This document shows, in pieces, positions 1 to 64,000 of a DNA stretch of 64,000 nucleotides (the first letter of the stretch is position 1; the number at the start of each line of letters is the position of its first letter). A program made the position numbers and the translations under genes. A model generated the notes under the pieces. The model had not been told where the DNA came from, searched no databases, and worked only from the letters and a program-made list of their open reading frames with translations. The DNA lies in NCBI GenBank assembly GCA_018645325.1, contig JABGOU010000001.1, positions 124,001 to 188,000 on the forward strand, written 5' to 3'. Origin of the DNA: Desulfobacula sp. Its GTDB lineage: Bacteria; Desulfobacterota; Desulfobacteria; Desulfobacterales; Desulfobacteraceae.

Positions 1-456
1 AAGGGATATGCCAGAAATCCAATTACATGCAAGTATATTGATGAGGGATATACCCAGACAGATGATATTACAGCCTTTGTCCGGGATCTGGATTATCTGG
101 TTTCCACGCTTCCAGATACGCCTGCCACAAGCGGCCTGCTGAATCGTCTCGTTTTCAGCGCCATGAAACCGGCATCGGTCCTGATCAACGTGGGCAGGGG
201 AAATGTTCTGGATGAGACTGCTCTCGTGGATGCCGTCTGTAATGGGAAGATCGCCGGAGCAGTGCTGGATGTGTTTAAAACAGAACCGTTGCCCATCGAC
301 CACCCTTTCTGGACAACCAAGGGGATTCTCATTACAGCCCATACTGCTGCATTAAGTATTCTTGTAGATATTGCTCCTATTTTCATGGAAAATTTTAAAC
401 GGTTTCAAAAGGGTGTCCCTCTGAAATATTGTGTGGATTTCAATAAAGGGTATTAA
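1..456 (+). CDS. D-2-hydroxyacid dehydrogenase, 3' part (cut by window edge)
   Basis: The reading frame is open from the first base and ends at a TAA at 454-456, so the 5' part lies outside the window. The 151 visible residues carry the end of the NAD-binding domain and the catalytic end of the 2-hydroxyacid dehydrogenase family: NVGRG with the substrate-binding Arg, the Glu in KTEPLP and the acid/base His in TAHTAA. The family reduces 2-oxoacids with NAD(P)H or runs the reverse reaction; the substrate here is unknown. About 81% of the visible residues are identical to the complete gene at 18953-19906, so the two are paralogues. A kinase gene follows 43 bp downstream on the same strand. Confidence 0.9.
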   Translation, partial: KGYARNPITCKYIDEGYTQTDDITAFVRDLDYLVSTLPDTPATSGLLNRLVFSAMKPASVLINVGRGNVLDETALVDAVCNGKIAGAVLDVFKTEPLPIDHPFWTTKGILITAHTAALSILVDIAPIFMENFKRFQKGVPLKYCVDFNKGY

Positions 457-499
457 AGGGGAGAACATTGCCGTAACCGGTGATTAAAAAAGGATTCAT

Positions 500-2824
500 A
501 TGACGTCAAAACCCACTTATGAAGAACTGAAAAAAAGAATTCAGAAATTAGAACAATCTGAGAAAAAGGCAAAGCAGAGCGAGGAACGATATCGATTAGC
601 ATTTCAGACAAGTCCTGATGCGATTAATCTGAATAGGGTTTCTGACGGGATGTATTTAGATTGCAACGAGGGATTTACCAAAATAATGGGATACACCAGA
701 GAAGAGGTTATCGGAAAAACGTCTCTTTCTCTGAATATCTGGGAAAATATAGAAGACAGAAAAAAATTGATCAATAGATTATCAAAGAACGGCCATGTGA
801 ACAATATGGAGGCCCGGTTTGTTGATAAAAAAGGAAAGATCAAAACCGGCCTGATGTCCGCCCACATAATGCAAACCAAAGGAGAGAAAATCATTCTTTC
901 AGTCACCCGGGATATTACCAAAATCAAGAATTCCGAAGAGGCTTTAAGGGCATCCCATGAAAGATTCCTTATGGTATTGAACAGTCTTGATGCCACCATT
1001 TATGTCGCTGATATGAAAACATATGAAATCCTTTTTATGAATAATTATATGATTAATAGCTTTGGCAGGGATATGACAGGAGAAATATGCTGGAAGGTCT
1101 TTAGAGGGGAATCCGGACCATGCCCCCATTGTAAAAATGATGAATTAATTGACGAAAAGGGAAAACCCACAGACGTTTGTGTGTGGCAAGATAAAAATCC
1201 CATCACAGGCAAATGGTACATTAATTATGATCGGGCCATAGAATGGACAGATGGGCGTATGGTTAAGCTTCAAATAGCTACGGATATAACCGAGCGAAAA
1301 CAGATCGAAGAAGATTTAAGAAAAAGTGAAGAACTTTATCGGGAGTACTTTGAAGAAAATATTTCAGGAACTTATATTTCAACCCCTGAAGGACAACTGC
1401 TTGCATGTAATAAGGAATATGTTAAGATTTTCGGGTTAGACAGTATTCAACATGCTAAGGATATACCGGTTACTGAGATTATTATAAATCCTGATAAGAG
1501 AGTAAAATTTTTAAATCGCATTAGAAAAGAAAAACGGGTAACAGGCTATGAACCTATATTAAAGAAAATCGATGGAACACCCATTCATTTGTTCGAAAAT
1601 GCTACAGGCGTGTTTGATGAAAAAGGTAAATTAACCCATATTCGAGGTTCCATATTGGATGTAACCGAGCAGAGAAGACTTGAAATCCAGCTGCAGCAGT
1701 CTCAGAAAATGGAAGCCATTGGAACGCTTGCCGGTGGCATTGCCCATGATTTTAATAACATCCTCTTCCCCATCATGGGTCATAGTGAAATGTTGATGAT
1801 GGACTTACCAGAAGACAGTCCTTCATACATGAGTCTAAATGAAATTTATACGGGGGCCATAAGAGCAAGGGATCTTGTAAAACAAATACTTGCATTTTCA
1901 CGCCAGGAAAATAATGAATTAAAACTGATGCGAATACAGCCTGTTATTGTGGAAGCATTAAAACTTATAAGGGCTTTAATCCCCAAAACAATTGAAATTG
2001 ATCAAGATATTAATGAGAATTGTGGAGTGATCAAATCGGATCCAACCCAAATTCATCAAATTATAATGAATCTTACAACCAATGCCTATCACGCCATGGA
2101 GGACACTGGCGGACAATTAAAAGTAAGCCTTAAACAAGTTAAACTAGGTATGCATAACTTAATAAATCCGGATATGGAACCAGGGATATATGCTTGCCTG
2201 GCCGTAGTTGATTCAGGTGTAGGAATGGATGCGGACTTAACAAAAAAAATCTTTGACCCATTTTTTACCACAAAAGAACAAGGCAAGGGTACTGGGATGG
2301 GGCTTTCTGTGGTACACGGCATAGTGAGAAGCAATGGTGGCGCTATACAAATTTACAGCAGACCGGGTGAAGGGAGCCAATTTTATGTCTATCTGCCGGT
2401 TATAAAAAGTGCTTTTGAAAAACAAATTATCCAGAATGAAAATAATGTTCAACCCGGTACAGGAAAAATCCTTCTTGTGGATGATGAAAAAGCAATCATA
2501 TCAATGGAAAAACGCATGTTAGAACGTCTGGGATACCAGGTTGCCTCGCATACCAGCAGCCTTGAAGCCCTTGAAATTTTTCGTGAAAACCCGGACAAAT
2601 TTGACCTGGTTATTACGGATATGGCAATGCCAAATATGTCTGGAGATCAATTATCTGTTGAAATGACTAAAATCCGTCCTGACATTCCAGTGCTGCTTTG
2701 CACGGGATACAGCGAAACTATGTCTGAAGAAAAGGCTGTATCTATAGGCATTAAGGGGTTTTTATTAAAACCGATCCGGATGAAAGATCTTGCCCAAAAG
2801 GTAAGTGAAATTCTGAAATTATAA
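500..2824 (+). CDS. PAS-PAS-PAS hybrid histidine kinase with C-terminal receiver
   Basis: 774 residues with no clear membrane segment, so probably cytoplasmic. A short N-terminal coiled coil (about 1-28) is followed by three PAS domains (about 28-140, 150-275, 285-400). The second has the Cys pattern seen in some PAS domains (ICWK... then PCPHC). Then come HisKA with the H-box GGIAHDFNNIL (about 415-480), HATPase_c (about 520-640, with DSGVGMD and GKGTGMGLSVVHG), and a receiver (about 660-774) with phospho-acceptor Asp in VITDMAMPN and Lys in LLKP. It should autophosphorylate and pass phosphate to its own receiver; the output partner is not obvious. The same H-box and receiver type recur in kinases at 24816-28728, 31698 and 38534, suggesting paralogue expansion. 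ATG 500 follows AAAAAGGATTC. Confidence 0.93.
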   Translation: MTSKPTYEELKKRIQKLEQSEKKAKQSEERYRLAFQTSPDAINLNRVSDGMYLDCNEGFTKIMGYTREEVIGKTSLSLNIWENIEDRKKLINRLSKNGHVNNMEARFVDKKGKIKTGLMSAHIMQTKGEKIILSVTRDITKIKNSEEALRASHERFLMVLNSLDATIYVADMKTYEILFMNNYMINSFGRDMTGEICWKVFRGESGPCPHCKNDELIDEKGKPTDVCVWQDKNPITGKWYINYDRAIEWTDGRMVKLQIATDITERKQIEEDLRKSEELYREYFEENISGTYISTPEGQLLACNKEYVKIFGLDSIQHAKDIPVTEIIINPDKRVKFLNRIRKEKRVTGYEPILKKIDGTPIHLFENATGVFDEKGKLTHIRGSILDVTEQRRLEIQLQQSQKMEAIGTLAGGIAHDFNNILFPIMGHSEMLMMDLPEDSPSYMSLNEIYTGAIRARDLVKQILAFSRQENNELKLMRIQPVIVEALKLIRALIPKTIEIDQDINENCGVIKSDPTQIHQIIMNLTTNAYHAMEDTGGQLKVSLKQVKLGMHNLINPDMEPGIYACLAVVDSGVGMDADLTKKIFDPFFTTKEQGKGTGMGLSVVHGIVRSNGGAIQIYSRPGEGSQFYVYLPVIKSAFEKQIIQNENNVQPGTGKILLVDDEKAIISMEKRMLERLGYQVASHTSSLEALEIFRENPDKFDLVITDMAMPNMSGDQLSVEMTKIRPDIPVLLCTGYSETMSEEKAVSIGIKGFLLKPIRMKDLAQKVSEILKL

Positions 2825-2902
2825 ACAGTTAAGAAATAATTATGAATTCCAATAATAAAATAAAATTATTACCGGCAAAATATTATATAAGAATTATTGA
2901 AT

Positions 2903-3421
2903 ATGTCAGCCACAAAAACTATTGAGCTTGTAAATTTAGTATACGATTATTTGTCAGCTATGGATGATGAATGTCTTGAACCCTTTCTGGCGGCCTGGCC
3001 TTCTAAACCTTTTAAAACTCGAATTGTTTGCCCCAAAAAATTTCCTGTTGTTTCATATTTGCAAGATCTTGTTGTAGAATCATATGCAGAAACTAAAAAA
3101 ATTATCAAAATGCTTGAAATTTCGGCAAAACATCTTTGTTGGGGCCAGACATATTCTGCAGAAGATTTTGGTACCGACTTTTTAGAAAAATATGGCTGGG
3201 TAGAATTAATAGGTCTGCGCGGGCAGATTAAAAGCAAAGATATCGCTTGCGGATTCCTATTACTTGGACCAGGCATAGAATACCCAAAACACAGTCATGA
3301 GGCTGTGGAGGTTTATGTGCCATTGACCTCCCAGACTTTATGGGTGCAAGGTGATGATGATTGGATATCAAGGCCAACCAGCGTTCCGATATATCACAGA
3401 TCTTTGTTGAGTCATGGATAA
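2903..3421 (+). pseudogene. cupin protein resembling DMSP lyases, C-terminus lost
   Basis: The frame encodes about 172 residues from ATG 2903 (a TTG lies two codons upstream). The C-terminal part has a cupin metal-site pattern, YPKHSHEAVEVY, matching the H-x-H-x3-E-x-Y motif of the DddL/DddQ/DddW-type dimethylsulfoniopropionate lyase superfamily, followed by a Trp-rich strand and IYH, where the second cupin motif begins. The protein stops just after SHG, where family members continue with the rest of the second motif. At that point a transposase-like frame starts (3414). The truncation looks like an IS insertion or deletion scar. The N-terminal helical half is intact. Family assignment rests on motif only; another small cupin enzyme is possible. 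It is probably non-functional because the barrel is incomplete. Confidence 0.6.
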
Positions 3422-3849
3422 GGCCCTTGATCTGGTGGAAGGGACCTTTAAAAAAATATCTGTTCGAGGGGATACTGACTTCAGTCTCAGCGCAAATTTT
3501 GACAAATGGGATCAACGCCGTTCTTTCATCTTTGGCATGGATGCCAGGGCAAATTTGAAAAAACTGGCCGATGGTATCCCGGAATCCGACTGGCAGATTC
3601 TTGAAAAACAACCCCGCAATATTAAAACCAGAACCCGCAAACGCCCTGAAAATGTCAAAGCCCAAGTGGTGATTAAAAGGCAGTTTAAAAAAACTACAGA
3701 CCGAATGTGAGCATATATCCGAGTTTGAATATAAGCCGGTCAAGTGCCAGAAACCTTACAGGATGATCGTCCTGCGCAAAACAATAAATGAGTTCAAGGG
3801 AGAACGCCTGCTGTTTGATCTTGAGATCCGGCAGGGCCATAAAATATAG
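3414..3849 (+). pseudogene. IS1380-type transposase remnant (frameshifted)
   Basis: From 3414 the frame reads DLVEG... then RGDTDFSL, ...NFDKWDQR, FIFGMDA, typical of IS1380-family DDE transposases around the second catalytic Asp. At about 3708 the frame stops and similarity continues one frame over with EFEYKPVKCQKPYRMIVLRK and FKGERLLFD, ending at 3849. So it is an internal fragment with at least one frameshift, missing both N- and C-terminal parts and any recognisable inverted repeats. It abuts the broken end of the cupin gene upstream. The 298 bp downstream (3850-4147) hold no gene I can support and then meet the broken end of an aldehyde dehydrogenase gene on the other strand. The whole block looks like a deletion scar left by the element. 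Confidence 0.72.
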
Positions 3850-4147
3850 AATCATTGGTTACAACGGCCGGTTAAAAAGCATTCTCAACCATGTTGATTT
3901 TATAAAGACCTTCAGGTTTACATGACCCCTGCAATCCGGACAGTTATAGCAAGTGGGTTGCAATGGCGAGTCCAAACCCTGTAACCGATGAAAGGAAAAT
4001 GAAAAACAAGGACACAACAAAATTGGCAAAAACAAAAAATCCAGTGGATTCGTGTGTCCTAAGGATGGCATTTGTGGCTGATAATAATAGTTCAGCAGGG
4101 CAATTGCTCATTAGTAATTTTTTGCTGCGAACGCGCTTATTTTGGCT

Positions 4148-4342
4148 TTAAACGAAACAGGGAGGAGGAGTCCTTCGCCATTCAGGAAACGATTTTTTGA
4201 CTACCTTTACGGCAAGGTCAAGATCTGTTGCTGTTGAATAAGGGACCTTGGTAATTTTTTCACCAGATGCAGGACAAAATATTGTTCCCCGGGCCTGGGT
4301 CCATTCAACGTGAATATAGCTTTGAAGGTAAGAGTAAGGCAT
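4148..4342 (-). pseudogene. methylmalonate-semialdehyde-dehydrogenase-like, N-terminal fragment
   Basis: 64 codons on the minus strand from ATG 4342, preceded by a good ribosome site (GAAGGAG, about 8 bp upstream). The residues SYIHVEW, PASGEKITKVPYSTATDLD and FPEWRRTPPP match the extreme N-terminus of MmsA/IolA-type (methyl)malonate-semialdehyde dehydrogenases, which are about 480-500 residues long. After TPPP the frame ends (CFV, stop), so all NAD-binding and catalytic residues are missing. It is the last gene of the minus-strand polyamine operon, 55 bp after agmatine deiminase. In the intact ancestor it could have oxidised an amino-aldehyde or semialdehyde product. Truncation is towards the IS1380-type remnant. 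Confidence 0.65.
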
Positions 4343-4397
4343 ATTGAATAACTCCTTCAATATATTAAAATTCGCATTTGCACATTTTTGATTTTCA

Positions 4398-5489
4398 TTA
4401 CGCAGGTTGTTGCTGTGTGATACAATGGATATTACCGCCTCCAAGAAGAATTTCTCTTGCAGGTATCCCAATAATTTTTCTTTCAGAAAAAATCGACTGT
4501 ATTTTTGTGATTGCCCTGTCGTCGTTGGGATCATCGAAAACAGGCATGACAATGCCATTGTTTGCCATGTAAAAGTTGACATAGTATCCGGCCAGCCGGT
4601 TTCCTTCATCACGGGGCACTGCATTACCGTGGTTCTCTATCCCTGTGCTCTCTTCTCTATTTATAAATAGAGGGCCGGGCTGATGAATTTTGTGCACGAT
4701 CAGTTTTCTGCCCCTGGCATCCCTGGCAGATGACAGCCGGTCAAAGGCATCACAGGAAATCTCATATTGGGGATCGGAAGTGTCGTCTGTCCAGTGAAGC
4801 AGAAGTTCTCCGGGTTTGATGAAACAGCATAGATTGTCAACATGACCGTCTGTTTCATCCATGTAAACGCCTTTTCTAAGCCAGATGATTGTTTTTACAT
4901 TGAGATAGTCTTTTAAGCGGGTTTCAATCTGGTCCTTTGAAAGGTCAGGGTTTCGGTTGGGGTTTAAGAGGCGTTCCTCAGTGGTTATCAATGTCCCCTG
5001 TCCATCGGTATGGATGGAACCGCCTTCAAGTATGAACGGTGCTTTGTAGCCGGAAATACCCTGGTTTTCCATTATATGGGCGGCGATTTTTTCATCCTTG
5101 TTCCAGGGAAAATAAAGACCACCGTTAAGTCATCCCCAGGCATTAAAACCCCAGTCAATACCACGGACGTCCCCCTGGTTATTTGTGACAAAACTGGGTC
5201 CTGTATCCCTCATCCAAGCATCATCGGATTCCATTTCAATAATCGAGACTGAAGAGGGCAGCAGGCTTGCGGCTTCGGTAAGCTGCGCTTCGGATACACA
5301 CATGGTTACAGGCTCAAACCTTGATATGGCTTTTGCCACATTGGCAAAGGCCTTTTGTGCCGGTCCCGCATCAAGACGCCAATTGTCTTTTCGTTCCGGC
5401 CAGAGCATCCAGCATTGAGCATGGGGTTCAAACTCTGCCGGCATTCTAAATCCATCCTGCCGGGGAGTGGTATGAAAAAAGTTGACCAT
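4398..5489 (-). pseudogene. aguA: agmatine deiminase with one in-frame TGA
   Basis: Agmatine deiminase converts agmatine to N-carbamoylputrescine and ammonia. Both halves are in the same frame: residues 1-119 end at TGA (5130-5132) after FNAWG, and the frame continues [14 protein letters not shown] without a shift. Family members have a second Gly here ([11 protein letters not shown]), so a single GGA-to-TGA change explains the stop. Everything else needed is present: [18 protein letters not shown] with the catalytic His, and [13 protein letters not shown] with the nucleophilic Cys near the natural C-terminus. Total length, 363 positions, is normal. Start is taken at ATG 5489 ([14 protein letters not shown]...), the usual family N-terminus, rather than the ATG at 5561. 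Last intact-length gene of the Pot operon. It is a recent nonsense pseudogene unless the stop is read through or is a sequence error. Confidence 0.85.
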
Positions 5490-5578
5490 AAAAAATCTTT
5501 TTCTTGATGTTTGAAAACCGGCAGGGAGTGCGGGTATTTGAACTTCCTGCCGGTATGCCATAAATCAGGTTGATTGAG

Positions 5579-6628
5579 TTATTGAGATTTTGTCCGTGTC
5601 CACGCCTGATCAATGATTTTATTGTCTTTTCCTAAATCTTTTACAAAATGAAGGGTTTTCATTATTTCAGGTGTTGGCCAGATTCCCGGATTTTCTAAAT
5701 CTTCTTTGGTAATATAAGGGATAGCCGCATCGTTAGGTGTTGCATACTGATTATAATTGGATAGAGATGCACCGACTTCCGGGTCCATTATCCAGTTGAT
5801 CCATTTATGGGCCGCATCTGCATTGGGTGCTTTTGCGGGAATGCACATGGAATCGATCCAGATTTCACTGCCTTCTTTGGGAACGATAAATCCGTATTTT
5901 TCCGGTTCCTTGGAAACGGTCTGAATGGCATCACCATTATAGACGATGGCAGCTGCTGCAACACCGGAAATGACATCATTCTTACCCCCAACGCCCCCCT
6001 TGAAACCAAGACAGTTTTTACGTTTTTTTGTTTCGATTAAAAGGTCAGAGGCCGCTTTGAGTTCCTGCGGATTAGCAGAATTAAAGTCATATCCAAGGTA
6101 AACAAGAGCAATACCCAGCATTTCTCTTACCGAGTCAATAAGATAAAAGGCCCCTATGTTTTTCTTGGGGTCAAATAAAATTGACCAGGACTGCACATCA
6201 CTTTCTTTGACTTTGGTTTTATCATACATCAAGCCGACGGTTCCCCACTGCCATCCCACGGTATATTCATTTCCCGGATCAAAGGAAGCGGTTTTAAATT
6301 TATGTCCCAGATTTTTCAGGTTTGGAATTTTGGAATGATCCAGTGGTGTCAATAGTCCCAGATTGATCAGGCTTGGCATGATATAATCGGAAGGAATAAT
6401 CAAATCATACTGTCCCAGGCCGCCCGCCTGGAGTTTGGCCATCATTTCTTCATTGGATTCATACATATCAAGATGTACTTTAATCCCGGTTGCTTTTTCA
6501 AAGTCCATTGGCATGTTTTCTTCATCCATGTACTCGGACCATGTAAAAATTTTAAGATCTCCATTACTCCATGCGGTTCCGGATAAAAGAACCATAAAAG
6601 CTAAAATGCCCAACATCATTTTTTTCAT
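5579..6628 (-). CDS. potD: spermidine/putrescine-binding periplasmic protein
   Basis: 349 residues with a signal peptide (MKKMMLGILAFMVLLSGTAWS) and the start of mature PotD/PotF proteins (LKIFTWSEYMDEENM). Downstream blocks such as YDLIIPSDYIM, GWQWGTVGLMYDK and IWIDSMCIPAKAPN are typical of the polyamine-binding fold. It captures putrescine or spermidine in the periplasm and delivers it to PotBC. The gene lies 52 bp after potC and before aguA, in the same direction, in the less usual order A-B-C-D. Binding specificity (putrescine or spermidine) cannot be read from the motifs alone; the neighbouring agmatine and putrescine genes favour putrescine. Confidence 0.93.
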   Translation of the reverse strand: MKKMMLGILAFMVLLSGTAWSNGDLKIFTWSEYMDEENMPMDFEKATGIKVHLDMYESNEEMMAKLQAGGLGQYDLIIPSDYIMPSLINLGLLTPLDHSKIPNLKNLGHKFKTASFDPGNEYTVGWQWGTVGLMYDKTKVKESDVQSWSILFDPKKNIGAFYLIDSVREMLGIALVYLGYDFNSANPQELKAASDLLIETKKRKNCLGFKGGVGGKNDVISGVAAAAIVYNGDAIQTVSKEPEKYGFIVPKEGSEIWIDSMCIPAKAPNADAAHKWINWIMDPEVGASLSNYNQYATPNDAAIPYITKEDLENPGIWPTPEIMKTLHFVKDLGKDNKIIDQAWTRTKSQ

Positions 6629-6680
6629 TACTCTTTCTCCTTGATTTAAATAAATTAAGATAGACCCTTATTATAGCTGG

Positions 6681-7481
6681 TTATTTAACATTGAATTTGC
6701 GTGTAAATCTCTCCATGCTGATAACCAGAACAATCGTGATTAAAAGAACAATGGTTGAAAGCGCATGGATCTGCGGAGTAACCATTCTTCTTACTGCGGC
6801 AAAAATATACAAAGGCAGTGTAACTGAATCCGGTCCGGCCGTGAAAAAGCTGATGACAAAATCGTCAAGTGAAAGCGTGAAGGCCAGCATGGCCCCGGCA
6901 ACAATACCCGGCGTCAGCAGTGGGAGGGTGACCTTCCATAAAAGATAGGTGGTTCCGGCATAAAGATCCCTGGCCGCTTCTTCCACATCTTTACCGATAC
7001 TCACCAGACGGCTTCTGACCACAAGTGCGACAAAAGCAGTCTGAAAGGTAATATGGGCAATAATCATGTTCAAAAGTCCGGGTTCAAACAGGGTTGACGC
7101 CGAGCGAAGAAATCCAAAGGCAACCACCATGGCCGCTGCAAAGATGATGTCCGGTATAATGACCGGTAAATGCAAAATCATATCAAGAACGGTGTTCATC
7201 TTTTTTGGCCAGGGAAACCGGTCCATACCGATGGCAAGGATGGTCCCGAGAAAAGTGGATACTACAGTGGATACAACCGCGAGTACCAGCGTATTCCATG
7301 CAGCATGGAGAATCAGTTCATTCTGGAAAAGCTTTGTATACCAATCCAGTGTAAACCCTTTCCATATCAAACCGTATTTGGTGTTGTTCACTGAAAAAAA
7401 AGCGACCGCCACAAGCGGTAAATACAAAAATGCCATTGTAGAAATGGCTGCAATATTGACGATAAGAGTTATCTTTTTCAT
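6681..7481 (-). CDS. potC: spermidine/putrescine ABC permease PotC
   Basis: 266 residues with about six membrane segments (the first at 8-28). The cytoplasmic EAA loop typical of ABC permeases is visible as EEAARDLYAGTTYLLWKV, followed by TLPLLTPGIVAGAML. It forms the inner-membrane channel with PotB and couples to PotA. Its start overlaps the potB stop by 4 bp (ATGA), so the two are translationally coupled. Length matches PotC (about 260). Confidence 0.94.
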   Translation of the reverse strand: MKKITLIVNIAAISTMAFLYLPLVAVAFFSVNNTKYGLIWKGFTLDWYTKLFQNELILHAAWNTLVLAVVSTVVSTFLGTILAIGMDRFPWPKKMNTVLDMILHLPVIIPDIIFAAAMVVAFGFLRSASTLFEPGLLNMIIAHITFQTAFVALVVRSRLVSIGKDVEEAARDLYAGTTYLLWKVTLPLLTPGIVAGAMLAFTLSLDDFVISFFTAGPDSVTLPLYIFAAVRRMVTPQIHALSTIVLLITIVLVISMERFTRKFNVK

Positions 7482-8383
7482 ATCAGGTCAACCCCTTTGC
7501 TTTTTCTTTTATAGAGATAAAGGCTGAACATGGTCAAAACCATAAGTCCCATACTGATTGCAGCTCCAAATGCCCAGTCTCGGCTCGTACCGAACTGCTG
7601 CTGGATAAGATTCCCGACCAGCATATACTTAGCGCCACCAAGAAGATCCGGTACCACAAACATGCCCATGGCAGGAACAAAGGTGAGAATGACGCCAACT
7701 GACAACCCCGGTAAGGTCTGGGGCAGGATGGCGTGCATAAATATTCTTACATTGGAGGAATATAGATCCTGGGCAGCTTCTACCAGGGTCCAGTCCAGTC
7801 GCTCCACACTGGAAAAGAGCGGCAGGGCCACAAAGGGAAGAAACATGGAAATCATACCCAGATAAACGGCAAATGCGCTTGGGTAAAGCGGCATTCCAGG
7901 TGAAATCAGCTTAAAAAAGGCGGCAATTCTGGCAAAGGGCATTTCCGGTGCCAGGATAAGAAACCAGGCATATGTCCGGATAACCATGTTTGTCCAGAAT
8001 GGAATAATGACGATGGTCAGCCACAGATACCGTGTACGTTCCGGTTTTCCGGCAATAAAAAAGCAAAGGGGGTAGGATAAAAGCACAGACAGGGCTGTGG
8101 TGACAATTGCTACGATAACCGAACGCAGGAGAATTAGCAGGTAATCCGGCGTCCATCCGAATATACCGTATCCCAAAAGTCGCTTGTAATTTTCAAAACT
8201 GAATTCCCACACCAGCTCTCCATAGGATCCTCTTGTGGCAAAGCTGACGACAATAAGAATAAGTCCGGGCAGCACCAGAAAAATAATCAGCCACAACATA
8301 CCCGGGGTCAAAAACAAAAACCCCCTTTTAATAAGACTTTTCTGGCTTAAGAGCTCGCCATACCAGATCATCAGTTTATTCAT
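7478..8383 (-). CDS. potB: spermidine/putrescine ABC permease PotB
   Basis: 301 residues with about six membrane segments and the permease coupling loop VEAAQDLYSSNVRIFMHA followed by ILPQTLPGLSVG. Partner of PotC in the polyamine importer. Its start overlaps the end of potA by 8 bp and its end overlaps potC by 4 bp, so potA-potB-potC are one translationally linked unit. Slightly longer than E. coli PotB because of a short N-terminal extension before the first helix. Confidence 0.94.
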   Translation of the reverse strand: MNKLMIWYGELLSQKSLIKRGFLFLTPGMLWLIIFLVLPGLILIVVSFATRGSYGELVWEFSFENYKRLLGYGIFGWTPDYLLILLRSVIVAIVTTALSVLLSYPLCFFIAGKPERTRYLWLTIVIIPFWTNMVIRTYAWFLILAPEMPFARIAAFFKLISPGMPLYPSAFAVYLGMISMFLPFVALPLFSSVERLDWTLVEAAQDLYSSNVRIFMHAILPQTLPGLSVGVILTFVPAMGMFVVPDLLGGAKYMLVGNLIQQQFGTSRDWAFGAAISMGLMVLTMFSLYLYKRKSKGVDLI

Positions 8384-9413
8384 GGAGCACCGCCATTTCC
8401 TTGGCTCCTAGTTCTAGCCAGACCTCATCTCCAATTTTAATTTTTTTATATGAACTGGTTCGAACTCTTAAAGGTCCCGGATCCAGCCAGATATCAAAGT
8501 TAGTTCCACGGTAGATAATTTCTTTAACTGTGGCCTTAATCGCGTTGATTTCAGGTTTGATATCAGACATTTTTATCCACTCCGGTCGTATGGCAACGTC
8601 CCCTTTGTCCCAGGATGGTGTATCTTCAATTTCGAATACACCAAGATCCGTATGCAGCCTTCCGTCATGATATGTGCCGCTGATCAGGTTGGCTGCACCT
8701 AAAAATTCAGCAACAAACTTATTTTTCGGGTAATCATAGACTTGTTCAGGGGTTCCGAACTGTACAATTTCCCCATCCTTCATCACTGCGATTCTGTCTG
8801 AAACCACCAGGGCTTCATCCTGGTCATGGGTCACAAGGATAAATGTCTGGCCCAATCGTTGTTGAAGTCTGCGAAGTTCAACCTGAACCTGGGCTCTTAA
8901 CTTGGCATCCAGGGCAGACATGGGTTCATCCAGCAACAATACTTTGGGTTCATTGACCAGGGCACGAGCCAGTGCCACACGCTGGTTCTGGCCTCCGGAA
9001 AGCTGATGGGGGAACCGCTTTTGCATCGAGTCGATTTCCAGCATCTCCAGAGCTTTGTTGACCCGCTTATTCACTTCTGAATCAGCAATCTTTCTGGATC
9101 GCAATCCAAATGCAATATTTTCAAAAATAGTGAGGTGGGGAAAGAGTGCATAGCTCTGAAAAACAGTATTGATCTGCCGTTTTATGGCAGGCTGTATGGT
9201 AATGTCCTCATCATCAAGAACAACCAGGCCCGAGTCTTGAAGCTCCAGGCCTGCTATTATTCGAAGCAGGGTTGTTTTTCCACAACCCGAAGGTCCAAGC
9301 AGTGTAAAAAATTCACCGGATTTTATATCAAGTGATACATTGTCCACTGCTTTGACATTGCCATATGACTTGTTAATCTCTTTGAGGTTTAGTCCCTTCA
9401 TTTCTGTTGTCAT
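8376..9413 (-). CDS. potA: spermidine/putrescine ABC ATPase PotA
   Basis: 345 residues. Walker A is GPSGCGKTT (about residues 38-46), the Q-loop is VFQSYALFPH, the signature is LSGGQNQRVALARAL, Walker B is VLLLDEPMSALD and the switch His is in LVTHDQDEAL. A C-terminal TOBE-like region (about 270-345) is typical of PotA/MalK-type importers. It powers PotBC at the membrane. The start (ATG 9413) follows AAAAGGGG. It lies 32 bp after the saccharopine-dehydrogenase-like gene in the same operon. A related ATPase of another importer is at 50721. Confidence 0.95.
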   Translation of the reverse strand: MTTEMKGLNLKEINKSYGNVKAVDNVSLDIKSGEFFTLLGPSGCGKTTLLRIIAGLELQDSGLVVLDDEDITIQPAIKRQINTVFQSYALFPHLTIFENIAFGLRSRKIADSEVNKRVNKALEMLEIDSMQKRFPHQLSGGQNQRVALARALVNEPKVLLLDEPMSALDAKLRAQVQVELRRLQQRLGQTFILVTHDQDEALVVSDRIAVMKDGEIVQFGTPEQVYDYPKNKFVAEFLGAANLISGTYHDGRLHTDLGVFEIEDTPSWDKGDVAIRPEWIKMSDIKPEINAIKATVKEIIYRGTNFDIWLDPGPLRVRTSSYKKIKIGDEVWLELGAKEMAVLHE

Positions 9414-9445
9414 TTCCCCTTTTGCAAAACAATTATTAATATGAT

Positions 9446-10720
9446 TTAAAATCCTTTTTTAAATGCTTTATCATCAATCTCACTTTTATATTCTGATGCC
9501 ATTTCTGTCATGTTTGATGGAAATCCATAATTTGAAAGTCTTTCCATGAATGGTTCAGGAGGAAAATTTTCAGGTCCCTGAACACCACATCCTTCCCATA
9601 GTCCCCTGGCCAATAATTCCATCATGATTACGGGGCCCACAGCTGTCTGGGCGACAACTGCCTGGCTACCGTATTTTTCCATACAGTCTTCATTGTCAAC
9701 CAATTGATAAATGTAGATACTTCTTTCTTTATTGTCCTTTATCCCCTTAACCCAGATGCCTGCGGACAGCTGCCCCTTCATCAGGTCCCCGAGCTTGGCA
9801 GGGTCAGGGGAGCAGACAGCTACCACATCCCTTGGAGAAACCTCAACCCCTTTTACCTTTACTTTTTCCGTACTGGTCAGACCCAGAGCTTCAAGAATTT
9901 TTAATACGCGTCTCATATCCCTGTCCACACCAAATTTGAATGTGACGCGTTTTAGCCCCTTGTCTGCAAAAGATCTGGGGAACATGAGGACTTCTTCGTG
10001 TTCAATATTGATGACTTCCTGGTCACCGATGGGGTCGGGAAACCGGAAAATTTCAGGTTCTGAAAATGATTCAGTCACATACCAGCCTCTTTCTTTTTCC
10101 CAGATAACCGGCGGATTGAGACATTCTTCAATGGTGGTCCAGATAGAAAATCCAAAGGCGATATCAATGCCTTCCACTTCAATGTTGTCCGCATCCCGAA
10201 CATTAAGTTCATGAATTTCATCGAAAAGATAATCCGCGGCATACCGTGCAAAGACATTGATCATGCCGGGTTCCACACCTGAACCGCAAATGGCCAGGTT
10301 GTTTTTTGCAACCCATGTCTCGTGCTGATTATACTGAAGATCGCCAAGTTTGAGCCCGATGGTTCCATATGGATCATCTTTATCTGTTTCAGACATACTC
10401 ATGGCCATATCCATGTATTTACAACCGGTTTCAAGGGCAGCTTCAAAAATTATCATATTAAATGAAGGGTCACAGGCATTCATGATAAAATCAATCTTGT
10501 GTTCTTTGGCAAGAGCGATGATCTGGTCTTTGTCATTTGCATCAATCTCTTTGGCAATCAGCCTGCTGTCTCCTATCGTATCGACAACCCTTATAGCCCG
10601 ATCAAAATTATAATCAGTAACAATCATGACCTCCATCCATTCTGCTTTTGGATCATTTTGGGTTGCAATAGCAACAATGGCTTCTCCGACACCGCCAACT
10701 CCCACCAGTAAAACTCGCAT
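9446..10720 (-). CDS. saccharopine-dehydrogenase-family oxidoreductase
   Basis: 424 residues. The N-terminus MRVLLVGVGGVGEAIV is a Rossmann GxGGxG nucleotide-binding motif, and the middle (ACDPSFNMIIFEAALETG, then CGSGVEPGMINVFARY) matches the saccharopine dehydrogenase / carboxynorspermidine dehydrogenase superfamily. These enzymes reduce imines formed between an aldehyde and an amine, or run the reverse. As the first gene after the Lrp regulator and directly ahead of potABCD, it is likely to act on a polyamine or amino-aldehyde adduct. True substrate unknown: a carboxy-(nor)spermidine-type, lysine-type or other opine-like reaction are all possible. It has a clear ribosome site (GGAGG before ATG 10720). 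The 93 bp to the Lrp gene hold no terminator that I can see. Confidence 0.82.
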   Translation of the reverse strand: MRVLLVGVGGVGEAIVAIATQNDPKAEWMEVMIVTDYNFDRAIRVVDTIGDSRLIAKEIDANDKDQIIALAKEHKIDFIMNACDPSFNMIIFEAALETGCKYMDMAMSMSETDKDDPYGTIGLKLGDLQYNQHETWVAKNNLAICGSGVEPGMINVFARYAADYLFDEIHELNVRDADNIEVEGIDIAFGFSIWTTIEECLNPPVIWEKERGWYVTESFSEPEIFRFPDPIGDQEVINIEHEEVLMFPRSFADKGLKRVTFKFGVDRDMRRVLKILEALGLTSTEKVKVKGVEVSPRDVVAVCSPDPAKLGDLMKGQLSAGIWVKGIKDNKERSIYIYQLVDNEDCMEKYGSQAVVAQTAVGPVIMMELLARGLWEGCGVQGPENFPPEPFMERLSNYGFPSNMTEMASEYKSEIDDKAFKKGF

Positions 10721-10813
10721 AAATCCTCCAAATTAAATTAATAAATATAATAGTTGCAAAAATCTTCACAAACTATTCGAATCACATTTCTTGAATCTAC
10801 AAGTCACTCTATG

Positions 10814-11299
10814 TTAATCAACACCAGTTCCCCAATCAAAGTTATGCTTTCCATATTGCATTATCAGGGATGTCTGGATCTTTTGAATACCATCAATACG
10901 ATTAATTTTTTCAAAAATCAGGGTTTCCAGATCCTCAAAGGAAGGGATGATGAAATCAGCATCAATATCGGTTCCACCGGTCTGGAGGACGACATACCAA
11001 AGCTCCTTGATGGCTACCAATTCTTGCATAATCTTGTCTTTTTTCTTGAGATCAATATTGATTTTGAAATTGCCGGCTGTCTGAAAACCAAGATCAAAAG
11101 GACTGCTTACCGCTGTAATCGTGACGATTTTTTTATCAATAAGTCGTTTGAGGCGTGCACGAACCGTTGACTCTGCTACGCCTATATTTTTTGCCATGGC
11201 TTTGTTTGAAATTCGACCATCTTTTTGGAGCAGCACAATTATCTTGGAATCAAGGGAATCAATCTTTGGTTTATGTTTTCTTGGTTTCTTTTCAATCAT
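10814..11299 (-). CDS. Lrp/AsnC-family transcriptional regulator
   Basis: 161 residues. The N-terminal winged helix-turn-helix (about 14-65) shows DGRISNKAMAKNIGVAESTV and RLKRLIDKKIV; the C-terminal RAM ligand domain follows (about 75-155). Lrp-type proteins form octamers or dimers and respond to amino acids or related metabolites. It is divergent from patA (11485), and the 185-bp gap contains strong palindromes, so it probably controls patA and the sdh-pot-agu operon. An N-terminal basic stretch (MIEKKPRKHKPK) precedes the DNA-binding domain. Confidence 0.93.
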   Translation of the reverse strand: MIEKKPRKHKPKIDSLDSKIIVLLQKDGRISNKAMAKNIGVAESTVRARLKRLIDKKIVTITAVSSPFDLGFQTAGNFKINIDLKKKDKIMQELVAIKELWYVVLQTGGTDIDADFIIPSFEDLETLIFEKINRIDGIQKIQTSLIMQYGKHNFDWGTGVD

Positions 11300-11347
11300 C
11301 TTATTAACTCTTTTTTTATAGTCAAATCGCCGCTATTCGCATAATAT

Positions 11348-11360
11348 AAATGTGACATTT
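11348..11360. promoter_or_regulatory. short palindrome in the lrp-patA gap
   Basis: AAATGTGACATTT is a perfect 6-bp inverted repeat around one base. It lies 16 bp before the larger palindrome and about 50 bp upstream of the lrp start, so it may be a second site for the Lrp-type regulator. Seen directly; the role is inferred. Confidence 0.45.
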
Positions 11361-11375
11361 ACACTTTATGATTAA

Positions 11376-11399
11376 TTTGTCAAATATTTTATTGACAAA
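11376..11399. promoter_or_regulatory. probable operator palindrome overlapping the patA promoter
   Basis: TTTGTCAA and TTGACAAA are perfect 8-bp inverted arms separated by 8 bp. The right arm contains the TTGACA -35 element of the likely patA promoter, so binding here would block RNA polymerase. Position in the divergent gap next to the Lrp-type gene makes that regulator the likely ligand. Confidence 0.6.
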
Positions 11400-11420
11400 A
11401 AAACATGGATACTCTATTTT
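11392..11420 (+). promoter_or_regulatory. sigma70-type promoter for putrescine aminotransferase
   Basis: A perfect TTGACA at 11392-11397 is followed after 17 bp by TATTTT at 11415-11420 (four of six matches to TATAAT). The transcript would start near 11427, giving a leader of about 58 nt before ATG 11485, which has GGAGA just upstream. Confidence 0.5.
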
Positions 11421-11484
11421 TTTATCAGGATTGATGTTTTTGTTAACGAGACTAAAAAAATATTTAAAAATGGAGACAAATTAA

Positions 11485-12834
11485 ATGAAGAATTACAAAG
11501 ATTCGGTATTAAAAGAATCTTCTCAGGTGCTGGAATATATTCTAAAAGATACATTGACGGAAAATGATAAAGACCGTATCATTTCCGATTCAATTGATAA
11601 TTTTAACAACCATGTCAATCCAGGGTGGTTGAAATATAGAAAATCTGTTTCAACAGATGCCAGCTTTGTGGAGTGGACTGACTCCCAGGAAACGTTTTCA
11701 GATACACATGGCAACGAATTTATTGACTGCCTTGGCGGGTTTGGTGTTTACACCGCCGGTCACAGGAACCCTGAGATTGTCAAGGCGGTACAGGCTCAAC
11801 TTAACCGCTATGCCCTGCACAGTCAGGAATTGATTGACCCTCTAAGGGGATATCTTGCCAAACTTGTGGCCATGTGCACACCGGGTGACTTACAATATGC
11901 ATTCTTTTGCAACGGGGGCGCGGAAGCAGTTGAAATGGCACTGAAACTGGCACGTCTTGCCTCAGGTAAACATTATTTTATTTCCACTGTTAACGGGTTC
12001 CATGGAAAATCGATGGGTGCGGTATCTGTCACGGGAAAAGGAACCTATAGAAAACCTTATTTGCCGATCATTCAGGGCGTTCAACATGTTGAATTCGGTG
12101 ATGCAAAAGCAGCTGAATCAGCAATTAAAAATTTGATAGCCGTGGGTGAAACCGTTGCAGCTATGATTGTGGAACCCATCCAGGGAGAAGCCGGCATTAT
12201 TCTGCCCCCGGATGGATATCTTAAAGAACTCAGAGCCATTTGTGATAAATATGAAGTGGCTTTAATTTTTGATGAAATCCAGACCGGTATGGGGCGAACC
12301 GGAACAATGTGGGCCTGTGAAGAGTATGATGTTGTTCCGGATATTCTGACTTTTGGGAAAGCGTTTGGTGGAGGTATAATGCCAATTACAGGCATTATTG
12401 CCAGACCGTATCTGTGGATTGATGAACTCAAAGAAAATCCATGGGTCCTGGGATCTCCGACATTTGGCGGCAATCCCCTGGCCTGTGCCGCAGCGATTGC
12501 TGCCATTAATTTTACAATTAAAAATGACCTGCCTGGACAGATTAAGAAAAAGGGCAAATATTTTATGGATAAACTGGGCCAGCTTAAAGATAATTATGAT
12601 ATCATAGAGGATATCAGGGGAAAAGGATTTCTCATCGGTCTTGAATACACTACACCTGAAATCGGGTGGGCAGTCTCCAAGGGACTTTTTAAAAGAGGTG
12701 TCATGACCGGCGGCACCCTTAATAATGCAAAAGTGAACCGGATTGAACCTCCGGGTATTCTCTCATACGAGACCATTGATATCATCATCGAACGGCTGGA
12801 TGATACATTAGCGGAAGTATCGCAGGAATTATAA
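11485..12834 (+). CDS. patA: putrescine aminotransferase
   Basis: 449 residues, a class III PLP aminotransferase of the putrescine:2-oxoglutarate type (YgjG/PatA, usually about 450-460 residues). Visible features are the FLDCLGGFG-like N-terminal block (FIDCLGGFGVYTAGHRNP), CNGGAEAVEMALKLAR, the PLP-ring Asp in LIFDEIQTGMGRTG, and the Schiff-base Lys in TFGKAFGGGIMP. It removes the amino group of putrescine to give 4-aminobutanal (which cyclises to pyrroline) and glutamate. It is divergent from the Lrp regulator and followed by an aldehyde:ferredoxin oxidoreductase that could take up the aldehyde. Cadaverine or other diamines are possible additional substrates. Confidence 0.9.
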   Translation: MKNYKDSVLKESSQVLEYILKDTLTENDKDRIISDSIDNFNNHVNPGWLKYRKSVSTDASFVEWTDSQETFSDTHGNEFIDCLGGFGVYTAGHRNPEIVKAVQAQLNRYALHSQELIDPLRGYLAKLVAMCTPGDLQYAFFCNGGAEAVEMALKLARLASGKHYFISTVNGFHGKSMGAVSVTGKGTYRKPYLPIIQGVQHVEFGDAKAAESAIKNLIAVGETVAAMIVEPIQGEAGIILPPDGYLKELRAICDKYEVALIFDEIQTGMGRTGTMWACEEYDVVPDILTFGKAFGGGIMPITGIIARPYLWIDELKENPWVLGSPTFGGNPLACAAAIAAINFTIKNDLPGQIKKKGKYFMDKLGQLKDNYDIIEDIRGKGFLIGLEYTTPEIGWAVSKGLFKRGVMTGGTLNNAKVNRIEPPGILSYETIDIIIERLDDTLAEVSQEL

Positions 12835-12838
12835 ATAA

Positions 12839-12938
12839 GGATTGGCTCAAAAATTAGTTCCCCTTTTGTTTGCAAAATACTCAGTCTTTTGATGGCTTTT
12901 GTAAACAAATTAGGTGAAGTTATTTTTGAACGATTCCG
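12839..12938. repeat. imperfect ~100-bp palindrome (MITE-like) between patA and AOR
   Basis: The left arm (12839-12880) and the reverse complement of the right arm (12895-12938) both read GGA.T..  TCAAAAAT, then TTTGTTT[G/A]CAAAA, with roughly three quarters of positions matching over about 40 bp. The sequence begins right after the patA stop. The core CTCAAAAAT resembles the end of the better preserved element at 54679. It could be a decayed miniature transposable element and would form a stable hairpin between the two genes. The rest of the 203-bp gap holds nothing recognisable except the GAGGAGG before AOR. Confidence 0.55.
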
Positions 12939-13037
12939 AATTGCCATGGTCAGACCGGGTATATTCACCCAGGTTTGCAAAGATTTTCATATAAAAGCGC
13001 AATAATTAAAACGATAATAAAAAAATGAGGAGGGGGT

Positions 13038-14765
13038 ATGAATATTGTCAGGGTCGATATGAATGCGAGAAAAATCACCAGGGAGATATTTGAGCCAGCC
13101 TTTACAGGGATGGGGGGACGCGGGTTAACCTCCTTTTTCATTAACAGGGAAGTGCCGCCAGGATGTGATCCGTTGGGACCGGACAACAAGCTGGTTTTTG
13201 CACCTGGGTTTTTCAGCGGATCAACCCTGGTCAATACATCCCGGTTTTCCATAGGCGCGAAAAGCCCAATGACCAGAGGTATCAAGGAAAGCAATGTGGG
13301 CGGTACAGTTGCAGCGGATATGGCACGAACCGGAATTTCAGCGATTATTGTGGAAGGCAGGCCGAATAACGGGCAGTCATTTATCCTCAAAGTGGATCAA
13401 AAAGGTGATGTAACCTTGCATGACGCTGATCAATACTGGGGCAAAAGGACCTATGATCTCGTGGCTTCAATAAAGGAATTTTACGGGAATAAAATCAGTA
13501 TTACCTGTATTGGTCCGGCAGGAGAGCAGCAATTGAGTGCCGCTTCCATTCAGGCCACTGATCGGGATGGTCGTCCCTGCCGTGCTGCTGGCCGCGGAGG
13601 GCTTGGTGCGGTTATGGGATCCAAAGGATTAAAAGCGCTTATTATTGAAAAATCGGCCACCAACGCAGAACCCATTCAAGACTTGGAAGGATTTAAAGCC
13701 AGTGCGAAAATTTTTGCAAAGGCTGTGATGGATGATGAATTTTCAGCGGAAATTCTGCCGGAACTGGGGTCAGCCGTCCTGGTTGAACCCATCAATGCAG
13801 CAGGTGCCTTTCCCACTCGAAATGCCAGGGAAGGTCAGTTTGAAGATGCAGACAAAATCAGTGGTGAAGCCCTGGCACAAATTATTAAAAGTCGTGGTGG
13901 CAAGCCGAATCATAAAGGCTGTTCCGGCTGTATCATCAATTGTTCAAATGAATATGTTGATGAAAAAGGAGAGTTTATTACTTCTTCACTTGAATATGAA
14001 ACCATATGGTCCATGGGCGGGATGATCGGGAATAATGATCTGGATTCCATAGCCCGACTGGATCGTCTTTGCGATGATATCGGACTTGATACAATGAGCA
14101 CCGGTGTTGCCGTGGCTGTAGCCATGGATGCCGGGTACAAAGAATTTGGGGATGCAAAAGCCGCTATTGAAATGGTGGAAGACGTCGCCAGGGGAACAGC
14201 ATTCGGAAAGATCCTGGGACATGGACCAGAAATGGTGGGCAAACACTTCAACCATGACAGGGTACCTGTTGTTAAAGGCCAGAGTATTGCTGCCTATGAT
14301 CCCCGGGCCATCCAGGGTATGGCGGTCACGTATTCAACCAGCCCCATGGGGGCAGACCATACTGCCGGATGGGTGGTGGATTCCAATCTTGAAGCATTTG
14401 GTGGTACTCTGGATCCATTTTCAGCACAGGGTCAGGTTGAAAACTCAAGAAATACCCAGATTCATATGGCAATGGTGGATACGGTTGGAATCTGTGATTT
14501 TGCCCAGACCGGGTTCGGAGCCCCTGACGGGCTGGAGAACGTCTGTAAAATGATTGCTGCAAAATCGGGTAAACCCTTTTGTGAAGCCGACTGGAAGTCA
14601 ACAGGGAAAATGATTATTCAAACAGAGCTTGAATTCAATAAAAACGCAGGATTCACAAAAGAACAGGACCGTCTGCCGAGGATGTTCTATGAAGAACCGC
14701 TTCCGCCGCATAACAAGGTAGTTGTGATCCAGGATGATGATATGGATAGCACATTTGCTTTTTAA
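13038..14765 (+). CDS. aldehyde:ferredoxin oxidoreductase (tungsten type)
   Basis: 575 residues, close to the 600 usual for the AOR family. The N-terminal domain has FFSGSTLVNTSRFSIGAKSP and the tungstopterin-binding GRGGLGAVMGSKGLKAL. The [4Fe-4S] ligands appear as CSGCIINC (about residue 296-303) with a later Cys in VGICDFAQTG. The family oxidises aldehydes to acids with ferredoxin as acceptor. It starts with a very strong ribosome site (GAGGAGGGGG before ATG 13038) and is followed within 13 bp by a MoaD-like gene, as is common for AORs. Downstream of patA it is a good candidate for oxidising 4-aminobutanal to GABA; that link is inference. Confidence 0.92.
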   Translation: MNIVRVDMNARKITREIFEPAFTGMGGRGLTSFFINREVPPGCDPLGPDNKLVFAPGFFSGSTLVNTSRFSIGAKSPMTRGIKESNVGGTVAADMARTGISAIIVEGRPNNGQSFILKVDQKGDVTLHDADQYWGKRTYDLVASIKEFYGNKISITCIGPAGEQQLSAASIQATDRDGRPCRAAGRGGLGAVMGSKGLKALIIEKSATNAEPIQDLEGFKASAKIFAKAVMDDEFSAEILPELGSAVLVEPINAAGAFPTRNAREGQFEDADKISGEALAQIIKSRGGKPNHKGCSGCIINCSNEYVDEKGEFITSSLEYETIWSMGGMIGNNDLDSIARLDRLCDDIGLDTMSTGVAVAVAMDAGYKEFGDAKAAIEMVEDVARGTAFGKILGHGPEMVGKHFNHDRVPVVKGQSIAAYDPRAIQGMAVTYSTSPMGADHTAGWVVDSNLEAFGGTLDPFSAQGQVENSRNTQIHMAMVDTVGICDFAQTGFGAPDGLENVCKMIAAKSGKPFCEADWKSTGKMIIQTELEFNKNAGFTKEQDRLPRMFYEEPLPPHNKVVVIQDDDMDSTFAF

Positions 14766-14777
14766 GGATATTTAAAT

Positions 14778-15020
14778 GTGTTGAGTGTGAATGTGAGATT
14801 GTTTGGAACATTGAGCCGTACGTTTGAAGATTATCATCATTCGTGCGGTCTTGATATTGCCATAGCATCACGAGGAGATATCCATGATTTGCTGGTTCAT
14901 CTGGATCTTATCGGTGAAAGTATCGGAATGGTTTTTATGGATGACAAACAGGTTAATAATACAACGAAACTTAATGATAATGCCCGGATAAAGATTTTTC
15001 AACCCATCTTTGGCGGATAA
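14778..15020 (+). CDS. MoaD/ThiS-like sulfur carrier
   Basis: 80 residues, a beta-grasp ubiquitin-like protein ending in the required Gly-Gly (PIFGG). Such proteins carry the thiocarboxylate sulfur used to build the pterin dithiolene of tungsten or molybdenum cofactor, and AOR genes often have one beside them. Several non-ATG starts are possible (GTG 14778, TTG 14781, GTG 14787); the frame opens 12 bp after the AOR stop, so it is very likely translated with it. Confidence 0.82.
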   Translation: MLSVNVRLFGTLSRTFEDYHHSCGLDIAIASRGDIHDLLVHLDLIGESIGMVFMDDKQVNNTTKLNDNARIKIFQPIFGG

Positions 15021-15062
15021 CCAGCGGATAAAACATGGGAAAAGAAATTGAGGAGGCAGCAT

Positions 15063-15461
15063 ATGAAAATCATGGTGGGATATAACGAATTTGATCCTAA
15101 AGGACAGATCGAGGCAGCCGTTATTGAACATGCACGGGCATTTAATGCCCGGGTATACCTGGTGAACAGCATAGAGATCGGAGAGGATGTGCCCAAAGAG
15201 AACTTTGACAGGGCAGAAAAAAATCTCGAAAAAGGAAAATCTTTTTTTTTAAAACAAGGTATTGAGTGCGAAACCATTCTCCTTGAATCCGGTTTGACAA
15301 TCAGTGAAGATATCCTGAAATTTGCACAGGACAATAAAATGAATGAAATTATCATTGGTGTAAGAAGCAGATCCAAACTTGGAAAACTGATTTTTGGATC
15401 CATTGCACAACATACCATTTTAAATTCATCCTGCCCTGTGCTTTGCGTGAACCAGGAATAG
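15063..15461 (+). CDS. universal stress protein (UspA family)
   Basis: 132 residues. ATG 15063 is chosen because a near-perfect ribosome site (GAGGAGG) ends 6 bp before it; an upstream TTG would place that site inside the gene. The N-terminus MKIMVGYNEF and the C-terminal block IIIGVRSRSKLGKLIFGSIAQ and ILNSSCPVLCV are the Usp fold with its G-2x-G-9x-G(S/T)-like nucleotide loop. Fourth gene of the patA-AOR-moaD run, so it may protect or modulate this pathway; its role is otherwise unknown. Confidence 0.88.
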   Translation: MKIMVGYNEFDPKGQIEAAVIEHARAFNARVYLVNSIEIGEDVPKENFDRAEKNLEKGKSFFLKQGIECETILLESGLTISEDILKFAQDNKMNEIIIGVRSRSKLGKLIFGSIAQHTILNSSCPVLCVNQE

Positions 15462-15703
15462 GATAAATCGTTTTAGGCTATTTTCTTTTAGAACAGAAAT
15501 CCTTTTTTAATTCAGAAAGGATTATAAAGCGGGTACAAAAGGTAAATGCATTTGAGTTGTTTTAAAAAAAATTCGAAATGTCCGAGACGCCTAATTTAAT
15601 TGAAAGGGTAGTTTATATCTCACATTCAACACCCTTAACACAAAAAACTAAAGATTTTTTTCAAAATTTTATTTGTAGTTATTTTAGATAGTTAGTCTAA
15701 TAA

Positions 15704-15733
15704 TCAATGACATTGAATAAGTTTTATTCAATG
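15704..15733. promoter_or_regulatory. nested palindromes upstream of the IS1634-type remnant
   Basis: TCAATGACATTGA (15704-15716) and CATTGAATAA-GTT-TTATTCAATG (15711-15733, perfect 10-bp arms) overlap each other. A CCTAG...CTAGG pair follows at about 15749. They sit 50-80 bp before the transposase start and may be its control region or part of the element's end. The rest of the 323-bp gap (15462-15784) is AT-rich; a weak hairpin (AATCCTTT/AAAGGATT, about 15498-15523) follows the Usp gene. Confidence 0.45.
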
Positions 15734-15784
15734 AATGATATTTAACCTAGATTTTCCTAGGATTCTTTATTATGATACACCTCA

Positions 15785-17098
15785 ATGAAAACAAAAAATA
15801 TTGAGGTAAAAATGGAAAATCTGCCAGATATAGACGGATTCACAGTCCAGCACCTTCCTATTGTCACTGCCTATGCACAAAAAATTGGTGTTGTTGAGAT
15901 TATCAACACATTGGTACCGACTCAAATGGAAATTGATGCCGGCACGATTATTCTCGGCATGGTGCTTGACACTTTGACCGGAAGAAACCCTTTATACCGG
16001 CTGAATAAGTATTTCGAGAACCAGGACACACAACTTTTGCTGGGAAAGAAGATTGATCCGCTGAAGTTCTCTGACTACACAGTGGGACGTGTTCTTGACA
16101 GAATCCACGATTATGGTGCAATGAAGGTCTTCTCACAAATCTCTTTGCAGGCGTTAAAACAGTTCAATATTGACCGCAGCCACCTCAGTTTTGATACCAC
16201 ATCTGTGAGTGTCCATGGCGATTAACCACTGTATTCAGAAGAAAACAACAGCAGTGATACAATGAATATTGTCCATGGCCACAGCAAAGACCACAGACCT
16301 GATCTGAAACAATTTCTGGTTAAGATGCTGTGTGTTGATCGAACCATACCGGTGTTTGGGCAAACCGAAGACGGCAATGCCTCAGATAAAGTTATCAACA
16401 ACAAGGTCCTTTCATCCATATCAAAATATATGGCGGAAAACAGAATCAAAAAAGAGGGGTTCATCTACATTGCAGATTCAGCCATGGTGACACAAAAAAA
16501 CCTTGAAAAGATCGGAGATGAAATCCAATTTATCAGCCGACTGCCTGCAAACTATAAGGAGTGCTCCCGCTTGATTAAAAGTGCCATCGAAAAGGAAGAG
16601 TGGGTTGAACTTGGAAAATTATCCGACACCATGGAGACGACTAAAAGGCCAGCTGCTGTTTACAAGGCGTGGGAATCTACCGCAGTTCTCCATAATAAAA
16701 ACTACAGGGCTGTCGTTATCCATTCAAGCGCCCACGATAAAAGGCGGCAAAAGCGAATTGAGCGCGAACTTAAAAAGGCACACACAGGACTTTCCAAAAA
16801 GATAAAAAAGATATCAAAGCAGGAGTTTTTCTGCCAGGCGGATGCCCTGAAAGCAGCTGCAGAAATCAAAAAAGCCGAACGGATAGAGGTGTTGGGCCTT
16901 GTTTTGCTCCTGTCCCTTCTTATCTGGCGGCTTATTGAGTACAACATGAGGCGATATGCAAAGGATAACAAAAAGGATTTGCCAGGCTGGGTTAAAAGAA
17001 GAACTTACAAGCCCACAGCATTTATGTTGAGTATCAGTCGCTGGTTGATATACCTAAACAAGCCGCGGCGAAGTGGTAAGCAAGAATTTACTTTTTAA
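15785..17098 (+). pseudogene. IS1634-family transposase, nonsense and internal deletion
   Basis: The N-terminal part (DIDGFTVQHLPIVTAYAQKIG) and the block SFDTTSVSVHGD, ...GHSKDHRPDLKQFLV are diagnostic for IS1634-type DDE transposases. The frame stops at TAA 16223-16225, straight after VHGD, where relatives have an aromatic residue, and then continues in the same frame with SEENNSSDT and GHSKDHRPD to 17098. Further on, AAAEIKKA is joined directly to ERIEVLGLVLLL, so a stretch before the C-terminal helix seems to be missing. The total is about 437 codons against about 550 expected. Catalytic Asp residues (SFDTT, YIADSAM) remain but the gene should not make an active enzyme. No clear terminal repeats were found. 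Confidence 0.82.
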
Positions 17099-17309
17099 TT
17101 CCCTTGCTCCTCTTTTTATCTATTTCAGGATCATATTTTTCTCCTTTTTTCCACATGCCATACATTGCTGCTAACATACTCCTGGCGACTGTAAGTTTGG
17201 CCTTGTAAGATGGGATTTCCTTTTCAATCGTCAATTTTAAATACTGTCTTCTGAATTGATTGTCCTTAGATATGATTGTGGCTTGTACCGATTTTTTGTA
17301 TTCGTTCAC
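17088..17309 (-). pseudogene. probable IS110-type transposase C-terminal fragment
   Basis: 73 codons. KAKLTVARSMLAAMYGMWKKGEKY resembles the extreme C-terminus of IS110/IS116 transposases, where a conserved helix precedes a short tail. The rest of the protein is absent, and it meets the IS1634-type remnant at its 3' end, overlapping by 11 bp. It is either a remnant or a chance small gene; the family assignment is tentative. Confidence 0.45.
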
Positions 17310-17343
17310 GGAATCATTAAACGGGTATTATAGCTGACGCTGA

Positions 17344-17490
17344 TCACTTAGGTTTGCAAAGATGTTTTTTCTTTTTAGCTTGTTGTCCACAGCTTTCACA
17401 GTTATATAGTATTCCTGAGTCTGTTGGATCACATAAATGTCCGCCCTCAGATGATATTTTCCCACATGATTTACACGTATAAGTCGTCAT
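17344..17490 (-). CDS. small zinc-ribbon protein
   Basis: 48 residues from ATG 17490, chosen because TTTAGGAGGGAAT, an excellent ribosome site, sits just before it; a longer upstream frame lacks one. It has two near-identical halves, each CxSCG followed by a HLC: TCKSCGK...GGHLC and NCESCGQ...KKHLC, so it probably binds one or two zinc ions. Function unknown. Confidence 0.75.
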   Translation of the reverse strand: MTTYTCKSCGKISSEGGHLCDPTDSGILYNCESCGQQAKKKKHLCKPK

Positions 17491-17809
17491 ATTCCCTCCT
17501 AAAGAAAAAAATAATTTGAAAAATTTAACCGCGATTCGTAACTCAAAAAATATGCATCCGGTCAATAAAGTCAAATTCAATTCTTAAAAACCCTGTTATT
17601 TAATCTGATTTGTAAAAAAAGGGGTTTGTAAATAACTGGTCGGCAAATAAAAATTTGTCAAATAAAAGTTGATGGTTACTTTATAGATATCCGATTTTTG
17701 ACGGAAGTATCAATTTCGGGCGAGGCTATAAATTAAAAAACCAGGACAATAGCGTTTTGATTTAAAACCAATATGTTGGTTGGAATATAAATTGCCCCAG
17801 GAGGTTGTC

Positions 17810-17950
17810 ATGGAAGAAAAATCCAAAGAAAAAGATATGAGTTGTTCAATCAAATGCAATAAAGAATATTTTGAATGCATTAATAAAGGTGAACATGAAT
17901 CAGTTTGTAATATGAAAAAAGCTCACTGCAATTGTTCTTGCTACAAATAA
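17810..17950 (+). CDS. 46-residue Cys-rich protein
   Basis: ATG 17810 follows CCAGGAGGTTGT, a strong ribosome site, and the frame ends at TAA 17948-17950, directly before a good terminator, so this looks like a true one-gene transcript. Seven Cys residues occur in 46 positions (CSIKC, YFEC, VC, HCNCSC), with a charged N-terminus (MEEKSKEKDM). The spacing suggests a disulfide-rich or metal-binding peptide. I do not recognise the family. Confidence 0.7.
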   Translation: MEEKSKEKDMSCSIKCNKEYFECINKGEHESVCNMKKAHCNCSCYK

Positions 17951-17961
17951 TAAACAAGCAT

Positions 17962-17991
17962 AAAGAGGATGGTGTTTTTGCCATCCTCTTT
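17962..17991 (+). terminator. Rho-independent terminator
   Basis: AAAGAGGATGG and CCATCCTCTTT form a perfect 11-bp stem around the loop TGTTTTTG, and the 3' arm itself ends in T residues. It lies 12 bp after the stop of the Cys-rich small gene. Confidence 0.8.
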
Positions 17992-18069
17992 TGCTATTAT
18001 CGCATTTTTTTTATTGGGAATCTGAGAAAATTTTTAAGATCCTCAATACAGAAAATTGAATTTAAAAAA

Positions 18070-18201
18070 TTATTTTAGTTGGCCTATATTGTCTTTAAGT
18101 TGTGAGATCTGAAGGCCAAGACCGATACATTGCTTGCCATCCATGCATATGTCCGCATCTTCTGCTTCAAGCTTGAAAAGGTTTTCTTCTTTCACTGCCA
18201 C
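18070..18201 (-). CDS. possible 43-residue protein
   Basis: A minus-strand frame from GTG 18201 (or GTG 18195) to TAA 18070 encodes a soluble, acidic protein with VKEENLFKLEAED, CMDGKQCIGLGLQ and a C-terminal helix QLKDNIGQLK. A frame of normal residue mix in otherwise very AT-rich DNA suggests real coding. There is only a modest GGGTGG just upstream and no ATG. Family unknown; two Cys spaced CMDGKQC. It could also be the tail of a decayed gene, because the frame is open for ten more codons upstream. Confidence 0.4.
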   Translation of the reverse strand: MAVKEENLFKLEAEDADICMDGKQCIGLGLQISQLKDNIGQLK

Positions 18202-18501
18202 CCTGACCGGTACCCCCCTTTTCCAGGGAGGCTATCCTATAATACTTTTTATCTGTCATCCTCAATCTTTTTTAAAGATTGTCACACATTAAAAGACAGA
18301 TGGTCTATGTAGGTGACAAACAATATGGCAATTCTTATTTTTTAGTCAAGCTAAATTTTAAAATTATTTCCAGCATGATCGCCAGAATACAGACACGAAT
18401 TAATTTGATTTACCGGTTTTTATTTATCTTTTTAGTTATCGAGAGCTGATGAGTAATTTCTCGATAAGATTCCCTCTCCGCCAGAGGTACAGGCAGCAGA
18501 A
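18202..18501. other. intergenic, no gene supported
   Basis: AT-rich stretch. The only structure seen is a perfect hairpin at 18263-18281 (CAATCTTT-TTT-AAAGATTG). A 49-codon plus-strand frame from ATG 18300 exists but has no ribosome site and a composition typical of non-coding DNA. Confidence 0.5.
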
Positions 18502-18717
18502 CTAATGCTGACCTTTTAATTGTTTTCTGATCCTGCGGGGAAGCTTGACATTTAAATTGTCGATTAAAAACTCCTTGAACTCTGAAAGGGCTTGAATTCT
18601 TCCCTCAAGGAATCTTAATTTTTCAGGTTCATTTGAAACATTATCAACACCTTGTTTTGCTTCATTTAATCTTTTATCTATTATTTCGTGAAGGTTTAGC
18701 AAATATATATAGGCCAT
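18502..18717 (-). CDS. small helical protein, paralogue of the next gene
   Basis: 71 residues, nearly all predicted helix (two long amphipathic helices separated at about VSNEPEKL). The pattern Y..L.H.I.DK, then LRFLEGRIQALSEFKEFL and DNL aligns with the neighbour at 18736 (LLFYNGQLEELFSIRKYL), so the two arose by duplication. They lie 18 bp apart on the same strand behind a hydroxyacid dehydrogenase. No Cys, no signal peptide. Function unknown; it could be a coiled-coil partner of the enzyme. Confidence 0.7.
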   Translation of the reverse strand: MAYIYLLNLHEIIDKRLNEAKQGVDNVSNEPEKLRFLEGRIQALSEFKEFLIDNLNVKLPRRIRKQLKGQH

Positions 18718-18735
18718 TTTATTTCCTTAAACATA

Positions 18736-18936
18736 TCATTTATAATACTTTTGGGTGTCAAGATCAATTTTATCGGTCAGGTATTTTCTGATACTGAACA
18801 ACTCTTCTAATTGTCCATTATAAAATAGCAGATTTTCAGAGTCGTCAAGGCTTTGGGCCTTTTTTTTCTCTTTTTGCACTGCTACAATTTTTGATGTCAG
18901 ATAATCATGAATTTTAACTGAATATTCATGTGCCAC
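18736..18936 (-). CDS. small helical protein, paralogue of the previous gene
   Basis: 66 residues with a helical hairpin: KIHDYLTSKIVAVQKEKKKA, then SENLLFYNGQLEELFSIRKYL and a tail LDTQKYY. It begins 16 bp after the hydroxyacid dehydrogenase stop. Similar in layout to the 71-residue neighbour. Function unknown, but tandem conservation with the enzyme gene argues for a real product. Confidence 0.72.
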   Translation of the reverse strand: MAHEYSVKIHDYLTSKIVAVQKEKKKAQSLDDSENLLFYNGQLEELFSIRKYLTDKIDLDTQKYYK

Positions 18937-18952
18937 TTAATATATCTCCCCT

Positions 18953-19906
18953 CTAATACCCTTGATTGAAATCCACACAATATTTCAATGGGATACCTGA
19001 TTGAAATCGTTGAAAATTATCCATGAAAATAGGAGCAATATCCACAAGCACACCTATTGCTGCAGTATGGGACGTAATGAGAATTCCCCTGGTTTTCCAG
19101 AAAGGATGGTCAAGGGGCAATGGTTCTGTCTTGAAAACATCCAGAACGGCTCCGGCGATCTTACCTCTGCTGACTGCATCCACAAGGGCGCCCTCATCAA
19201 GGACACTTCCTCTGCCTATATTGATCAGGACGGATGCAGGTTTCATGGCACTGAAAATGCCGGCATCCAGCAGGCCCATTGTAGCAGGCGTATCCGGAAG
19301 AGTGGAAACCAGATAATCCAGATCCCTGACAAAGGAGGTTATATCATCTCCCTGGGCATATCCCTCATCAATATAATCACTGGAAATTGGGCTCCTGGCA
19401 TACCCCTTTGTTGTCATTTTAAAAAATTTGGCAGCCCTTGCAATAGATTTTCCAATGGATCCTACACCAAGAATACCAATTGATTTATTTTTCAATTGTC
19501 CAGGGACAGTATTATCCCATAGTTTCAATTGCTGAGATCTGAATCGCTCAAGGGATTTTCTTTCATGCATAAGCATGTGGCAGCAGACATATTCCGCCAT
19601 CTGAGAACTAAAAATATCTCCGACATTGGTCAGCAGATAATCTTTTCTTAAGTCTTGACCCATCAAAGGACTTACCCCGGCCCAGGTCGACTGGACCCAT
19701 TCAAGATGTTCAATCCGGGACAGAATAGGCTTTATTAAATCCGGTGCTCCAAGGACAATATTCACTCCTTTACAGAGGACCGCAGCCTCTTCCGGAGTGT
19801 AAGCACTATGTATTTCAAGTCTTTCCATAGCAGCATCCCGGAGAATCCGGGCGTAAGATTCCGAATCCCTGTCCAGGATAAGCAATTTGTTTTTAATAGA
19901 TTCCAT
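18953..19906 (-). CDS. D-2-hydroxyacid dehydrogenase
   Basis: 317 residues, full length for the family. The NAD-binding motif is GILGVGSIGKSIA (about residue 143-155). Catalytic Arg is in INIGRGSVLDE, Glu in KTEPLPLDHPFW, and His in ITSHTAAIG. Family members interconvert 2-oxoacids and D-2-hydroxyacids with NAD(P)H; this one resembles the glyoxylate/hydroxypyruvate-reductase-like branch, but the substrate cannot be fixed. The 3' half is 81% identical in protein to the gene cut by the window start, so the locus has a second copy about 19 kb away. Two small helical proteins follow it directly. Confidence 0.9.
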   Translation of the reverse strand: MESIKNKLLILDRDSESYARILRDAAMERLEIHSAYTPEEAAVLCKGVNIVLGAPDLIKPILSRIEHLEWVQSTWAGVSPLMGQDLRKDYLLTNVGDIFSSQMAEYVCCHMLMHERKSLERFRSQQLKLWDNTVPGQLKNKSIGILGVGSIGKSIARAAKFFKMTTKGYARSPISSDYIDEGYAQGDDITSFVRDLDYLVSTLPDTPATMGLLDAGIFSAMKPASVLINIGRGSVLDEGALVDAVSRGKIAGAVLDVFKTEPLPLDHPFWKTRGILITSHTAAIGVLVDIAPIFMDNFQRFQSGIPLKYCVDFNQGY

Positions 19907-20006
19907 AGTGAACGAGACTATATCCGTTCATGATCAAAGTGGTCAAGTAAAAACAGACAGTTTTACGAGGTCACTTATTATTAAATCACTTTGTGGCAAA
20001 GGAACA

Positions 20007-21977
20007 TTATTTATTCCTGAAATGCTGTTTACCGCCCGGGTCATGGAAGACGGAGTCAAGGTCAGAAAGCCCCAGTTCATAAAGCTTTTTGGCCGTTGGG
20101 CATCCCGTTTCGGGATTCCATCCCCGCAATTGGTAGAACTCATCCCGCATTTTTTTGAAGACTTCCCGGTCCAGGGTTTGGCCTTTACGGCTTAAAACTA
20201 TATCTCCCTCACCTGGTACAAGCACCTCAGGGTTCATAAAAACAGTTTGAACGGGATCAGTGAAATTAAACTCTGCAACCGTATCATCTGTTTTTGGATC
20301 CCAGCCTTCCCGCAAAAGGATGGCACGCTGTTGATTAAAAATAGTTTCACCGTATTTCAGAAGGGCCTTCTCATCCAGGTTTTTTCCCGTCACTGCATTG
20401 AATATACGGGCCTCCATGGTGGTATCGCCCTTTTTATCTTTCGTGTGATTTGAAAACATCAACGGCCAGCAGGAATCACACAAAAGCAAACTGTCCTTTG
20501 CATAGGTACGGTCTATGATGCGTGTGGCAGCCATGGCTTTGCCTTCATGGGAATTAAGGTCCCAGGCCTTTTCATGGCCCCAGAATCTGGCTGCAGCCGC
20601 CCTGTAAACATCAGCAGAAACAGGTGTCGACCCTGGATATTGCAGGTTCATAACCCAGTAACCGATAATCCTGCTGATCTCATGCAGCATGGCAATGGGT
20701 TGACGGGGCTCAAAGGCATACAGCAATCCGTTCATCAAATATTCTCTTGCCGAATAGGTTGCACCATCTCCAACACCTGCAACTTCATTGGCAAAAAGGT
20801 TTTTGGCCTCCATGCCAAGGGTTTCACCAGCCCTAAGCAGTCCTTCAGCAAGGACATCACCAAATCCCTGACGATAAGCGATCATATTACAGAGGCCTTC
20901 AAAAAACTCCCATGTTCCCAGTTTATCAATTTCAAGACCGGTTTTAGAGTCGCTTAGATAACCTGCCTTATAGCCGGCACTGATCCACTGAATGATATTG
21001 TTCATCTCCATGGTACATAAAGACAAATTATTACAAAGTCCTGTTGCATCAAGGGCTGTTTCAGCAGGCTCCCCCGGACGTCCCATTACCCATGAAAAGT
21101 ATACAAACATGGCCTGACACTTTCTAACAACTTCTCTATTGGATCTTGTTTTAAAGGTGGACCGCATTATACAGTCCAAACCACACTGAAAACAGGAGGC
21201 TTTGCCGGCATGGGAAATCTGATCTTCAGGGAATGGATTGAAAGAGGCCTCACGCTGATTTAACTTTATTGTTAAACGATTCAACTGTTTTAATTCCTCT
21301 GGATCACTTATCCGGGGAGATTGAGTCCCTTTCACGGCAATGGCTTTTAGATTTTTAGAGCCCAGAACGGCTCCGAACCCGCCCGTGGCGCTACCCTCAT
21401 TATCAGTCATCAGGTTAGCATTGCGGCACAGGTTCATTCCGGCAGGACCCGTGGTAATGAAATGGGTATTTTTACCATGTTTTTGTTTTAAATACGTACC
21501 CACCTGCTTTACCCCCTCAAGATGAATTATGTCGGCATCCTGGAGTTTTGCTTTTCCATCTGAAATGAATAAATAAACAGGCCTTCTAGCCTTGCCGCAT
21601 ACCATTAGCCCGTCAAAACCGGCTCTTTTTAATCCAGGCCCCCAAAATCCGCCCATGTTGCCATAGCAAAAACCTTCAGGCATCAACATAGGTGATTTTC
21701 CCACAACTTCAAAGCGTGATGCTCCCTGGGCACCTGTTGCAGTCAAAGGTCCGGTCATGAAAATCAAATGATTTTCCGGGTCAAAAGCCCCGGCCGCGGC
21801 AGGAACATATTCCCAGTAAAGGCGGGTGGCAATTCCCCGTCCTCCTAAAAACCGATCCGCATAAGGAAGTGTGTCAATCTCCGTGATACTTTCTGAAGAA
21901 AGGTCGACCTTTAAAATTTTTCCCCACCAGCCATAACTTGAAGAGTTTAAATCATCTGCTTTTTTATCTTCATCCAT
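20007..21977 (-). CDS. aldehyde:ferredoxin oxidoreductase family protein
   Basis: 656 residues from ATG 21977, which has GGGAGGTG directly upstream; an in-frame start 9 codons earlier lacks a ribosome site. The N-terminal block is GKILKVDLSSESITEI and FLGGRGIATRLY; the tungstopterin loop is GSATGGFGAVLGSKNLKAIA. The FeS ligands are in CFQCGLDC (about 264-271) with a later CDSCWP. Family members oxidise aldehydes, or reduce acids, with ferredoxin. It differs markedly from the AOR at 13038 (different length and a different Cys block), so it probably has another substrate. Neighbours are a hydroxyacid dehydrogenase downstream and a DUF362 ferredoxin upstream, a plausible electron partner. Confidence 0.9.
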   Translation of the reverse strand: MDEDKKADDLNSSSYGWWGKILKVDLSSESITEIDTLPYADRFLGGRGIATRLYWEYVPAAAGAFDPENHLIFMTGPLTATGAQGASRFEVVGKSPMLMPEGFCYGNMGGFWGPGLKRAGFDGLMVCGKARRPVYLFISDGKAKLQDADIIHLEGVKQVGTYLKQKHGKNTHFITTGPAGMNLCRNANLMTDNEGSATGGFGAVLGSKNLKAIAVKGTQSPRISDPEELKQLNRLTIKLNQREASFNPFPEDQISHAGKASCFQCGLDCIMRSTFKTRSNREVVRKCQAMFVYFSWVMGRPGEPAETALDATGLCNNLSLCTMEMNNIIQWISAGYKAGYLSDSKTGLEIDKLGTWEFFEGLCNMIAYRQGFGDVLAEGLLRAGETLGMEAKNLFANEVAGVGDGATYSAREYLMNGLLYAFEPRQPIAMLHEISRIIGYWVMNLQYPGSTPVSADVYRAAAARFWGHEKAWDLNSHEGKAMAATRIIDRTYAKDSLLLCDSCWPLMFSNHTKDKKGDTTMEARIFNAVTGKNLDEKALLKYGETIFNQQRAILLREGWDPKTDDTVAEFNFTDPVQTVFMNPEVLVPGEGDIVLSRKGQTLDREVFKKMRDEFYQLRGWNPETGCPTAKKLYELGLSDLDSVFHDPGGKQHFRNK

Positions 21978-22076
21978 CTTCACCTCCCAGGTAATTGAGT
22001 ACAAAATTATGTAAAATCAAAGGTATCATGAATCACAATTCAAGATATTAAAAAAATATTTCCATGTTTTCAAAGT

Positions 22077-23219
22077 TCAAATAAAATTGATTATTTTTCT
22101 CAGGATGGGTGTTTTAAGATGTATCGCACTTTCCGGGCATATTTCCTGGCAGCAAAAGCATTTGATACAATTATCATAGTTGTATACTGGCACAATTGAT
22201 TTATCATTATCTTTAAAAAAAACAGCCTTGGGATCAGCCGGACACAAGGTAACGCAGACCCCACAACGAACACATTTTTCTTTTTCAATATAAGGTTTTG
22301 ATACAAGCCGATTATTCATAAAACCCGACAAAAAACCTGATTTATAAGATTTTATAGGTTTGCGATTAATTTTAAAATCCTCGGTAATAAAACTTTCAAA
22401 ATCATCACCCATAAGTTCAATCTCATCTTTCAGAAATGACCCCATGCCGGCCTGATAACCATATCTTATTGTTGGAACATATTCTGGATTAAGCTTTATT
22501 AACCTGCAGACTATTGCATCCAAAGCAACCGGATCAGAAGACAAAAGAAGTATATTCATTTTTTTGGGAGTTCCGCCTCTTGGCCCGTTACCTTCCATGC
22601 CGTAGATGCCATCCATAATATAAAGCCTCGGGTCGACAAATTTATTCAAATCAACCAGCATTTTTGCAAAATCATCTGCACCGGGTAATTTTAAATGGAA
22701 TTCTCCTTTAAGGACACCGGGAACACAGCCAAATTGATTTTTAATCGCTCCTGTAAATTTTTCCAGTCCATGGGTTTTTAATTTCGGAAGGCTGATAACA
22801 CCGTCAGCATCAAATACGGCTTTTGCAATTGTAAATCTTCTATTCTGAATACCTTTATCAAAAAACACATCAATCCCCGTCTTAAAATCCGCCAATTTGA
22901 TGTTAAATTCATCTGCAACCCGGGCTAATCCTGCTTTTTTTGCAGCCTTTGATGTTTTACCGATTGCCGGCGAGTCTCCATAGGTAACATTTACTCCTGC
23001 ACTTATTAATATTTCGATAACTGCCTTGAAAACAGCCGGATTTGTTGTAACACACTTTTCAGGAGTGTCACCAACAAGGATATTGGGTTTTAATAAAATA
23101 TTTTCGCCTTTTTTAGCAAACAGGGATATACCGCCTAAAAGTGAAATGCCTCTTTCAATAGAAGTTTTCACTGTATCGTATTCATATGATTCACATCTTA
23201 TAAGAACAACTTTGGACAT
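22077..23219 (-). CDS. DUF362 protein with two [4Fe-4S] sites
   Basis: 380 residues. The DUF362 domain (about 1-290) has LLKPNILVGDTPEKCVTTNP and MDGIYGMEGNGPRGG. The C-terminus is a bacterial-type ferredoxin with CVRCGVCVTLCP and CIKCFCCQEICP, eight Cys in all for two [4Fe-4S] clusters. Such proteins are common in anaerobes and presumed to be electron carriers or redox enzymes; the exact reaction is unknown. It is 99 bp ahead of the second AOR on the same strand and could feed or accept its electrons. It is divergent from the H-NOX gene across a 342-bp gap that holds a long palindrome. Confidence 0.9.
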   Translation of the reverse strand: MSKVVLIRCESYEYDTVKTSIERGISLLGGISLFAKKGENILLKPNILVGDTPEKCVTTNPAVFKAVIEILISAGVNVTYGDSPAIGKTSKAAKKAGLARVADEFNIKLADFKTGIDVFFDKGIQNRRFTIAKAVFDADGVISLPKLKTHGLEKFTGAIKNQFGCVPGVLKGEFHLKLPGADDFAKMLVDLNKFVDPRLYIMDGIYGMEGNGPRGGTPKKMNILLLSSDPVALDAIVCRLIKLNPEYVPTIRYGYQAGMGSFLKDEIELMGDDFESFITEDFKINRKPIKSYKSGFLSGFMNNRLVSKPYIEKEKCVRCGVCVTLCPADPKAVFFKDNDKSIVPVYNYDNCIKCFCCQEICPESAIHLKTPILRKIINFI

Positions 23220-23388
23220 AAAAACACCTTTTTTTGTCTTGTGTGGCTTTTATTTGAAACTCTTCAGGAGATTGCCTTTTAAGTGTATGGAAAATTTTGT
23301 CAGCAAAAGTTATCATGTTGCGGATCAAATTACAACTAAAGCAAATCGTTTTAAAATTTTTTTTGTGTAAACGGGCAGAGATCCCTGG

Positions 23389-23412
23389 TATTTGTAAATG
23401 TGTTTACAAATA
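23389..23412. promoter_or_regulatory. long palindrome upstream of H-NOX, probable operator
   Basis: TATTTGTAAA and TTTACAAATA are perfect 10-bp inverted arms around TGTG. It lies between the divergent DUF362 and H-NOX genes, 150 bp before H-NOX. A TATAAT at 23467-23472 could be the -10 box of the H-NOX promoter, though no good -35 is seen. The rest of the 342-bp gap (23220-23561) shows nothing else. Which regulator binds is unknown. Confidence 0.55.
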
Positions 23413-23561
23413 TTAGAAATATTGATACTAAATTCTTGATTCAGATTTTTTATTTATCTGGTCCGATATAATTCAAAGGTACAAGATAAACAAGTGAATA
23501 TTACGCAGGCCATGATTACTGAATATACAAAAACTTATAATACGTTCATGGAGGGAATATT

Positions 23562-24107
23562 ATGAAAGGTATTGTTTTTTCAGAATTTATCGATATGATT
23601 GATGATAAATTCTCCATTGAGACAAGTGAACGCATAATCGATGAAGTAAAGCCGCCTTCCGGTGGCGCTTATACGACGGTGGGCACTTACGATGCCCAGG
23701 AAATGGTGGACATGGTGATAAAATTATCCGAAATCACTTCCATTTCCGTGTCTGATCTTTTGCAGACCTTTGGTCGCCATCTACTCATACGGTTCTCTGA
23801 AGTTTTCCCTGTTTTTTTTGAAGGGGTGACATCAGCCTTTGATTTTTTACCCATGGTGGAAAGTTATGTTCATCTGGAGGTTAAAAAGCTATACAGCGAT
23901 GCTGAATTGCCTTCCTTTGTTTGTGTGTCCCCAGATCCTGACAGGCTTGAAATGACTTACCGATCTGTCCGTAACCTTCCGGACCTGGCCGAAGGACTGA
24001 TCCTGGGCACGGCAGATTATTTTAATGAACGTGTCAAAATTAAACGGGAAAGTATACCGGAAGATCCTTTGGCTGAACTTTTCATCATCACTAAACTCCA
24101 GGATTAG
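23562..24107 (+). CDS. H-NOX heme gas-sensor protein
   Basis: 181 residues, standard length for a stand-alone bacterial H-NOX (heme NO/O2-binding) protein. It starts MKGIVFSEFIDMI; the proximal heme ligand is His104 in SYVHLEVKKLY, followed by LPSF; the heme-propionate motif Y-x-S-x-R is YRSVR in LEMTYRSVRNLPDL. It senses NO (and in some obligate anaerobes O2) and changes the activity of a partner kinase or cyclase. The next gene, 2 bp later, is a diguanylate cyclase and the third was a hybrid kinase, so both partner types are present. The start has GGAGGG 10 bp upstream. Confidence 0.93.
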   Translation: MKGIVFSEFIDMIDDKFSIETSERIIDEVKPPSGGAYTTVGTYDAQEMVDMVIKLSEITSISVSDLLQTFGRHLLIRFSEVFPVFFEGVTSAFDFLPMVESYVHLEVKKLYSDAELPSFVCVSPDPDRLEMTYRSVRNLPDLAEGLILGTADYFNERVKIKRESIPEDPLAELFIITKLQD

Positions 24108-24109
24108 GT

Positions 24110-24796
24110 ATGGGCAATGAAATCGAACTGTTAAAACGAAGACTCCAAAGAGAAAAAAATATAAGGCAACAAGCTGAGAAAATAGCTGAAGAAAAGAGCC
24201 GGGAGCTTTACGTTAAAGGCCTGGAACTGGAAAAAATTCTCAAAGCAGAGAGCCGGGCAAGAAAAAAAATCGAGATATTGTATCAGGAGGTCGAACGCCT
24301 TTCCCTAATTGATCCGCTCACAGAATTGTCCAACCGCCGAAGTTTCAGCACCGAAGCCACGTCCCTGTTCCAACTTGCAATCCGGCATCAAAAGAAACTG
24401 TCCTGCGCCATGCTGGATATTGATTTTTTCAAGAAAGTCAACGACAGCTATGGTCATGATATTGGAGATAATGTTCTGATTGTCTTGGCAAAGGCATGCC
24501 AAGAACAAATCCGCAAGACCGATTTACTGGCTCGCTTTGGCGGAGAGGAATTTTGCTTTATGTTCCCCGAAACCGACCTTAAAAATGCCGTTTTAGTGGT
24601 TGAAAAAATCAGGCACTCGATATCTGAACTGAAGTTTCATTCAGAGAAAAAAAATTTTTCTGTCACTGTCAGCATAGGCGTCTCAGAATTGCTGGATTCC
24701 AACGACAAGATGGAAAGTATGCTCAAACGCAGTGATGCTTCACTTTACAAGGCAAAAGAAACCGGTAGAAACCGTGTTGTTGCCTGGGAGGTTTGA
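24110..24796 (+). CDS. diguanylate cyclase partnered with H-NOX
   Basis: 228 residues. A basic/acidic coiled coil (about 1-65, ELLKRRLQREKNIRQQAEK) leads into a GGDEF domain with the start block DPLTELSNRRSF, metal site LDIDFFKKVND and active site RFGGEEF. No I-site RxxD is obvious five residues before GGEEF (RKTDLLARFGGEEF has R-K-T-D, which does fit RxxD). It makes cyclic di-GMP. The start is 2 bp after the H-NOX stop, so the two are translationally coupled and gas binding likely controls c-di-GMP. Confidence 0.93.
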   Translation: MGNEIELLKRRLQREKNIRQQAEKIAEEKSRELYVKGLELEKILKAESRARKKIEILYQEVERLSLIDPLTELSNRRSFSTEATSLFQLAIRHQKKLSCAMLDIDFFKKVNDSYGHDIGDNVLIVLAKACQEQIRKTDLLARFGGEEFCFMFPETDLKNAVLVVEKIRHSISELKFHSEKKNFSVTVSIGVSELLDSNDKMESMLKRSDASLYKAKETGRNRVVAWEV

Positions 24797-25540
24797 AAAT
24801 GAGGTATATTCTAATATGCTGAAGCGTAAAAAAAAAAGAATATTAAGGCTGGTCGCTTTTTTTACGATTTGCTGGACAGCTGTTTTGGCAGGCTTTTATT
24901 CATGGTCCATCAAAAGTGAATTGGGCCAGACTTATGAACTTTCAAAATACCAGGCTCAAGCATTTTTTCAGGATATTGTTACTACTCGATACTGGAATGC
25001 AGAGCATGGCGGCGTTTATGTGCCTGTAACAGATACCACACAACCCAATCTATATTTAAAAGATCAACAACGCGATATCACCACAAAAAGCGGACTTAAA
25101 TTAACAAAAATTAATCCAGCCTATATGACCCGGCAAATTGGAGAGCTTGCAGAAAAAAGAAACCAGGTTTGGTTCCACATAACAAGCAATAATCCAATCC
25201 GCCCTAAAAATGCCCCGGATAAATGGGAATCTGATATATTAAAGTCTTTTGAATCTGGTTTAAAAGACTTTGCCGAATTTTCTGAATCAGAAGCCGGTAC
25301 AAAAGTATTTCGATATATGGCTCCGTTGTGGGTGGAACCGGCATGTTTGAAATGCCATTTGACACAAGGATATAAAAAAGGAGACTTAAGGGGTGGAATA
25401 AGTGTTACAATAGATGCAGAGTCTATTATCAGGACCCAGAAAAATCAAATCATCAAACTAACTGTTCTACATATTTCCATATGGGCTATTGGAGTTTTAA
25501 TTCTTCTATTTGGCGGCTACCTTCAAAACAAGGATATTAC

Positions 25541-25548
25541 TCATTTAA
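25541..25548. repeat. target-site duplication, left copy
   Basis: TCATTTAA, immediately before the left inverted repeat of the IS; the same 8 bp occur after the right end at 27174-27181. Both copies are exact. Confidence 0.88.
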
Positions 25549-27173
25549 CTGAAGTTTCCTAAAAAAAGTCATGCCGCTAACCGTAACAGAGCGGCTACAA
25601 AGGAATTATCAACTGGTTTGCCCGGTTGTGGGCAAAGTAATGCAAAATTATCATCCAGCGCGGCCCTCGTCAAGATTCTTCTGACATCGGAAAAAGCAAA
25701 ATGGTCGCGGCCATGAACCGCATGCCTTCGGCTTGGGGTATTGGCCAGCCTGCAAGCATAAATCCAGGTAAGTGATGTTGCCATCATGCAAAATTCCAGA
25801 TGGTTGGTCACTGCCACAGAATTTCTTGTCTGGGTTTCGGCACTGCCGATATCCCTTTTCAATTCTTTGAAACAGGCTTCGATCTTCCAGCGGGCGCCGT
25901 AGTATTCGATAACCTCGGTGACTGACAGCGTTAAATCGGTTGAAAACAAGGCAATCCAACGGCTCTTTCGGTAAATCCAAACTACTCGAACCATGCGTTT
26001 CAATGTTTTGAGCATGACAATTTGGTCGTAAGCAAGAACCGTACGGCATTGTCCATAGAGATTGACATTATAGTCTTGTGCCAGATCCCGATTCTCTCCA
26101 GCAAGAAATGAGGTGGTACCCAGTTTGTCCCCGTATATTTTTGGTCGGCCTGGTTTTCTTTTTGTGTCCATCTTCGGCTTAACAGCAAACAGATTGTTGT
26201 TGGAACGAAGCCTGGAAATCATGTGAATCTGTCTGCCCAGCTCCTTGTGTAAGGGCTCCCACATGCCGTTGTTGCCAAACCATGAATCTGCCACAACAAG
26301 AATATTTGCATCTGAAAATTCGGCTGCGACATCTGTGATCATGCTTACGGCCTGAGTATGTTTGCTCTGAAAGTTTATTGGCTTCCCGTTGTATAAGGGA
26401 GCACTCTTCCGGATCTCTTTTTTGAGGTGATAAAATCTATGGGCTAAAGGCAAACATGCCCACCGACCCTTGATCATTTTGAGCAATCCGATGGCGACAA
26501 CATTCTGTGCCCATGGATATTTTGACTGGTTTACTTTGGCGGCATGATCAAAAAATCTGGCACAGCCAAAAATCTTTTTTCCTGTTTTGGGATTGATGAA
26601 ATCGTCAAGTGCTATTAACAGCCTGCCATTGGTTCCGGGATCAGGTATCATATGCCATATCCTGGACCAAAGTCCTTTCCACGGTATTTTGGATGAAGCC
26701 ATGAAGGTATAATATCGTTTCTTTTTGATTCGGCCAAACCCGAAAAGAATTTCAAGTGCCCGGAGAAGATTTGAAGTTCTGGATGAGGTAAACGGAACTA
26801 TAATTGCCAGCAGAGTATAAGCAAACCATGATCCACGTTCTTTTCCTTTTCTGGACCAGGCAAATTCTTTCTTGAGTTCCTTGAGTAGTGAATGTAGTAT
26901 GTGCATGCGGGGCTCCTTTTATGGGCTGTTTTTTTTTGTCAATTACAACATACCATATTTGGGCCTCGCATTCAACAATAACTTATTGTTTTTATTAATA
27001 AAAAATGAAATATTGGCAAAAAATTGGATTCAAAAAATCCAATAAAATCAATAGGTTACAAAAATCTTTTTTTTTGTCTTAACCAACTGATTTTATGACG
27101 CATTTTTTATATAATTTTTGAGCGGCTGTGGCCAACTTCGGCTATATCGCTGATAAAAAACGGGAAACTTTAG
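25549..27173. mobile_element. complete IS4/IS701-like insertion sequence, 1,625 bp
   Basis: The ends are inverted repeats CTGAAGTTTCC (25549-25559) and, on the other strand, CTAAAGTTTCC (27163-27173), ten of eleven matching. They are flanked by an exact 8-bp direct repeat. The element holds one full transposase gene on the minus strand and about 267 bp of non-coding DNA at its right end, which contains a hairpin at 27023-27043 (ATTGGATT/AATCCAAT). Perfect duplications and an intact transposase indicate recent insertion. The transposase resembles DDE enzymes with the Y-R-E-K signature. Confidence 0.88.
25569..26906 (-). CDS. DDE transposase of the IS at 25549-27173
   Basis: 445 residues. The DDE residues are visible: first Asp in LLIALDDFINPKTGKKI, second in ILVVADSWFGNNG, and Glu in the Y-x2-R-x3-E-x6-K block YYGARWKIEACFKELK. 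A Cys-poor, basic N-terminus binds the ends. Start ATG 26906 follows AAAGGAG. It is intact, so the element may still move. Best placed in the IS4 superfamily (IS701-like), though the 8-bp duplication differs from the 4-bp one usual for IS701. Confidence 0.88.
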   Translation of the reverse strand: MHILHSLLKELKKEFAWSRKGKERGSWFAYTLLAIIVPFTSSRTSNLLRALEILFGFGRIKKKRYYTFMASSKIPWKGLWSRIWHMIPDPGTNGRLLIALDDFINPKTGKKIFGCARFFDHAAKVNQSKYPWAQNVVAIGLLKMIKGRWACLPLAHRFYHLKKEIRKSAPLYNGKPINFQSKHTQAVSMITDVAAEFSDANILVVADSWFGNNGMWEPLHKELGRQIHMISRLRSNNNLFAVKPKMDTKRKPGRPKIYGDKLGTTSFLAGENRDLAQDYNVNLYGQCRTVLAYDQIVMLKTLKRMVRVVWIYRKSRWIALFSTDLTLSVTEVIEYYGARWKIEACFKELKRDIGSAETQTRNSVAVTNHLEFCMMATSLTWIYACRLANTPSRRHAVHGRDHFAFSDVRRILTRAALDDNFALLCPQPGKPVDNSFVAALLRLAA

Positions 27174-27181
27174 TCATTTAA
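27174..27181. repeat. target-site duplication, right copy
   Basis: TCATTTAA, directly after the right inverted repeat, identical to 25541-25548. Confidence 0.88.
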
Positions 27182-28729
27182 TAAATATCGACAATCAGCT
27201 TAGACAGGAAAAGGAAAAAATTGCAGTCACCCTTCGTTCTATTGGCGAAGGTGTTATTACTGCGGATATTAAAGGCCGGGTTTCTTTGATTAATGCAATT
27301 GGAGAAAAACTGACGGGATGGAAACAGTCTGAGGTTTTTGGAACTCCAATGGAGAAAGTATTAAAAATTGTTGATGCCAAAAACAAAGAGGCCTATATTG
27401 ATGTGGTCAAGCTTGTTTTAGAATCCAGCTCAATAGTTAAAACCTTCAATGATAATCTTCTGATTTCTCGAAAGGGAAAAGTTTATAACGTTGCTGTCAT
27501 CAGCGCACCAATAAAAAATGAAAACGGTGTTATCATTGGTGTCGCAATTGTATTCAGGGATATTAGCAAAGAAAAACGGATTGAAAAAGAAATGGTTAAC
27601 ATGCAGAAAATGGAATCTATAGGCACCCTGACAGGAGGCATTGCCCATGATTTTAATAATATTCTGGGTATTATTCTTGGAAATACGGAGCTTGCTTTAG
27701 AGGATATCCCGGAATTCAACCGAGCTCATTTCAACCTTAAAGAAATCCAGACAGCAAGCCTGAGAGCAGCAAATATTGTAAGGCAGCTCCTCAGCTTCAC
27801 TCGCACAACAGACCAGAAACTACACCATATTCAAATTACTCCCGTTATTAAAGACGCACTTAAGTTTTTGCGATCCACAATCCCAACCTTCATAGATATT
27901 AAGCAGGATATTACCACCAAAGATGAAACGATTCTTGCAGACCCGACCCAGATCAACCAGATCATAATTAACCTGTGCATCAACGCTTTCCATGCAATGG
28001 AACAAATCGGTGGAGACATTATCGTCACTGTTGCAAAGGTGAATCTTAACGATAATTCAGTAAAAGACCTTCCCGGCTTGAAAAGCGGTGATCATGTCAA
28101 AATAATGATAAGTGATACAGGACCGGGAATAGATTCTAAAATCATCCATCGAATCTTTGACCCATATTTCACAACCAAAGAGGTGGGCAAAGGTTCCGGT
28201 ATGGGGTTGGCAGTGGTGCACGGCATTGTCAAAAGCCATAGCGGAGCAATTACCGTTGAAAGCAGTCCGGGCAAAGGAACTGAATTCAGCATATTTTTCC
28301 CTTTGAACAGGGAACAGCCAATTGTTAATATCCAGGAAGGCCGGGAGATTCCCAGGGGAAATGAAACTATATTATTTGTGGATGATGAAATATCCATTGT
28401 AAAAATGGTGCAAAGAATGTTTGAACGACTGGGATACAGAGTTGAAACCGCCACAACGCCTCAGAAAGCGCTGGAACGATTCAGGGAAAACCCCGATCAA
28501 TTTGATCTGGTCATCTCGGACATGACAATGCCGCAAATGACGGGTGTTCAACTATCTGAAAAATTGATGGACATTCGACCTGATATTCCAATCATAATCA
28601 GTACAGGCCACAGCGCCATTGTAGATGAAGAAAAAGCAAAAGAATTGGGATTGGCAGCCTATATAATGAAACCAATCAATATGCTGGAAACAGCACAGGT
28701 TATTCGAAAGATACTGGACAAAAACTAGC

Positions 28730-29287
28730 TTAACTCATTGTACTGCAGGCATCCATCTCTGAATCCTGTTTTATAATCTGGAGCATTTTTTTTCGTATTG
28801 CACCGCTGAAAGGCTTAATAAGTATCCAGTACAACCCAAAGGTGAGTTTGGTAAATGGCGTCATACACAATACTCTTGTCTCCGTGCTTAACCTGATCTG
28901 ATTTGAATTGAGTTCTTCAAGGTAAAAATTCCAGACCACCTTTACTCTTGCCGGAAACGTATCGTTGATAAAGTCCTCAGGACTTTTAACCGTTGCAATT
29001 TTATATCTTGCCCAAAATCCGATTAAATTTTCTGTGGGGATGTTTTCTTCGATATTGGTAAATCCTATGTCTGAAATAAATCCCTGCAGATTCATTCTAT
29101 TAGTCGGCAGTCCCCTGATTTTGAACAGCCACTTGATCAGGTTTGATTTTGACATATCAAAATTTCTTGCCCTTTCATATACGGTCTCAATTGAACTATT
29201 TATGACAATTTCATGATATTCTTTAAATGAGTATCTTGGTAAATACTTATCAATTAATGTTAGCTTCATCATATTTTTCAAAACCAT
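28730..29287 (-). CDS. SRPBCC-like protein of unknown function
   Basis: 185 residues. The motif INSSIETVYERARNFD near residue 28 is the usual opening of START/SRPBCC-fold proteins (strand then a helix with xxVW/YxxxxDF), and later strands RVKVVWNFYLEEL and IRLSTETRVL fit the same fold. A hydrophobic stretch near 150-165 (LTFGLYWILIKPFSGAIRKK) may touch the membrane. It faces the split kinase tail to tail, with the two stops one base apart. Function not known; a lipid or hydrophobic ligand is plausible. Confidence 0.65.
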   Translation of the reverse strand: MVLKNMMKLTLIDKYLPRYSFKEYHEIVINSSIETVYERARNFDMSKSNLIKWLFKIRGLPTNRMNLQGFISDIGFTNIEENIPTENLIGFWARYKIATVKSPEDFINDTFPARVKVVWNFYLEELNSNQIRLSTETRVLCMTPFTKLTFGLYWILIKPFSGAIRKKMLQIIKQDSEMDACSTMS

Positions 29288-29495
29288 CTGTTTTCATTAT
29301 TTATATTGAACAAGTGTCAGTTGGCGACATCTTTTCAAAATATCCTCCATAACAGGATATTTTCAACTATTCCCCGGATGCAAAGGTGCTGTTCTCATCT
29401 TTGTTAGTCAGTCTATAAACATAATATGATTAAGCAATCAGCCCTTCTGTGTATTTCTGATTGCTATAGGTTAATGTTATCAATCGATTTATATT

Positions 29496-29789
29496 CTATG
29501 AATCCTTAAGGCTGACATGGACCCATCCTGAGTCAGGCTCACCCGGTCGATAGCATTCCAGAATGATTTGGTCAAATTCCAGGTTATCCCTTATCCATAC
29601 AGATAAATCATAATTACTTATTCCTGGAATTTCTATGTCAACAGCTTCAGCCAGACAGTGCTGAGATTTTTTTGAACTACCTATTTCTTTATTCAGTTCA
29701 GGGCTCCGGTATCCGCTGTTGGGTCTGAATGGCCGACCAGAACTAATGGGGCTCTCTAAAAACCATGTGTTTTTAGTGAACCCATGCAT
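29496..29789 (-). pseudogene. peptidase M15-type fragment
   Basis: 97 codons. SGYRSPELNKEIGSS, SQHCLAEAVDIEI and SGWVHVSL match the zinc carboxypeptidase M15A family (D-Ala-D-Ala peptidase / endolysin-like), and the three zinc ligands His, Asp and His are all kept. The N-terminal 50-60 residues normally ahead of the SGYRSP block are replaced by an unrelated short stretch, so the gene looks 5'-truncated. Such genes are common in prophages and small mobile regions. The 208 bp at 29288-29495 hold no gene. Confidence 0.55.
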
Positions 29790-29802
29790 TTGATATTATT
29801 CA

Positions 29803-31605
29803 CTAGGAAAAAGCCAATTGATTCCTTCCATTTTTTTTCGCCTTATATAAGGCCGTATCGGCTTTTGCAATCATCTCATCTACTGTTGCATCCCCTGCAC
29901 CACTTGTAATTCCAATACTGACAGTGATATGAATTGCTCCGGATTTGATGGGCATTTTATGATGGGCGATTTTTTCTCTTATACGTTCGTAAAACCCTTC
30001 TTCCGGCAGTCCAGCAGAATCAAATATAACCAACAAGAATTCTTCCCCACCGTATCGACCCACCAGATCATAGGGCCGAAGGGTGTTCTGAATGGTTTTA
30101 ACAAGGCTGCGCAGGACATCATCACCCGCCTGATGCCCATAGGTGTCATTAACCTGCTTAAAGTGATCAACGTCGCATAAGCCGATACTAAGCCTTGAAT
30201 TTCTCCTTTTTGTACGGATCAACTCTTTAGCAAGAATGTCTAAAATAGCACGACGGTTCAACCCTCCGGTTAAAGGGTCGTGTGTGGCCTCGTATTCCAA
30301 CCTTGAATTCAGTAATTTCAATTTTTTTTCTGCCAATTTGCGATCCGTGATATCATGGACAACGACCAGAGCACCAATCAATTTCCCTTTTTTATAGACA
30401 AAATCATTTTTTAAAACAACATCCAGTTTTTCACCCATTTTATTAATAATTTTGTATTCAAGGTTGCGAGCCGGATTTTTTTTCATGGAAAGGTTTTCAA
30501 GCCTTTCTCTATATACTTTCCTGCTGTCTTGGCTAAAAAGATCCAAAGGGTCCAGGGATAAAAATTCTTTTTTTGAGTAGCCTGAATAGTCACACATCAG
30601 TTCATTCACATCAATGAATCTGTTTTTTTTAAAATCAACCTCATAAATTCCTGCAGGGGCATTCTTGAAAAGGCGTCTATATTTTTTTTCATTTTCATGT
30701 AATGCATCTTCAGTACGTTTGTGGTCAATGGCAATGGCAATTTGATCGGAAACCTTTGAAAGTATTTTCAGATCTTGTTTTTTATAAAGGTTGGGATCCA
30801 CGTAGCTCTGGGCGGCAATAACACCGATCACCTCTTTTTTAATGATAAGCGGCACCCCCATCCAGATTTGGGGAAGCTCGCCCCATACGCCATTTTCTTC
30901 TGCTCGTTTTTCCAATTGCTTTCTATTCAACAGGACAGGCTTGCGCATAGAAGCGACCAGACCTGTCAGGCTTTTATTGGGATCAAAATCTGTGATTGGG
31001 GAATAATCATCATCCGCCGTATCAACATGATATGGGAAATGCATGGTGTGTTCTTTGACATCCACAATCGCAATAAAAAAATTGGTGAGGTCCATGACAT
31101 TACTTAAGGAACCATGGATGGATCGATAAAGATCCTTAAGTTTCGGCGTGGTATTGACGGCATTTGAAATATCGAACAATGTCTGGTTAATCTCCTGGTT
31201 ATTCTTGCTCTCAGTGATGTCCAGTATACTGCCGCTTGCTGCAATTCGGCCCTTGTAAAGGATGGAAGATCCATAAACCTTAACATGAATCATTTTACCG
31301 TTTTTCTTTATTCCCCGAAACTCGTGCTCCAGAAATATTATTTCTCCAGCCGTCCGCCTTTGAACCTGTTCTTCAATAAAAGCCAGGTCATCAGGATGGA
31401 CGAATTCCTTAAAATGCATTTCGTCCAGACATTCGTCAACCGTAAACCCAAAAATATCAGCAAATTTTGGGTTTACATAAACAAATTTTTCGTCCTGAAT
31501 AAGATAATGCCCGACAAATGACTGGTCTGAAAAACTGCGAAACAATTCTTCAGATTCTATTGTTTCCCTTTTTGTCGGTTTATCTGCCGGACGATTCTTT
31601 TGCAT
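29803..31605 (-). CDS. PAS-GAF-PAS diguanylate cyclase
   Basis: 600 residues from ATG 31605 (a TTG 13 codons upstream is an alternative). Domains: PAS (about 15-130), GAF (about 150-295, with WMGVPLIIKKEVIGVIAAQS), PAS (about 310-425), GGDEF (about 440-600) with DPLTGGLNRRAI, CDVDHFKQVND and active site RYGGEEF. An RxxD I-site is present five residues upstream (RPYD). It lacks membrane segments, so it is a cytoplasmic c-di-GMP synthase responding to an unknown small molecule. It is transcribed away from the hybrid kinase at 31698 in the same direction, 92 bp after it. Confidence 0.92.
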   Translation of the reverse strand: MQKNRPADKPTKRETIESEELFRSFSDQSFVGHYLIQDEKFVYVNPKFADIFGFTVDECLDEMHFKEFVHPDDLAFIEEQVQRRTAGEIIFLEHEFRGIKKNGKMIHVKVYGSSILYKGRIAASGSILDITESKNNQEINQTLFDISNAVNTTPKLKDLYRSIHGSLSNVMDLTNFFIAIVDVKEHTMHFPYHVDTADDDYSPITDFDPNKSLTGLVASMRKPVLLNRKQLEKRAEENGVWGELPQIWMGVPLIIKKEVIGVIAAQSYVDPNLYKKQDLKILSKVSDQIAIAIDHKRTEDALHENEKKYRRLFKNAPAGIYEVDFKKNRFIDVNELMCDYSGYSKKEFLSLDPLDLFSQDSRKVYRERLENLSMKKNPARNLEYKIINKMGEKLDVVLKNDFVYKKGKLIGALVVVHDITDRKLAEKKLKLLNSRLEYEATHDPLTGGLNRRAILDILAKELIRTKRRNSRLSIGLCDVDHFKQVNDTYGHQAGDDVLRSLVKTIQNTLRPYDLVGRYGGEEFLLVIFDSAGLPEEGFYERIREKIAHHKMPIKSGAIHITVSIGITSGAGDATVDEMIAKADTALYKAKKNGRNQLAFS

Positions 31606-31697
31606 GATAGAGACCCATAAAAATAAAATAGTATTTGTATTCAAGTCAGAGTTAACTATTTTTTAAAAAAAACGCAAGGCCTGATTGACAAGAAGGG

Positions 31698-33296
31698 TTA
31701 TTTGGGGGTTTTGACCAGCAGTTCCCGAATTTTTTCAGACAAAACATTCATTGCAATGGGCTTCAATAGAAAAGATTTGATACCCAAACCAGCCGCTTTT
31801 TCTTCAGATATTGTTTCGCTGTGCCCCGTACACAGCAGAACCGGTATATCAGATTGTATTCGGATCATTTCCCGGGCCAATTTTTCTCCTGTCATCCGGG
31901 GCATCGACATATCCGTGATAATCAGATCAAATTCATCAGGATGACTGCGAAAAGCTTCAAGGGCTTCAAGGCTGCTGGAATAGGATGTAACCTGATATCC
32001 CATTCGTTCCAGCATCTGTTTTTCCGTCTTAAGGACCACCTCTTCGTCATCCACAAGAAGAATATGTTCGCTTCCTCCCTGGAGCCTTGCCTTTGAAACG
32101 GGTACCTGTTTATCCACGGACGGCTTTTTTAAAGGAAAGTAAACATTGAATTCACTGCCCTTTCCAGGCTCACTGAAAATGCGGATGGTACCGCCCATTT
32201 TGCTTACAATGCCGTACACCACGGAAAGCCCCATTCCCGTTCCCTTTCCCTGTTCCTTGGTTGTAAAAAATGGATCAAAAATTTTTTTGACCAAATTTTT
32301 ATCCATTCCCACGCCCGTATCTGCTATGGTTAAGCAGGCATAAGGCCCTTTAGCGATATCCGGCGTTGGCCTCTCAATGTCATCTGATAGGATTTCTCTA
32401 AGGCGGACGCTCAGCTCTCCTCCTTTGTCCTCCATGGCGTGGAAGGCATTGGTCGCAAGATTCATGATAATTTGATGAATTTGAGTGGCATCCGCCTTTA
32501 TGATCCCGCAGTCTGCATCAATCTCCTGCCGGATATCAATGGAGGTGGGTATGGTGGATCGCATCAGCTTTAAGGCCTCCTTGACAACGGGCTGAATCTT
32601 CATGAACTGCAGTTCACTGTTTTCTTGACGGGAAAAGGTGAGGATCTGCTGTACCAATCTTTTGGCCCTTAAAGCGCTGGTGTGGATTTCCTGGATGCTT
32701 CCCCTAAAAGCGTTGTTTTTAGGGGCATCCATTAAAAACAACTCGCTGTGGCCCACGATCGGGGATAGAATATTGTTGAAATCGTGGGCAATTCCACCGG
32801 CAAGCGTACCGATGGCTTCCATTTTCTGGGCCTGCTGGAGCCGGGCTTCAAGATTGCGTCTTTGGGATTCGCTTTTGCGTAAATCATCCATTTTGGACTT
32901 AAGTCTGCTGTTCACAGACAGCAGTTTTTTTCGTTCTTTTTCCAGTTTATCGCTGATCTGAATTGTTTTGTCGTAGGCTTTTTTTAAGGAGAACACGTTA
33001 TTTTTGTGAAGGTTGTTTTCAATAAAAACAAACACAGATCCAAAAAAGAAAATAAGTCCGGTTATCAGTTCAGAAGCAAAATTTATATTAAATATATAGA
33101 GAATCAATACCAGGATATATCCAAATAAAAATAAAAAAAGCAGGGCTTGATGAAAGGCCAGGGAGTCTGATTTGACAAGGTCATCAGTGATATGAAATTC
33201 CCGTATTAATCGAATGTTACCCCTGAATTTCCGAATGCCCAGCAACATGAAGATAATACCGGAAAAAATCAGAGAACAGATGAATAACTTGTACAA
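31698..33296 (-). CDS. membrane hybrid histidine kinase with receiver
   Basis: 532 residues. Three hydrophobic helices at the N-terminus (about 3-20, 48-68, 74-92), a coiled coil (95-150), HisKA with GGIAHDFNNIL (about 155-220), HATPase (about 265-385, GKGTGMGLSVVYG) and a receiver (about 400-530, LIITDMSMPR, LLKP). The TTG at 33296 is taken as start because TAAGGAGATT lies 8 bp before it, and the first ATG would remove the first helix. It has no sensory PAS, so signals must come through the membrane segment. Strong similarity to the kinases at 500 and 38534. Confidence 0.9.
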   Translation of the reverse strand: MYKLFICSLIFSGIIFMLLGIRKFRGNIRLIREFHITDDLVKSDSLAFHQALLFLFLFGYILVLILYIFNINFASELITGLIFFFGSVFVFIENNLHKNNVFSLKKAYDKTIQISDKLEKERKKLLSVNSRLKSKMDDLRKSESQRRNLEARLQQAQKMEAIGTLAGGIAHDFNNILSPIVGHSELFLMDAPKNNAFRGSIQEIHTSALRAKRLVQQILTFSRQENSELQFMKIQPVVKEALKLMRSTIPTSIDIRQEIDADCGIIKADATQIHQIIMNLATNAFHAMEDKGGELSVRLREILSDDIERPTPDIAKGPYACLTIADTGVGMDKNLVKKIFDPFFTTKEQGKGTGMGLSVVYGIVSKMGGTIRIFSEPGKGSEFNVYFPLKKPSVDKQVPVSKARLQGGSEHILLVDDEEVVLKTEKQMLERMGYQVTSYSSSLEALEAFRSHPDEFDLIITDMSMPRMTGEKLAREMIRIQSDIPVLLCTGHSETISEEKAAGLGIKSFLLKPIAMNVLSEKIRELLVKTPK

Positions 33297-33856
33297 ATGA
33301 AATCTCCTTACCGATTATTGTTTGTAATGGCAATGGCAAAGGAAACAGCAGGCCGTCCAAAGGATAATTAAATTCTTTCTTGCCTTTTGTCAAGGTGAAG
33401 ATAAATTATGACTGAATTTGAGTATAGATCCTCTGTAATCCCTAAATTCAATTTCAAAAATATTAAATGCAAAAATTCTCAAATACTGGGAAGCTTCTTC
33501 CAAATCTTCCAGCATAAACCCTGGTGGTATTCCTAAAACTGCCATCCTATATGAAACATCCATCTGGAACTATGTAGTGGAGATGAGAATTGAAATTTTG
33601 AAACTCACCGCAGTACAGATATTTGTAAATCACAATTAAACATATGTTCGACAATCGCCATAGCGAAATTTATAAGGTATCGGTTGATTGTAACAGTTAA
33701 AAAGACCCTGTTATAATAATTTTTTATCTTGTCCCCCAATATATATTCCTGTATAATATATTAGTCTTGGCAAGGATATTGTAAGCTTTTTTGAGATTTG
33801 ATTATGCGCGGAAAATAACGGCTATTGGTCAACAGAATGAATTGAAAGAGCAAGAA
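33297..33856. other. 560-bp divergent intergenic region
   Basis: AT-rich gap between divergent signalling genes. No coding frame or repeat is supported. It contains one good promoter (33729-33757) reading right. Confidence 0.6.
33729..33757 (+). promoter_or_regulatory. sigma70-type promoter of the signalling cluster
   Basis: TTGTCC at 33729-33734, 17-bp spacer, perfect TATAAT at 33752-33757. The leader to ATG 33857 would be about 92 nt. It is the only good promoter seen ahead of the plus-strand run 33857-47570. Confidence 0.6.
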
Positions 33857-35794
33857 ATGATACGTCAAAAAATTCTCATTGTTGATGATAAAGAGGAGAA
33901 TCTGTTCAGTCTTGAGCAGATTCTCAAGGAATTGGATGCTGACATCATACGGGCCCAAAACGGTAATGAGGCACTTGCTGCCTCTCTGAACCATGAGTTT
34001 TCCCTGGCCCTTCTTGATGTTCAGATGCCGGGGATGGACGGTTATGAACTGGCAGAGTGGCTGCGCAGTGAAACAAAAACAAAAGAGCTGCCGATCATCT
34101 TTGTATCTGCCGTCTATTCAAGTGATTATCATGTGTTCAAAGGTTATGATGCGGGTGCAGTGGATTTTATGGTCAAACCTTTTAACCCTAAAATCTTATT
34201 AAGCAAAGTCACGGTTTTTCTTCAGCTGGATCGGCAGAAGACCCTTTTAAAACAATCAAGTGAGGCCCGGTTTCGAAAACTGGTTGAGACTGTGACCGAC
34301 GCGATCATTATTCTGGACTCAAATGGTATTGTACGATTTATCAACCCGGCCGGGGAATCTCTGTTCAGGACCACTTCCGAGGATTTTCTGGGTCAGCCCT
34401 TTGGCTTTCCCATAGAGGGAGAGGAGGCAACGGAGATTGAACTATTTTTCTCGGATGATAATCCCGTGATTGCTGAAATGCGGATAAAGGAAATTGACTG
34501 GGAGGAAATGCCTTCATGGCTTGCATCCATCAGGGATATTACGGGCAGAAAAAAAATTGAGGAAGAACTTGTACAAACGGTTAGCGGATTAAAAAAAGCC
34601 AACAAAAAAATTCTGGAACAGCAGGAATCCGTCATTGAAGAGGAGCGGTTAAAAGTGCTTCTGCAATTGTCAGGAGCGACTGCCCATGAGTTGAACCAGC
34701 CTCTGACCGTGCTTCTGGGCAATATCGAAATTCTGGAGACATTTGGTGAACTAAAAGAAAAAGAAGAAAAAGTTGTTTTAGATATTAATACTTCTGCAAA
34801 AAGGATATCTGAAATTGTTAAGAAAATTCAAAACATCAGGTATGATCAGATCCAGCCGAATGCCTTTGATTCACATATTATTGATTTTGATCAGAAAATC
34901 TGTGTCCTCTCCATCGAGGATGTGGAAAATGAATATCTCCTATTAAAGGAGATTTTAAGTTCCAACCCTTTGATAGAAGTGTCCCATGCTAAAGATATTG
35001 AAACCGCTTTTTTAAAGCTTAAGGCCAAGAGCTTTGATATCATTCTTCTGGATTATATCTTGCCGGACGGAACGGGTTTTGATTTTATCTCAAAATTTAA
35101 GGCAGCCGGATATGATACGCCCATAGCAGTAGTGACAGGACAGGGAGACGATATCATTGCCTCGGAAATCATTCAGGCCGGTGCATTTGATTATCTTCCC
35201 AAAAGCCTGCTCAACTCTTCTTCCGCTCTCCGCCTGATTGAAAGCGTTCTCAAAAAGTCAGGCCTGAAGGCTGAACTGAAAATAGCCAATACTAAGTTGA
35301 TTGAGATGGCAACCATTGACGGCCTGACACAGCTTTACAACCGCAGATATTTTAATGATGTCATTGAAGCGGAATTTGAACGATCCCGGCGGTATAACCA
35401 AGAAATGATCCTGATGCTTTGCGATCTTGATCGTTTTAATCAAATAAACGATGTTCATGGTCATATCGCAGGTGACAATGTCCTAAAAACCCTGGCCGGT
35501 TTTTTCCGAGAGTACAAGCGGACCAATGATATTGCCTGCCGGTTTGGAGGAGAAAAATTCACACTTCTCCTTCCTCATATCACCAGGCAAAATGGATTTG
35601 AAGTAGCTGAAAAATACAGAAAGAAACTCGAAAATCATATTTTTTTACATAATGAGGTACATTTTTCTCTTACCATGAGTATCGGGCTGGCCTCAACCCG
35701 GGATGCCTCTTCAAGTGCAGAGCTCGTGGAAAATGCTGACCAGGCGCTTTATCGAGCAAAACAAGAAGGAAGAAACAAAACCATCTTGTTTTAA
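33857..35794 (+). CDS. REC-PAS-HisKA-like-REC-GGDEF protein
   Basis: 645 residues from ATG 33857 (AAAGAG upstream; a TTG 22 codons earlier is open too). Order: receiver 1 (about 5-118, LLDVQMPGMDG), PAS (about 133-235), a coiled coil and an H-box-like helix ATAHELNQPLTVLLGN with no ATPase domain after it, receiver 2 (about 350-465, LLDYILPDG), GGDEF (about 490-645). The GGDEF active site is RFGGEKF instead of GG(D/E)EF: the second acidic residue is Lys, so cyclase activity is doubtful. The lone His helix could serve as a phosphotransfer or dimer module. It opens the 14-kb signalling cluster. Confidence 0.88.
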   Translation: MIRQKILIVDDKEENLFSLEQILKELDADIIRAQNGNEALAASLNHEFSLALLDVQMPGMDGYELAEWLRSETKTKELPIIFVSAVYSSDYHVFKGYDAGAVDFMVKPFNPKILLSKVTVFLQLDRQKTLLKQSSEARFRKLVETVTDAIIILDSNGIVRFINPAGESLFRTTSEDFLGQPFGFPIEGEEATEIELFFSDDNPVIAEMRIKEIDWEEMPSWLASIRDITGRKKIEEELVQTVSGLKKANKKILEQQESVIEEERLKVLLQLSGATAHELNQPLTVLLGNIEILETFGELKEKEEKVVLDINTSAKRISEIVKKIQNIRYDQIQPNAFDSHIIDFDQKICVLSIEDVENEYLLLKEILSSNPLIEVSHAKDIETAFLKLKAKSFDIILLDYILPDGTGFDFISKFKAAGYDTPIAVVTGQGDDIIASEIIQAGAFDYLPKSLLNSSSALRLIESVLKKSGLKAELKIANTKLIEMATIDGLTQLYNRRYFNDVIEAEFERSRRYNQEMILMLCDLDRFNQINDVHGHIAGDNVLKTLAGFFREYKRTNDIACRFGGEKFTLLLPHITRQNGFEVAEKYRKKLENHIFLHNEVHFSLTMSIGLASTRDASSSAELVENADQALYRAKQEGRNKTILF

Positions 35795-35881
35795 AATCCG
35801 GGGTACGGGCCGGGTTAAATATGTATTGAGTCTGAAAAGGATTTCATGTAATCTGATATTAATATTTTTTTGGAAAAACAG

Positions 35882-36070
35882 ATGAATGAATTTAAATGCC
35901 ATTATTGCGGTGAACGAGTTGACGTAAGTGAAACCTTATGCAGTCAATGCAATGCTTTTTTAGGAAAACCATTAAAAAGCAGGCTTTTTTTATGGATTCT
36001 TTTGACCATTGGCGCCTGTTTTTCCCTGTTTACGATCTGGACGGGGTATAACCTGTTTTTTTCTGCCTGA
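35882..36070 (+). CDS. zinc-ribbon single-TM peptide
   Basis: 62 residues from ATG 35882 (a TTG four codons earlier is possible). A small zinc ribbon, CHYCGERV and CSQCNAF, is followed by one TM helix (about LFLWILLTIGACFSLFTIW). Lies 63 bp ahead of a membrane kinase in the signalling cluster. Function unknown; zinc-ribbon membrane anchors may be redox or metal sensors. Confidence 0.68.
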   Translation: MNEFKCHYCGERVDVSETLCSQCNAFLGKPLKSRLFLWILLTIGACFSLFTIWTGYNLFFSA

Positions 36071-36133
36071 TTCTTACCCAGATCATACCAGGTTGTTCTT
36101 TCGGTTTTCATCGCTTTTTTACAAGGAGAGCAA

Positions 36134-37978
36134 ATGACTATTCTCAGTATCCCCGCTTTGATCATGGCCGTCATTGCGTTTTACATCTGCGGGTACCATT
36201 TTCTCATTTATTGTCGACGGCCTGAATCCCGGGTGGATCTCACCTTTGCTCTCACGGCTTTGTGCATTGGTTTCTATGATGTTTTCTGTGTTTTCCTGTA
36301 CAATGCCACTTCCCCTGTGGAAGGCGTCCAGTTCCAGCGCTGGCAACTTGTTTCTCTCTCTTTTCTCAGCATTGCATATGTATGGTTTGTAGTTGATTAT
36401 ACGGCCATGAAGTCACGGTTCGGTCCCTGGCTCTTTTCTATTATGTTTATCATATTTGCTTTTATCGGCATATTTGATACGAGTGGCCTGGCCTGGACAG
36501 ACCAGCCGCTGATTAAAAATTTTCAATTGCCTTTTTTCGGGTGGGATATTACCTATTATGAAATGGAATTTGGCAAGGTCATGCTCTATGAGGCCTTCAT
36601 GCTGATGGTATTCTATCTTTACCTGTATCTTTTGGGTGTTCACTTTTACTGGAAAAAAAACCCCAAGCGAGCCCTACCGCTGGTTCTGGCCATTGGCCTC
36701 TTTTTTCTGGGCATGACCGAAGATGTGTTTGTCGCCCTTGGCTACTATCATTTCATTTATACCATTGAATATGCCTTTATGGGTATGATTCTGGTAATGG
36801 CCTATACCCTGTCGTCTGAAATTGTTGAACGGACTAAAATACAAAAGGAACTGAGGGACAGCGAAACAAAGCACAAGAATATGATTGCCAATATTTCAGA
36901 CGTTATTGCCATATTGGACAGGGATGGAAAAATAAAATACAAAAGCCCTAATATTGAGAACTGGTTTGGCTGGCATCCACAGGATCTTGTGGACACGGAT
37001 GGATGGGAAACGGTTCATCCAGATGATCTGGAACGAATTCAAGACGAATTTTTTAATCTCCTTAAAAAAGACAACGCTATAACAAAAGTAGAATACCGAT
37101 ACAAATGCAAAGATGGGAATTATAAGCCCATTGAACTGACGGCCGTTAACCTTACAACAAATCCTGCCATCAATGGTGTGTTAAGCAATTACCATGACAT
37201 CACGGACCGGAAGAAAGCAGAAGAAGAGATCCACAATCTAAACCGGAATCTTGAACTGCGCGTTCACCAGCGCACAGCTCAACTGGAAGAGGCCAATAAA
37301 GAAATAGAGGATTTTGTATATTCCGTATCCCATGACCTGCGCGCCCCGTTACGTTCCATCAGCGGGTTTGCAGAAATAATTAACCGCCGGCATAAAGCAT
37401 CCTTAAATTCAGAAGGCCAGCACTATTTTGACAATATCATCAAGGCAAGCCGACAGATGGGGGAGTTGATCGATGATCTGCTCAAATTTTCCCGTTTGGG
37501 ACGCAGCGCCATAAAAATAGAACCGGTTGCACTTGAAACTGTTTTGAAAACAGCGATGGGAACCCTGGCAGAAAGCATAAAACGGGTTAAAGCACAGGTT
37601 CACGCGCCCGAACAGATGCCGGCTATCAATGGAGATGTAAACCTGGTAACCCATGTGTTTATCAACCTTCTGGAAAATGCTCTGAAATATCATAAGCCGG
37701 ATGTTCCGCCCGTCATTGATATACGGGTTGATATTGAAGATCCATATGCCGTCATATCCATTGCTGACAATGGAATCGGCATTGATCCGGCATATTATGA
37801 AAAAATATTCAATATCTTTCAAAGACTTCACAGTGAGGCTGATTACCCTGGGACGGGCATCGGGCTTGCCGCTGTCAGAAAAGCTGTGCAGATCATGGGG
37901 GGTAAGATCCGGGTTGAATCAGAACTGGACAAAGGAAGCGTTTTTAAGATAAAACTGTTACTCACAGAGACAAGTTAA
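36134..37978 (+). CDS. multi-TM histidine kinase with PAS domain
   Basis: 614 residues. About seven TM helices (first 230 residues), resembling 7TM-type sensor modules, then PAS (about 240-360), HisKA with phospho-acceptor His in SVSHDLRAPLRSISG (about 400), and HATPase (about 490-605, ADNGIGIDP and GTGIGLAAVRK). The kinase core is the phytochrome-like type usually paired with a small stand-alone receiver, and such a gene follows 18 bp later. No receiver of its own. Ribosome site ACAAGGAGAG precedes ATG 36134. Confidence 0.92.
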   Translation: MTILSIPALIMAVIAFYICGYHFLIYCRRPESRVDLTFALTALCIGFYDVFCVFLYNATSPVEGVQFQRWQLVSLSFLSIAYVWFVVDYTAMKSRFGPWLFSIMFIIFAFIGIFDTSGLAWTDQPLIKNFQLPFFGWDITYYEMEFGKVMLYEAFMLMVFYLYLYLLGVHFYWKKNPKRALPLVLAIGLFFLGMTEDVFVALGYYHFIYTIEYAFMGMILVMAYTLSSEIVERTKIQKELRDSETKHKNMIANISDVIAILDRDGKIKYKSPNIENWFGWHPQDLVDTDGWETVHPDDLERIQDEFFNLLKKDNAITKVEYRYKCKDGNYKPIELTAVNLTTNPAINGVLSNYHDITDRKKAEEEIHNLNRNLELRVHQRTAQLEEANKEIEDFVYSVSHDLRAPLRSISGFAEIINRRHKASLNSEGQHYFDNIIKASRQMGELIDDLLKFSRLGRSAIKIEPVALETVLKTAMGTLAESIKRVKAQVHAPEQMPAINGDVNLVTHVFINLLENALKYHKPDVPPVIDIRVDIEDPYAVISIADNGIGIDPAYYEKIFNIFQRLHSEADYPGTGIGLAAVRKAVQIMGGKIRVESELDKGSVFKIKLLLTETS

Positions 37979-37996
37979 CTTGCAAAGGACACAGCT

Positions 37997-38440
37997 ATGA
38001 CAAAACCGGCCTCAATACTTCTGGTTGAAGATAATCCAATGGATGTTGAATTGATTATCCATGCGTTCAAAGAGGCACGTCTGAAAAATAAAATTCATAC
38101 GGCCAGAAATGGAAAAGAGGCGCTTGAGTTCCTGTTTGGTGAGGGACAATATGCAGACCGCAAACAATACCCGCTACCGGACATGATTCTACTGGATCTG
38201 AAGATGCCGGGAATTGACGGCCATGAGGTGCTCAGACAAATTAAAGGTGTTGAAAAACTCAAACGCCTGCCCGTCATTATTCTGACATCTTCCCGGGATG
38301 AAGGAGACAGGGCCATGAGCTATGACAATGGAGCCAACAGCTATCTTGTAAAACCGGTTTCGTTTGATGAATTTTTAAAAGTTGTCAAACAGGTATCTGA
38401 ATACTGGCTTGTATTAAATGTAGAACCGCCTCTGGATTGA
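37997..38440 (+). CDS. single-domain response regulator (Rcp1-like)
   Basis: 147 residues, one receiver domain with no output domain. Acidic pocket in LLVEDNPMDVEL, phospho-acceptor in ILLDLKMPGIDG, Thr in ILTSSRDE, Lys in YLVKP. Proteins of this kind pair with phytochrome-type kinases, as the gene just before. Output may be protein-protein, or phosphate relay onwards. AAAGGA precedes the ATG. Confidence 0.93.
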   Translation: MTKPASILLVEDNPMDVELIIHAFKEARLKNKIHTARNGKEALEFLFGEGQYADRKQYPLPDMILLDLKMPGIDGHEVLRQIKGVEKLKRLPVIILTSSRDEGDRAMSYDNGANSYLVKPVSFDEFLKVVKQVSEYWLVLNVEPPLD

Positions 38441-38462
38441 TTAAAATGGAGTTTCTAAAAAA

Positions 38463-38537
38463 ATGACAGATAAAATCAAGATTCTTTATGTTGATGATTA
38501 CGAACTGGATCGTGAACTGGTAAGGGATTCCCTATGA
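38463..38537 (+). pseudogene. receiver-domain stub (24 codons)
   Basis: ATG 38463 to TGA 38537 encodes the first strand and helix of a receiver (KIKILYVDDYELDRELV). The frame ends 24 codons in; the next gene opens within the stop (ATGA). That gene begins with a linker-like stretch (LPQTIFAVMEKQRLR) that normally follows a receiver. So an ancestral REC-PAS-kinase has lost the main body of its N-terminal receiver by deletion. The stub may now only drive translational coupling. Confidence 0.65.
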
Positions 38538-40141
38538 AACTGCCCCAGACCATTTTTGCAGTTATGGAGAAACAGCGCCTCAGAAACCAGAGCCGAAATG
38601 CTGAAATCTCCCTTAAAGCAAGTGAGGAACGATATAAAAAAATTTTAGACAATGTATTGATGGGAGTTTACCAGGTTGCCCTGGATGGCTCATTTATCTT
38701 TGCCAATCAAAAAATGATAAATTTGCTGGGTTATGCTTCCTATGACGATCTGGCTGCCATCGGCAGTATTATCAATCTTTATGTCAGGCCGGAAGAAAGA
38801 GGCCCGCTTGTTGATACCGTCCTTCATAAGGGATTTATCATAAAACAATTCGAATTCCGGCGAAAGGACGGCCAGAGTGTCTGGGTCAGACTGAATGCCC
38901 GAAAATCAACGGATAAAAGCGGTGCTGTGATTATAGAGGGCTTAATGGAGGACGTAACCCAGCTTAAAAAAATTGAGGCCAGGCTTCACCAGGCACAGAA
39001 AATAAAGGCTTTGGGAACCTTATCCGGTGGTATTGCCCATGATTTCAACAATATCCTCTCCTCCGTGATTGGATTTGGTGAACTGGCCATGGAGGATGCC
39101 CAGCCTGAGACCCTTTTGTATGACAACCTCAATGAAATTCTCATCGCCGGCAGAAGGGCCAAGGATCTGGTCAAACAGATAATGACATTCAGCCGGCACG
39201 ATGAGCAGGAAAAGATACAGGCCCCGTTAAATCCCATGGTCAAAGAATCCATCCGAATGCTCAGGTCAACCATTCCCACAGCCATTGAAATCCGGGAACG
39301 GATCAGCCAGACGATGCTATCCATCCATGCCAATCCCTCCCAGATTCACCAGGTCCTTATCAATCTTGTCACCAATGCCTCCCATGCTGTGGATGAAAAT
39401 GGGGTCATTGAAATCAGCCTGGAACCCATAACCCTTGATGACAGCATCCAAGAGCAAAACACAGACCTTTTGCCTGGGCGGTATGCACAGATTATTGTCA
39501 GTGACAATGGATGCGGCATTGCTCCAGAACACCTGGGTCAGATTTTTGACCCCTATTTTACCACCAAGGATCAGGACAAAGGAACGGGGCTGGGCCTTGC
39601 CGTTGCCCACGGCATTGTGAAGATTCACAAGGGCCAGATCACGGCTTACAGCGAGATGGACAAAGGAACGACATTCAACGTTTACCTGCCGCTGTCAAAC
39701 CAGGCCGTACCTTTAAAATCTAATCAACCGCCAGAAGAACTGCCCATGGGGACAGAGCATGTTTTAATCGTAGATGATGAAGTTCCCATTGTAAAAATGC
39801 AGAAAAGACACCTGTCGCTTCTGGGCTATACTGTAGAAACCCAGACCAGCAGCCTTGAGGCCCTTAAAATCATCCGGCAATCGCCGGATAGATTTGATTT
39901 GATCATTACGGACATGAACATGCCGAACATGACAGGAGAAAAACTGGCCCTGTCCATTAAAAAGATCCGGCCTGACATGCCTGTGATCCTGTGCTCCGGT
40001 TTCAGTGAAAAAGTCAACGCCAAAACAGCAGATCAAATGCCCGTCGATGGATTTTTGATGAAGCCGATGGACCAGAAAAAAATGACAAATCTGATCAGAA
40101 AGGTCCTGGATAAAGATAAAATATACCATAAAAAAACCTGA
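38534..40141 (+). CDS. PAS hybrid histidine kinase with receiver
   Basis: 535 residues. An N-terminal linker (about 1-25), PAS (about 28-145), HisKA with GGIAHDFNNIL (about 160-225), HATPase (about 265-385, GTGLGLAVAHG) and receiver (about 410-530, LIITDMNMPNM, LMKP). It is the same kinase type as at 500 and 31698. Translation is coupled to the receiver stub upstream (ATGA). It probably lost an N-terminal receiver, so it may respond to a smaller set of inputs than its ancestor. Confidence 0.9.
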   Translation: MKLPQTIFAVMEKQRLRNQSRNAEISLKASEERYKKILDNVLMGVYQVALDGSFIFANQKMINLLGYASYDDLAAIGSIINLYVRPEERGPLVDTVLHKGFIIKQFEFRRKDGQSVWVRLNARKSTDKSGAVIIEGLMEDVTQLKKIEARLHQAQKIKALGTLSGGIAHDFNNILSSVIGFGELAMEDAQPETLLYDNLNEILIAGRRAKDLVKQIMTFSRHDEQEKIQAPLNPMVKESIRMLRSTIPTAIEIRERISQTMLSIHANPSQIHQVLINLVTNASHAVDENGVIEISLEPITLDDSIQEQNTDLLPGRYAQIIVSDNGCGIAPEHLGQIFDPYFTTKDQDKGTGLGLAVAHGIVKIHKGQITAYSEMDKGTTFNVYLPLSNQAVPLKSNQPPEELPMGTEHVLIVDDEVPIVKMQKRHLSLLGYTVETQTSSLEALKIIRQSPDRFDLIITDMNMPNMTGEKLALSIKKIRPDMPVILCSGFSEKVNAKTADQMPVDGFLMKPMDQKKMTNLIRKVLDKDKIYHKKT

Positions 40142-40222
40142 CTCAGGCTACAAGATTTACATCCAAAAATTAAATCCATAAAATAATATATATTAAGATC
40201 AAATTTAATCAGGAGAGAGATC

Positions 40223-41341
40223 ATGAGGAAAACCAATGGCAGAACGGTGGCTTCAAAAACAGCGGGAGAGTCAAAAAAAACAAATAAACAGAAACAAATA
40301 ACGACCACTCTTACCTTCATTACCCTGGTTTGTTTTATTTTTTTATCTTTCTCCGGAAATGTTGACTCAAAAACCATATTTAAAATGAATCACCAATTTC
40401 CTGAGACGGCCGTGGGTTCAAAAATCGATCAATGGTTTGCAGATGAAATTTTTAAAGCCACGAAAGGGGAAGTTGAGATTAAAATATTCTGGTCCAATAA
40501 GTTGGGTAATCCAAGGGACAATCTCGTTCTTCTCAGCAGAGGGGACATCGATATGGCAGCAATGTCGGCCGGATATTTCCCTTCTGAACTTCCCCATTTT
40601 TCTGCACCTAATTCCATACCAATGGGAATGGATAACATTTGCCAGGCCAGTGAAATTATGAAGGCATTCATCGATCAAATCCCGGCTTTTGCCCAGGAAG
40701 CCGCCCAAAGAGGCGTACAGCCACTTTTTTTTCATGTGCTCAATCCCTATGTCCTCGTATCAAAGGAACCCATCACCTCTTTTGCTCAACTTAAAGGGAA
40801 ACGAATTCGATCGTGGGGCAATGATATGCCCCGTCTCATTTCTTCTGCAGAGGGAAAACCGCTGAATCTATTTTTGCCCGATATTTATAATGCCCTGAAA
40901 CACAATGTTATAGATGCCTGCCCGTTTTCCTATGATCTTGTTGTTTCGTATAAGCTTTTTGAAGTGGCAACGCATATCAGCAATGTGGTGATGTGGGAAG
41001 GTCCGGGCTGGGGAGTCTGGATCGGCCAAAAGGCAATGGACAAACTATCTGTAACCCAGCGCCAATTGTTTTTTGAAATCGCCGAAAAAGCACGCTTAAA
41101 GGAATTACCCGAATCCATGGCTGCTGAAAAACAAGCAAAGGAATTTTTAAAAACCAAGGGGGTGCAGTTTCATTCGTTCCCTTTGAAAGAACAAGAAAAA
41201 TGGAAATCTGCCAGCCCGGATTTTTTTCTTGAATTTATACATAAAATGGAGATTTCCGGCAAAGGGGAGTCAGCCAGACAAATGGTAGAATTGTGGTTAT
41301 CAATGCGTAACAATATTCTTTGCCCTGATTCCTCGAAATAA
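40223..41341 (+). CDS. TRAP-type (DctP family) substrate-binding protein
   Basis: 372 residues. A long basic N-terminus (about 1-30) precedes a signal-anchor helix (TLTFITLVCFIFLSF), then a DctP fold: FKMNHQFPETA, WSNKLGNPRDN, LKGKRIRSWGND and the C-terminal WEGPGWGVWIGQKAMDKL. Usually it delivers organic acids to a DctQM membrane pair, but no such pair is nearby. The gene stops 13 bp before a Cache-type kinase, so it probably feeds that sensor. GGAGAGAG precedes ATG 40223. Ligand unknown. Confidence 0.85.
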   Translation: MRKTNGRTVASKTAGESKKTNKQKQITTTLTFITLVCFIFLSFSGNVDSKTIFKMNHQFPETAVGSKIDQWFADEIFKATKGEVEIKIFWSNKLGNPRDNLVLLSRGDIDMAAMSAGYFPSELPHFSAPNSIPMGMDNICQASEIMKAFIDQIPAFAQEAAQRGVQPLFFHVLNPYVLVSKEPITSFAQLKGKRIRSWGNDMPRLISSAEGKPLNLFLPDIYNALKHNVIDACPFSYDLVVSYKLFEVATHISNVVMWEGPGWGVWIGQKAMDKLSVTQRQLFFEIAEKARLKELPESMAAEKQAKEFLKTKGVQFHSFPLKEQEKWKSASPDFFLEFIHKMEISGKGESARQMVELWLSMRNNILCPDSSK

Positions 41342-41354
41342 AGGTAAGTTAAAA

Positions 41355-44300
41355 ATGGCCATAAAAATGAACATTCGGACTAAATTGATGATATCCTTTC
41401 TGGCTGTGGCCGTCATCCCCCTGTCCTTAATCAGCAGTCTTCTGCTTTTTAATCATAAAAAAAATCTGAACGCCCTGGCATTTGAAAAATTGATCAGCAT
41501 TCGTGAAGTCAAAAAAATACAGATCCAAAATTATTTCACTGAAAGAAAAAACGATACAGCCGCACTTGTTGAAACCATTGACAGCTTAATGTATGCGGCA
41601 TCAGAAAAACTGACCAGTGTTCAGGAAAACAAGCTGGTCCAGCTTCAATTATATCTTCAAAGGGTTAAAAGCGATGCAGAAATGATTTCAACCAACGCAG
41701 ACGTGATTCATGCGCTGGCAGATTTTGAATCGACAATTGACTCAAATAATGTTGTTGATACAGATCTGTATGCCTTTTTTGATAATATAAAATATGGCAG
41801 ATCAATTGCTCATATAAAAGAGGTATATGGCTACCATGATATACTGCTTATTTCTAAAAATGGCCGGGTGGTTTATTCAACAAACCGGGAAAACGATCTT
41901 GGACAGGACCTATCCGACGGAATCCTTAAAAATTCCGGCCTTGGGCGTGCATTTAAAGAAGGGTCTTCCAAAATAAACTTTCAGGATTTTGAACCATTTC
42001 TGCCATCCGGGGATAACCAGATTGCCTTTGTAGGGGCGCCCATTATCCGTAATGGAGATACTTTAGGTGTTGTTGTATTAAAGTTGAAGGATAGGTTTAT
42101 CAATTCCATCGTTCAGCGTAAACAAGGCATGGGAAAGACAGGAGAAACCTATATTATCGGGAAATCCCACGGGAAAATCGACTATCGAACCCATCGCAGA
42201 GGAAATTTGCCTGTCAACAATGAAACAGGGGAAAAAGAGCCGCTTAAAGAGCTGTTTCTCTCTTCATCAGAACCGCAATTGCGCCTTGGGCGGGATGGCG
42301 TTATGAAAATCATCCAGGCTGATCCAATACAATCGGCTGATCTTAAATGGGTAATGATCACTACCATGGATCTGGAAGAAGCCATCAGCCCTAAATTCAA
42401 AGACGGTAAAAATGTTTTTTTTGATAATTATATCCGTCTTGAGGGATATACCAACCTTTTTGTGTTATCTGCTGATGGGGTCCTGTTATATGCCGTTAAA
42501 CCCGTGCCATACATTGGGGAAATTTTCAAAACCGCATCCGCGCCAGACATTGGCTTGACCGATCTGTTTGCAAAGGTAACGGCTTCCCGTTCATATGGGT
42601 TTGTCGATTTCAGGCTGTATCCGGCCTCAGACGGCAATCCCTATGCATTGATTGGCCAGCCCCTGCTTGATCAGCAGGGTAAGGTCGAACTGGTTATAGC
42701 CCTGCAAATGCCAATTAATGCCATCAACAATATAATGAAAGAACGCACGGGTATGGGAAAAACCGGAGAAACCTACCTGGTTGGTCCCGAAGGGCTCATG
42801 AGGTCGGATTCTTATTTATCACCTGAGTCACATTCTGTTATCGCCTCTTTTACAAATCCTGAACAAGGACAGATTGACACGATTGCCAGCCGTGAAGCCT
42901 TAGCTGGAAAAATCAGCAATAGTACATCTTTGGATTATAGAGGGATCGAGGTTCTGTCAGCCCACGCACCGATACATATAGCCGGTACCACCCGCTGGGC
43001 ACTTATCTCAGAAATAGATAAAAAAGAGGCCTTTGCATCACTGACACCCATATATATCATGGCACTTATCATAATAGCTGTTATCATTGTTTCAATTTTA
43101 TTATCCCTTTATTTTGTTGTTAAAATCATCCGGCCGCTTAAACGGCTGGAGTCTGGAGCACAACGCATTGGTGCGGGCGATCTGGCCCACAGGATAGAGG
43201 TGACCTCATCTGATGAACTGGGGAATGTAACACAATCTTTTAACGCAATGGCTATAGACCTGGAATCAGTAAAGAATGAGGCTGAACAGGAGGCCTGGCT
43301 TAAACAGGGAGCCGCAGAACTGGACAATATGCTCAGGGGGGATTTGTCTCTTGAAAAAATCTGTACGGATGTGCTGACCTTTATGGCCGGTTACCTGAAA
43401 GAACAGGTGGGTCTTATCTATGTCCATGACGGCAAAGGTGGCTACCAATATATGGCAGGGTATGCGTTTGAACCAGCAGACGGATTCCAGGATCGGTTTG
43501 TTCCGGGAGAGGGACTGACCGGCCAGGCTGCCGTGGAAAGAAAGATCCTGACCCTTACGGATATCCCGGCTGATTATCTTTTTGTGACCTCAAGCCTGGG
43601 CAGAACAGCCCCCCGGCATTTGAGCATTATCCCCTTTGTTTTTGACGACAAGGTCGAGGCCGTGATGGAACTGGGTTGCCTTAACCCGCTTACCCAACTG
43701 CAAACCAGTTTCATAAAGCAAACCGCAGACAGCATTGCCATTATTATTGCTGCAGCCCGGTCAAGACAGGAACTCAACAAGGCACTGGTTAAAACCACCC
43801 AGCAGGCGGAAGAGCTGAAGGGGCAGCAGGAGGAGCTGCAGTCGGCCAATGAAGAGATGGAAGAGCAGACCCAGATGCTCATGGCCTCGGAGGGCAAATT
43901 AAAAGAGCAGCAGGAAGAACTTCAGGCCGCCAATGAGGAGCTTGAAGAAAAGACCGAATACCTGGAGCGTAATAAAAAAAATATTGAAGAAAAAAATCAG
44001 GCTCTGGAACAATTGCGGAAGGACCTGGAAAAAAAGGCTGAAGACCTGTCCATTGCCAGCAAATATAAGTCAGAGTTTCTGGCCAATATGTCCCATGAGC
44101 TGAGAACACCCCTTAACAGCCTGCTACTTTTGTCCCGGCTTCTGACGGACAATAAAGAAGGCAATCTTCTTGCAGATCAGGTTGACTCGGCCAGGATTAT
44201 TTACAACAGCGGCAATGACCTTCTGGCCCTGATCAATGAAATCCTGGATCTGTCCAAGATAGAAGCCGGTAAAATGACCCTGACTATGGGAGAGATCCCT

Positions 44301-46112
44301 TTAATGGATGTAAAAGAGGTCCTTGAAAAGAACTTCAGGGGATTGGCCGAAGAAAAGGACCTCACCCTGGATATTATCATAAGAGATAGTGTGCCCGGGG
44401 TCATTGTCAGTGACCAGCAGCGCATCATGCAGATCCTGAAAAATTTTGTTTCCAATGCATTCAAATTCACGACAACAGGCGGGGTAATTATTGAGTTTTA
44501 CCAGCCGGATGATGCTATTGTTTTCCTGCGCAAGGATCTTGTTGCTGCAAATACCATTGCCGTTGATGTTCGGGATACGGGTATTGGAATCGACCCGGAC
44601 AACCAGAAAATTATTTTTGAGGCGTTTCAGCAGGTGGAAGGGGGCAGTTCCAGAAAATACGGCGGTACGGGCCTGGGCCTGTCCATATCCAGGGAGCTTG
44701 CAAATCTTCTAGGCGGTGAACTTCAATTAAACAGCATTCCGAACCAGGGATCGACCTTTACCCTGTTTCTGCCAAAACAGAAAATAGCTTTGGCATCTGC
44801 TGATTCCGAGCTCCCGCCGGAAACAACAGATTTGGAGAAAACAGCACCCCCCATTGCCCCGGTTGCAAAGGAAAACCAAAAAACAGATGAACCCTTGAAA
44901 AACACGCTTTCAGATGACCGGGACAAAACAGGCCCTGAGGATAAATCCATTCTGATTATTGAAGATGATGTTGATTTTGCCATGACCCTTTTAACCTTCT
45001 GCCGGAAAAAAGGATTTAAGGGACTTGTGGCTCTCACTGGAGAAGAGGGCCTGGCCCTTGCCGGGGAATACCCCTTGGACGCGATTATTCTGGATATCCA
45101 TCTGCCGGGGATTGATGGCTGGACCGTTCTTGAAACCTTAAAAGAAAATCCCGCCTTACGGCATATACCGGTTCACTTCATGTCTGCTGATGATCCTGTT
45201 CCCGAGGCCTTTACCAAGGGTGCCATCGGCTATCTGACCAAACCGGTCAATCCGGAAGAACTTGAAGCCGCCATTGTTAATATAGAGTCGATCATTAATA
45301 AAGAGATGAAGGATCTGCTGCTGGTTGAGGACAATTCTAATCAACGGCATGCCATTGCCAGTCTTATCTATGATAAGGATGTTATTATCCGGGAGGTTTC
45401 AACGGGAAAAGAGGCCATTGCCGCCCTTCGGGACAAGCAGTTTGACTGCATGATCTTGGACCTTGGCCTGCCGGACATGTCAGGTTTTGATCTGTTAAAA
45501 GCAATGGAAAAAGACCCCTTGATTACAGTCTCCCCCCCCGTGGTTGTCTATACGGGCCGGGACCTGACCCATGAGGAGGAGATTGAGCTGAGAAAGTATT
45601 CTGAATCCATCATCATCAAGAGCGTGCGTTCCGATGAGAGACTCCTGGATGAAACCTCATTGTTCCTGCACCGGATGATTGACAAGATGCCGGAAGAAAA
45701 GAAGAAAATGATCACCACCCTCCATGACCCGGACCGGGCCCTTCAGGACAGAACCATCCTGATTGTTGATGATGATATGCGAAATGTTTTTGCCCTGTCA
45801 AAGGTGCTGCAGAACCGGGGAGCTAAAACACTGAAGGCGGAAAACGGTATGAAGGCCCTGGAGATGCTGGAGCAAACGAGTGATGTGGACCTGGTACTCA
45901 TGGATATCATGATGCCCGTGATGGACGGCTATGAAACCATGAAAAAGATCCGTGCAAAGAGCCGGTTCAATAAACTGCCCATTATTGCGCTGACGGCCAA
46001 GGCCATGCAGCGGGACAAGGAAGACTGCATTGCAGCCGGGGCCAATGACTACCTTGCAAAACCCGTGGAGATTGACCGACTCCTGTCCATGATGCGGGTC
46101 TGGCTGTATTGA
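41355..46112 (+). CDS. giant Cache-HAMP-GAF hybrid kinase with three receivers
   Basis: 1,585 residues. A TM helix near the N-terminus (FLAVAVIPLSLISSLLLF), a large periplasmic region with two Cache-like parts (about 40-350 and 370-560, each with a GMGKTGETY repeat), a second TM (about 570-592), HAMP (about 595-650), GAF (about 670-800) and a long coiled coil with repeats QEELQ(S/A)ANEE(M/L)EE (about 815-910). Then come HisKA (NMSHELRTPLNS), HATPase (GTGLGLSISRE) and three receivers (about 1200-1310, 1325-1445, 1465-1585: ILDIHLPG, ILDLGLPDM, LMDIMMPVM). It follows the TRAP-type binding protein and precedes CheR and CheB, which suggests methylation control of the kinase. Confidence 0.93.
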   Translation: MAIKMNIRTKLMISFLAVAVIPLSLISSLLLFNHKKNLNALAFEKLISIREVKKIQIQNYFTERKNDTAALVETIDSLMYAASEKLTSVQENKLVQLQLYLQRVKSDAEMISTNADVIHALADFESTIDSNNVVDTDLYAFFDNIKYGRSIAHIKEVYGYHDILLISKNGRVVYSTNRENDLGQDLSDGILKNSGLGRAFKEGSSKINFQDFEPFLPSGDNQIAFVGAPIIRNGDTLGVVVLKLKDRFINSIVQRKQGMGKTGETYIIGKSHGKIDYRTHRRGNLPVNNETGEKEPLKELFLSSSEPQLRLGRDGVMKIIQADPIQSADLKWVMITTMDLEEAISPKFKDGKNVFFDNYIRLEGYTNLFVLSADGVLLYAVKPVPYIGEIFKTASAPDIGLTDLFAKVTASRSYGFVDFRLYPASDGNPYALIGQPLLDQQGKVELVIALQMPINAINNIMKERTGMGKTGETYLVGPEGLMRSDSYLSPESHSVIASFTNPEQGQIDTIASREALAGKISNSTSLDYRGIEVLSAHAPIHIAGTTRWALISEIDKKEAFASLTPIYIMALIIIAVIIVSILLSLYFVVKIIRPLKRLESGAQRIGAGDLAHRIEVTSSDELGNVTQSFNAMAIDLESVKNEAEQEAWLKQGAAELDNMLRGDLSLEKICTDVLTFMAGYLKEQVGLIYVHDGKGGYQYMAGYAFEPADGFQDRFVPGEGLTGQAAVERKILTLTDIPADYLFVTSSLGRTAPRHLSIIPFVFDDKVEAVMELGCLNPLTQLQTSFIKQTADSIAIIIAAARSRQELNKALVKTTQQAEELKGQQEELQSANEEMEEQTQMLMASEGKLKEQQEELQAANEELEEKTEYLERNKKNIEEKNQALEQLRKDLEKKAEDLSIASKYKSEFLANMSHELRTPLNSLLLLSRLLTDNKEGNLLADQVDSARIIYNSGNDLLALINEILDLSKIEAGKMTLTMGEIPLMDVKEVLEKNFRGLAEEKDLTLDIIIRDSVPGVIVSDQQRIMQILKNFVSNAFKFTTTGGVIIEFYQPDDAIVFLRKDLVAANTIAVDVRDTGIGIDPDNQKIIFEAFQQVEGGSSRKYGGTGLGLSISRELANLLGGELQLNSIPNQGSTFTLFLPKQKIALASADSELPPETTDLEKTAPPIAPVAKENQKTDEPLKNTLSDDRDKTGPEDKSILIIEDDVDFAMTLLTFCRKKGFKGLVALTGEEGLALAGEYPLDAIILDIHLPGIDGWTVLETLKENPALRHIPVHFMSADDPVPEAFTKGAIGYLTKPVNPEELEAAIVNIESIINKEMKDLLLVEDNSNQRHAIASLIYDKDVIIREVSTGKEAIAALRDKQFDCMILDLGLPDMSGFDLLKAMEKDPLITVSPPVVVYTGRDLTHEEEIELRKYSESIIIKSVRSDERLLDETSLFLHRMIDKMPEEKKKMITTLHDPDRALQDRTILIVDDDMRNVFALSKVLQNRGAKTLKAENGMKALEMLEQTSDVDLVLMDIMMPVMDGYETMKKIRAKSRFNKLPIIALTAKAMQRDKEDCIAAGANDYLAKPVEIDRLLSMMRVWLY

Positions 46113-46140
46113 TAACTTCTATTGATTGGATTTGTATTTT

Positions 46141-46965
46141 ATGAAATCAGGTGATATTGAAACTATTGAGATCAGGCTTCTTCTGGACACCATCTTCCTG
46201 CGCTATGGGTATGATTTCCGGGGGTATGCAAAAGCATCCATCCGCCGGCGGATACTCCAGTTCATGAAAATGTCCGGGACGGCTTGCATTTCTGATATGA
46301 TTCCCCGACTGATCCACGATGAATCCTATTTTGAAAAAATGGTCATGGAATTTTCCATCACCGTGACGGAGATGTTCAGGGACCCCTCACTGTTTCTGAC
46401 CCTTAGGCAGAAGGTTCTGCCCCTTTTAAAAAGCCATCCCTTTATCAAGGTCTGGCACGCAGGATGTGCAACAGGAGAGGAGGCCTATTCCCTGGCCATC
46501 CTGATCCATGAGGAGGCTCTGGACAAAAGGACCACCTTTTTTGCCACGGATTTTAATGATAATGCCCTTAAAAAAGCAAAAGCAGGTATCCTTGAACTGG
46601 AGTGCGCAAGGCAGTACAGCCAGAACTACCAACTGTCCGGCGGAAAAGGCTCTTTTTCAGATTATTACCATGCCCGATATGGAGCCCTGGCAATCAAGCG
46701 GGGGTTAAAGAAAAAAATAACCTTTGCCAACCACAACCTGGTAACGGACCAGGTCTTTAGCGAGACACACCTTATTTTATGCCGCAATGTAATGATCTAT
46801 TTTGATAAGGCATTACAGGAAAGAGTTATCCGCCTCTTTTATGAAAGCCTGGTTCATGGGGGATTTTTATGCCTTGGAATGAAGGAAAGCCTATTGTTCT
46901 CAGAGTATCAGGACAAATTCCGGGTAATTGACCAGAAAAATAAAATTTTCCAGAAAAAAGCCTGA
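46141..46965 (+). CDS. cheR: CheR-type methyltransferase
   Basis: 274 residues from ATG 46141 (a TTG five codons upstream is also open). The N-terminal helical domain (YGYDFRGYAKASIRRRI) and the SAM-binding domain (KVWHAGCATGEEAYSLAI, LILCRNVMIYFDKALQ) are standard CheR. It methylates Glu side chains of chemoreceptor-like proteins with S-adenosylmethionine. There is no MCP, CheA or CheW in the window, so the target may be the neighbouring kinase. The stop overlaps the cheB start. Confidence 0.92.
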   Translation: MKSGDIETIEIRLLLDTIFLRYGYDFRGYAKASIRRRILQFMKMSGTACISDMIPRLIHDESYFEKMVMEFSITVTEMFRDPSLFLTLRQKVLPLLKSHPFIKVWHAGCATGEEAYSLAILIHEEALDKRTTFFATDFNDNALKKAKAGILELECARQYSQNYQLSGGKGSFSDYYHARYGALAIKRGLKKKITFANHNLVTDQVFSETHLILCRNVMIYFDKALQERVIRLFYESLVHGGFLCLGMKESLLFSEYQDKFRVIDQKNKIFQKKA

Positions 46966-47570
46966 TGAAGACAAATAAATACAAAGCCATTGTGATAGGA
47001 GGATCTGCAGGCTCCATGGAGGTACTTTTAAAATTTTTTCATGTTCTACCAAAAACATTCAGAGTACCGATCATTATTGCCTGCCATCTTCACCCCCTTG
47101 ACAACGGGGGTCTGGTTGAGTTTTTCAGGCTCCAGACAAACCTCAGGGTTAAAGAGGCAGAAGATAAGGAGCAGATACGATCCGGATACATCTATTTTTC
47201 ACCGGCCAATTATCATCTTTTAATTGAACAGGATAACACCTTTTCTTTGTCCGTTGACCCAAAAGTCAATTATGCCAGGCCATCAATTGATGTGTTGTTT
47301 GAAAGTGCGGCAGTGGCATGGGCGGATGAACTCATCGGGATTATTCTGACGGGTGCAAACAGTGATGGAACGGCCGGAATCTGCGCCATCAAGCTCAATC
47401 AAGGTCTTACCATTGCCCAGGACCCGTCAGATTCTGCTTATCCTGTCATGCCCCAGGCCGCCATTGATACGGGAAAAATTGATATCATTCTTTGTGTTGA
47501 CGAACTTGACATGGTTTTGCAATACATTGGTTTAGACATAAAAACAAAAGGGAGCCACAATGCCGGCTGA
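46965..47570 (+). CDS. cheB: CheB-type methylesterase without receiver
   Basis: 201 residues, the catalytic domain only. Ser in GGSAGSMEVL (about residue 11-20), His in ACHLHPLDNGG (about 42), and Asp in LTGANSDGTAG (about 129) form the Ser-His-Asp triad. It removes methyl groups (or deamidates Gln) from receptor Glu sites. The start ATG lies in the CheR stop (TGATG), so the two are coupled. Without an N-terminal receiver it must be regulated otherwise. Convergent with the DUF47 gene 17 bp later; no hairpin terminator is seen between them. Confidence 0.9.
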   Translation: MKTNKYKAIVIGGSAGSMEVLLKFFHVLPKTFRVPIIIACHLHPLDNGGLVEFFRLQTNLRVKEAEDKEQIRSGYIYFSPANYHLLIEQDNTFSLSVDPKVNYARPSIDVLFESAAVAWADELIGIILTGANSDGTAGICAIKLNQGLTIAQDPSDSAYPVMPQAAIDTGKIDIILCVDELDMVLQYIGLDIKTKGSHNAG

Positions 47571-47587
47571 CAGCGGAAAGAGGCGGT

Positions 47588-48238
47588 TTAAATCATAGCC
47601 TTTAAAGCCACAACCTCCAGATAATCGGCAGCATATTCAGCCTTGTCCGTCAGTGTGACAATATGCTCAATACAAATTTTTAAATGCAACTTATGGCTGT
47701 ACCTTAAGTCAGAAGAAAATATTTTCTTTGTCAGATCCCAGTCCAGACTGTCTACTTTTGATTCAATAAGCCCGACATCTTTTGCATGGTGACGGGAAAC
47801 TTCAACCGGACACAATCCTTTTAAATAACAAAGCAGTGCCTCTCTAAGTGGTTCGATAACACTTGTGGAAACCGTTATGATTTTTAAAAAATCCTTTTTA
47901 AGTAATTCAGGAATTACGGGACGTTGATTCAAGAATGCATCGCAGCACTTTTCCGCTGCATTTGCCACCATGTCAAGACTCTCCACCAGTTTGTAGACAT
48001 CTTCTCTGAGCAAAGGCATATAGGCTCCCCCATACAGTCTGTCCCTCACCTGATGCCGTATAAGATCGGCATGGGATTCCAGGTTATCCACCTGGCGGGC
48101 AAGTTTCTTGGCAGTTGCGATATCTCCACCAAGATAAGCCTTAAGAGTACTCAGTGAAGTTACGACGCACTCTTTTACTTTATCTGCATGTTTTTCAATA
48201 AGCTCAATGACTTCTTTTTCTTTTTTAAAAAGGATCAT
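47588..48238 (-). CDS. DUF47/PhoU-like partner of Pit
   Basis: 216 residues, all-helical with the PhoU-like pattern (LVESLDMVANAAEKCCDAFL, HADLIRHQVRDRL). Such proteins are almost always beside Pit phosphate transporters and are thought to regulate them. It is on the same strand 52 bp after pit, so the two form a transcription unit. Confidence 0.88.
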   Translation of the reverse strand: MILFKKEKEVIELIEKHADKVKECVVTSLSTLKAYLGGDIATAKKLARQVDNLESHADLIRHQVRDRLYGGAYMPLLREDVYKLVESLDMVANAAEKCCDAFLNQRPVIPELLKKDFLKIITVSTSVIEPLREALLCYLKGLCPVEVSRHHAKDVGLIESKVDSLDWDLTKKIFSSDLRYSHKLHLKICIEHIVTLTDKAEYAADYLEVVALKAMI

Positions 48239-48290
48239 TCTTCCCCCATTAAAACATATTATAGTCTTTCTATGTTTAGTTTATCAAACT

Positions 48291-49247
48291 TCATATTACA
48301 AAGGTTTTTAAAAATTTATACAATAAAAATGCTGTTACTGCTGCCAGAGTCGGCGTTAATACCCATCCTATAAGGATAGTCAATATCGTTTTTTTACTGA
48401 TTGATTTGGCGCCTTTTACAAGACCTACCCCCACAACCGCCCCCACAATAGCAGAAGAAGTAGACACGGGGATACCCATGAGTGAAAACATGTGCATACC
48501 AAAAGCTGAAGATACCTGTGCAATAAAAGCCCCGGGTATATCAAGAGGAGTTATCCCTTTACCCACTGTGTCAGCAACTTTTTTACCATAGGTTATTGCA
48601 CCGATGGCAATGGAAATACCGCCTATGGCAAGTAGTATTTGTGGGTTGACAACCCCGAGGTTGGCAATAGGGCCAACGGCATTTCCTGCATTATTAGCCC
48701 CCATGGAATAAGAAAGATAACATGCCGACAGGATTGAAAGAAGGCCCAGGCCATTTTGAACCAGCAGGGTTCCCATTCTCAAGTTCCTGATCAATAAGGT
48801 TAAAAGGAAATAGAGTCCATAGGAAAGTCCCAATACCAGTATGGGACACAAAACCCAGCTTTCTGCAATAATGATAAGTTTTGAATATTGAATCTGGGCA
48901 CCTGTTGCAAGGCCGATCCCTAATACTCCTCCCACAATGGCCTGGGATGTTGAAGTCGGGATACTGAAAAAAGTGGCCAAAGTAACAAAAACACCGGAAC
49001 ATAATAATGCTACAAATATGGCCAGATAATCAAGGGGCTGGTTTATGATACCTTTGCCCACGGTCTTCATAACATGGTCGCCATCGATCAATGCACCTAA
49101 AATAACAAATACTGAAACCAGAAGCACAGCACGTTTATAGGATATCAGACCGCACCCCACAGTTGTACCGACACAATTTGCAGTGTCATTGGCTCCTATG
49201 TTCCAGCCTACATAAGCCCCGGCTCCCAGCAAAATCAAAAGAATCAT
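48291..49247 (-). CDS. pit: Pit-family phosphate transporter
   Basis: 318 residues, about ten TM helices. Both halves have the Pit signature: WNIGANDTANCVG near residue 15 and YSMGANNAGNAVGP about residue 180. It imports phosphate (as metal-phosphate) with protons or sodium. Somewhat shorter than E. coli Pit (about 500), as in many anaerobes and archaea. The upstream gap contains a 52-bp sequence almost identical to one at 55019. Confidence 0.92.
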   Translation of the reverse strand: MILLILLGAGAYVGWNIGANDTANCVGTTVGCGLISYKRAVLLVSVFVILGALIDGDHVMKTVGKGIINQPLDYLAIFVALLCSGVFVTLATFFSIPTSTSQAIVGGVLGIGLATGAQIQYSKLIIIAESWVLCPILVLGLSYGLYFLLTLLIRNLRMGTLLVQNGLGLLSILSACYLSYSMGANNAGNAVGPIANLGVVNPQILLAIGGISIAIGAITYGKKVADTVGKGITPLDIPGAFIAQVSSAFGMHMFSLMGIPVSTSSAIVGAVVGVGLVKGAKSISKKTILTILIGWVLTPTLAAVTAFLLYKFLKTFVI

Positions 49248-49309
49248 TTCATCAACTTACTCCCCTGTTTGATTGTGATTCGAAGATAAGATTAGAACCT
49301 ATATAAACC

Positions 49310-49361
49310 ATAAGTCAAACCAATTAATATTATGGTTATTATTACTTTTGGTTATTATTTT
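49310..49361. promoter_or_regulatory. 52-bp sequence shared with the ABC/aminotransferase gap
   Basis: The stretch from ATAAGTCAAAC to GTTATTATTTT matches 55019-55070 at 49 of 52 positions in the same orientation. It lies 63-114 bp upstream of pit. Read on the minus strand it contains repeats AATAATAACC. A shared operator or a small repeat; phosphate control is a plausible link. Confidence 0.6.
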
Positions 49362-49427
49362 ATCATTAAAGCTATATTTATTGAGTAGGTCCTTAGCATG
49401 ACCTGATTTTATCTGGTGTGAAGGGTA

Positions 49428-50360
49428 TTAACTTGAGTCTTTGAAAACCAGACTATGGACTTCAATAAGGCTTTCAGGATCGTAAGATATTTTAGCCTGT
49501 CTCAGTCCCTTGATTCCAAGGTCCTGTTCCCTGTTCAGGTATCGGCATTTTTCCCTTAGATATTTTGATGTTTCGTGATTTATGACCTGTGCTGCACCTT
49601 TAAACTGATGACAGGATTTTTCATAATGAATATCATAGGTATCATGGTTCAGAGGGCTGAAAATGGAAAAAGCCACCAGATCATTTCCTATAATTAAAGC
49701 CATGCCTTCAAGACCGATCTTTTCAAAATCATTCAATGCTTTTATTAAGGCCATTTGTTCATTTTCAATACCTTTTAAAAATCTTTCATGGCCGTTGAAT
49801 ATTTCATCGGCAAGTGTTTTTGCCTTTTTTATAAGTTCACCTGATAACATCCTGACCGCGGAATTAGTGTATTTCCTGTGAAATTGTGAAATAAGGTTTT
49901 TCTTTTTATGAAGTCTTGTACCCTTGAGTTCACAAAGAGCCTCTACAGAATATAGATATTCAGCAAAATCCCTTTGATCAACAATGGTATAAAATTGTTC
50001 AATTTCAGGATATTTTTCAAGATATTGTGGAGATACAACACCGATATCGGTTCCCAGGCCGTTTTCTCTCATATCCTGGGAAAAAAGAAAAAGCTTTTTT
50101 GGTGTCATTTCTTTTCCCAGGGGCATAAAAAAATGTCTATTCACATTATCATAAATCACAAGCCTTTGTTTATAGATTTTCCAGGTTGTATTATAGGCGT
50201 CCTGCCAGCTGTAAATATTTGCAAAACTATACTCGCATGATTGGGGTTGAAACTTATCAATATAGCTTTGAATAATCTTTCTATCACTCACTTCAATTGA
50301 TTTAAAATTAAAAAATTTTAATTCTTCATCACTCTCTGGTACTTTGCTAAATACGCACAT
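49428..50360 (-). CDS. DUF2156 protein
   Basis: 310 residues of the DUF2156 family, related to the C-terminal aminoacyl-transferase (GNAT-like) domain of lysyl-phosphatidylglycerol synthases. Visible: CEYSFANIYSWQDAY near the N-terminus, GTRLHKKKNLISQFHRKY in the middle and FKGAAQVINHETSKYL near the end. No TM helices, so a soluble form. Substrate unknown. It lies 181 bp upstream of pit on the same strand. Confidence 0.82.
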   Translation of the reverse strand: MCVFSKVPESDEELKFFNFKSIEVSDRKIIQSYIDKFQPQSCEYSFANIYSWQDAYNTTWKIYKQRLVIYDNVNRHFFMPLGKEMTPKKLFLFSQDMRENGLGTDIGVVSPQYLEKYPEIEQFYTIVDQRDFAEYLYSVEALCELKGTRLHKKKNLISQFHRKYTNSAVRMLSGELIKKAKTLADEIFNGHERFLKGIENEQMALIKALNDFEKIGLEGMALIIGNDLVAFSIFSPLNHDTYDIHYEKSCHQFKGAAQVINHETSKYLREKCRYLNREQDLGIKGLRQAKISYDPESLIEVHSLVFKDSS

Positions 50361-50577
50361 TCAATCAATCCTTAATATTTTAGCGGACAACGTAATTTCA
50401 TTTAATCTGCACTGTCTCTAATGATAGAAACAAATACTGATTAGTCAAGTCGCACAGGCCTTAATCTTATTTTTAGTTTTGATAATCTTACAGTAATTAC
50501 AATTTAAGTTGCTTGATCAGGATGTATTAAATGATGATGCAAAGGTGAGCGGGATTAAAGATCCTCTCCATTATTGA

Positions 50578-50658
50578 AAAATATCTGCTGCCGCCTGTTC
50601 CCCTCTGTGCTACGTGATATGGAATTCCAGGCGCAACTTCTCTTGTCTTGCATGCCAT
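50578..50658 (-). pseudogene. RAYT (REP-associated transposase) N-terminal remnant
   Basis: MACKTREVAPGIPYHVAQRG is the characteristic N-terminus of RAYT/Y1 transposases (normally about 150-230 residues). Similarity ends after GTGG, so only about 25 codons remain and the catalytic Tyr region is missing. The remnant sits between the DUF2156 gene and the ABC ATPase; the surrounding 360 bp (50361-50720) hold nothing else. Confidence 0.6.
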
Positions 50659-50720
50659 GGTTATAATGGATGAAATGACCTGAGCTTTATCAATAATTAA
50701 GTAAGATACCACCGTAATAG

Positions 50721-51824
50721 CTATCCTCTTTTGGGTATGGCATGAACCGTTCTGGGCACGGTAAACTTTATATTATCACCGCACCTGAATTTAATGGAGT
50801 CCTTGGGATTATATTGATCAATAAGGATTTCGCGATCCCCGCATTTTATGGTGTATTTGACAAGGTTCCCTGCATACATGGAGTGCTGGATCTTTCCTTT
50901 GAGCATATTAGGCATATCCTCTGCATCTGAAGGAAAGAGTGTAACTGTTTCAGGCCGGATCACCAGGAAAACGTCATCCCCCTTATCAAAATTTTTTTCA
51001 TTGATTTTGTTTAAGGAGATATCGCCATATTCTGTGGACACAAGAAAAAGCCCGGAAGAATCCTGATCAAAACTTTCAATTTTACCCTCAAGAAAATTTA
51101 CATACCCTACAAACTCGGCGATGAAGCGGTTATCCGGGGTTTCGTAAATATCGCTGGGACTGCCGATCTGCTGAATGATCCCGTCATTGAGAACCAGGAG
51201 CCTGTCTGAAATACTCATGGCCTCATACTGGTCATGGGTGACAAATATCGTGGTGATACGGATGCGTTCCTGGATATTTCTAATCTCGTCGCGCATGACA
51301 ACCCTTAAGTTGGCATCTAAATTTGACAAAGGTTCGTCAAGGAGAAGTACTTTGGGCTCCAGGGCCAGAGATCGTGCCAGGGCCACCCGCTGCTGCTGTC
51401 CGCCGCTGATCCGCTCAATGGTTCGATCTCCCAGGCCTTCCAGATGAACCAGGGCCAGAAGTTCATCCACCCGGTCATCAATTTTTTTCTGGGGCATTTT
51501 TTTGAGTTTCAATCCAAAACCAATATTTTTTCTCACATTCATGTGGGGAAACAGAGCATAACTCTGGAAAACCATTTTGGTATCCCGCATGTTCGGGGGA
51601 AGATCAGCAATATCTTCACCGTCCAGAATAATTTTACCGGATGTTATGGGCGTGAAACCTCCGATGATTCTCAAAAGAGTTGTTTTACCGCACCCGCTGG
51701 GTCCGACAAAGGTTAATAATTCCCCTTTGGAAATAGAAGCTGATATTCCTTTTAATACATCAACATCTCCAAAACTCTTATGAACATCCACAAGTTCCAG
51801 CATTGGTGTTTCTGTGTTACCCAT
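50721..51824 (-). CDS. ABC importer ATPase (iron/aminoethylphosphonate type)
   Basis: 367 residues. Walker A GPSGCGKTT, Q-loop MVFQSYALFPHM, signature ISGGQQQRVALARSLA, Walker B VLLLDEPLSNLD, switch FVTHDQYEAM and a C-terminal TOBE-like region (about 280-367, CGDREILI... FTVPRTVHAI). It belongs with the fused permease at 51841 and the binding protein at 53573, the layout of Fe(III)-type (Fbp/Afu) and 2-aminoethylphosphonate-type (PhnT-like) importers. AAGGAG precedes ATG 51824, 16 bp after the permease stop. Confidence 0.92.
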   Translation of the reverse strand: MGNTETPMLELVDVHKSFGDVDVLKGISASISKGELLTFVGPSGCGKTTLLRIIGGFTPITSGKIILDGEDIADLPPNMRDTKMVFQSYALFPHMNVRKNIGFGLKLKKMPQKKIDDRVDELLALVHLEGLGDRTIERISGGQQQRVALARSLALEPKVLLLDEPLSNLDANLRVVMRDEIRNIQERIRITTIFVTHDQYEAMSISDRLLVLNDGIIQQIGSPSDIYETPDNRFIAEFVGYVNFLEGKIESFDQDSSGLFLVSTEYGDISLNKINEKNFDKGDDVFLVIRPETVTLFPSDAEDMPNMLKGKIQHSMYAGNLVKYTIKCGDREILIDQYNPKDSIKFRCGDNIKFTVPRTVHAIPKRG

Positions 51825-51840
51825 TTATTTATGCTCCTTA

Positions 51841-53517
51841 TTATTTTTCAATTACATCCAGTCCGGTTTTTTTCGCAAGCAGTTTTAAAGATGCAAAACA
51901 GATAACAACTATTAACATCATTTTAACTGTTGCAGCTGATGCCAGCCCAAGTTCCCCTAACTGAGCCGTGAGATATATATAAACAGCGGCCAGGTCAAAC
52001 CCTGGAGTTACGAGGAATATAACAGAACTCAATGACATCATGGTTGTCATAAAAGTATATATGAATCCGGCGATAAAGGCTGAAAACATTATGGGAAGAA
52101 TCACCTTGAAAAAGATGGTGATAAAGTCTGCGCCCAGATCAGCAGATGCTTCTTCAATTTCAATACTGATTTGGTGCAGCTTGCTGATTCCGGCTTCCAC
52201 CCCTACTGCAAGAAATCTAAAGGCACAGTTTAATATTAAAATCCATATGGTACCTGCCAGAAGAAAAGGCGGTCGGTTAAAGGCCATGATATATCCAACA
52301 CCAATCACTGTTCCGGGAAGTGCAAACCCGGATAATGCCATCATCTCCATGACTTTTCTACCCTTAAACTTGCCCCGCATGATGACATAGGCCAGAAGCG
52401 TTCCAACAATGGCACCAAAAAGACCGGCCAGAAGAGATAATTTAACACTGTTGAAAATCGCAGTATTGGACTGCATGTTCAGCATATGATCTATAACAAA
52501 GGTATTGTCAACGCCGACGATTTTTACAAAAGCGCCCATAACAATCACGGCAAAGCTTAACAGCACCATGATGGCCACGGGAATAACAATCGCTAAAAGG
52601 GAATACTTGATCAGGGGTGTCATGTCTTTGGGATCAACGGCTGTGGGCTTACCCACGATAGTTGTATATCCTTTCCCTTTCAGCATATAATTATGGATAA
52701 CAAAAATAATAAGGCAGGGCACCATCAATACCACTGAGAGGACGGATGCCATGTTAAAGTCTCCTTCTCCTGTGATCATCAGATAGGTATCAGGGGCCAG
52801 AAAAGGAATTCTGCCACCCAGGATAGCAGGATTACCAAACTCTGCAATGGTCATTACAAAAACCAGGAGAGCCGCTTTGAGCACACCCGGTGCTGCAAGT
52901 GGAATTGTGATGGCACGCATAATGGTAAATTCAGAAGCACCCATATCCGAGGCACTTTCTTCAAGGGAAGGGTTTTGGGAATTTAACACATTTTCTATCA
53001 TCATATAAGATAAGGGGAGAAACGCCAGGCATTGCGCCACTATAACACCGGTCCAGCTGTAAATATTAAAATTCAGGTCAAAAAAATTAGTAACCATCCC
53101 GTTTCTCCCAAAAAGGGTGATCAAAGAAATAGAAAATATGTAAGGCGGTGCGCAAAGGGGCATGAGCGCACAAACCTTTAAAGGTTTTCGCAGCCAATTC
53201 GGCCCCTTTGTCGTCATATAAGCGAAACAAAAACCAACAACCACAAGAATGACCATGGCTGAAAGTCCTAAAATCATGGTATTTAAAAATGACCAATAAT
53301 AAAAATTGTAGGAAAAAAATTCCTGGTAAAAGCCTAATGTAAAACCGTCATCTCCCCACAGACTTTTTATAAAAACCATGACTATGGGGAAGGCCAGGAA
53401 AATGGCAAGAAGCGCAAACAGACCACCTGCAAACATATTTATTAGATGAGAATTGACAAATATCCTTATTTTGTACAAGAGGCTTCGTTGATCATTGCCT
53501 GCAACTGCTTCTGCCAT
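51841..53517 (-). CDS. fused two-domain ABC permease
   Basis: 558 residues from ATG 53517 (MAEAVAGNDQ); an earlier in-frame ATG would overlap the preceding gene. About 12 TM helices in two permease halves, each with an EAA loop: LEESASDMGASEFTIMRA with IPLAAPGVL, and IEEASADLGADFITIFFK with ILPIMFSAF. Fused permeases of this length are typical for Fe(III)/ thiamine/ 2-aminoethylphosphonate-type transporters. Lies between the binding protein and the ATPase in one operon (SBP-permease-ATPase). Confidence 0.9.
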   Translation of the reverse strand: MAEAVAGNDQRSLLYKIRIFVNSHLINMFAGGLFALLAIFLAFPIVMVFIKSLWGDDGFTLGFYQEFFSYNFYYWSFLNTMILGLSAMVILVVVGFCFAYMTTKGPNWLRKPLKVCALMPLCAPPYIFSISLITLFGRNGMVTNFFDLNFNIYSWTGVIVAQCLAFLPLSYMMIENVLNSQNPSLEESASDMGASEFTIMRAITIPLAAPGVLKAALLVFVMTIAEFGNPAILGGRIPFLAPDTYLMITGEGDFNMASVLSVVLMVPCLIIFVIHNYMLKGKGYTTIVGKPTAVDPKDMTPLIKYSLLAIVIPVAIMVLLSFAVIVMGAFVKIVGVDNTFVIDHMLNMQSNTAIFNSVKLSLLAGLFGAIVGTLLAYVIMRGKFKGRKVMEMMALSGFALPGTVIGVGYIMAFNRPPFLLAGTIWILILNCAFRFLAVGVEAGISKLHQISIEIEEASADLGADFITIFFKVILPIMFSAFIAGFIYTFMTTMMSLSSVIFLVTPGFDLAAVYIYLTAQLGELGLASAATVKMMLIVVICFASLKLLAKKTGLDVIEK

Positions 53518-53572
53518 CACCTGATTCCTTCTTTTAATTATTTGAATTAGACTGCACAAGGACCTAAAAAAA

Positions 53573-54631
53573 TTATTCCTGTGCTGCAGCCTTTTTCTCT
53601 TTTTCATCACCCACCTTTCTTGCCTTGGCAGTCTCTTTCATGAGAAACTTGCTTTTCCACTGCTTAACGACTTTACGTTTGTTCTTAACGGCCCATGCAT
53701 GATCAAGCTTGATAAACTTTGGTTGAACTTCCCCGTAAAGAGCACTGACAGAACCTGCGCGTGGTGGAATATATCCCATGGAACCCAGGAAATGGCTGAT
53801 TTCTTCAGACCCAAGATAATCCATGACCTTTTTAGCAAGAGCCAGTTTTTTGGTTCCCTTTAAGATCGTGCAATAATTGCCTTCATAACCAATTCCTTCT
53901 ACAGGAACAGACCATTTCAGAGGGTATCCATCCTTCATGCGTTTCAATACATTCTCGTCTGCACCCAGGCCCAGAAGATATTCACCGCGGCCTACTAGAT
54001 CAGTTGGTGCATTACCGCTTTTTGTATAGAATGCAACATTTTCATTGAGCTTGGTAAGATATTCCCAGCCTGCCTTTTCCCCATAGAGCTGTAAAAAAGA
54101 ATAGTTGATCATAAAAGCTGTTCCAGATGTTCTGGGAGAGGGGATAACGATCTGGCCTTTCCATTTTGGGTCCAGAAGATCTTGATAACTCTTGGGCATT
54201 TCATAGCCCTTTTCCGCAAGCTTCTTTGTATTGCCTAAAAGAAGAAATGAAAATGTTCCAAGGGCATAGTATGTGCCGTCTTTTGATTTAAAAGCATCGT
54301 CAATACCATCCCATCCCGGCGAATGATAGGCTTCATAATATCCTTTTTTTGCACCGTTTATTGCTTCAGACGCACCAAAGGATAATACCATGTCTGCATT
54401 AAACCTTGGGGATTCAGTTTTCAGTCTGGCCCAGATCTCACCCCAGGACAGGGTAATATTTTTTACCTCAATACCCAGTTTATCTTGAATTTGTTTTGCA
54501 AGTGCCTCATTGACTTCTCTTGAAAATCCCATATAGGCACTTATGGAATCTGAGGCCCAGACATTGGTGATCGGGCTTGTAAAGGTTATTAATGCTGCCA
54601 TTAGAACAGTGAAAAAAATTTTGTATTTCAT
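53573..54631 (-). CDS. periplasmic binding protein of the fused-permease importer
   Basis: 352 residues with a signal peptide (residues 1-27, IFFTVLMAALITFTS then NVWA). The mature part has the family-1 iron/phosphonate-type fold: YMGFSREVNEALAKQIQD, ADMVLSFGASEAINGAKKGYYE and IVIPSPRTSGTAFMINY. The C-terminus is rich in Lys and Glu. No two-Tyr iron pair is obvious, so a small organic ligand such as an aminophosphonate is as likely as iron. GAAAGGAG precedes the ATG. It is divergent from the aminotransferase at 55332. Confidence 0.88.
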   Translation of the reverse strand: MKYKIFFTVLMAALITFTSPITNVWASDSISAYMGFSREVNEALAKQIQDKLGIEVKNITLSWGEIWARLKTESPRFNADMVLSFGASEAINGAKKGYYEAYHSPGWDGIDDAFKSKDGTYYALGTFSFLLLGNTKKLAEKGYEMPKSYQDLLDPKWKGQIVIPSPRTSGTAFMINYSFLQLYGEKAGWEYLTKLNENVAFYTKSGNAPTDLVGRGEYLLGLGADENVLKRMKDGYPLKWSVPVEGIGYEGNYCTILKGTKKLALAKKVMDYLGSEEISHFLGSMGYIPPRAGSVSALYGEVQPKFIKLDHAWAVKNKRKVVKQWKSKFLMKETAKARKVGDEKEKKAAAQE

Positions 54632-54678
54632 AATAATTTCTCCTTTCTAAAAAACCATTGATTTCCCTGGAGGGTTTA

Positions 54679-54836
54679 GGGTCCACTCAAAAATTAATTA
54701 CCAATTTTTTTAAGTTGAGTCGCCTGTCCGGCAAGGCTTGAAAACTAAGGCATATCAAGTATATGTCGTGTTTTCACAACGCTGCCGGACAGGATGAATC
54801 GGCTTCAAAAATGTAAAGTTATTTTTGAGTGGACCC
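54679..54836. mobile_element. 158-bp MITE-like palindromic element
   Basis: Ends are inverted repeats GGGTCCACTCAAAAAT on both sides (16 bp exact), with further loose matching (TTAATTAC / AACTTTAC). An inner pair CCTGTCCGGCA/TGCCGGACAGG is also inverted. A TTA is repeated on each side (54676-54678 and 54837-54839), consistent with a target duplication. No coding frame. It is inside the promoter gap of the ABC binding protein and could affect its expression. Confidence 0.75.
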
Positions 54837-54839
54837 TTA

Positions 54840-55331
54840 AGACCAGGCCATGAGTAACTTCTTTTAAAAATGAATTTTTTTGGTGTACACCTCCTTTGAT
54901 CTGAAATTTTTTATTATGCTGCTGAAGTATAACAATTACAGAATCTAAACTATTATTTCAACCACTTATTTCATCGTTGTTTTGTTATCTGGAAATAAGA
55001 ATAAGGTCAACACAAATTATAAGTCAAACTAATTAATATTATGGTTATCATTACTTTTAGTTATTATTTTTTCTTTTAACAAGGTGCATCCATATGGGCA
55101 CATATAACCTGATATTATTTAAGACATAATAATTATTACTTTGACTTTACCAGGCTCATAGGTCAAACATGAAATTTAATTTATATTTTTGATTCGACCT
55201 TTTTTTAGTGCCTGGCCAAAAACATGAAAATTTTTGGAACGAAAGCTTTACTTCAAACACAGGTCAAGGCAGCGATACTTTTATTCAAAAAGAACCGGCA
55301 CAAACCTTGATATACAGATCAGGAGGTCATA
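54840..55331. other. remaining intergenic of the ABC/aminotransferase divide
   Basis: Very AT-rich, no gene supported. It contains the 52-bp shared sequence (55019-55070). A clear AGGAGG stands before ATG 55332. Confidence 0.6.
55019..55070. promoter_or_regulatory. 52-bp sequence shared with the pit promoter gap
   Basis: Matches 49310-49361 at 49 of 52 positions, same orientation. Here it lies 387 bp upstream of the binding-protein gene (about 229 bp if the MITE-like insertion is removed) and 261 bp upstream of the aminotransferase at 55332. Likely a shared operator; otherwise an interspersed repeat. Confidence 0.6.
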
Positions 55332-56696
55332 ATGGTAAAATTACACAAGTCGGAAGGTGATATCAATCTTTCTTTGGCCAGGGAAAAATGGCAGAAAGAA
55401 AACCTTGATGATGCGACTGTATCACTTTTGGAAGAAGATTCCCGCTATTTTTTAAAGCAGTCTCTTTCCACCCCCTGTCTGAATGCCATGAAAACCTGCG
55501 ACGGTATTTACATTGAGGATTCACAAGGCCGCAGATACATGGATTTTCATGGCAACAATGTCCACCAGGTCGGCTTTGCCAACCCAGAAGTGATTGAAGC
55601 TGTAAAAAACCAGCTGGATGAACTGTCTTTTTGCACCCGCCGTTATACAAACCGGGTGGCCGTGGATCTGGCTAAAAAACTAATACAGATTGCCCCGGAT
55701 AATTTTGATAAGCTTCTTTTATGCCCGGGAGGTACAGGTGCCATTGGAATGGCCTTAAAACTTGCCCGTGTTGCAACGGGCCGGCATAAAACCATTTCCA
55801 TGTGGGACAGCTTCCACGGAGCATCACTGGATGCCATATCCATTGGTGGTGAGGCCATATTCCGCCAGGACATGGGTCCCATGATGCCTGGAACGGAACA
55901 CGCGCCTCCCCCTGATGAATACCGGTGTATATTTGGCTGTGCCGATAGAGGGGGGTGTGATATGACTTGTGCAAAGTATGTTGAATATATGCTGGAGAAA
56001 GAAGGGGATGTTGCTGCAGTTATAGCAGAACCCATCCGCAGCACCCCCTATATACCAAAACCTGAATACTGGCAGATCATAAGAAAAGCCTGTGATAAAC
56101 ACGGGGCTCTGCTTATTTTTGATGAGGTTCCACATTGTCTGGGGCGGACAGGCAAAATGTTCACCTTTGAAAATTTCAATGTTGAGCCGGATATGGTTGT
56201 CATCGGCAAAGGTCTTGGTGGAGGTATTTTCCCTCTGGCAGCCCTTGTTGTGCGCAAAGGCCTGGATCTTGCCGAAACCCTTGCTCTGGGCCATTATACC
56301 CATGAAAAAAGCCCCATAGGATGTGCTGCAGCCCTTGCCACCATCAATTATATTGAAAAAAATAAACTTGCCGAAAATGCCAGAACCATAGGCTATTATG
56401 CATTGTCTCAACTTAAAAAAATGCAGGAACGCCATCCCTTGATCGGGGATGTACGGGGCCTTGGACTTTTTTTAGGGGTTGAGCTTGTAAAGGACCAAAT
56501 CACAAAAGAACGGGCAATCGATGAAGCGGAAGCTGTTATGTATGCAGCACTTTCCAGGGGATTGAGCTTCAAGATCACCATGGGAAATATTCTTACCCTG
56601 ACTCCCGCGCTTATCATAACCCGGGAACAGATGGATACTGCCCTTGATATCATTGAAGAATCCATTGCTGAAATTGAACTTAAAATTACTCAATAA
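55332..56696 (+). CDS. class III aminotransferase-fold enzyme, PbfA-like
   Basis: 454 residues. LCPGGTGAIGMALKLAR, the PLP Asp in LIFDEVPHCLGRTGK and the Schiff-base Lys in VIGKGLGGGIFPLAAL are typical of class III PLP enzymes. The N-terminal FHGNNVHQVGFANP and the four-Cys insert (YRCIFGCADRGGCDMTC) look to me like (R)-1-hydroxy-2-aminoethylphosphonate ammonia-lyases (PbfA), which help degrade 2-aminoethylphosphonate. An importer of the aminoethylphosphonate type is divergent from it. However, no PhnW, PhnX or PhnY/PhnA is seen in the window, so another amine is possible. AGGAGG precedes the ATG. Confidence 0.72.
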   Translation: MVKLHKSEGDINLSLAREKWQKENLDDATVSLLEEDSRYFLKQSLSTPCLNAMKTCDGIYIEDSQGRRYMDFHGNNVHQVGFANPEVIEAVKNQLDELSFCTRRYTNRVAVDLAKKLIQIAPDNFDKLLLCPGGTGAIGMALKLARVATGRHKTISMWDSFHGASLDAISIGGEAIFRQDMGPMMPGTEHAPPPDEYRCIFGCADRGGCDMTCAKYVEYMLEKEGDVAAVIAEPIRSTPYIPKPEYWQIIRKACDKHGALLIFDEVPHCLGRTGKMFTFENFNVEPDMVVIGKGLGGGIFPLAALVVRKGLDLAETLALGHYTHEKSPIGCAAALATINYIEKNKLAENARTIGYYALSQLKKMQERHPLIGDVRGLGLFLGVELVKDQITKERAIDEAEAVMYAALSRGLSFKITMGNILTLTPALIITREQMDTALDIIEESIAEIELKITQ

Positions 56697-56773
56697 CAGG
56701 TGACTATACTACATATAAGCAGTACTATTTCAGGCCTTAATATTTATGCAACTTTATTTACTTAGGATCGCAA

Positions 56774-58162
56774 ATGAAATCTCAGAATATGATTAACGCA
56801 GGCCGTTTTGTAAGTGAGCAGGGAGATGTGAATACAAGTCAAAACCGGGAAAAATACTGGGAAAAGAATTTGTCCAAAGCTGCTAAATCCATTTGCACAA
56901 GGGACGATAAATATTTTTTGCACCAGAATTTGTCCACTCCTGTGATGAATGTTTTATCAAAGGCCCATGGCATATATATTGAAGACATGGAGGGCAAAAA
57001 ATATATGGACATGCATGGCAATGGAGTCCATAACGCCGGATTTAACAACCCCCAGATTATCCAGGCATTAAAGGATCAACTGGATACCCAGATGACCTTC
57101 TGCCCCAGGCGGTATACTAATTCCAAAGCCGTTGATCTTGCCGAAAAACTTGCCGATATTACTCCTGGAGACCTTTGTAAATCTCTTTTTTGTCCCGGAG
57201 GCTCAGAGGCTATTGAAATGGCCATCACCCTGGCAAAGCAGGTAACGGGCTGCTTTAAAACAATCTCCTTCTGGGATTCTTTTCACGGGGCAGGATTTGC
57301 CGCGGCCAGCGTGGGAGGTGAAGAGCTTTTCAAAGGGGGGATGGGACCTATGATGCCCGGTGCCATGCATGTGGAGTTTCCCAATTACTATCGCAATCCA
57401 TGGGGGTTTGACAACAGGGATGAAGTGGACAATGAATACCTGCGCCAGATCAAAACAATCCTGGAACGAGAGCCCGGCGTGGCTGCAATCATTGGCGAGC
57501 CTATTTCAGCAACTCCCGTTGTTCCAAGCCAGAATTACTGGGAAGGGGTAAAAGTACTATGCGAAAAATATGGTGCCCTGATTATATTTGATGAAGTCAT
57601 CGAAGGATTTGGCAGAACCGGTAAAATGTTTGCCAGCGAGCATTTTATAACACCGGATGTCCTGGTTTTAGGAAAATCCATGGGTGGCGGACTTCTGCCT
57701 TTTGCAGGCATTGTAACCAAAGACCGCTACGATAACCTGGAGAACCGTTCCATCGGCCATTATACCCATGAAAAAAATGCCCTTTGCTCGGCTGCGGCAT
57801 TAGCTGAAATTGAGTACATTGAAAAAAACAATCTAAAGGAAAATTCTGCAAAGGTCGGCTCTCATGCCCTGTCCCGCTTAGATGAGCTCAAACAAAAACA
57901 TCCTCTTATCGGTAATATTGCAGGTGTAGGGCTTCATATAGGAATTGATCTTGTCAAGGATCCCAAAACAAAAGAAAGAGCTGTGGAAGAAGCCGACTGC
58001 ATCATGTATAAGGCCATGGAAAAAGGGCTTGCATTTAAAACTATTGAAGGCAATATCATCACCTTAAGACCTTCCCTCACCATAAGCATGGAAGAAATGG
58101 ACCAGGTTGTGGATATCCTGGATGAAACCATCGGCGAGGTTGAAAAAGGCCAATTTTATTAA
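56774..58162 (+). CDS. class III aminotransferase-fold enzyme, paralogue of previous
   Basis: 462 residues, 77 bp after its neighbour. It shares long blocks with it (MDMHGNGVHNAGFNNP, CPRRYTN, GGEELFKGGMGPMMPG, IGHYTHEKN), so they are paralogues. PLP Asp is in IIFDEVIEGFGRTGK and the Lys in VLGKSMGGGLLPFAGI. It lacks the four-Cys insert and has DEVIEG instead of DEVPHC in the active site, so it likely differs in substrate. Together the pair could act in sequence on one pathway. Ends convergent with the ParB-like gene, the stops overlapping. Confidence 0.75.
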   Translation: MKSQNMINAGRFVSEQGDVNTSQNREKYWEKNLSKAAKSICTRDDKYFLHQNLSTPVMNVLSKAHGIYIEDMEGKKYMDMHGNGVHNAGFNNPQIIQALKDQLDTQMTFCPRRYTNSKAVDLAEKLADITPGDLCKSLFCPGGSEAIEMAITLAKQVTGCFKTISFWDSFHGAGFAAASVGGEELFKGGMGPMMPGAMHVEFPNYYRNPWGFDNRDEVDNEYLRQIKTILEREPGVAAIIGEPISATPVVPSQNYWEGVKVLCEKYGALIIFDEVIEGFGRTGKMFASEHFITPDVLVLGKSMGGGLLPFAGIVTKDRYDNLENRSIGHYTHEKNALCSAAALAEIEYIEKNNLKENSAKVGSHALSRLDELKQKHPLIGNIAGVGLHIGIDLVKDPKTKERAVEEADCIMYKAMEKGLAFKTIEGNIITLRPSLTISMEEMDQVVDILDETIGEVEKGQFY

Positions 58163-59262
58163 GTATTTCTCGATATGGGCGGTTTCTCCATGGAAGATAT
58201 AGGGATCAGGGTCTGGGTTTTGGTCACATCCTGGACCTGGCGGACTTTTTTATGAACAAACTGGCCGATAATTTCTGCATCGGAAGACAATAGATCGCGT
58301 TTCATCATCATCTTTGCAATCAGATCAAATACACCGTGTACAAAATGGACCTCCCGGATCGCTTCCAGTTTGTGGAGCCGTTTCATTACTTCGTGTTCTT
58401 TTCCGGCTTTTACTTCTATAAGTATAAAAGCCGATATCCAGTGTTTCATTTCCGGCAGTTCAATGTCCTTTAAATGTTGCATTTTTAATCTGAACTCCTC
58501 CATGTGTTTTGGAATCAATTGGTCAATTCCAATGCCGTATTCACGTTCTTTACCTTTTTCCCACTGATGATTTGAGATGTACGCATACAGGTCTGAATTG
58601 GTCCTCTCAGGAAAATGACGATTCAAGCGGCTGTTCTTGATAATGGCTGCCAGAGGTATATATATTGTTTTATACCAGTCAATGGCAGCTGTAAAATAAT
58701 CCATCTGACCTTTAACTTCAGCATCACTGGTTTTCATTAAAAAACCATGGTGTTCATCAATTTGTTTTAATAGATAATTATACTGGCCCACTTCTGTTAA
58801 CTGGATTGTATCCGACAATTGTGTTTTAGCAAGAAAGGCTGCTTTTTCTCTGTAAATAATGTTTTCCAGGGTATTTTTAGAGGGAAGAAATTCCGTAATC
58901 TTGGCATCAATAAATTCATAACCCAGTCTTTTGGCAGCAGAAACCCTGTGATTCCCATCAAGAACATAGTATTCATTTTTAATCTGGTACAGGGTGATGG
59001 GAGGAAGTATAATTTTCTTTTTAAATGCTTCTTTAACCCGTTCAAATCTTGCCGAAGGTCGATCTTTCTTTAAACGGAACTGCCGGTTAAAATCCTTATA
59101 CCGCCCCACACTGCCTACAATTTTATCAAGGGGAATTGCCCGAATACCGAGATGTCTTTCATCCCAGGCTTCTTCCTTATGCTGATTGTCGGCAAAATTT
59201 TTAATAACGCTGTCATCACCGTCATCTTCCCGGCTAAATAATTGTTTTAAAAATTTTATCAT
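58159..59262 (-). CDS. ParB-like / RAM (AsnC ligand) domain fusion protein
   Basis: 367 residues. The N-terminal part (about 40-125) has IPLDKIVGSVGRYKDF and DGNHRVSAAKRLG, the ParB/sulfiredoxin-like nucleotide-binding fold. A helical middle follows (about 130-280), and the C-terminal part (about 285-350) has WISAFILIEVKAGKEHEVM and VHGVFDLIAKM, a stand-alone RAM domain as in Lrp/AsnC proteins. No DNA-binding helix-turn-helix is evident. The combination suggests a metabolite-sensing NTP-binding protein. Its start overlaps the phosphoesterase stop (ATGA). Function unknown. Confidence 0.78.
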   Translation of the reverse strand: MIKFLKQLFSREDDGDDSVIKNFADNQHKEEAWDERHLGIRAIPLDKIVGSVGRYKDFNRQFRLKKDRPSARFERVKEAFKKKIILPPITLYQIKNEYYVLDGNHRVSAAKRLGYEFIDAKITEFLPSKNTLENIIYREKAAFLAKTQLSDTIQLTEVGQYNYLLKQIDEHHGFLMKTSDAEVKGQMDYFTAAIDWYKTIYIPLAAIIKNSRLNRHFPERTNSDLYAYISNHQWEKGKEREYGIGIDQLIPKHMEEFRLKMQHLKDIELPEMKHWISAFILIEVKAGKEHEVMKRLHKLEAIREVHFVHGVFDLIAKMMMKRDLLSSDAEIIGQFVHKKVRQVQDVTKTQTLIPISSMEKPPISRNT

Positions 59263-59855
59263 TTTATATAGTCAAACACATGGTAACCAAATGTATTGAT
59301 GACACCTGTTTTATCAATTATTGTTTTGCGTTCTTTTTGATTTTTAAAACTTTTGTGGATATGACCATGCAAAAAATAGTCGGGAGAATATCTGTTGATA
59401 AGGCTCCTGAAGCACTTAAACCCTTTATGACAGATATCCTGTCCGTCATGGATATTTCTTGGCGGTGCATGGGAAATAACGATATCAATCCCTTTGTACC
59501 ACCATATTTTCAATCTTATTTTCAAAACCATCCTTGCCATCTGCTTTTCCGTATATTGAAACTTCCCCCCGTTGTACCAGCGGGACCCCTCCAGACCCAT
59601 TATCTTTACGCCCTTATATACTATTATCCTGCCATGCAGGTCAACACACCCCTGGGGTGGTTTTAATTCATACAACCCGTCATGATTTCCCCTTATATAA
59701 AACAAAGGCACATTGAATATAGTTACAAGATAGGTCAGGTATTCAGCTGGAAGATCACCACAGGACAAGATAAGATCTATACGGGGGAGGCACTTATTGC
59801 TGTCGGGTTTATAGAGAATGGGCTCAACTTGATCAGAAACGGATAAAATTCTCAT
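59259..59855 (-). CDS. metallophosphoesterase
   Basis: 198 residues of the calcineurin-like phosphoesterase fold. Metal-binding motifs are ILSVSDQVEP at the N-terminus, LSCGDLPAEY, RGNHDGLYEL, VISHAPPRN and FLHGHIHKSF. The first DxH is replaced by SDQ, so one metal ligand (His) is absent and metal binding may be altered. Substrate unknown. Starts ATG 59855 after a weak ribosome site. In an overlapping pair with the ParB/RAM gene. Confidence 0.85.
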   Translation of the reverse strand: MRILSVSDQVEPILYKPDSNKCLPRIDLILSCGDLPAEYLTYLVTIFNVPLFYIRGNHDGLYELKPPQGCVDLHGRIIVYKGVKIMGLEGSRWYNGGKFQYTEKQMARMVLKIRLKIWWYKGIDIVISHAPPRNIHDGQDICHKGFKCFRSLINRYSPDYFLHGHIHKSFKNQKERKTIIDKTGVINTFGYHVFDYIK

Positions 59856-60079
59856 TGCCTTATTTTGTCCTCACAATCAGGAAGTTGAATAAATACAATT
59901 AGACTGATTTTGCCTAAGCCTGTTCAAACACTCCGGGATCGGGTATTCTTTGCCTGTGATGGAGTCCGGCGTTTCACTGCCGCATTTTATGACAACCTGG
60001 CGCTTTTTCATTGTGGCACTCCTATCATGCCGCAACCTTCAGGGTCGTTTTTCTGGAATGAGGCCGCAGATATTATTGA

Positions 60080-60250
60080 TTATTTTCTATAATTTTTAAC
60101 CATTTCACTGTTGCCATATATATATTCTCCCATCCAGTCGTGACTCCAATGCACATGAGAAAAACCTGCATCAGCTATATTTTTCAATTGTTCTTCAATG
60201 GCTTCTATAGTAGAAATATCATTTTTATAATTTGTATTAATGGCTGTCAT
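60080..60250 (-). pseudogene. sugar isomerase/epimerase-type TIM-barrel N-terminal remnant
   Basis: ATG 60250 to TAA 60080 encodes 56 residues: EAIEEQLKNIADAGFSHVHW and SHDWMGEYIYGNSEM match the first strands of AP-endonuclease-2/sugar-phosphate isomerase-type TIM barrels (about 250-300 residues). The rest is missing. It begins 23 bp after the UroD-like gene, so it was once the last gene of that operon. The 224 bp after it (59856-60079) hold no gene that I can support. Confidence 0.5.
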
Positions 60251-60273
60251 GCTGAATGGCTCTTCTAAAATTT

Positions 60274-61362
60274 TTAATAGGTTCCATATTTATGGACTGC
60301 ATCCACGGCAGCCTTTATGTTTTCTTTAGGGGTACCCGGCTCAATATTGCACAGGTAAAACCAGAGGCGGCCATTTTCTCCGCCTACCTTAACATAGTGT
60401 TTCACCCTGTTGAAAATTTCTTCGGGCTCAGCCGTTCTTAAGAAAACCGCTCCCACACCCAGCAGCAAAGGAATATCATGCTTTTTTGCATAGGCTTTGT
60501 AAAACTGCGGGCCCAGGGCTTCAACATCAGGGTCCTGGCCTTCAACAAACAAAGGGTTGACCCGTAAACGGATATCCATTACCTGTTCAGGATTTTTTGC
60601 ATATCGCTCCCCTGTCCAATTGGGCACACACACCCTTTTTCCACATACATAACGCAGCTTTTCAACATAGGGCGCAATAAACTCATCCATCAGCTTTATA
60701 TTGACGATGGGAAGGGATGCCAGAGCGTCCGCACCTACAATTGAAGGTGTCTGGGGAAATTTGGATTTCAGATACTCAATCCATGGAATGAGAACTTCTT
60801 GTGTAACCCTTGTCATGAGTTCATGGGCAAATTTCGGGTTCAGGCACATGTCCATTATAAGGGTCTCAATTCCCCTTATGTTGGCCGCAAGGCTGAAGGG
60901 AGCGCAGAACGCCAGGCTTGTCCTGACCCCCACAAGGTTTTCAAAAACCTTATACGCATCAACAACAAATGAACATCTGCCAGCCTTGTCAAAATCAGGG
61001 GTGACAATTTTTCTAATGTCACTCTCCTCCCGGATCAAGGGATGGGCTCGATCAATATCCGGCATGATATCATCATTGAATCTGATTTTCTGACCAATGG
61101 CTTCAGCTTCAATATTGTAAGTGTCAACATCCATTGAAGGAATATCGATATTGTATTTTTCACAGGTTGTGAATATACCTTCATTGAGCAGGACGGGATC
61201 ATGAAACACGTCCCTGGCGCTTTTTTTCATCTCGCCTGGAATCAGTTCGCACAATTGCGCATATATGGGAACCCTCTTAGGAACCCCATGAGTTGCCTCT
61301 TCAACCCATTTAAACGCTTCCTGAAACTTGAAATATTTTGGTTCAAGATCCATAGTTGTCAC
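60274..61362 (-). CDS. UroD-family (corrinoid) methyltransferase
   Basis: 362 residues. The fold is that of uroporphyrinogen decarboxylase, but the gene stands beside an MttB-family gene and lacks the usual heme-pathway context, so it is probably a methylcorrinoid:CoM/THF-type transferase (MtaA/CmuA-like). Visible: RVPIYAQLCELI, DVDTYNIEAEAIGQKI, GADALASLPIVN and GVGAVFLRTAEPEEI. GTG 61362 is chosen as start (AGGA 8 bp upstream); an ATG three codons later is possible. The Cys/His zinc ligands typical of MtaA are not clear. Confidence 0.78.
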   Translation of the reverse strand: MTTMDLEPKYFKFQEAFKWVEEATHGVPKRVPIYAQLCELIPGEMKKSARDVFHDPVLLNEGIFTTCEKYNIDIPSMDVDTYNIEAEAIGQKIRFNDDIMPDIDRAHPLIREESDIRKIVTPDFDKAGRCSFVVDAYKVFENLVGVRTSLAFCAPFSLAANIRGIETLIMDMCLNPKFAHELMTRVTQEVLIPWIEYLKSKFPQTPSIVGADALASLPIVNIKLMDEFIAPYVEKLRYVCGKRVCVPNWTGERYAKNPEQVMDIRLRVNPLFVEGQDPDVEALGPQFYKAYAKKHDIPLLLGVGAVFLRTAEPEEIFNRVKHYVKVGGENGRLWFYLCNIEPGTPKENIKAAVDAVHKYGTY

Positions 61363-61448
61363 ATTTTATCCTATTTAGTGTTTGAACGGCTCGTAGAGGA
61401 GCAAAGCTCACAAATCCACCCATCTGCTGCGTTGCTGCAAAACTCTGC

Positions 61449-62918
61449 CTAGTTTCCCGCCACATCGGCCTCAAATTCCTCCAACAGGTCTTTAATGGTT
61501 TTTTTTGCTCCAGGCCGAAGTCCGACAGGTTTATGATTCTCTATAATCTGCCTTGCTTTTTCATAGGCCATCTCAGTAAGATTTTTACCATTGGAGGATT
61601 GCAGCCATTGCGCCCGGGTTTTTCTGTCAAATACCACGGCCTGGGACTGGCTTCTTGTATGTTGAAATGTATGATCATGGGTAAGATAACTTCCACCCGG
61701 GCCTATCTCATCTATGAGATTCAAGGCCATGGATTCCTGGTCAACCTTTACTCCGCTGATCAATTTATGGATATTTGTGATACATTCATGGTCCATGATA
61801 AGTTTGGCATAATCAAAGGTCAAACCCGTTTCCAGGCCTCCTGCACCAAACACCATATTAGCTCCGGACAGGGCAATCGGCAATACGTTAAAGCAAAATT
61901 CGTAGCCTGCCTGGGCATCGGGAGCTTTGGAGTCACTGACACCGGCACCTATTCTGCAGGGAATACCATAATATTGCGCCATTTTTGCAATGGCTGTTCC
62001 CACCATACTCCATTCAGGAGCCCCCACAGACGTCAGTCCTGTTTTCAAATCCATGATAGTGCTGCATGAACCAAAGGTAACACAGGATCCTTTTTTAACT
62101 GCCTGGGCTAGAACCAGTCCTGCAAGATGTTCGGCAATGGTCTGAACAATGGTGCCTGCAAGGGTTACAGGGCCTGTCCCGCCGGAAAGAGCCATGGCCA
62201 TGATATCCACATTTATTCCGGCTTCCAGGGCCGCAATAAGGGTTTCGCAGCATTGAGTCGCCAGGGTCAGAGGACTTGTAACACAGCATGAACAGGTGCA
62301 TATGGGCCTTTCACGTAATTGATCCATTCCCCCCATGGCAGCTGCGGCCATCTTTACTATGGTTTCTACACTTTTTTTATCCACCATTCCGATGGTAATA
62401 TGTTTGCTGTTATGTGTAATTAAAGATTCAAAATTATGTACGGCCTGGGATGCTGCCTTTTTATCTCCGGGGCAAACCGTTCGTTGGCACCAGGCAAGTC
62501 CGTCCAGAGCATCCACAAGGCGATAAACATTGTTACAATCCTCCTTGATTGTATTGCGGTATTGTCTGGTTTTAAGATCAATAAGATTTACCTGCTCACC
62601 AAATGTACTAAATCCCACATGGCCTTTTTCCATATAAAAATCTTTTGCAGGATCACGGGCATAATAGGTCACACTTTTTGCAACACTTGAAAGGCTGTCT
62701 GTAACCATCCATTCTGGAATTTTGACCAGCCAGTTTGATCCTTTCTTTACCACAAGGGCTCCTGCGCTGCCAAAACGTTCCGCTGCTTCTTCCATTTCCA
62801 CAAGCACACCCGTATGTTTTAAAATGTGGCAGGCCCCGCGGTGTATTGTCTCAAGCTCATCTTTAGAAAAAGCATGTAATCCCATTCCAATAGATGTGGT
62901 TAATCCATTTCTGTTCAT
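61449..62918 (-). CDS. MttB-family methyltransferase (non-pyrrolysine)
   Basis: 489 residues from ATG 62918 (MNRNGLTTSIGMGLHAF); an upstream in-frame extension runs through a palindrome and is not expected to be coding. The trimethylamine methyltransferase family pattern is seen in ILKHTGVLVEMEEAAERFG, LALSGGTGPVTLAG-like ALSGGTGPVTLAGTIV and the C-terminal LIDEIGPGGSYLTHDHT. There is no in-frame TAG, so this is one of the non-Pyl members such as glycine-betaine methyltransferase. It moves a methyl group from a quaternary amine to a corrinoid protein, which is not in the window. Confidence 0.85.
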   Translation of the reverse strand: MNRNGLTTSIGMGLHAFSKDELETIHRGACHILKHTGVLVEMEEAAERFGSAGALVVKKGSNWLVKIPEWMVTDSLSSVAKSVTYYARDPAKDFYMEKGHVGFSTFGEQVNLIDLKTRQYRNTIKEDCNNVYRLVDALDGLAWCQRTVCPGDKKAASQAVHNFESLITHNSKHITIGMVDKKSVETIVKMAAAAMGGMDQLRERPICTCSCCVTSPLTLATQCCETLIAALEAGINVDIMAMALSGGTGPVTLAGTIVQTIAEHLAGLVLAQAVKKGSCVTFGSCSTIMDLKTGLTSVGAPEWSMVGTAIAKMAQYYGIPCRIGAGVSDSKAPDAQAGYEFCFNVLPIALSGANMVFGAGGLETGLTFDYAKLIMDHECITNIHKLISGVKVDQESMALNLIDEIGPGGSYLTHDHTFQHTRSQSQAVVFDRKTRAQWLQSSNGKNLTEMAYEKARQIIENHKPVGLRPGAKKTIKDLLEEFEADVAGN

Positions 62919-62960
62919 CGCTTTTTTTCGCCTCGCACCTGTTAAATGATTATCATAAGG

Positions 62961-63021
62961 GGGGTCAGGCTTGCGTAGTTGCGTTTTTGAGCAATAAACG
63001 CAACTACGCAAGCCTGACCCC
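62961..63021. repeat. perfect 26-bp inverted repeat (REP-like or terminator)
   Basis: Left arm 62961-62986 (starts GGGGTCAGGCTTGCG), loop TTGAGCAAT, right arm 62996-63021, perfectly complementary. It fills most of the gap between the GcvT-like gene and MttB. The stem is GC-rich for the region and there is no T-run, so a mobile REP-type element or mRNA stabiliser is as likely as a terminator. Confidence 0.75.
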
Positions 63022-63025
63022 AATA

Positions 63026-64000
63026 CTATCTGCGGATTGCTTTGCCTTTGGGATCGTATAAAACATCAGGTGCAATTTTTGCCCCTATCATCTCTCCAAA
63101 TACCTCCACCATAAGGCCTGTTTCATTTTCATCAAACCCTTTTGGCAGGTATGCAAAACCAATATTCTTTTTAATCGTATGCCCGTATCCCGTGCTTCGC
63201 AGGCGTGAAATGGTTTTTCCGTTCAGGGTCACAGCCTCGCCCCCGTATAGTGTCAGATATTCTTCTTCACCTATGGTAAGGGTGTAAAGCTGCTGTTTTA
63301 TCCCTTGATCCTGAAGTGCAGCAAGAGCATTTTTACCGATAAAATCACCCTTCTGATTCATTTTGACACAATGATCAAGTCCTGCTTCAAAAGGGTTTTC
63401 CAGAGAAGTGATATCACTGGTTAATGCCAGAAACCCTTTTTCCAGCCTCAGGGAATCGATGGCCTTGAATCCACATGGCCTTATCCCGAAATCCTGACCT
63501 GCCGCCCATAGTTGATCCCATACAAAAATGGATTTATCTTTTGGAATATATAATTCCCAGCCCAGCTCACCAACATAGGTTACACGCTGTGCAAAGGCTT
63601 GTATTGAACCTGCTTCTATGTTTTTAGCAGTCATATACGAAAAAGATTTATGGGATATGTCTGATCCTGTGATTTTCTGCAATACATCCCGGGCATTAGG
63701 CCCCCAAAGGCCTATTACGGCATAGTCTTCTGTCACATCTTTGATTTCAACACTCAGGTCATCATCCTTTTGATGCAAACGGATCCATCCCAGATCGGAA
63801 TCAATCAGGGCTGAGCCTGTAATAATGCGAAAGTATTGAGTATCCAGGCGGGTTATCATGATATCTGCTACAATACCACCCTGGTCATTGAGAAATTGAG
63901 TATAGGTCACAGAGCCTTTTGGACGGTCCAGATCGTTATCCGTAAGCCGCTGGATTAAGGGCAATGCCCCTGGCCCTTTAAGTTCAATTTTTCCAAAAGC
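63026..64000 (-). CDS. GcvT-domain protein, 5' part outside window
   Basis: The frame is open from the window end down to the stop at 63026, giving about 324 residues. It matches the folate-binding aminomethyltransferase (GcvT) domain found alone or at the C-terminus of dimethylglycine/sarcosine dehydrogenases: GALPLIQRLTDNDLDRPKG, RVTYVGELGWELYIP, DSLRLEKGFLALTSDIT and NPFEAGLDHCVKM. It removes methyl groups to tetrahydrofolate. With MttB and UroD proteins this fits betaine or dimethylglycine breakdown. DmdA (DMSP demethylase) is also GcvT-like and cannot be excluded. Confidence 0.82.
   Translation of the reverse strand, partial: AFGKIELKGPGALPLIQRLTDNDLDRPKGSVTYTQFLNDQGGIVADIMITRLDTQYFRIITGSALIDSDLGWIRLHQKDDDLSVEIKDVTEDYAVIGLWGPNARDVLQKITGSDISHKSFSYMTAKNIEAGSIQAFAQRVTYVGELGWELYIPKDKSIFVWDQLWAAGQDFGIRPCGFKAIDSLRLEKGFLALTSDITSLENPFEAGLDHCVKMNQKGDFIGKNALAALQDQGIKQQLYTLTIGEEEYLTLYGGEAVTLNGKTISRLRSTGYGHTIKKNIGFAYLPKGFDENETGLMVEVFGEMIGAKIAPDVLYDPKGKAIRR

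Follow-up and report, generated by a model that had tools for sequence, protein, structure and literature searches.

A putative heme-c sensor hybrid kinase gene split by an IS4-type element beside an H-NOX gene in Desulfobacula sp.

Analysis of a 64,000-nucleotide stretch of a Desulfobacula sp. genome (hereafter the window) revealed a hybrid sensor kinase gene that was most probably a single gene until an IS4-type, ISPepr1-like element split it (Table 1); we assign this reading a probability of about 0.93. The element separates the heme-c sensor, which is membrane-anchored, from the PAS domain, and its insertion duplicated 8 bp of the target. The knockout of a gene by a transposon is an ordinary, routine event, and the locus is of moderate interest.

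Table 1. Features of the interrupted kinase gene and its neighbours, in window coordinates.
Feature	Position	Strand	Evidence
H-NOX (HNOB) protein, 181 aa, full-length frame	23562-24107	+	PF07700 E 3.1e-38; YxSxR motif
Diguanylate cyclase, 228 aa, open full-length frame	24110-24796	+	PF00990 E 3.7e-45; GGEEF
Interrupted hybrid sensor histidine kinase gene	24816-28728	+	two half-frames plus insert
Kinase N half: Tll0287/DUF3365 heme-c sensor with CLKCH	24816-25562	+	PF11845 E 3.6e-25
Target-site duplication, left copy TCATTTAA	25541-25548	.	exact 8-bp match
Insertion sequence, 1,625 bp, IS4-type, best fit ISPepr1 subgroup	25549-27173	-	ends, length, target-site duplication
DDE transposase, 445 aa, intact frame	25569-26906	-	DDE_Tnp_1 match; IS701_3 match
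Target-site duplication, right copy TCATTTAA	27174-27181	.	exact 8-bp match
Kinase C half: PAS-HisKA-HATPase_c-REC, 515 aa	27181-28728	+	Pfam domains, open frame

Insertion site, reading frame and domains

The sequence-only reading had proposed an insertion sequence (IS) with near-copy ends, flanked by an exact duplication. This was confirmed: the left end of the element is CTGAAGTTTCC and the opposite end, read inward, is CTAAAGTTTCC, with 1 mismatch in 11 positions, and the target-site duplication (TSD) is an exact 8-bp match. Identity of two 8-mers at a spacing of 1,633 bases was found at 1 of 62,359 window positions, the TSD site itself. An alternative placement, in which the TSD is 6 bp long and each end of the element is longer by one base, was rejected: related elements start with CTGAAG and have TSDs of 7-9 bp. 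The two TSD copies lie in equal codon phase in the N-half and C-half frames, which places the insert inside one former frame of 759 codons (733 + 1,544 bases), with 244 whole codons to the left of the insert. The insert coordinates and the figure of 759 residues given earlier were correct to the base.

Both half-frames are free of internal stops. The insertion looks recent, because the TSD, the transposase and the half-genes are intact and without decay; the earlier view that a recent IS had cut one gene was thus upheld by the exact TSD, the intact transposase, the equal codon phase and the open halves. That the gene can be restored in frame is also correct, yet any TSD-flanked insertion into an open frame has the same property.

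The domain content agrees with the proposed parting of a sensor half from a kinase half, with Tll0287 to the left of the element and PAS, HisKA, HATPase and REC to its right. The N half scored 89.5 bits against PF11845 (cut-off 24.1). Its only cysteines are residues 19, 177 and 180, of which the last two belong to the CLKCH motif and residue 19 sits in the N-terminal hydrophobic stretch. A search of solved structures with the N half gave no useful match (two dehydratase chains, E about 0.06). The host genome encodes a second Tll0287 protein (G000:C72:914-1597) that is 40% identical and lies in an open frame of 360 aa. Judged by its motifs, the C half is a hybrid histidine kinase: the HisKA histidine and the HATPase N and G boxes were recognized (HDFNN at residue 156, NLCINA at 264, DTGPG at 312, GSGMGL at 338), as were the aspartate and lysine of the receiver domain (DMTMP at 447, MKP at 496).

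If the halves had instead been two separate genes from the start, with the element landing in the gap between them, the shared codon phase would be expected by chance in 1 of 3 cases, which counts against such an origin. Ahead of the element, the N half lacks a native stop; according to the ORF list its frame ends inside the element, which codes for the last four residues. The C half likewise has no start near its 5' end, and its earliest ATG, GTG or TTG codon is a TTG at 27286, within the PAS domain.

Relatives of the two halves

In the fetched loci, 37 ORFs were matched by both halves, some of them the same gene in overlapping loci. Eleven ORFs, picked among the higher-scoring of the 37, were studied in detail; distinct ORFs with weaker C-half matches, mostly of 20-31% identity, were left out of this set. 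The N-half match preceded the C-half match in all eleven picked ORFs, and the C-half match reached residue 512 or beyond. Identities in the picked ORFs were 40-45% for the N half and 30-47% for the C half. In one of them (L134) the shared ORF carried only N-half residues 86-232, the first part being in another frame.

Architecturally, the best match to the rejoined kinase is a protein of 762 aa from a genome of the same family as the host (L154 in G072), in which Tll0287, PAS, HisKA, HATPase and REC domains were recognized from the sequence. Residue 227 of the 759 lies 144 positions from residue 371; the corresponding points in this protein are 135 apart. The postulated 759-residue Tll0287-PAS-HisKA-HATPase-REC ancestor therefore has counterparts among relatives in which a single frame encodes the two halves in this order, and the comparison supports one such former protein as the source of both halves.

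The closest N halves over the full domain (53-57% identical) belong to proteins of 326-355 aa that end in a cysteine-rich segment and have no kinase; the best non-self match over the full domain reached 57% identity. At the start of one contig, a fragment (L130) was 61% identical over N-half residues 64-217, in an open frame of 156 aa. As the closest relatives of the N half are not kinases, the ancestral protein was reconstructed from less similar kinases. These short relatives would speak for two originally separate genes, as would the statement in the accessible text of a 2026 preprint (PMC12889525) that nearly half of all heme-c Cache domains, to which the Tll0287 domains belong, stand alone. 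Full-length fusions are nevertheless known among the relatives, and the short proteins are evidence of a modular sensor, not of halves that began as separate genes. Together with the frame evidence above, this leaves an origin as two genes very unlikely.

No strain of the same species lacking the IS was found in the searched genomes. The genome scan returned 11 loci, none with an IS-free gene, although the scan may omit records very near the host genome.

In another genome, a case parallel to the window was observed: a Tll0287 sensor gene (L118, G133:C1:1034497-1037046) is interrupted by the gene of another DDE transposase, which lies on the opposite strand, and the second part of the sensor gene is fused to a diguanylate cyclase.

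The element and its copies

The transposase contains a complete YREK motif (Y-2-R-3-E-6-K at residue 336) and scored 364.9 bits against the NCBIfam model NF049999 (IS701_3; cut-off 170). Relatives with transposases 53-57% identical over the full length and with the same ends were found in four genomes (G082, G067, G078 and G079). Related elements were sampled at 20 loci, 17 of which had both consensus ends and 3 no such pair of ends. Nine of the 17 copies had a TSD of 8 bp, four one of 7 bp and three one of 9 bp, and one copy had none; related copies measure 1591-1595 bp, compared with 1,625 bp here. A search for the transposase on plasmids yielded 62 records, with the best place in each below 60% identity.

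In the accessible parts of a 2008 survey (PMC2266710), the ISPepr1 subgroup of IS4 is described by the YREK motif, TSDs of 7-8 bp, AT-rich targets, 5'-CT ends, a printed end consensus of YT-AA-YTT---A and a length of 1500-1600 bp. The element in the window shares the YREK motif, an 8-bp TSD, an AT-rich target and a 5'-CT end, and its left end, CTGAAGTTTCCTA, fits every printed position of the consensus. It differs in that the right end, although it agrees with YT-AA-YTT, carries G in place of A at position 13, in a length slightly above the printed range, and in that NCBIfam names its transposase IS701. For IS701 elements the same text gives a TSD of 4 bp and the YREK tyrosine in 4 of 27 members. 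IS701, taken in the 2008 sense, was set aside, as the TSD here is 8 bp instead of 4 and the tyrosine is present. By these sequence features the ISPepr1 subgroup of IS4 is the best fit, ahead of IS701; because the length range was printed for elements known in 2008, this placement falls short of proven membership. The name of NF049999 (IS701_3) may deserve review, given that the element and its relatives have TSDs of 7-9 bp and that the element has the YREK motif.

The host assembly comprises 4.39 Mb in 157 contigs, and the window lies on contig C1. At the end of contig C11 (L003, 4762-4838), 77 bases are identical to the left end of the element and follow the opening 102 codons of a gene for an AMP-binding enzyme. 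This piece was the one other match to the element found in the host genome, in a search that scored 40 of 56 initial candidates, so that further short pieces are possible. The assembly probably broke off at a second copy here, which makes past movement of the element within the host genome probable. An assembler k-mer as the source of the 77-base overlap is a guess; the other end of C11 matches contig C121 over 144 bases at 99% instead of over 77 exact bases.

We also considered that the insertion is a reversible switch, with precise excision between the 8-bp repeats reactivating the kinase in a fraction of the population. The exact, in-phase TSD means that precise loss would reopen the frame, which is true of any fresh insertion, and a minority form without the element could stay hidden in the assembly. 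However, there was no sign of regulated excision, and the N half is single-copy in the assembly apart from the 40% identical paralogue, so that the assembly holds no empty-site contig. Precise excision of cut-and-paste elements is, moreover, rare in well-studied cases, and such a switch is highly improbable. Equally slight is the chance of an assembly error in which two contigs were misjoined through the element, which the copy at the end of C11 makes a probable repeat for the assembler, since an exact 8-bp in-phase TSD and matching N and C halves of a known architecture are unexpected from a misjoin.

H-NOX neighbours and the possible loss of NO sensing

Histidine 104 of the H-NOX protein is presumably the heme histidine, and the protein has H-NOX-type relatives among PDB structures. 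In the cyclase, an RxxD site lies 5 residues ahead of GGEEF. H-NOX genes pair with downstream kinases or cyclases, and the order of H-NOX and then cyclase in the window, both in open frames, is the same as in two other genomes (G247 and G407); the difference lies in a heme-c kinase as third gene, seen in the window only and not at the 16 other loci compared. These came from a count of H-NOX carriers, which are rare, host included, of 5 of 86 genomes in the family, 15 of 389 in the order and 10 of 395 in the phylum, the order and phylum sets being samples of larger groups and the overlapping sets together holding 23 genomes, 22 besides the host. The surroundings of H-NOX were covered in 16 of the 22, namely 13 loci in which neighbouring ORFs of at least 140 aa were considered and three (G407, G458 and G369) with a threshold of at least 100 aa; G567, G573, G604, G665, G684 and G773 were left out. 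A Tll0287 gene stood beside H-NOX at 0 of the 16 other loci, several of which are on short contigs.

The interrupted gene had been described as the third gene of an H-NOX operon. Strand and spacing fit this description, as the kinase starts on the same + strand after a gap of 19 bp behind the cyclase, whereas conservation of the neighbourhood does not; with no such neighbour at the other loci, the kinase gene is a putative member of the operon. Scans for promoter-like and terminator-like sites gave totals at chance level (17 versus 16.5 and 7 versus 5.5 expected from shuffled sequence, within error). In this chance-level scan no terminator-like site was found on the + strand in 23562-25541, and the start of the kinase gene coincides in part with a promoter-like site (24793-24820); a genuine promoter there would argue against a pure H-NOX operon. 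A search of a limited literature collection returned no paper that describes H-NOX next to a DUF3365 kinase gene or an IS inserted into a kinase of that kind.

On its own, the N half would yield at most a membrane-anchored heme-c sensor ending in the four residues encoded by the element and lacking kinase output. Little or no product would be expected of the C half, because it has no natural start. No promoter-like site was seen on the + strand in 26833-27370, again in a scan with totals at chance level; with no start before the TTG inside the PAS domain either, kinase output is probably lost, as far as the sequence allows a prediction. An internal start or a promoter in the element could still yield some of the kinase half.

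In the accessible text of the preprint that describes Tll0287 domains as heme-c Cache domains (PMC12889525), one tested protein of the signalling type without an axial cysteine released NO slowly, like H-NOX, and a tested stand-alone protein looks redox-related. The gene in the window resembles the kinases with an sCache_heme (DUF3365/Tll0287) domain described there in its N-terminal Tll0287 domain with CXXCH and in the PAS and kinase modules across the element, and differs from them in that the fusion is broken by the IS and adjoins an H-NOX gene. Its sensor domain likewise has no cysteine beyond CXXCH, as in the NO-binding protein. The sensor may therefore be of the NO-binding type, the only cysteines of the N half being those of CXXCH and residue 19. 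As NO binding is reported for this type, the insertion may, by analogy, take away an NO-sensing arm in the periplasm. Should sensors with a heme-c Cache domain and attached signalling domains indeed sense NO, the periplasmic NO input would be lost and the cytoplasmic one left uninterrupted. The locus offers a clean, naturally occurring mutant in a heme-c sensor kinase beside H-NOX, and a pair of strains with and without the element could reveal what a periplasmic sensor of the NO type contributes beyond a cytoplasmic one.

All three of the closest H-NOX relatives detected were broken, each by its own deletions or stops. They are remnants of H-NOX/cyclase pairs (L109 in G353, L108 in G047 and L053 in G081) whose DNA pieces are 66-82% identical to the pair in the window, and they occur in two genomes of other families and in one of another genus in the same family. 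The closest H-NOX pieces showed 67-82% identity per piece, and in G081 47.6% over a longer stretch. In G353, residues 1-51 of H-NOX are joined to residues 167-227 of the cyclase; the G047 remnant has two deletions, and that of G081 is disrupted by stops and gaps. The G353 remnant leads into what looks like the terminal part of a kinase ATPase domain, and the G047 remnant less clearly does the same, so that, going by these sequences, a kinase may have followed the cyclase in both genomes as well. Broken remnants in three genomes suggest that these bacteria readily lose the NO module. A wider reading is speculative and on balance unlikely: the locus would have been a two-compartment NO module, and H-NOX modules of this type would have been broken repeatedly in the order, here through an IS within the kinase gene and in the three genomes through stops or deletions affecting H-NOX and cyclase. 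If it were true, a cytoplasmic H-NOX protein with its cyclase and a periplasmic heme-c hybrid kinase sensing NO would have been encoded in one operon.

At two loci (L179 in G407 and L108 in G047), the H-NOX/cyclase pair or its remnant was found beside or near a CheB/CheR-PAS-like fusion gene of about 1,013 aa.
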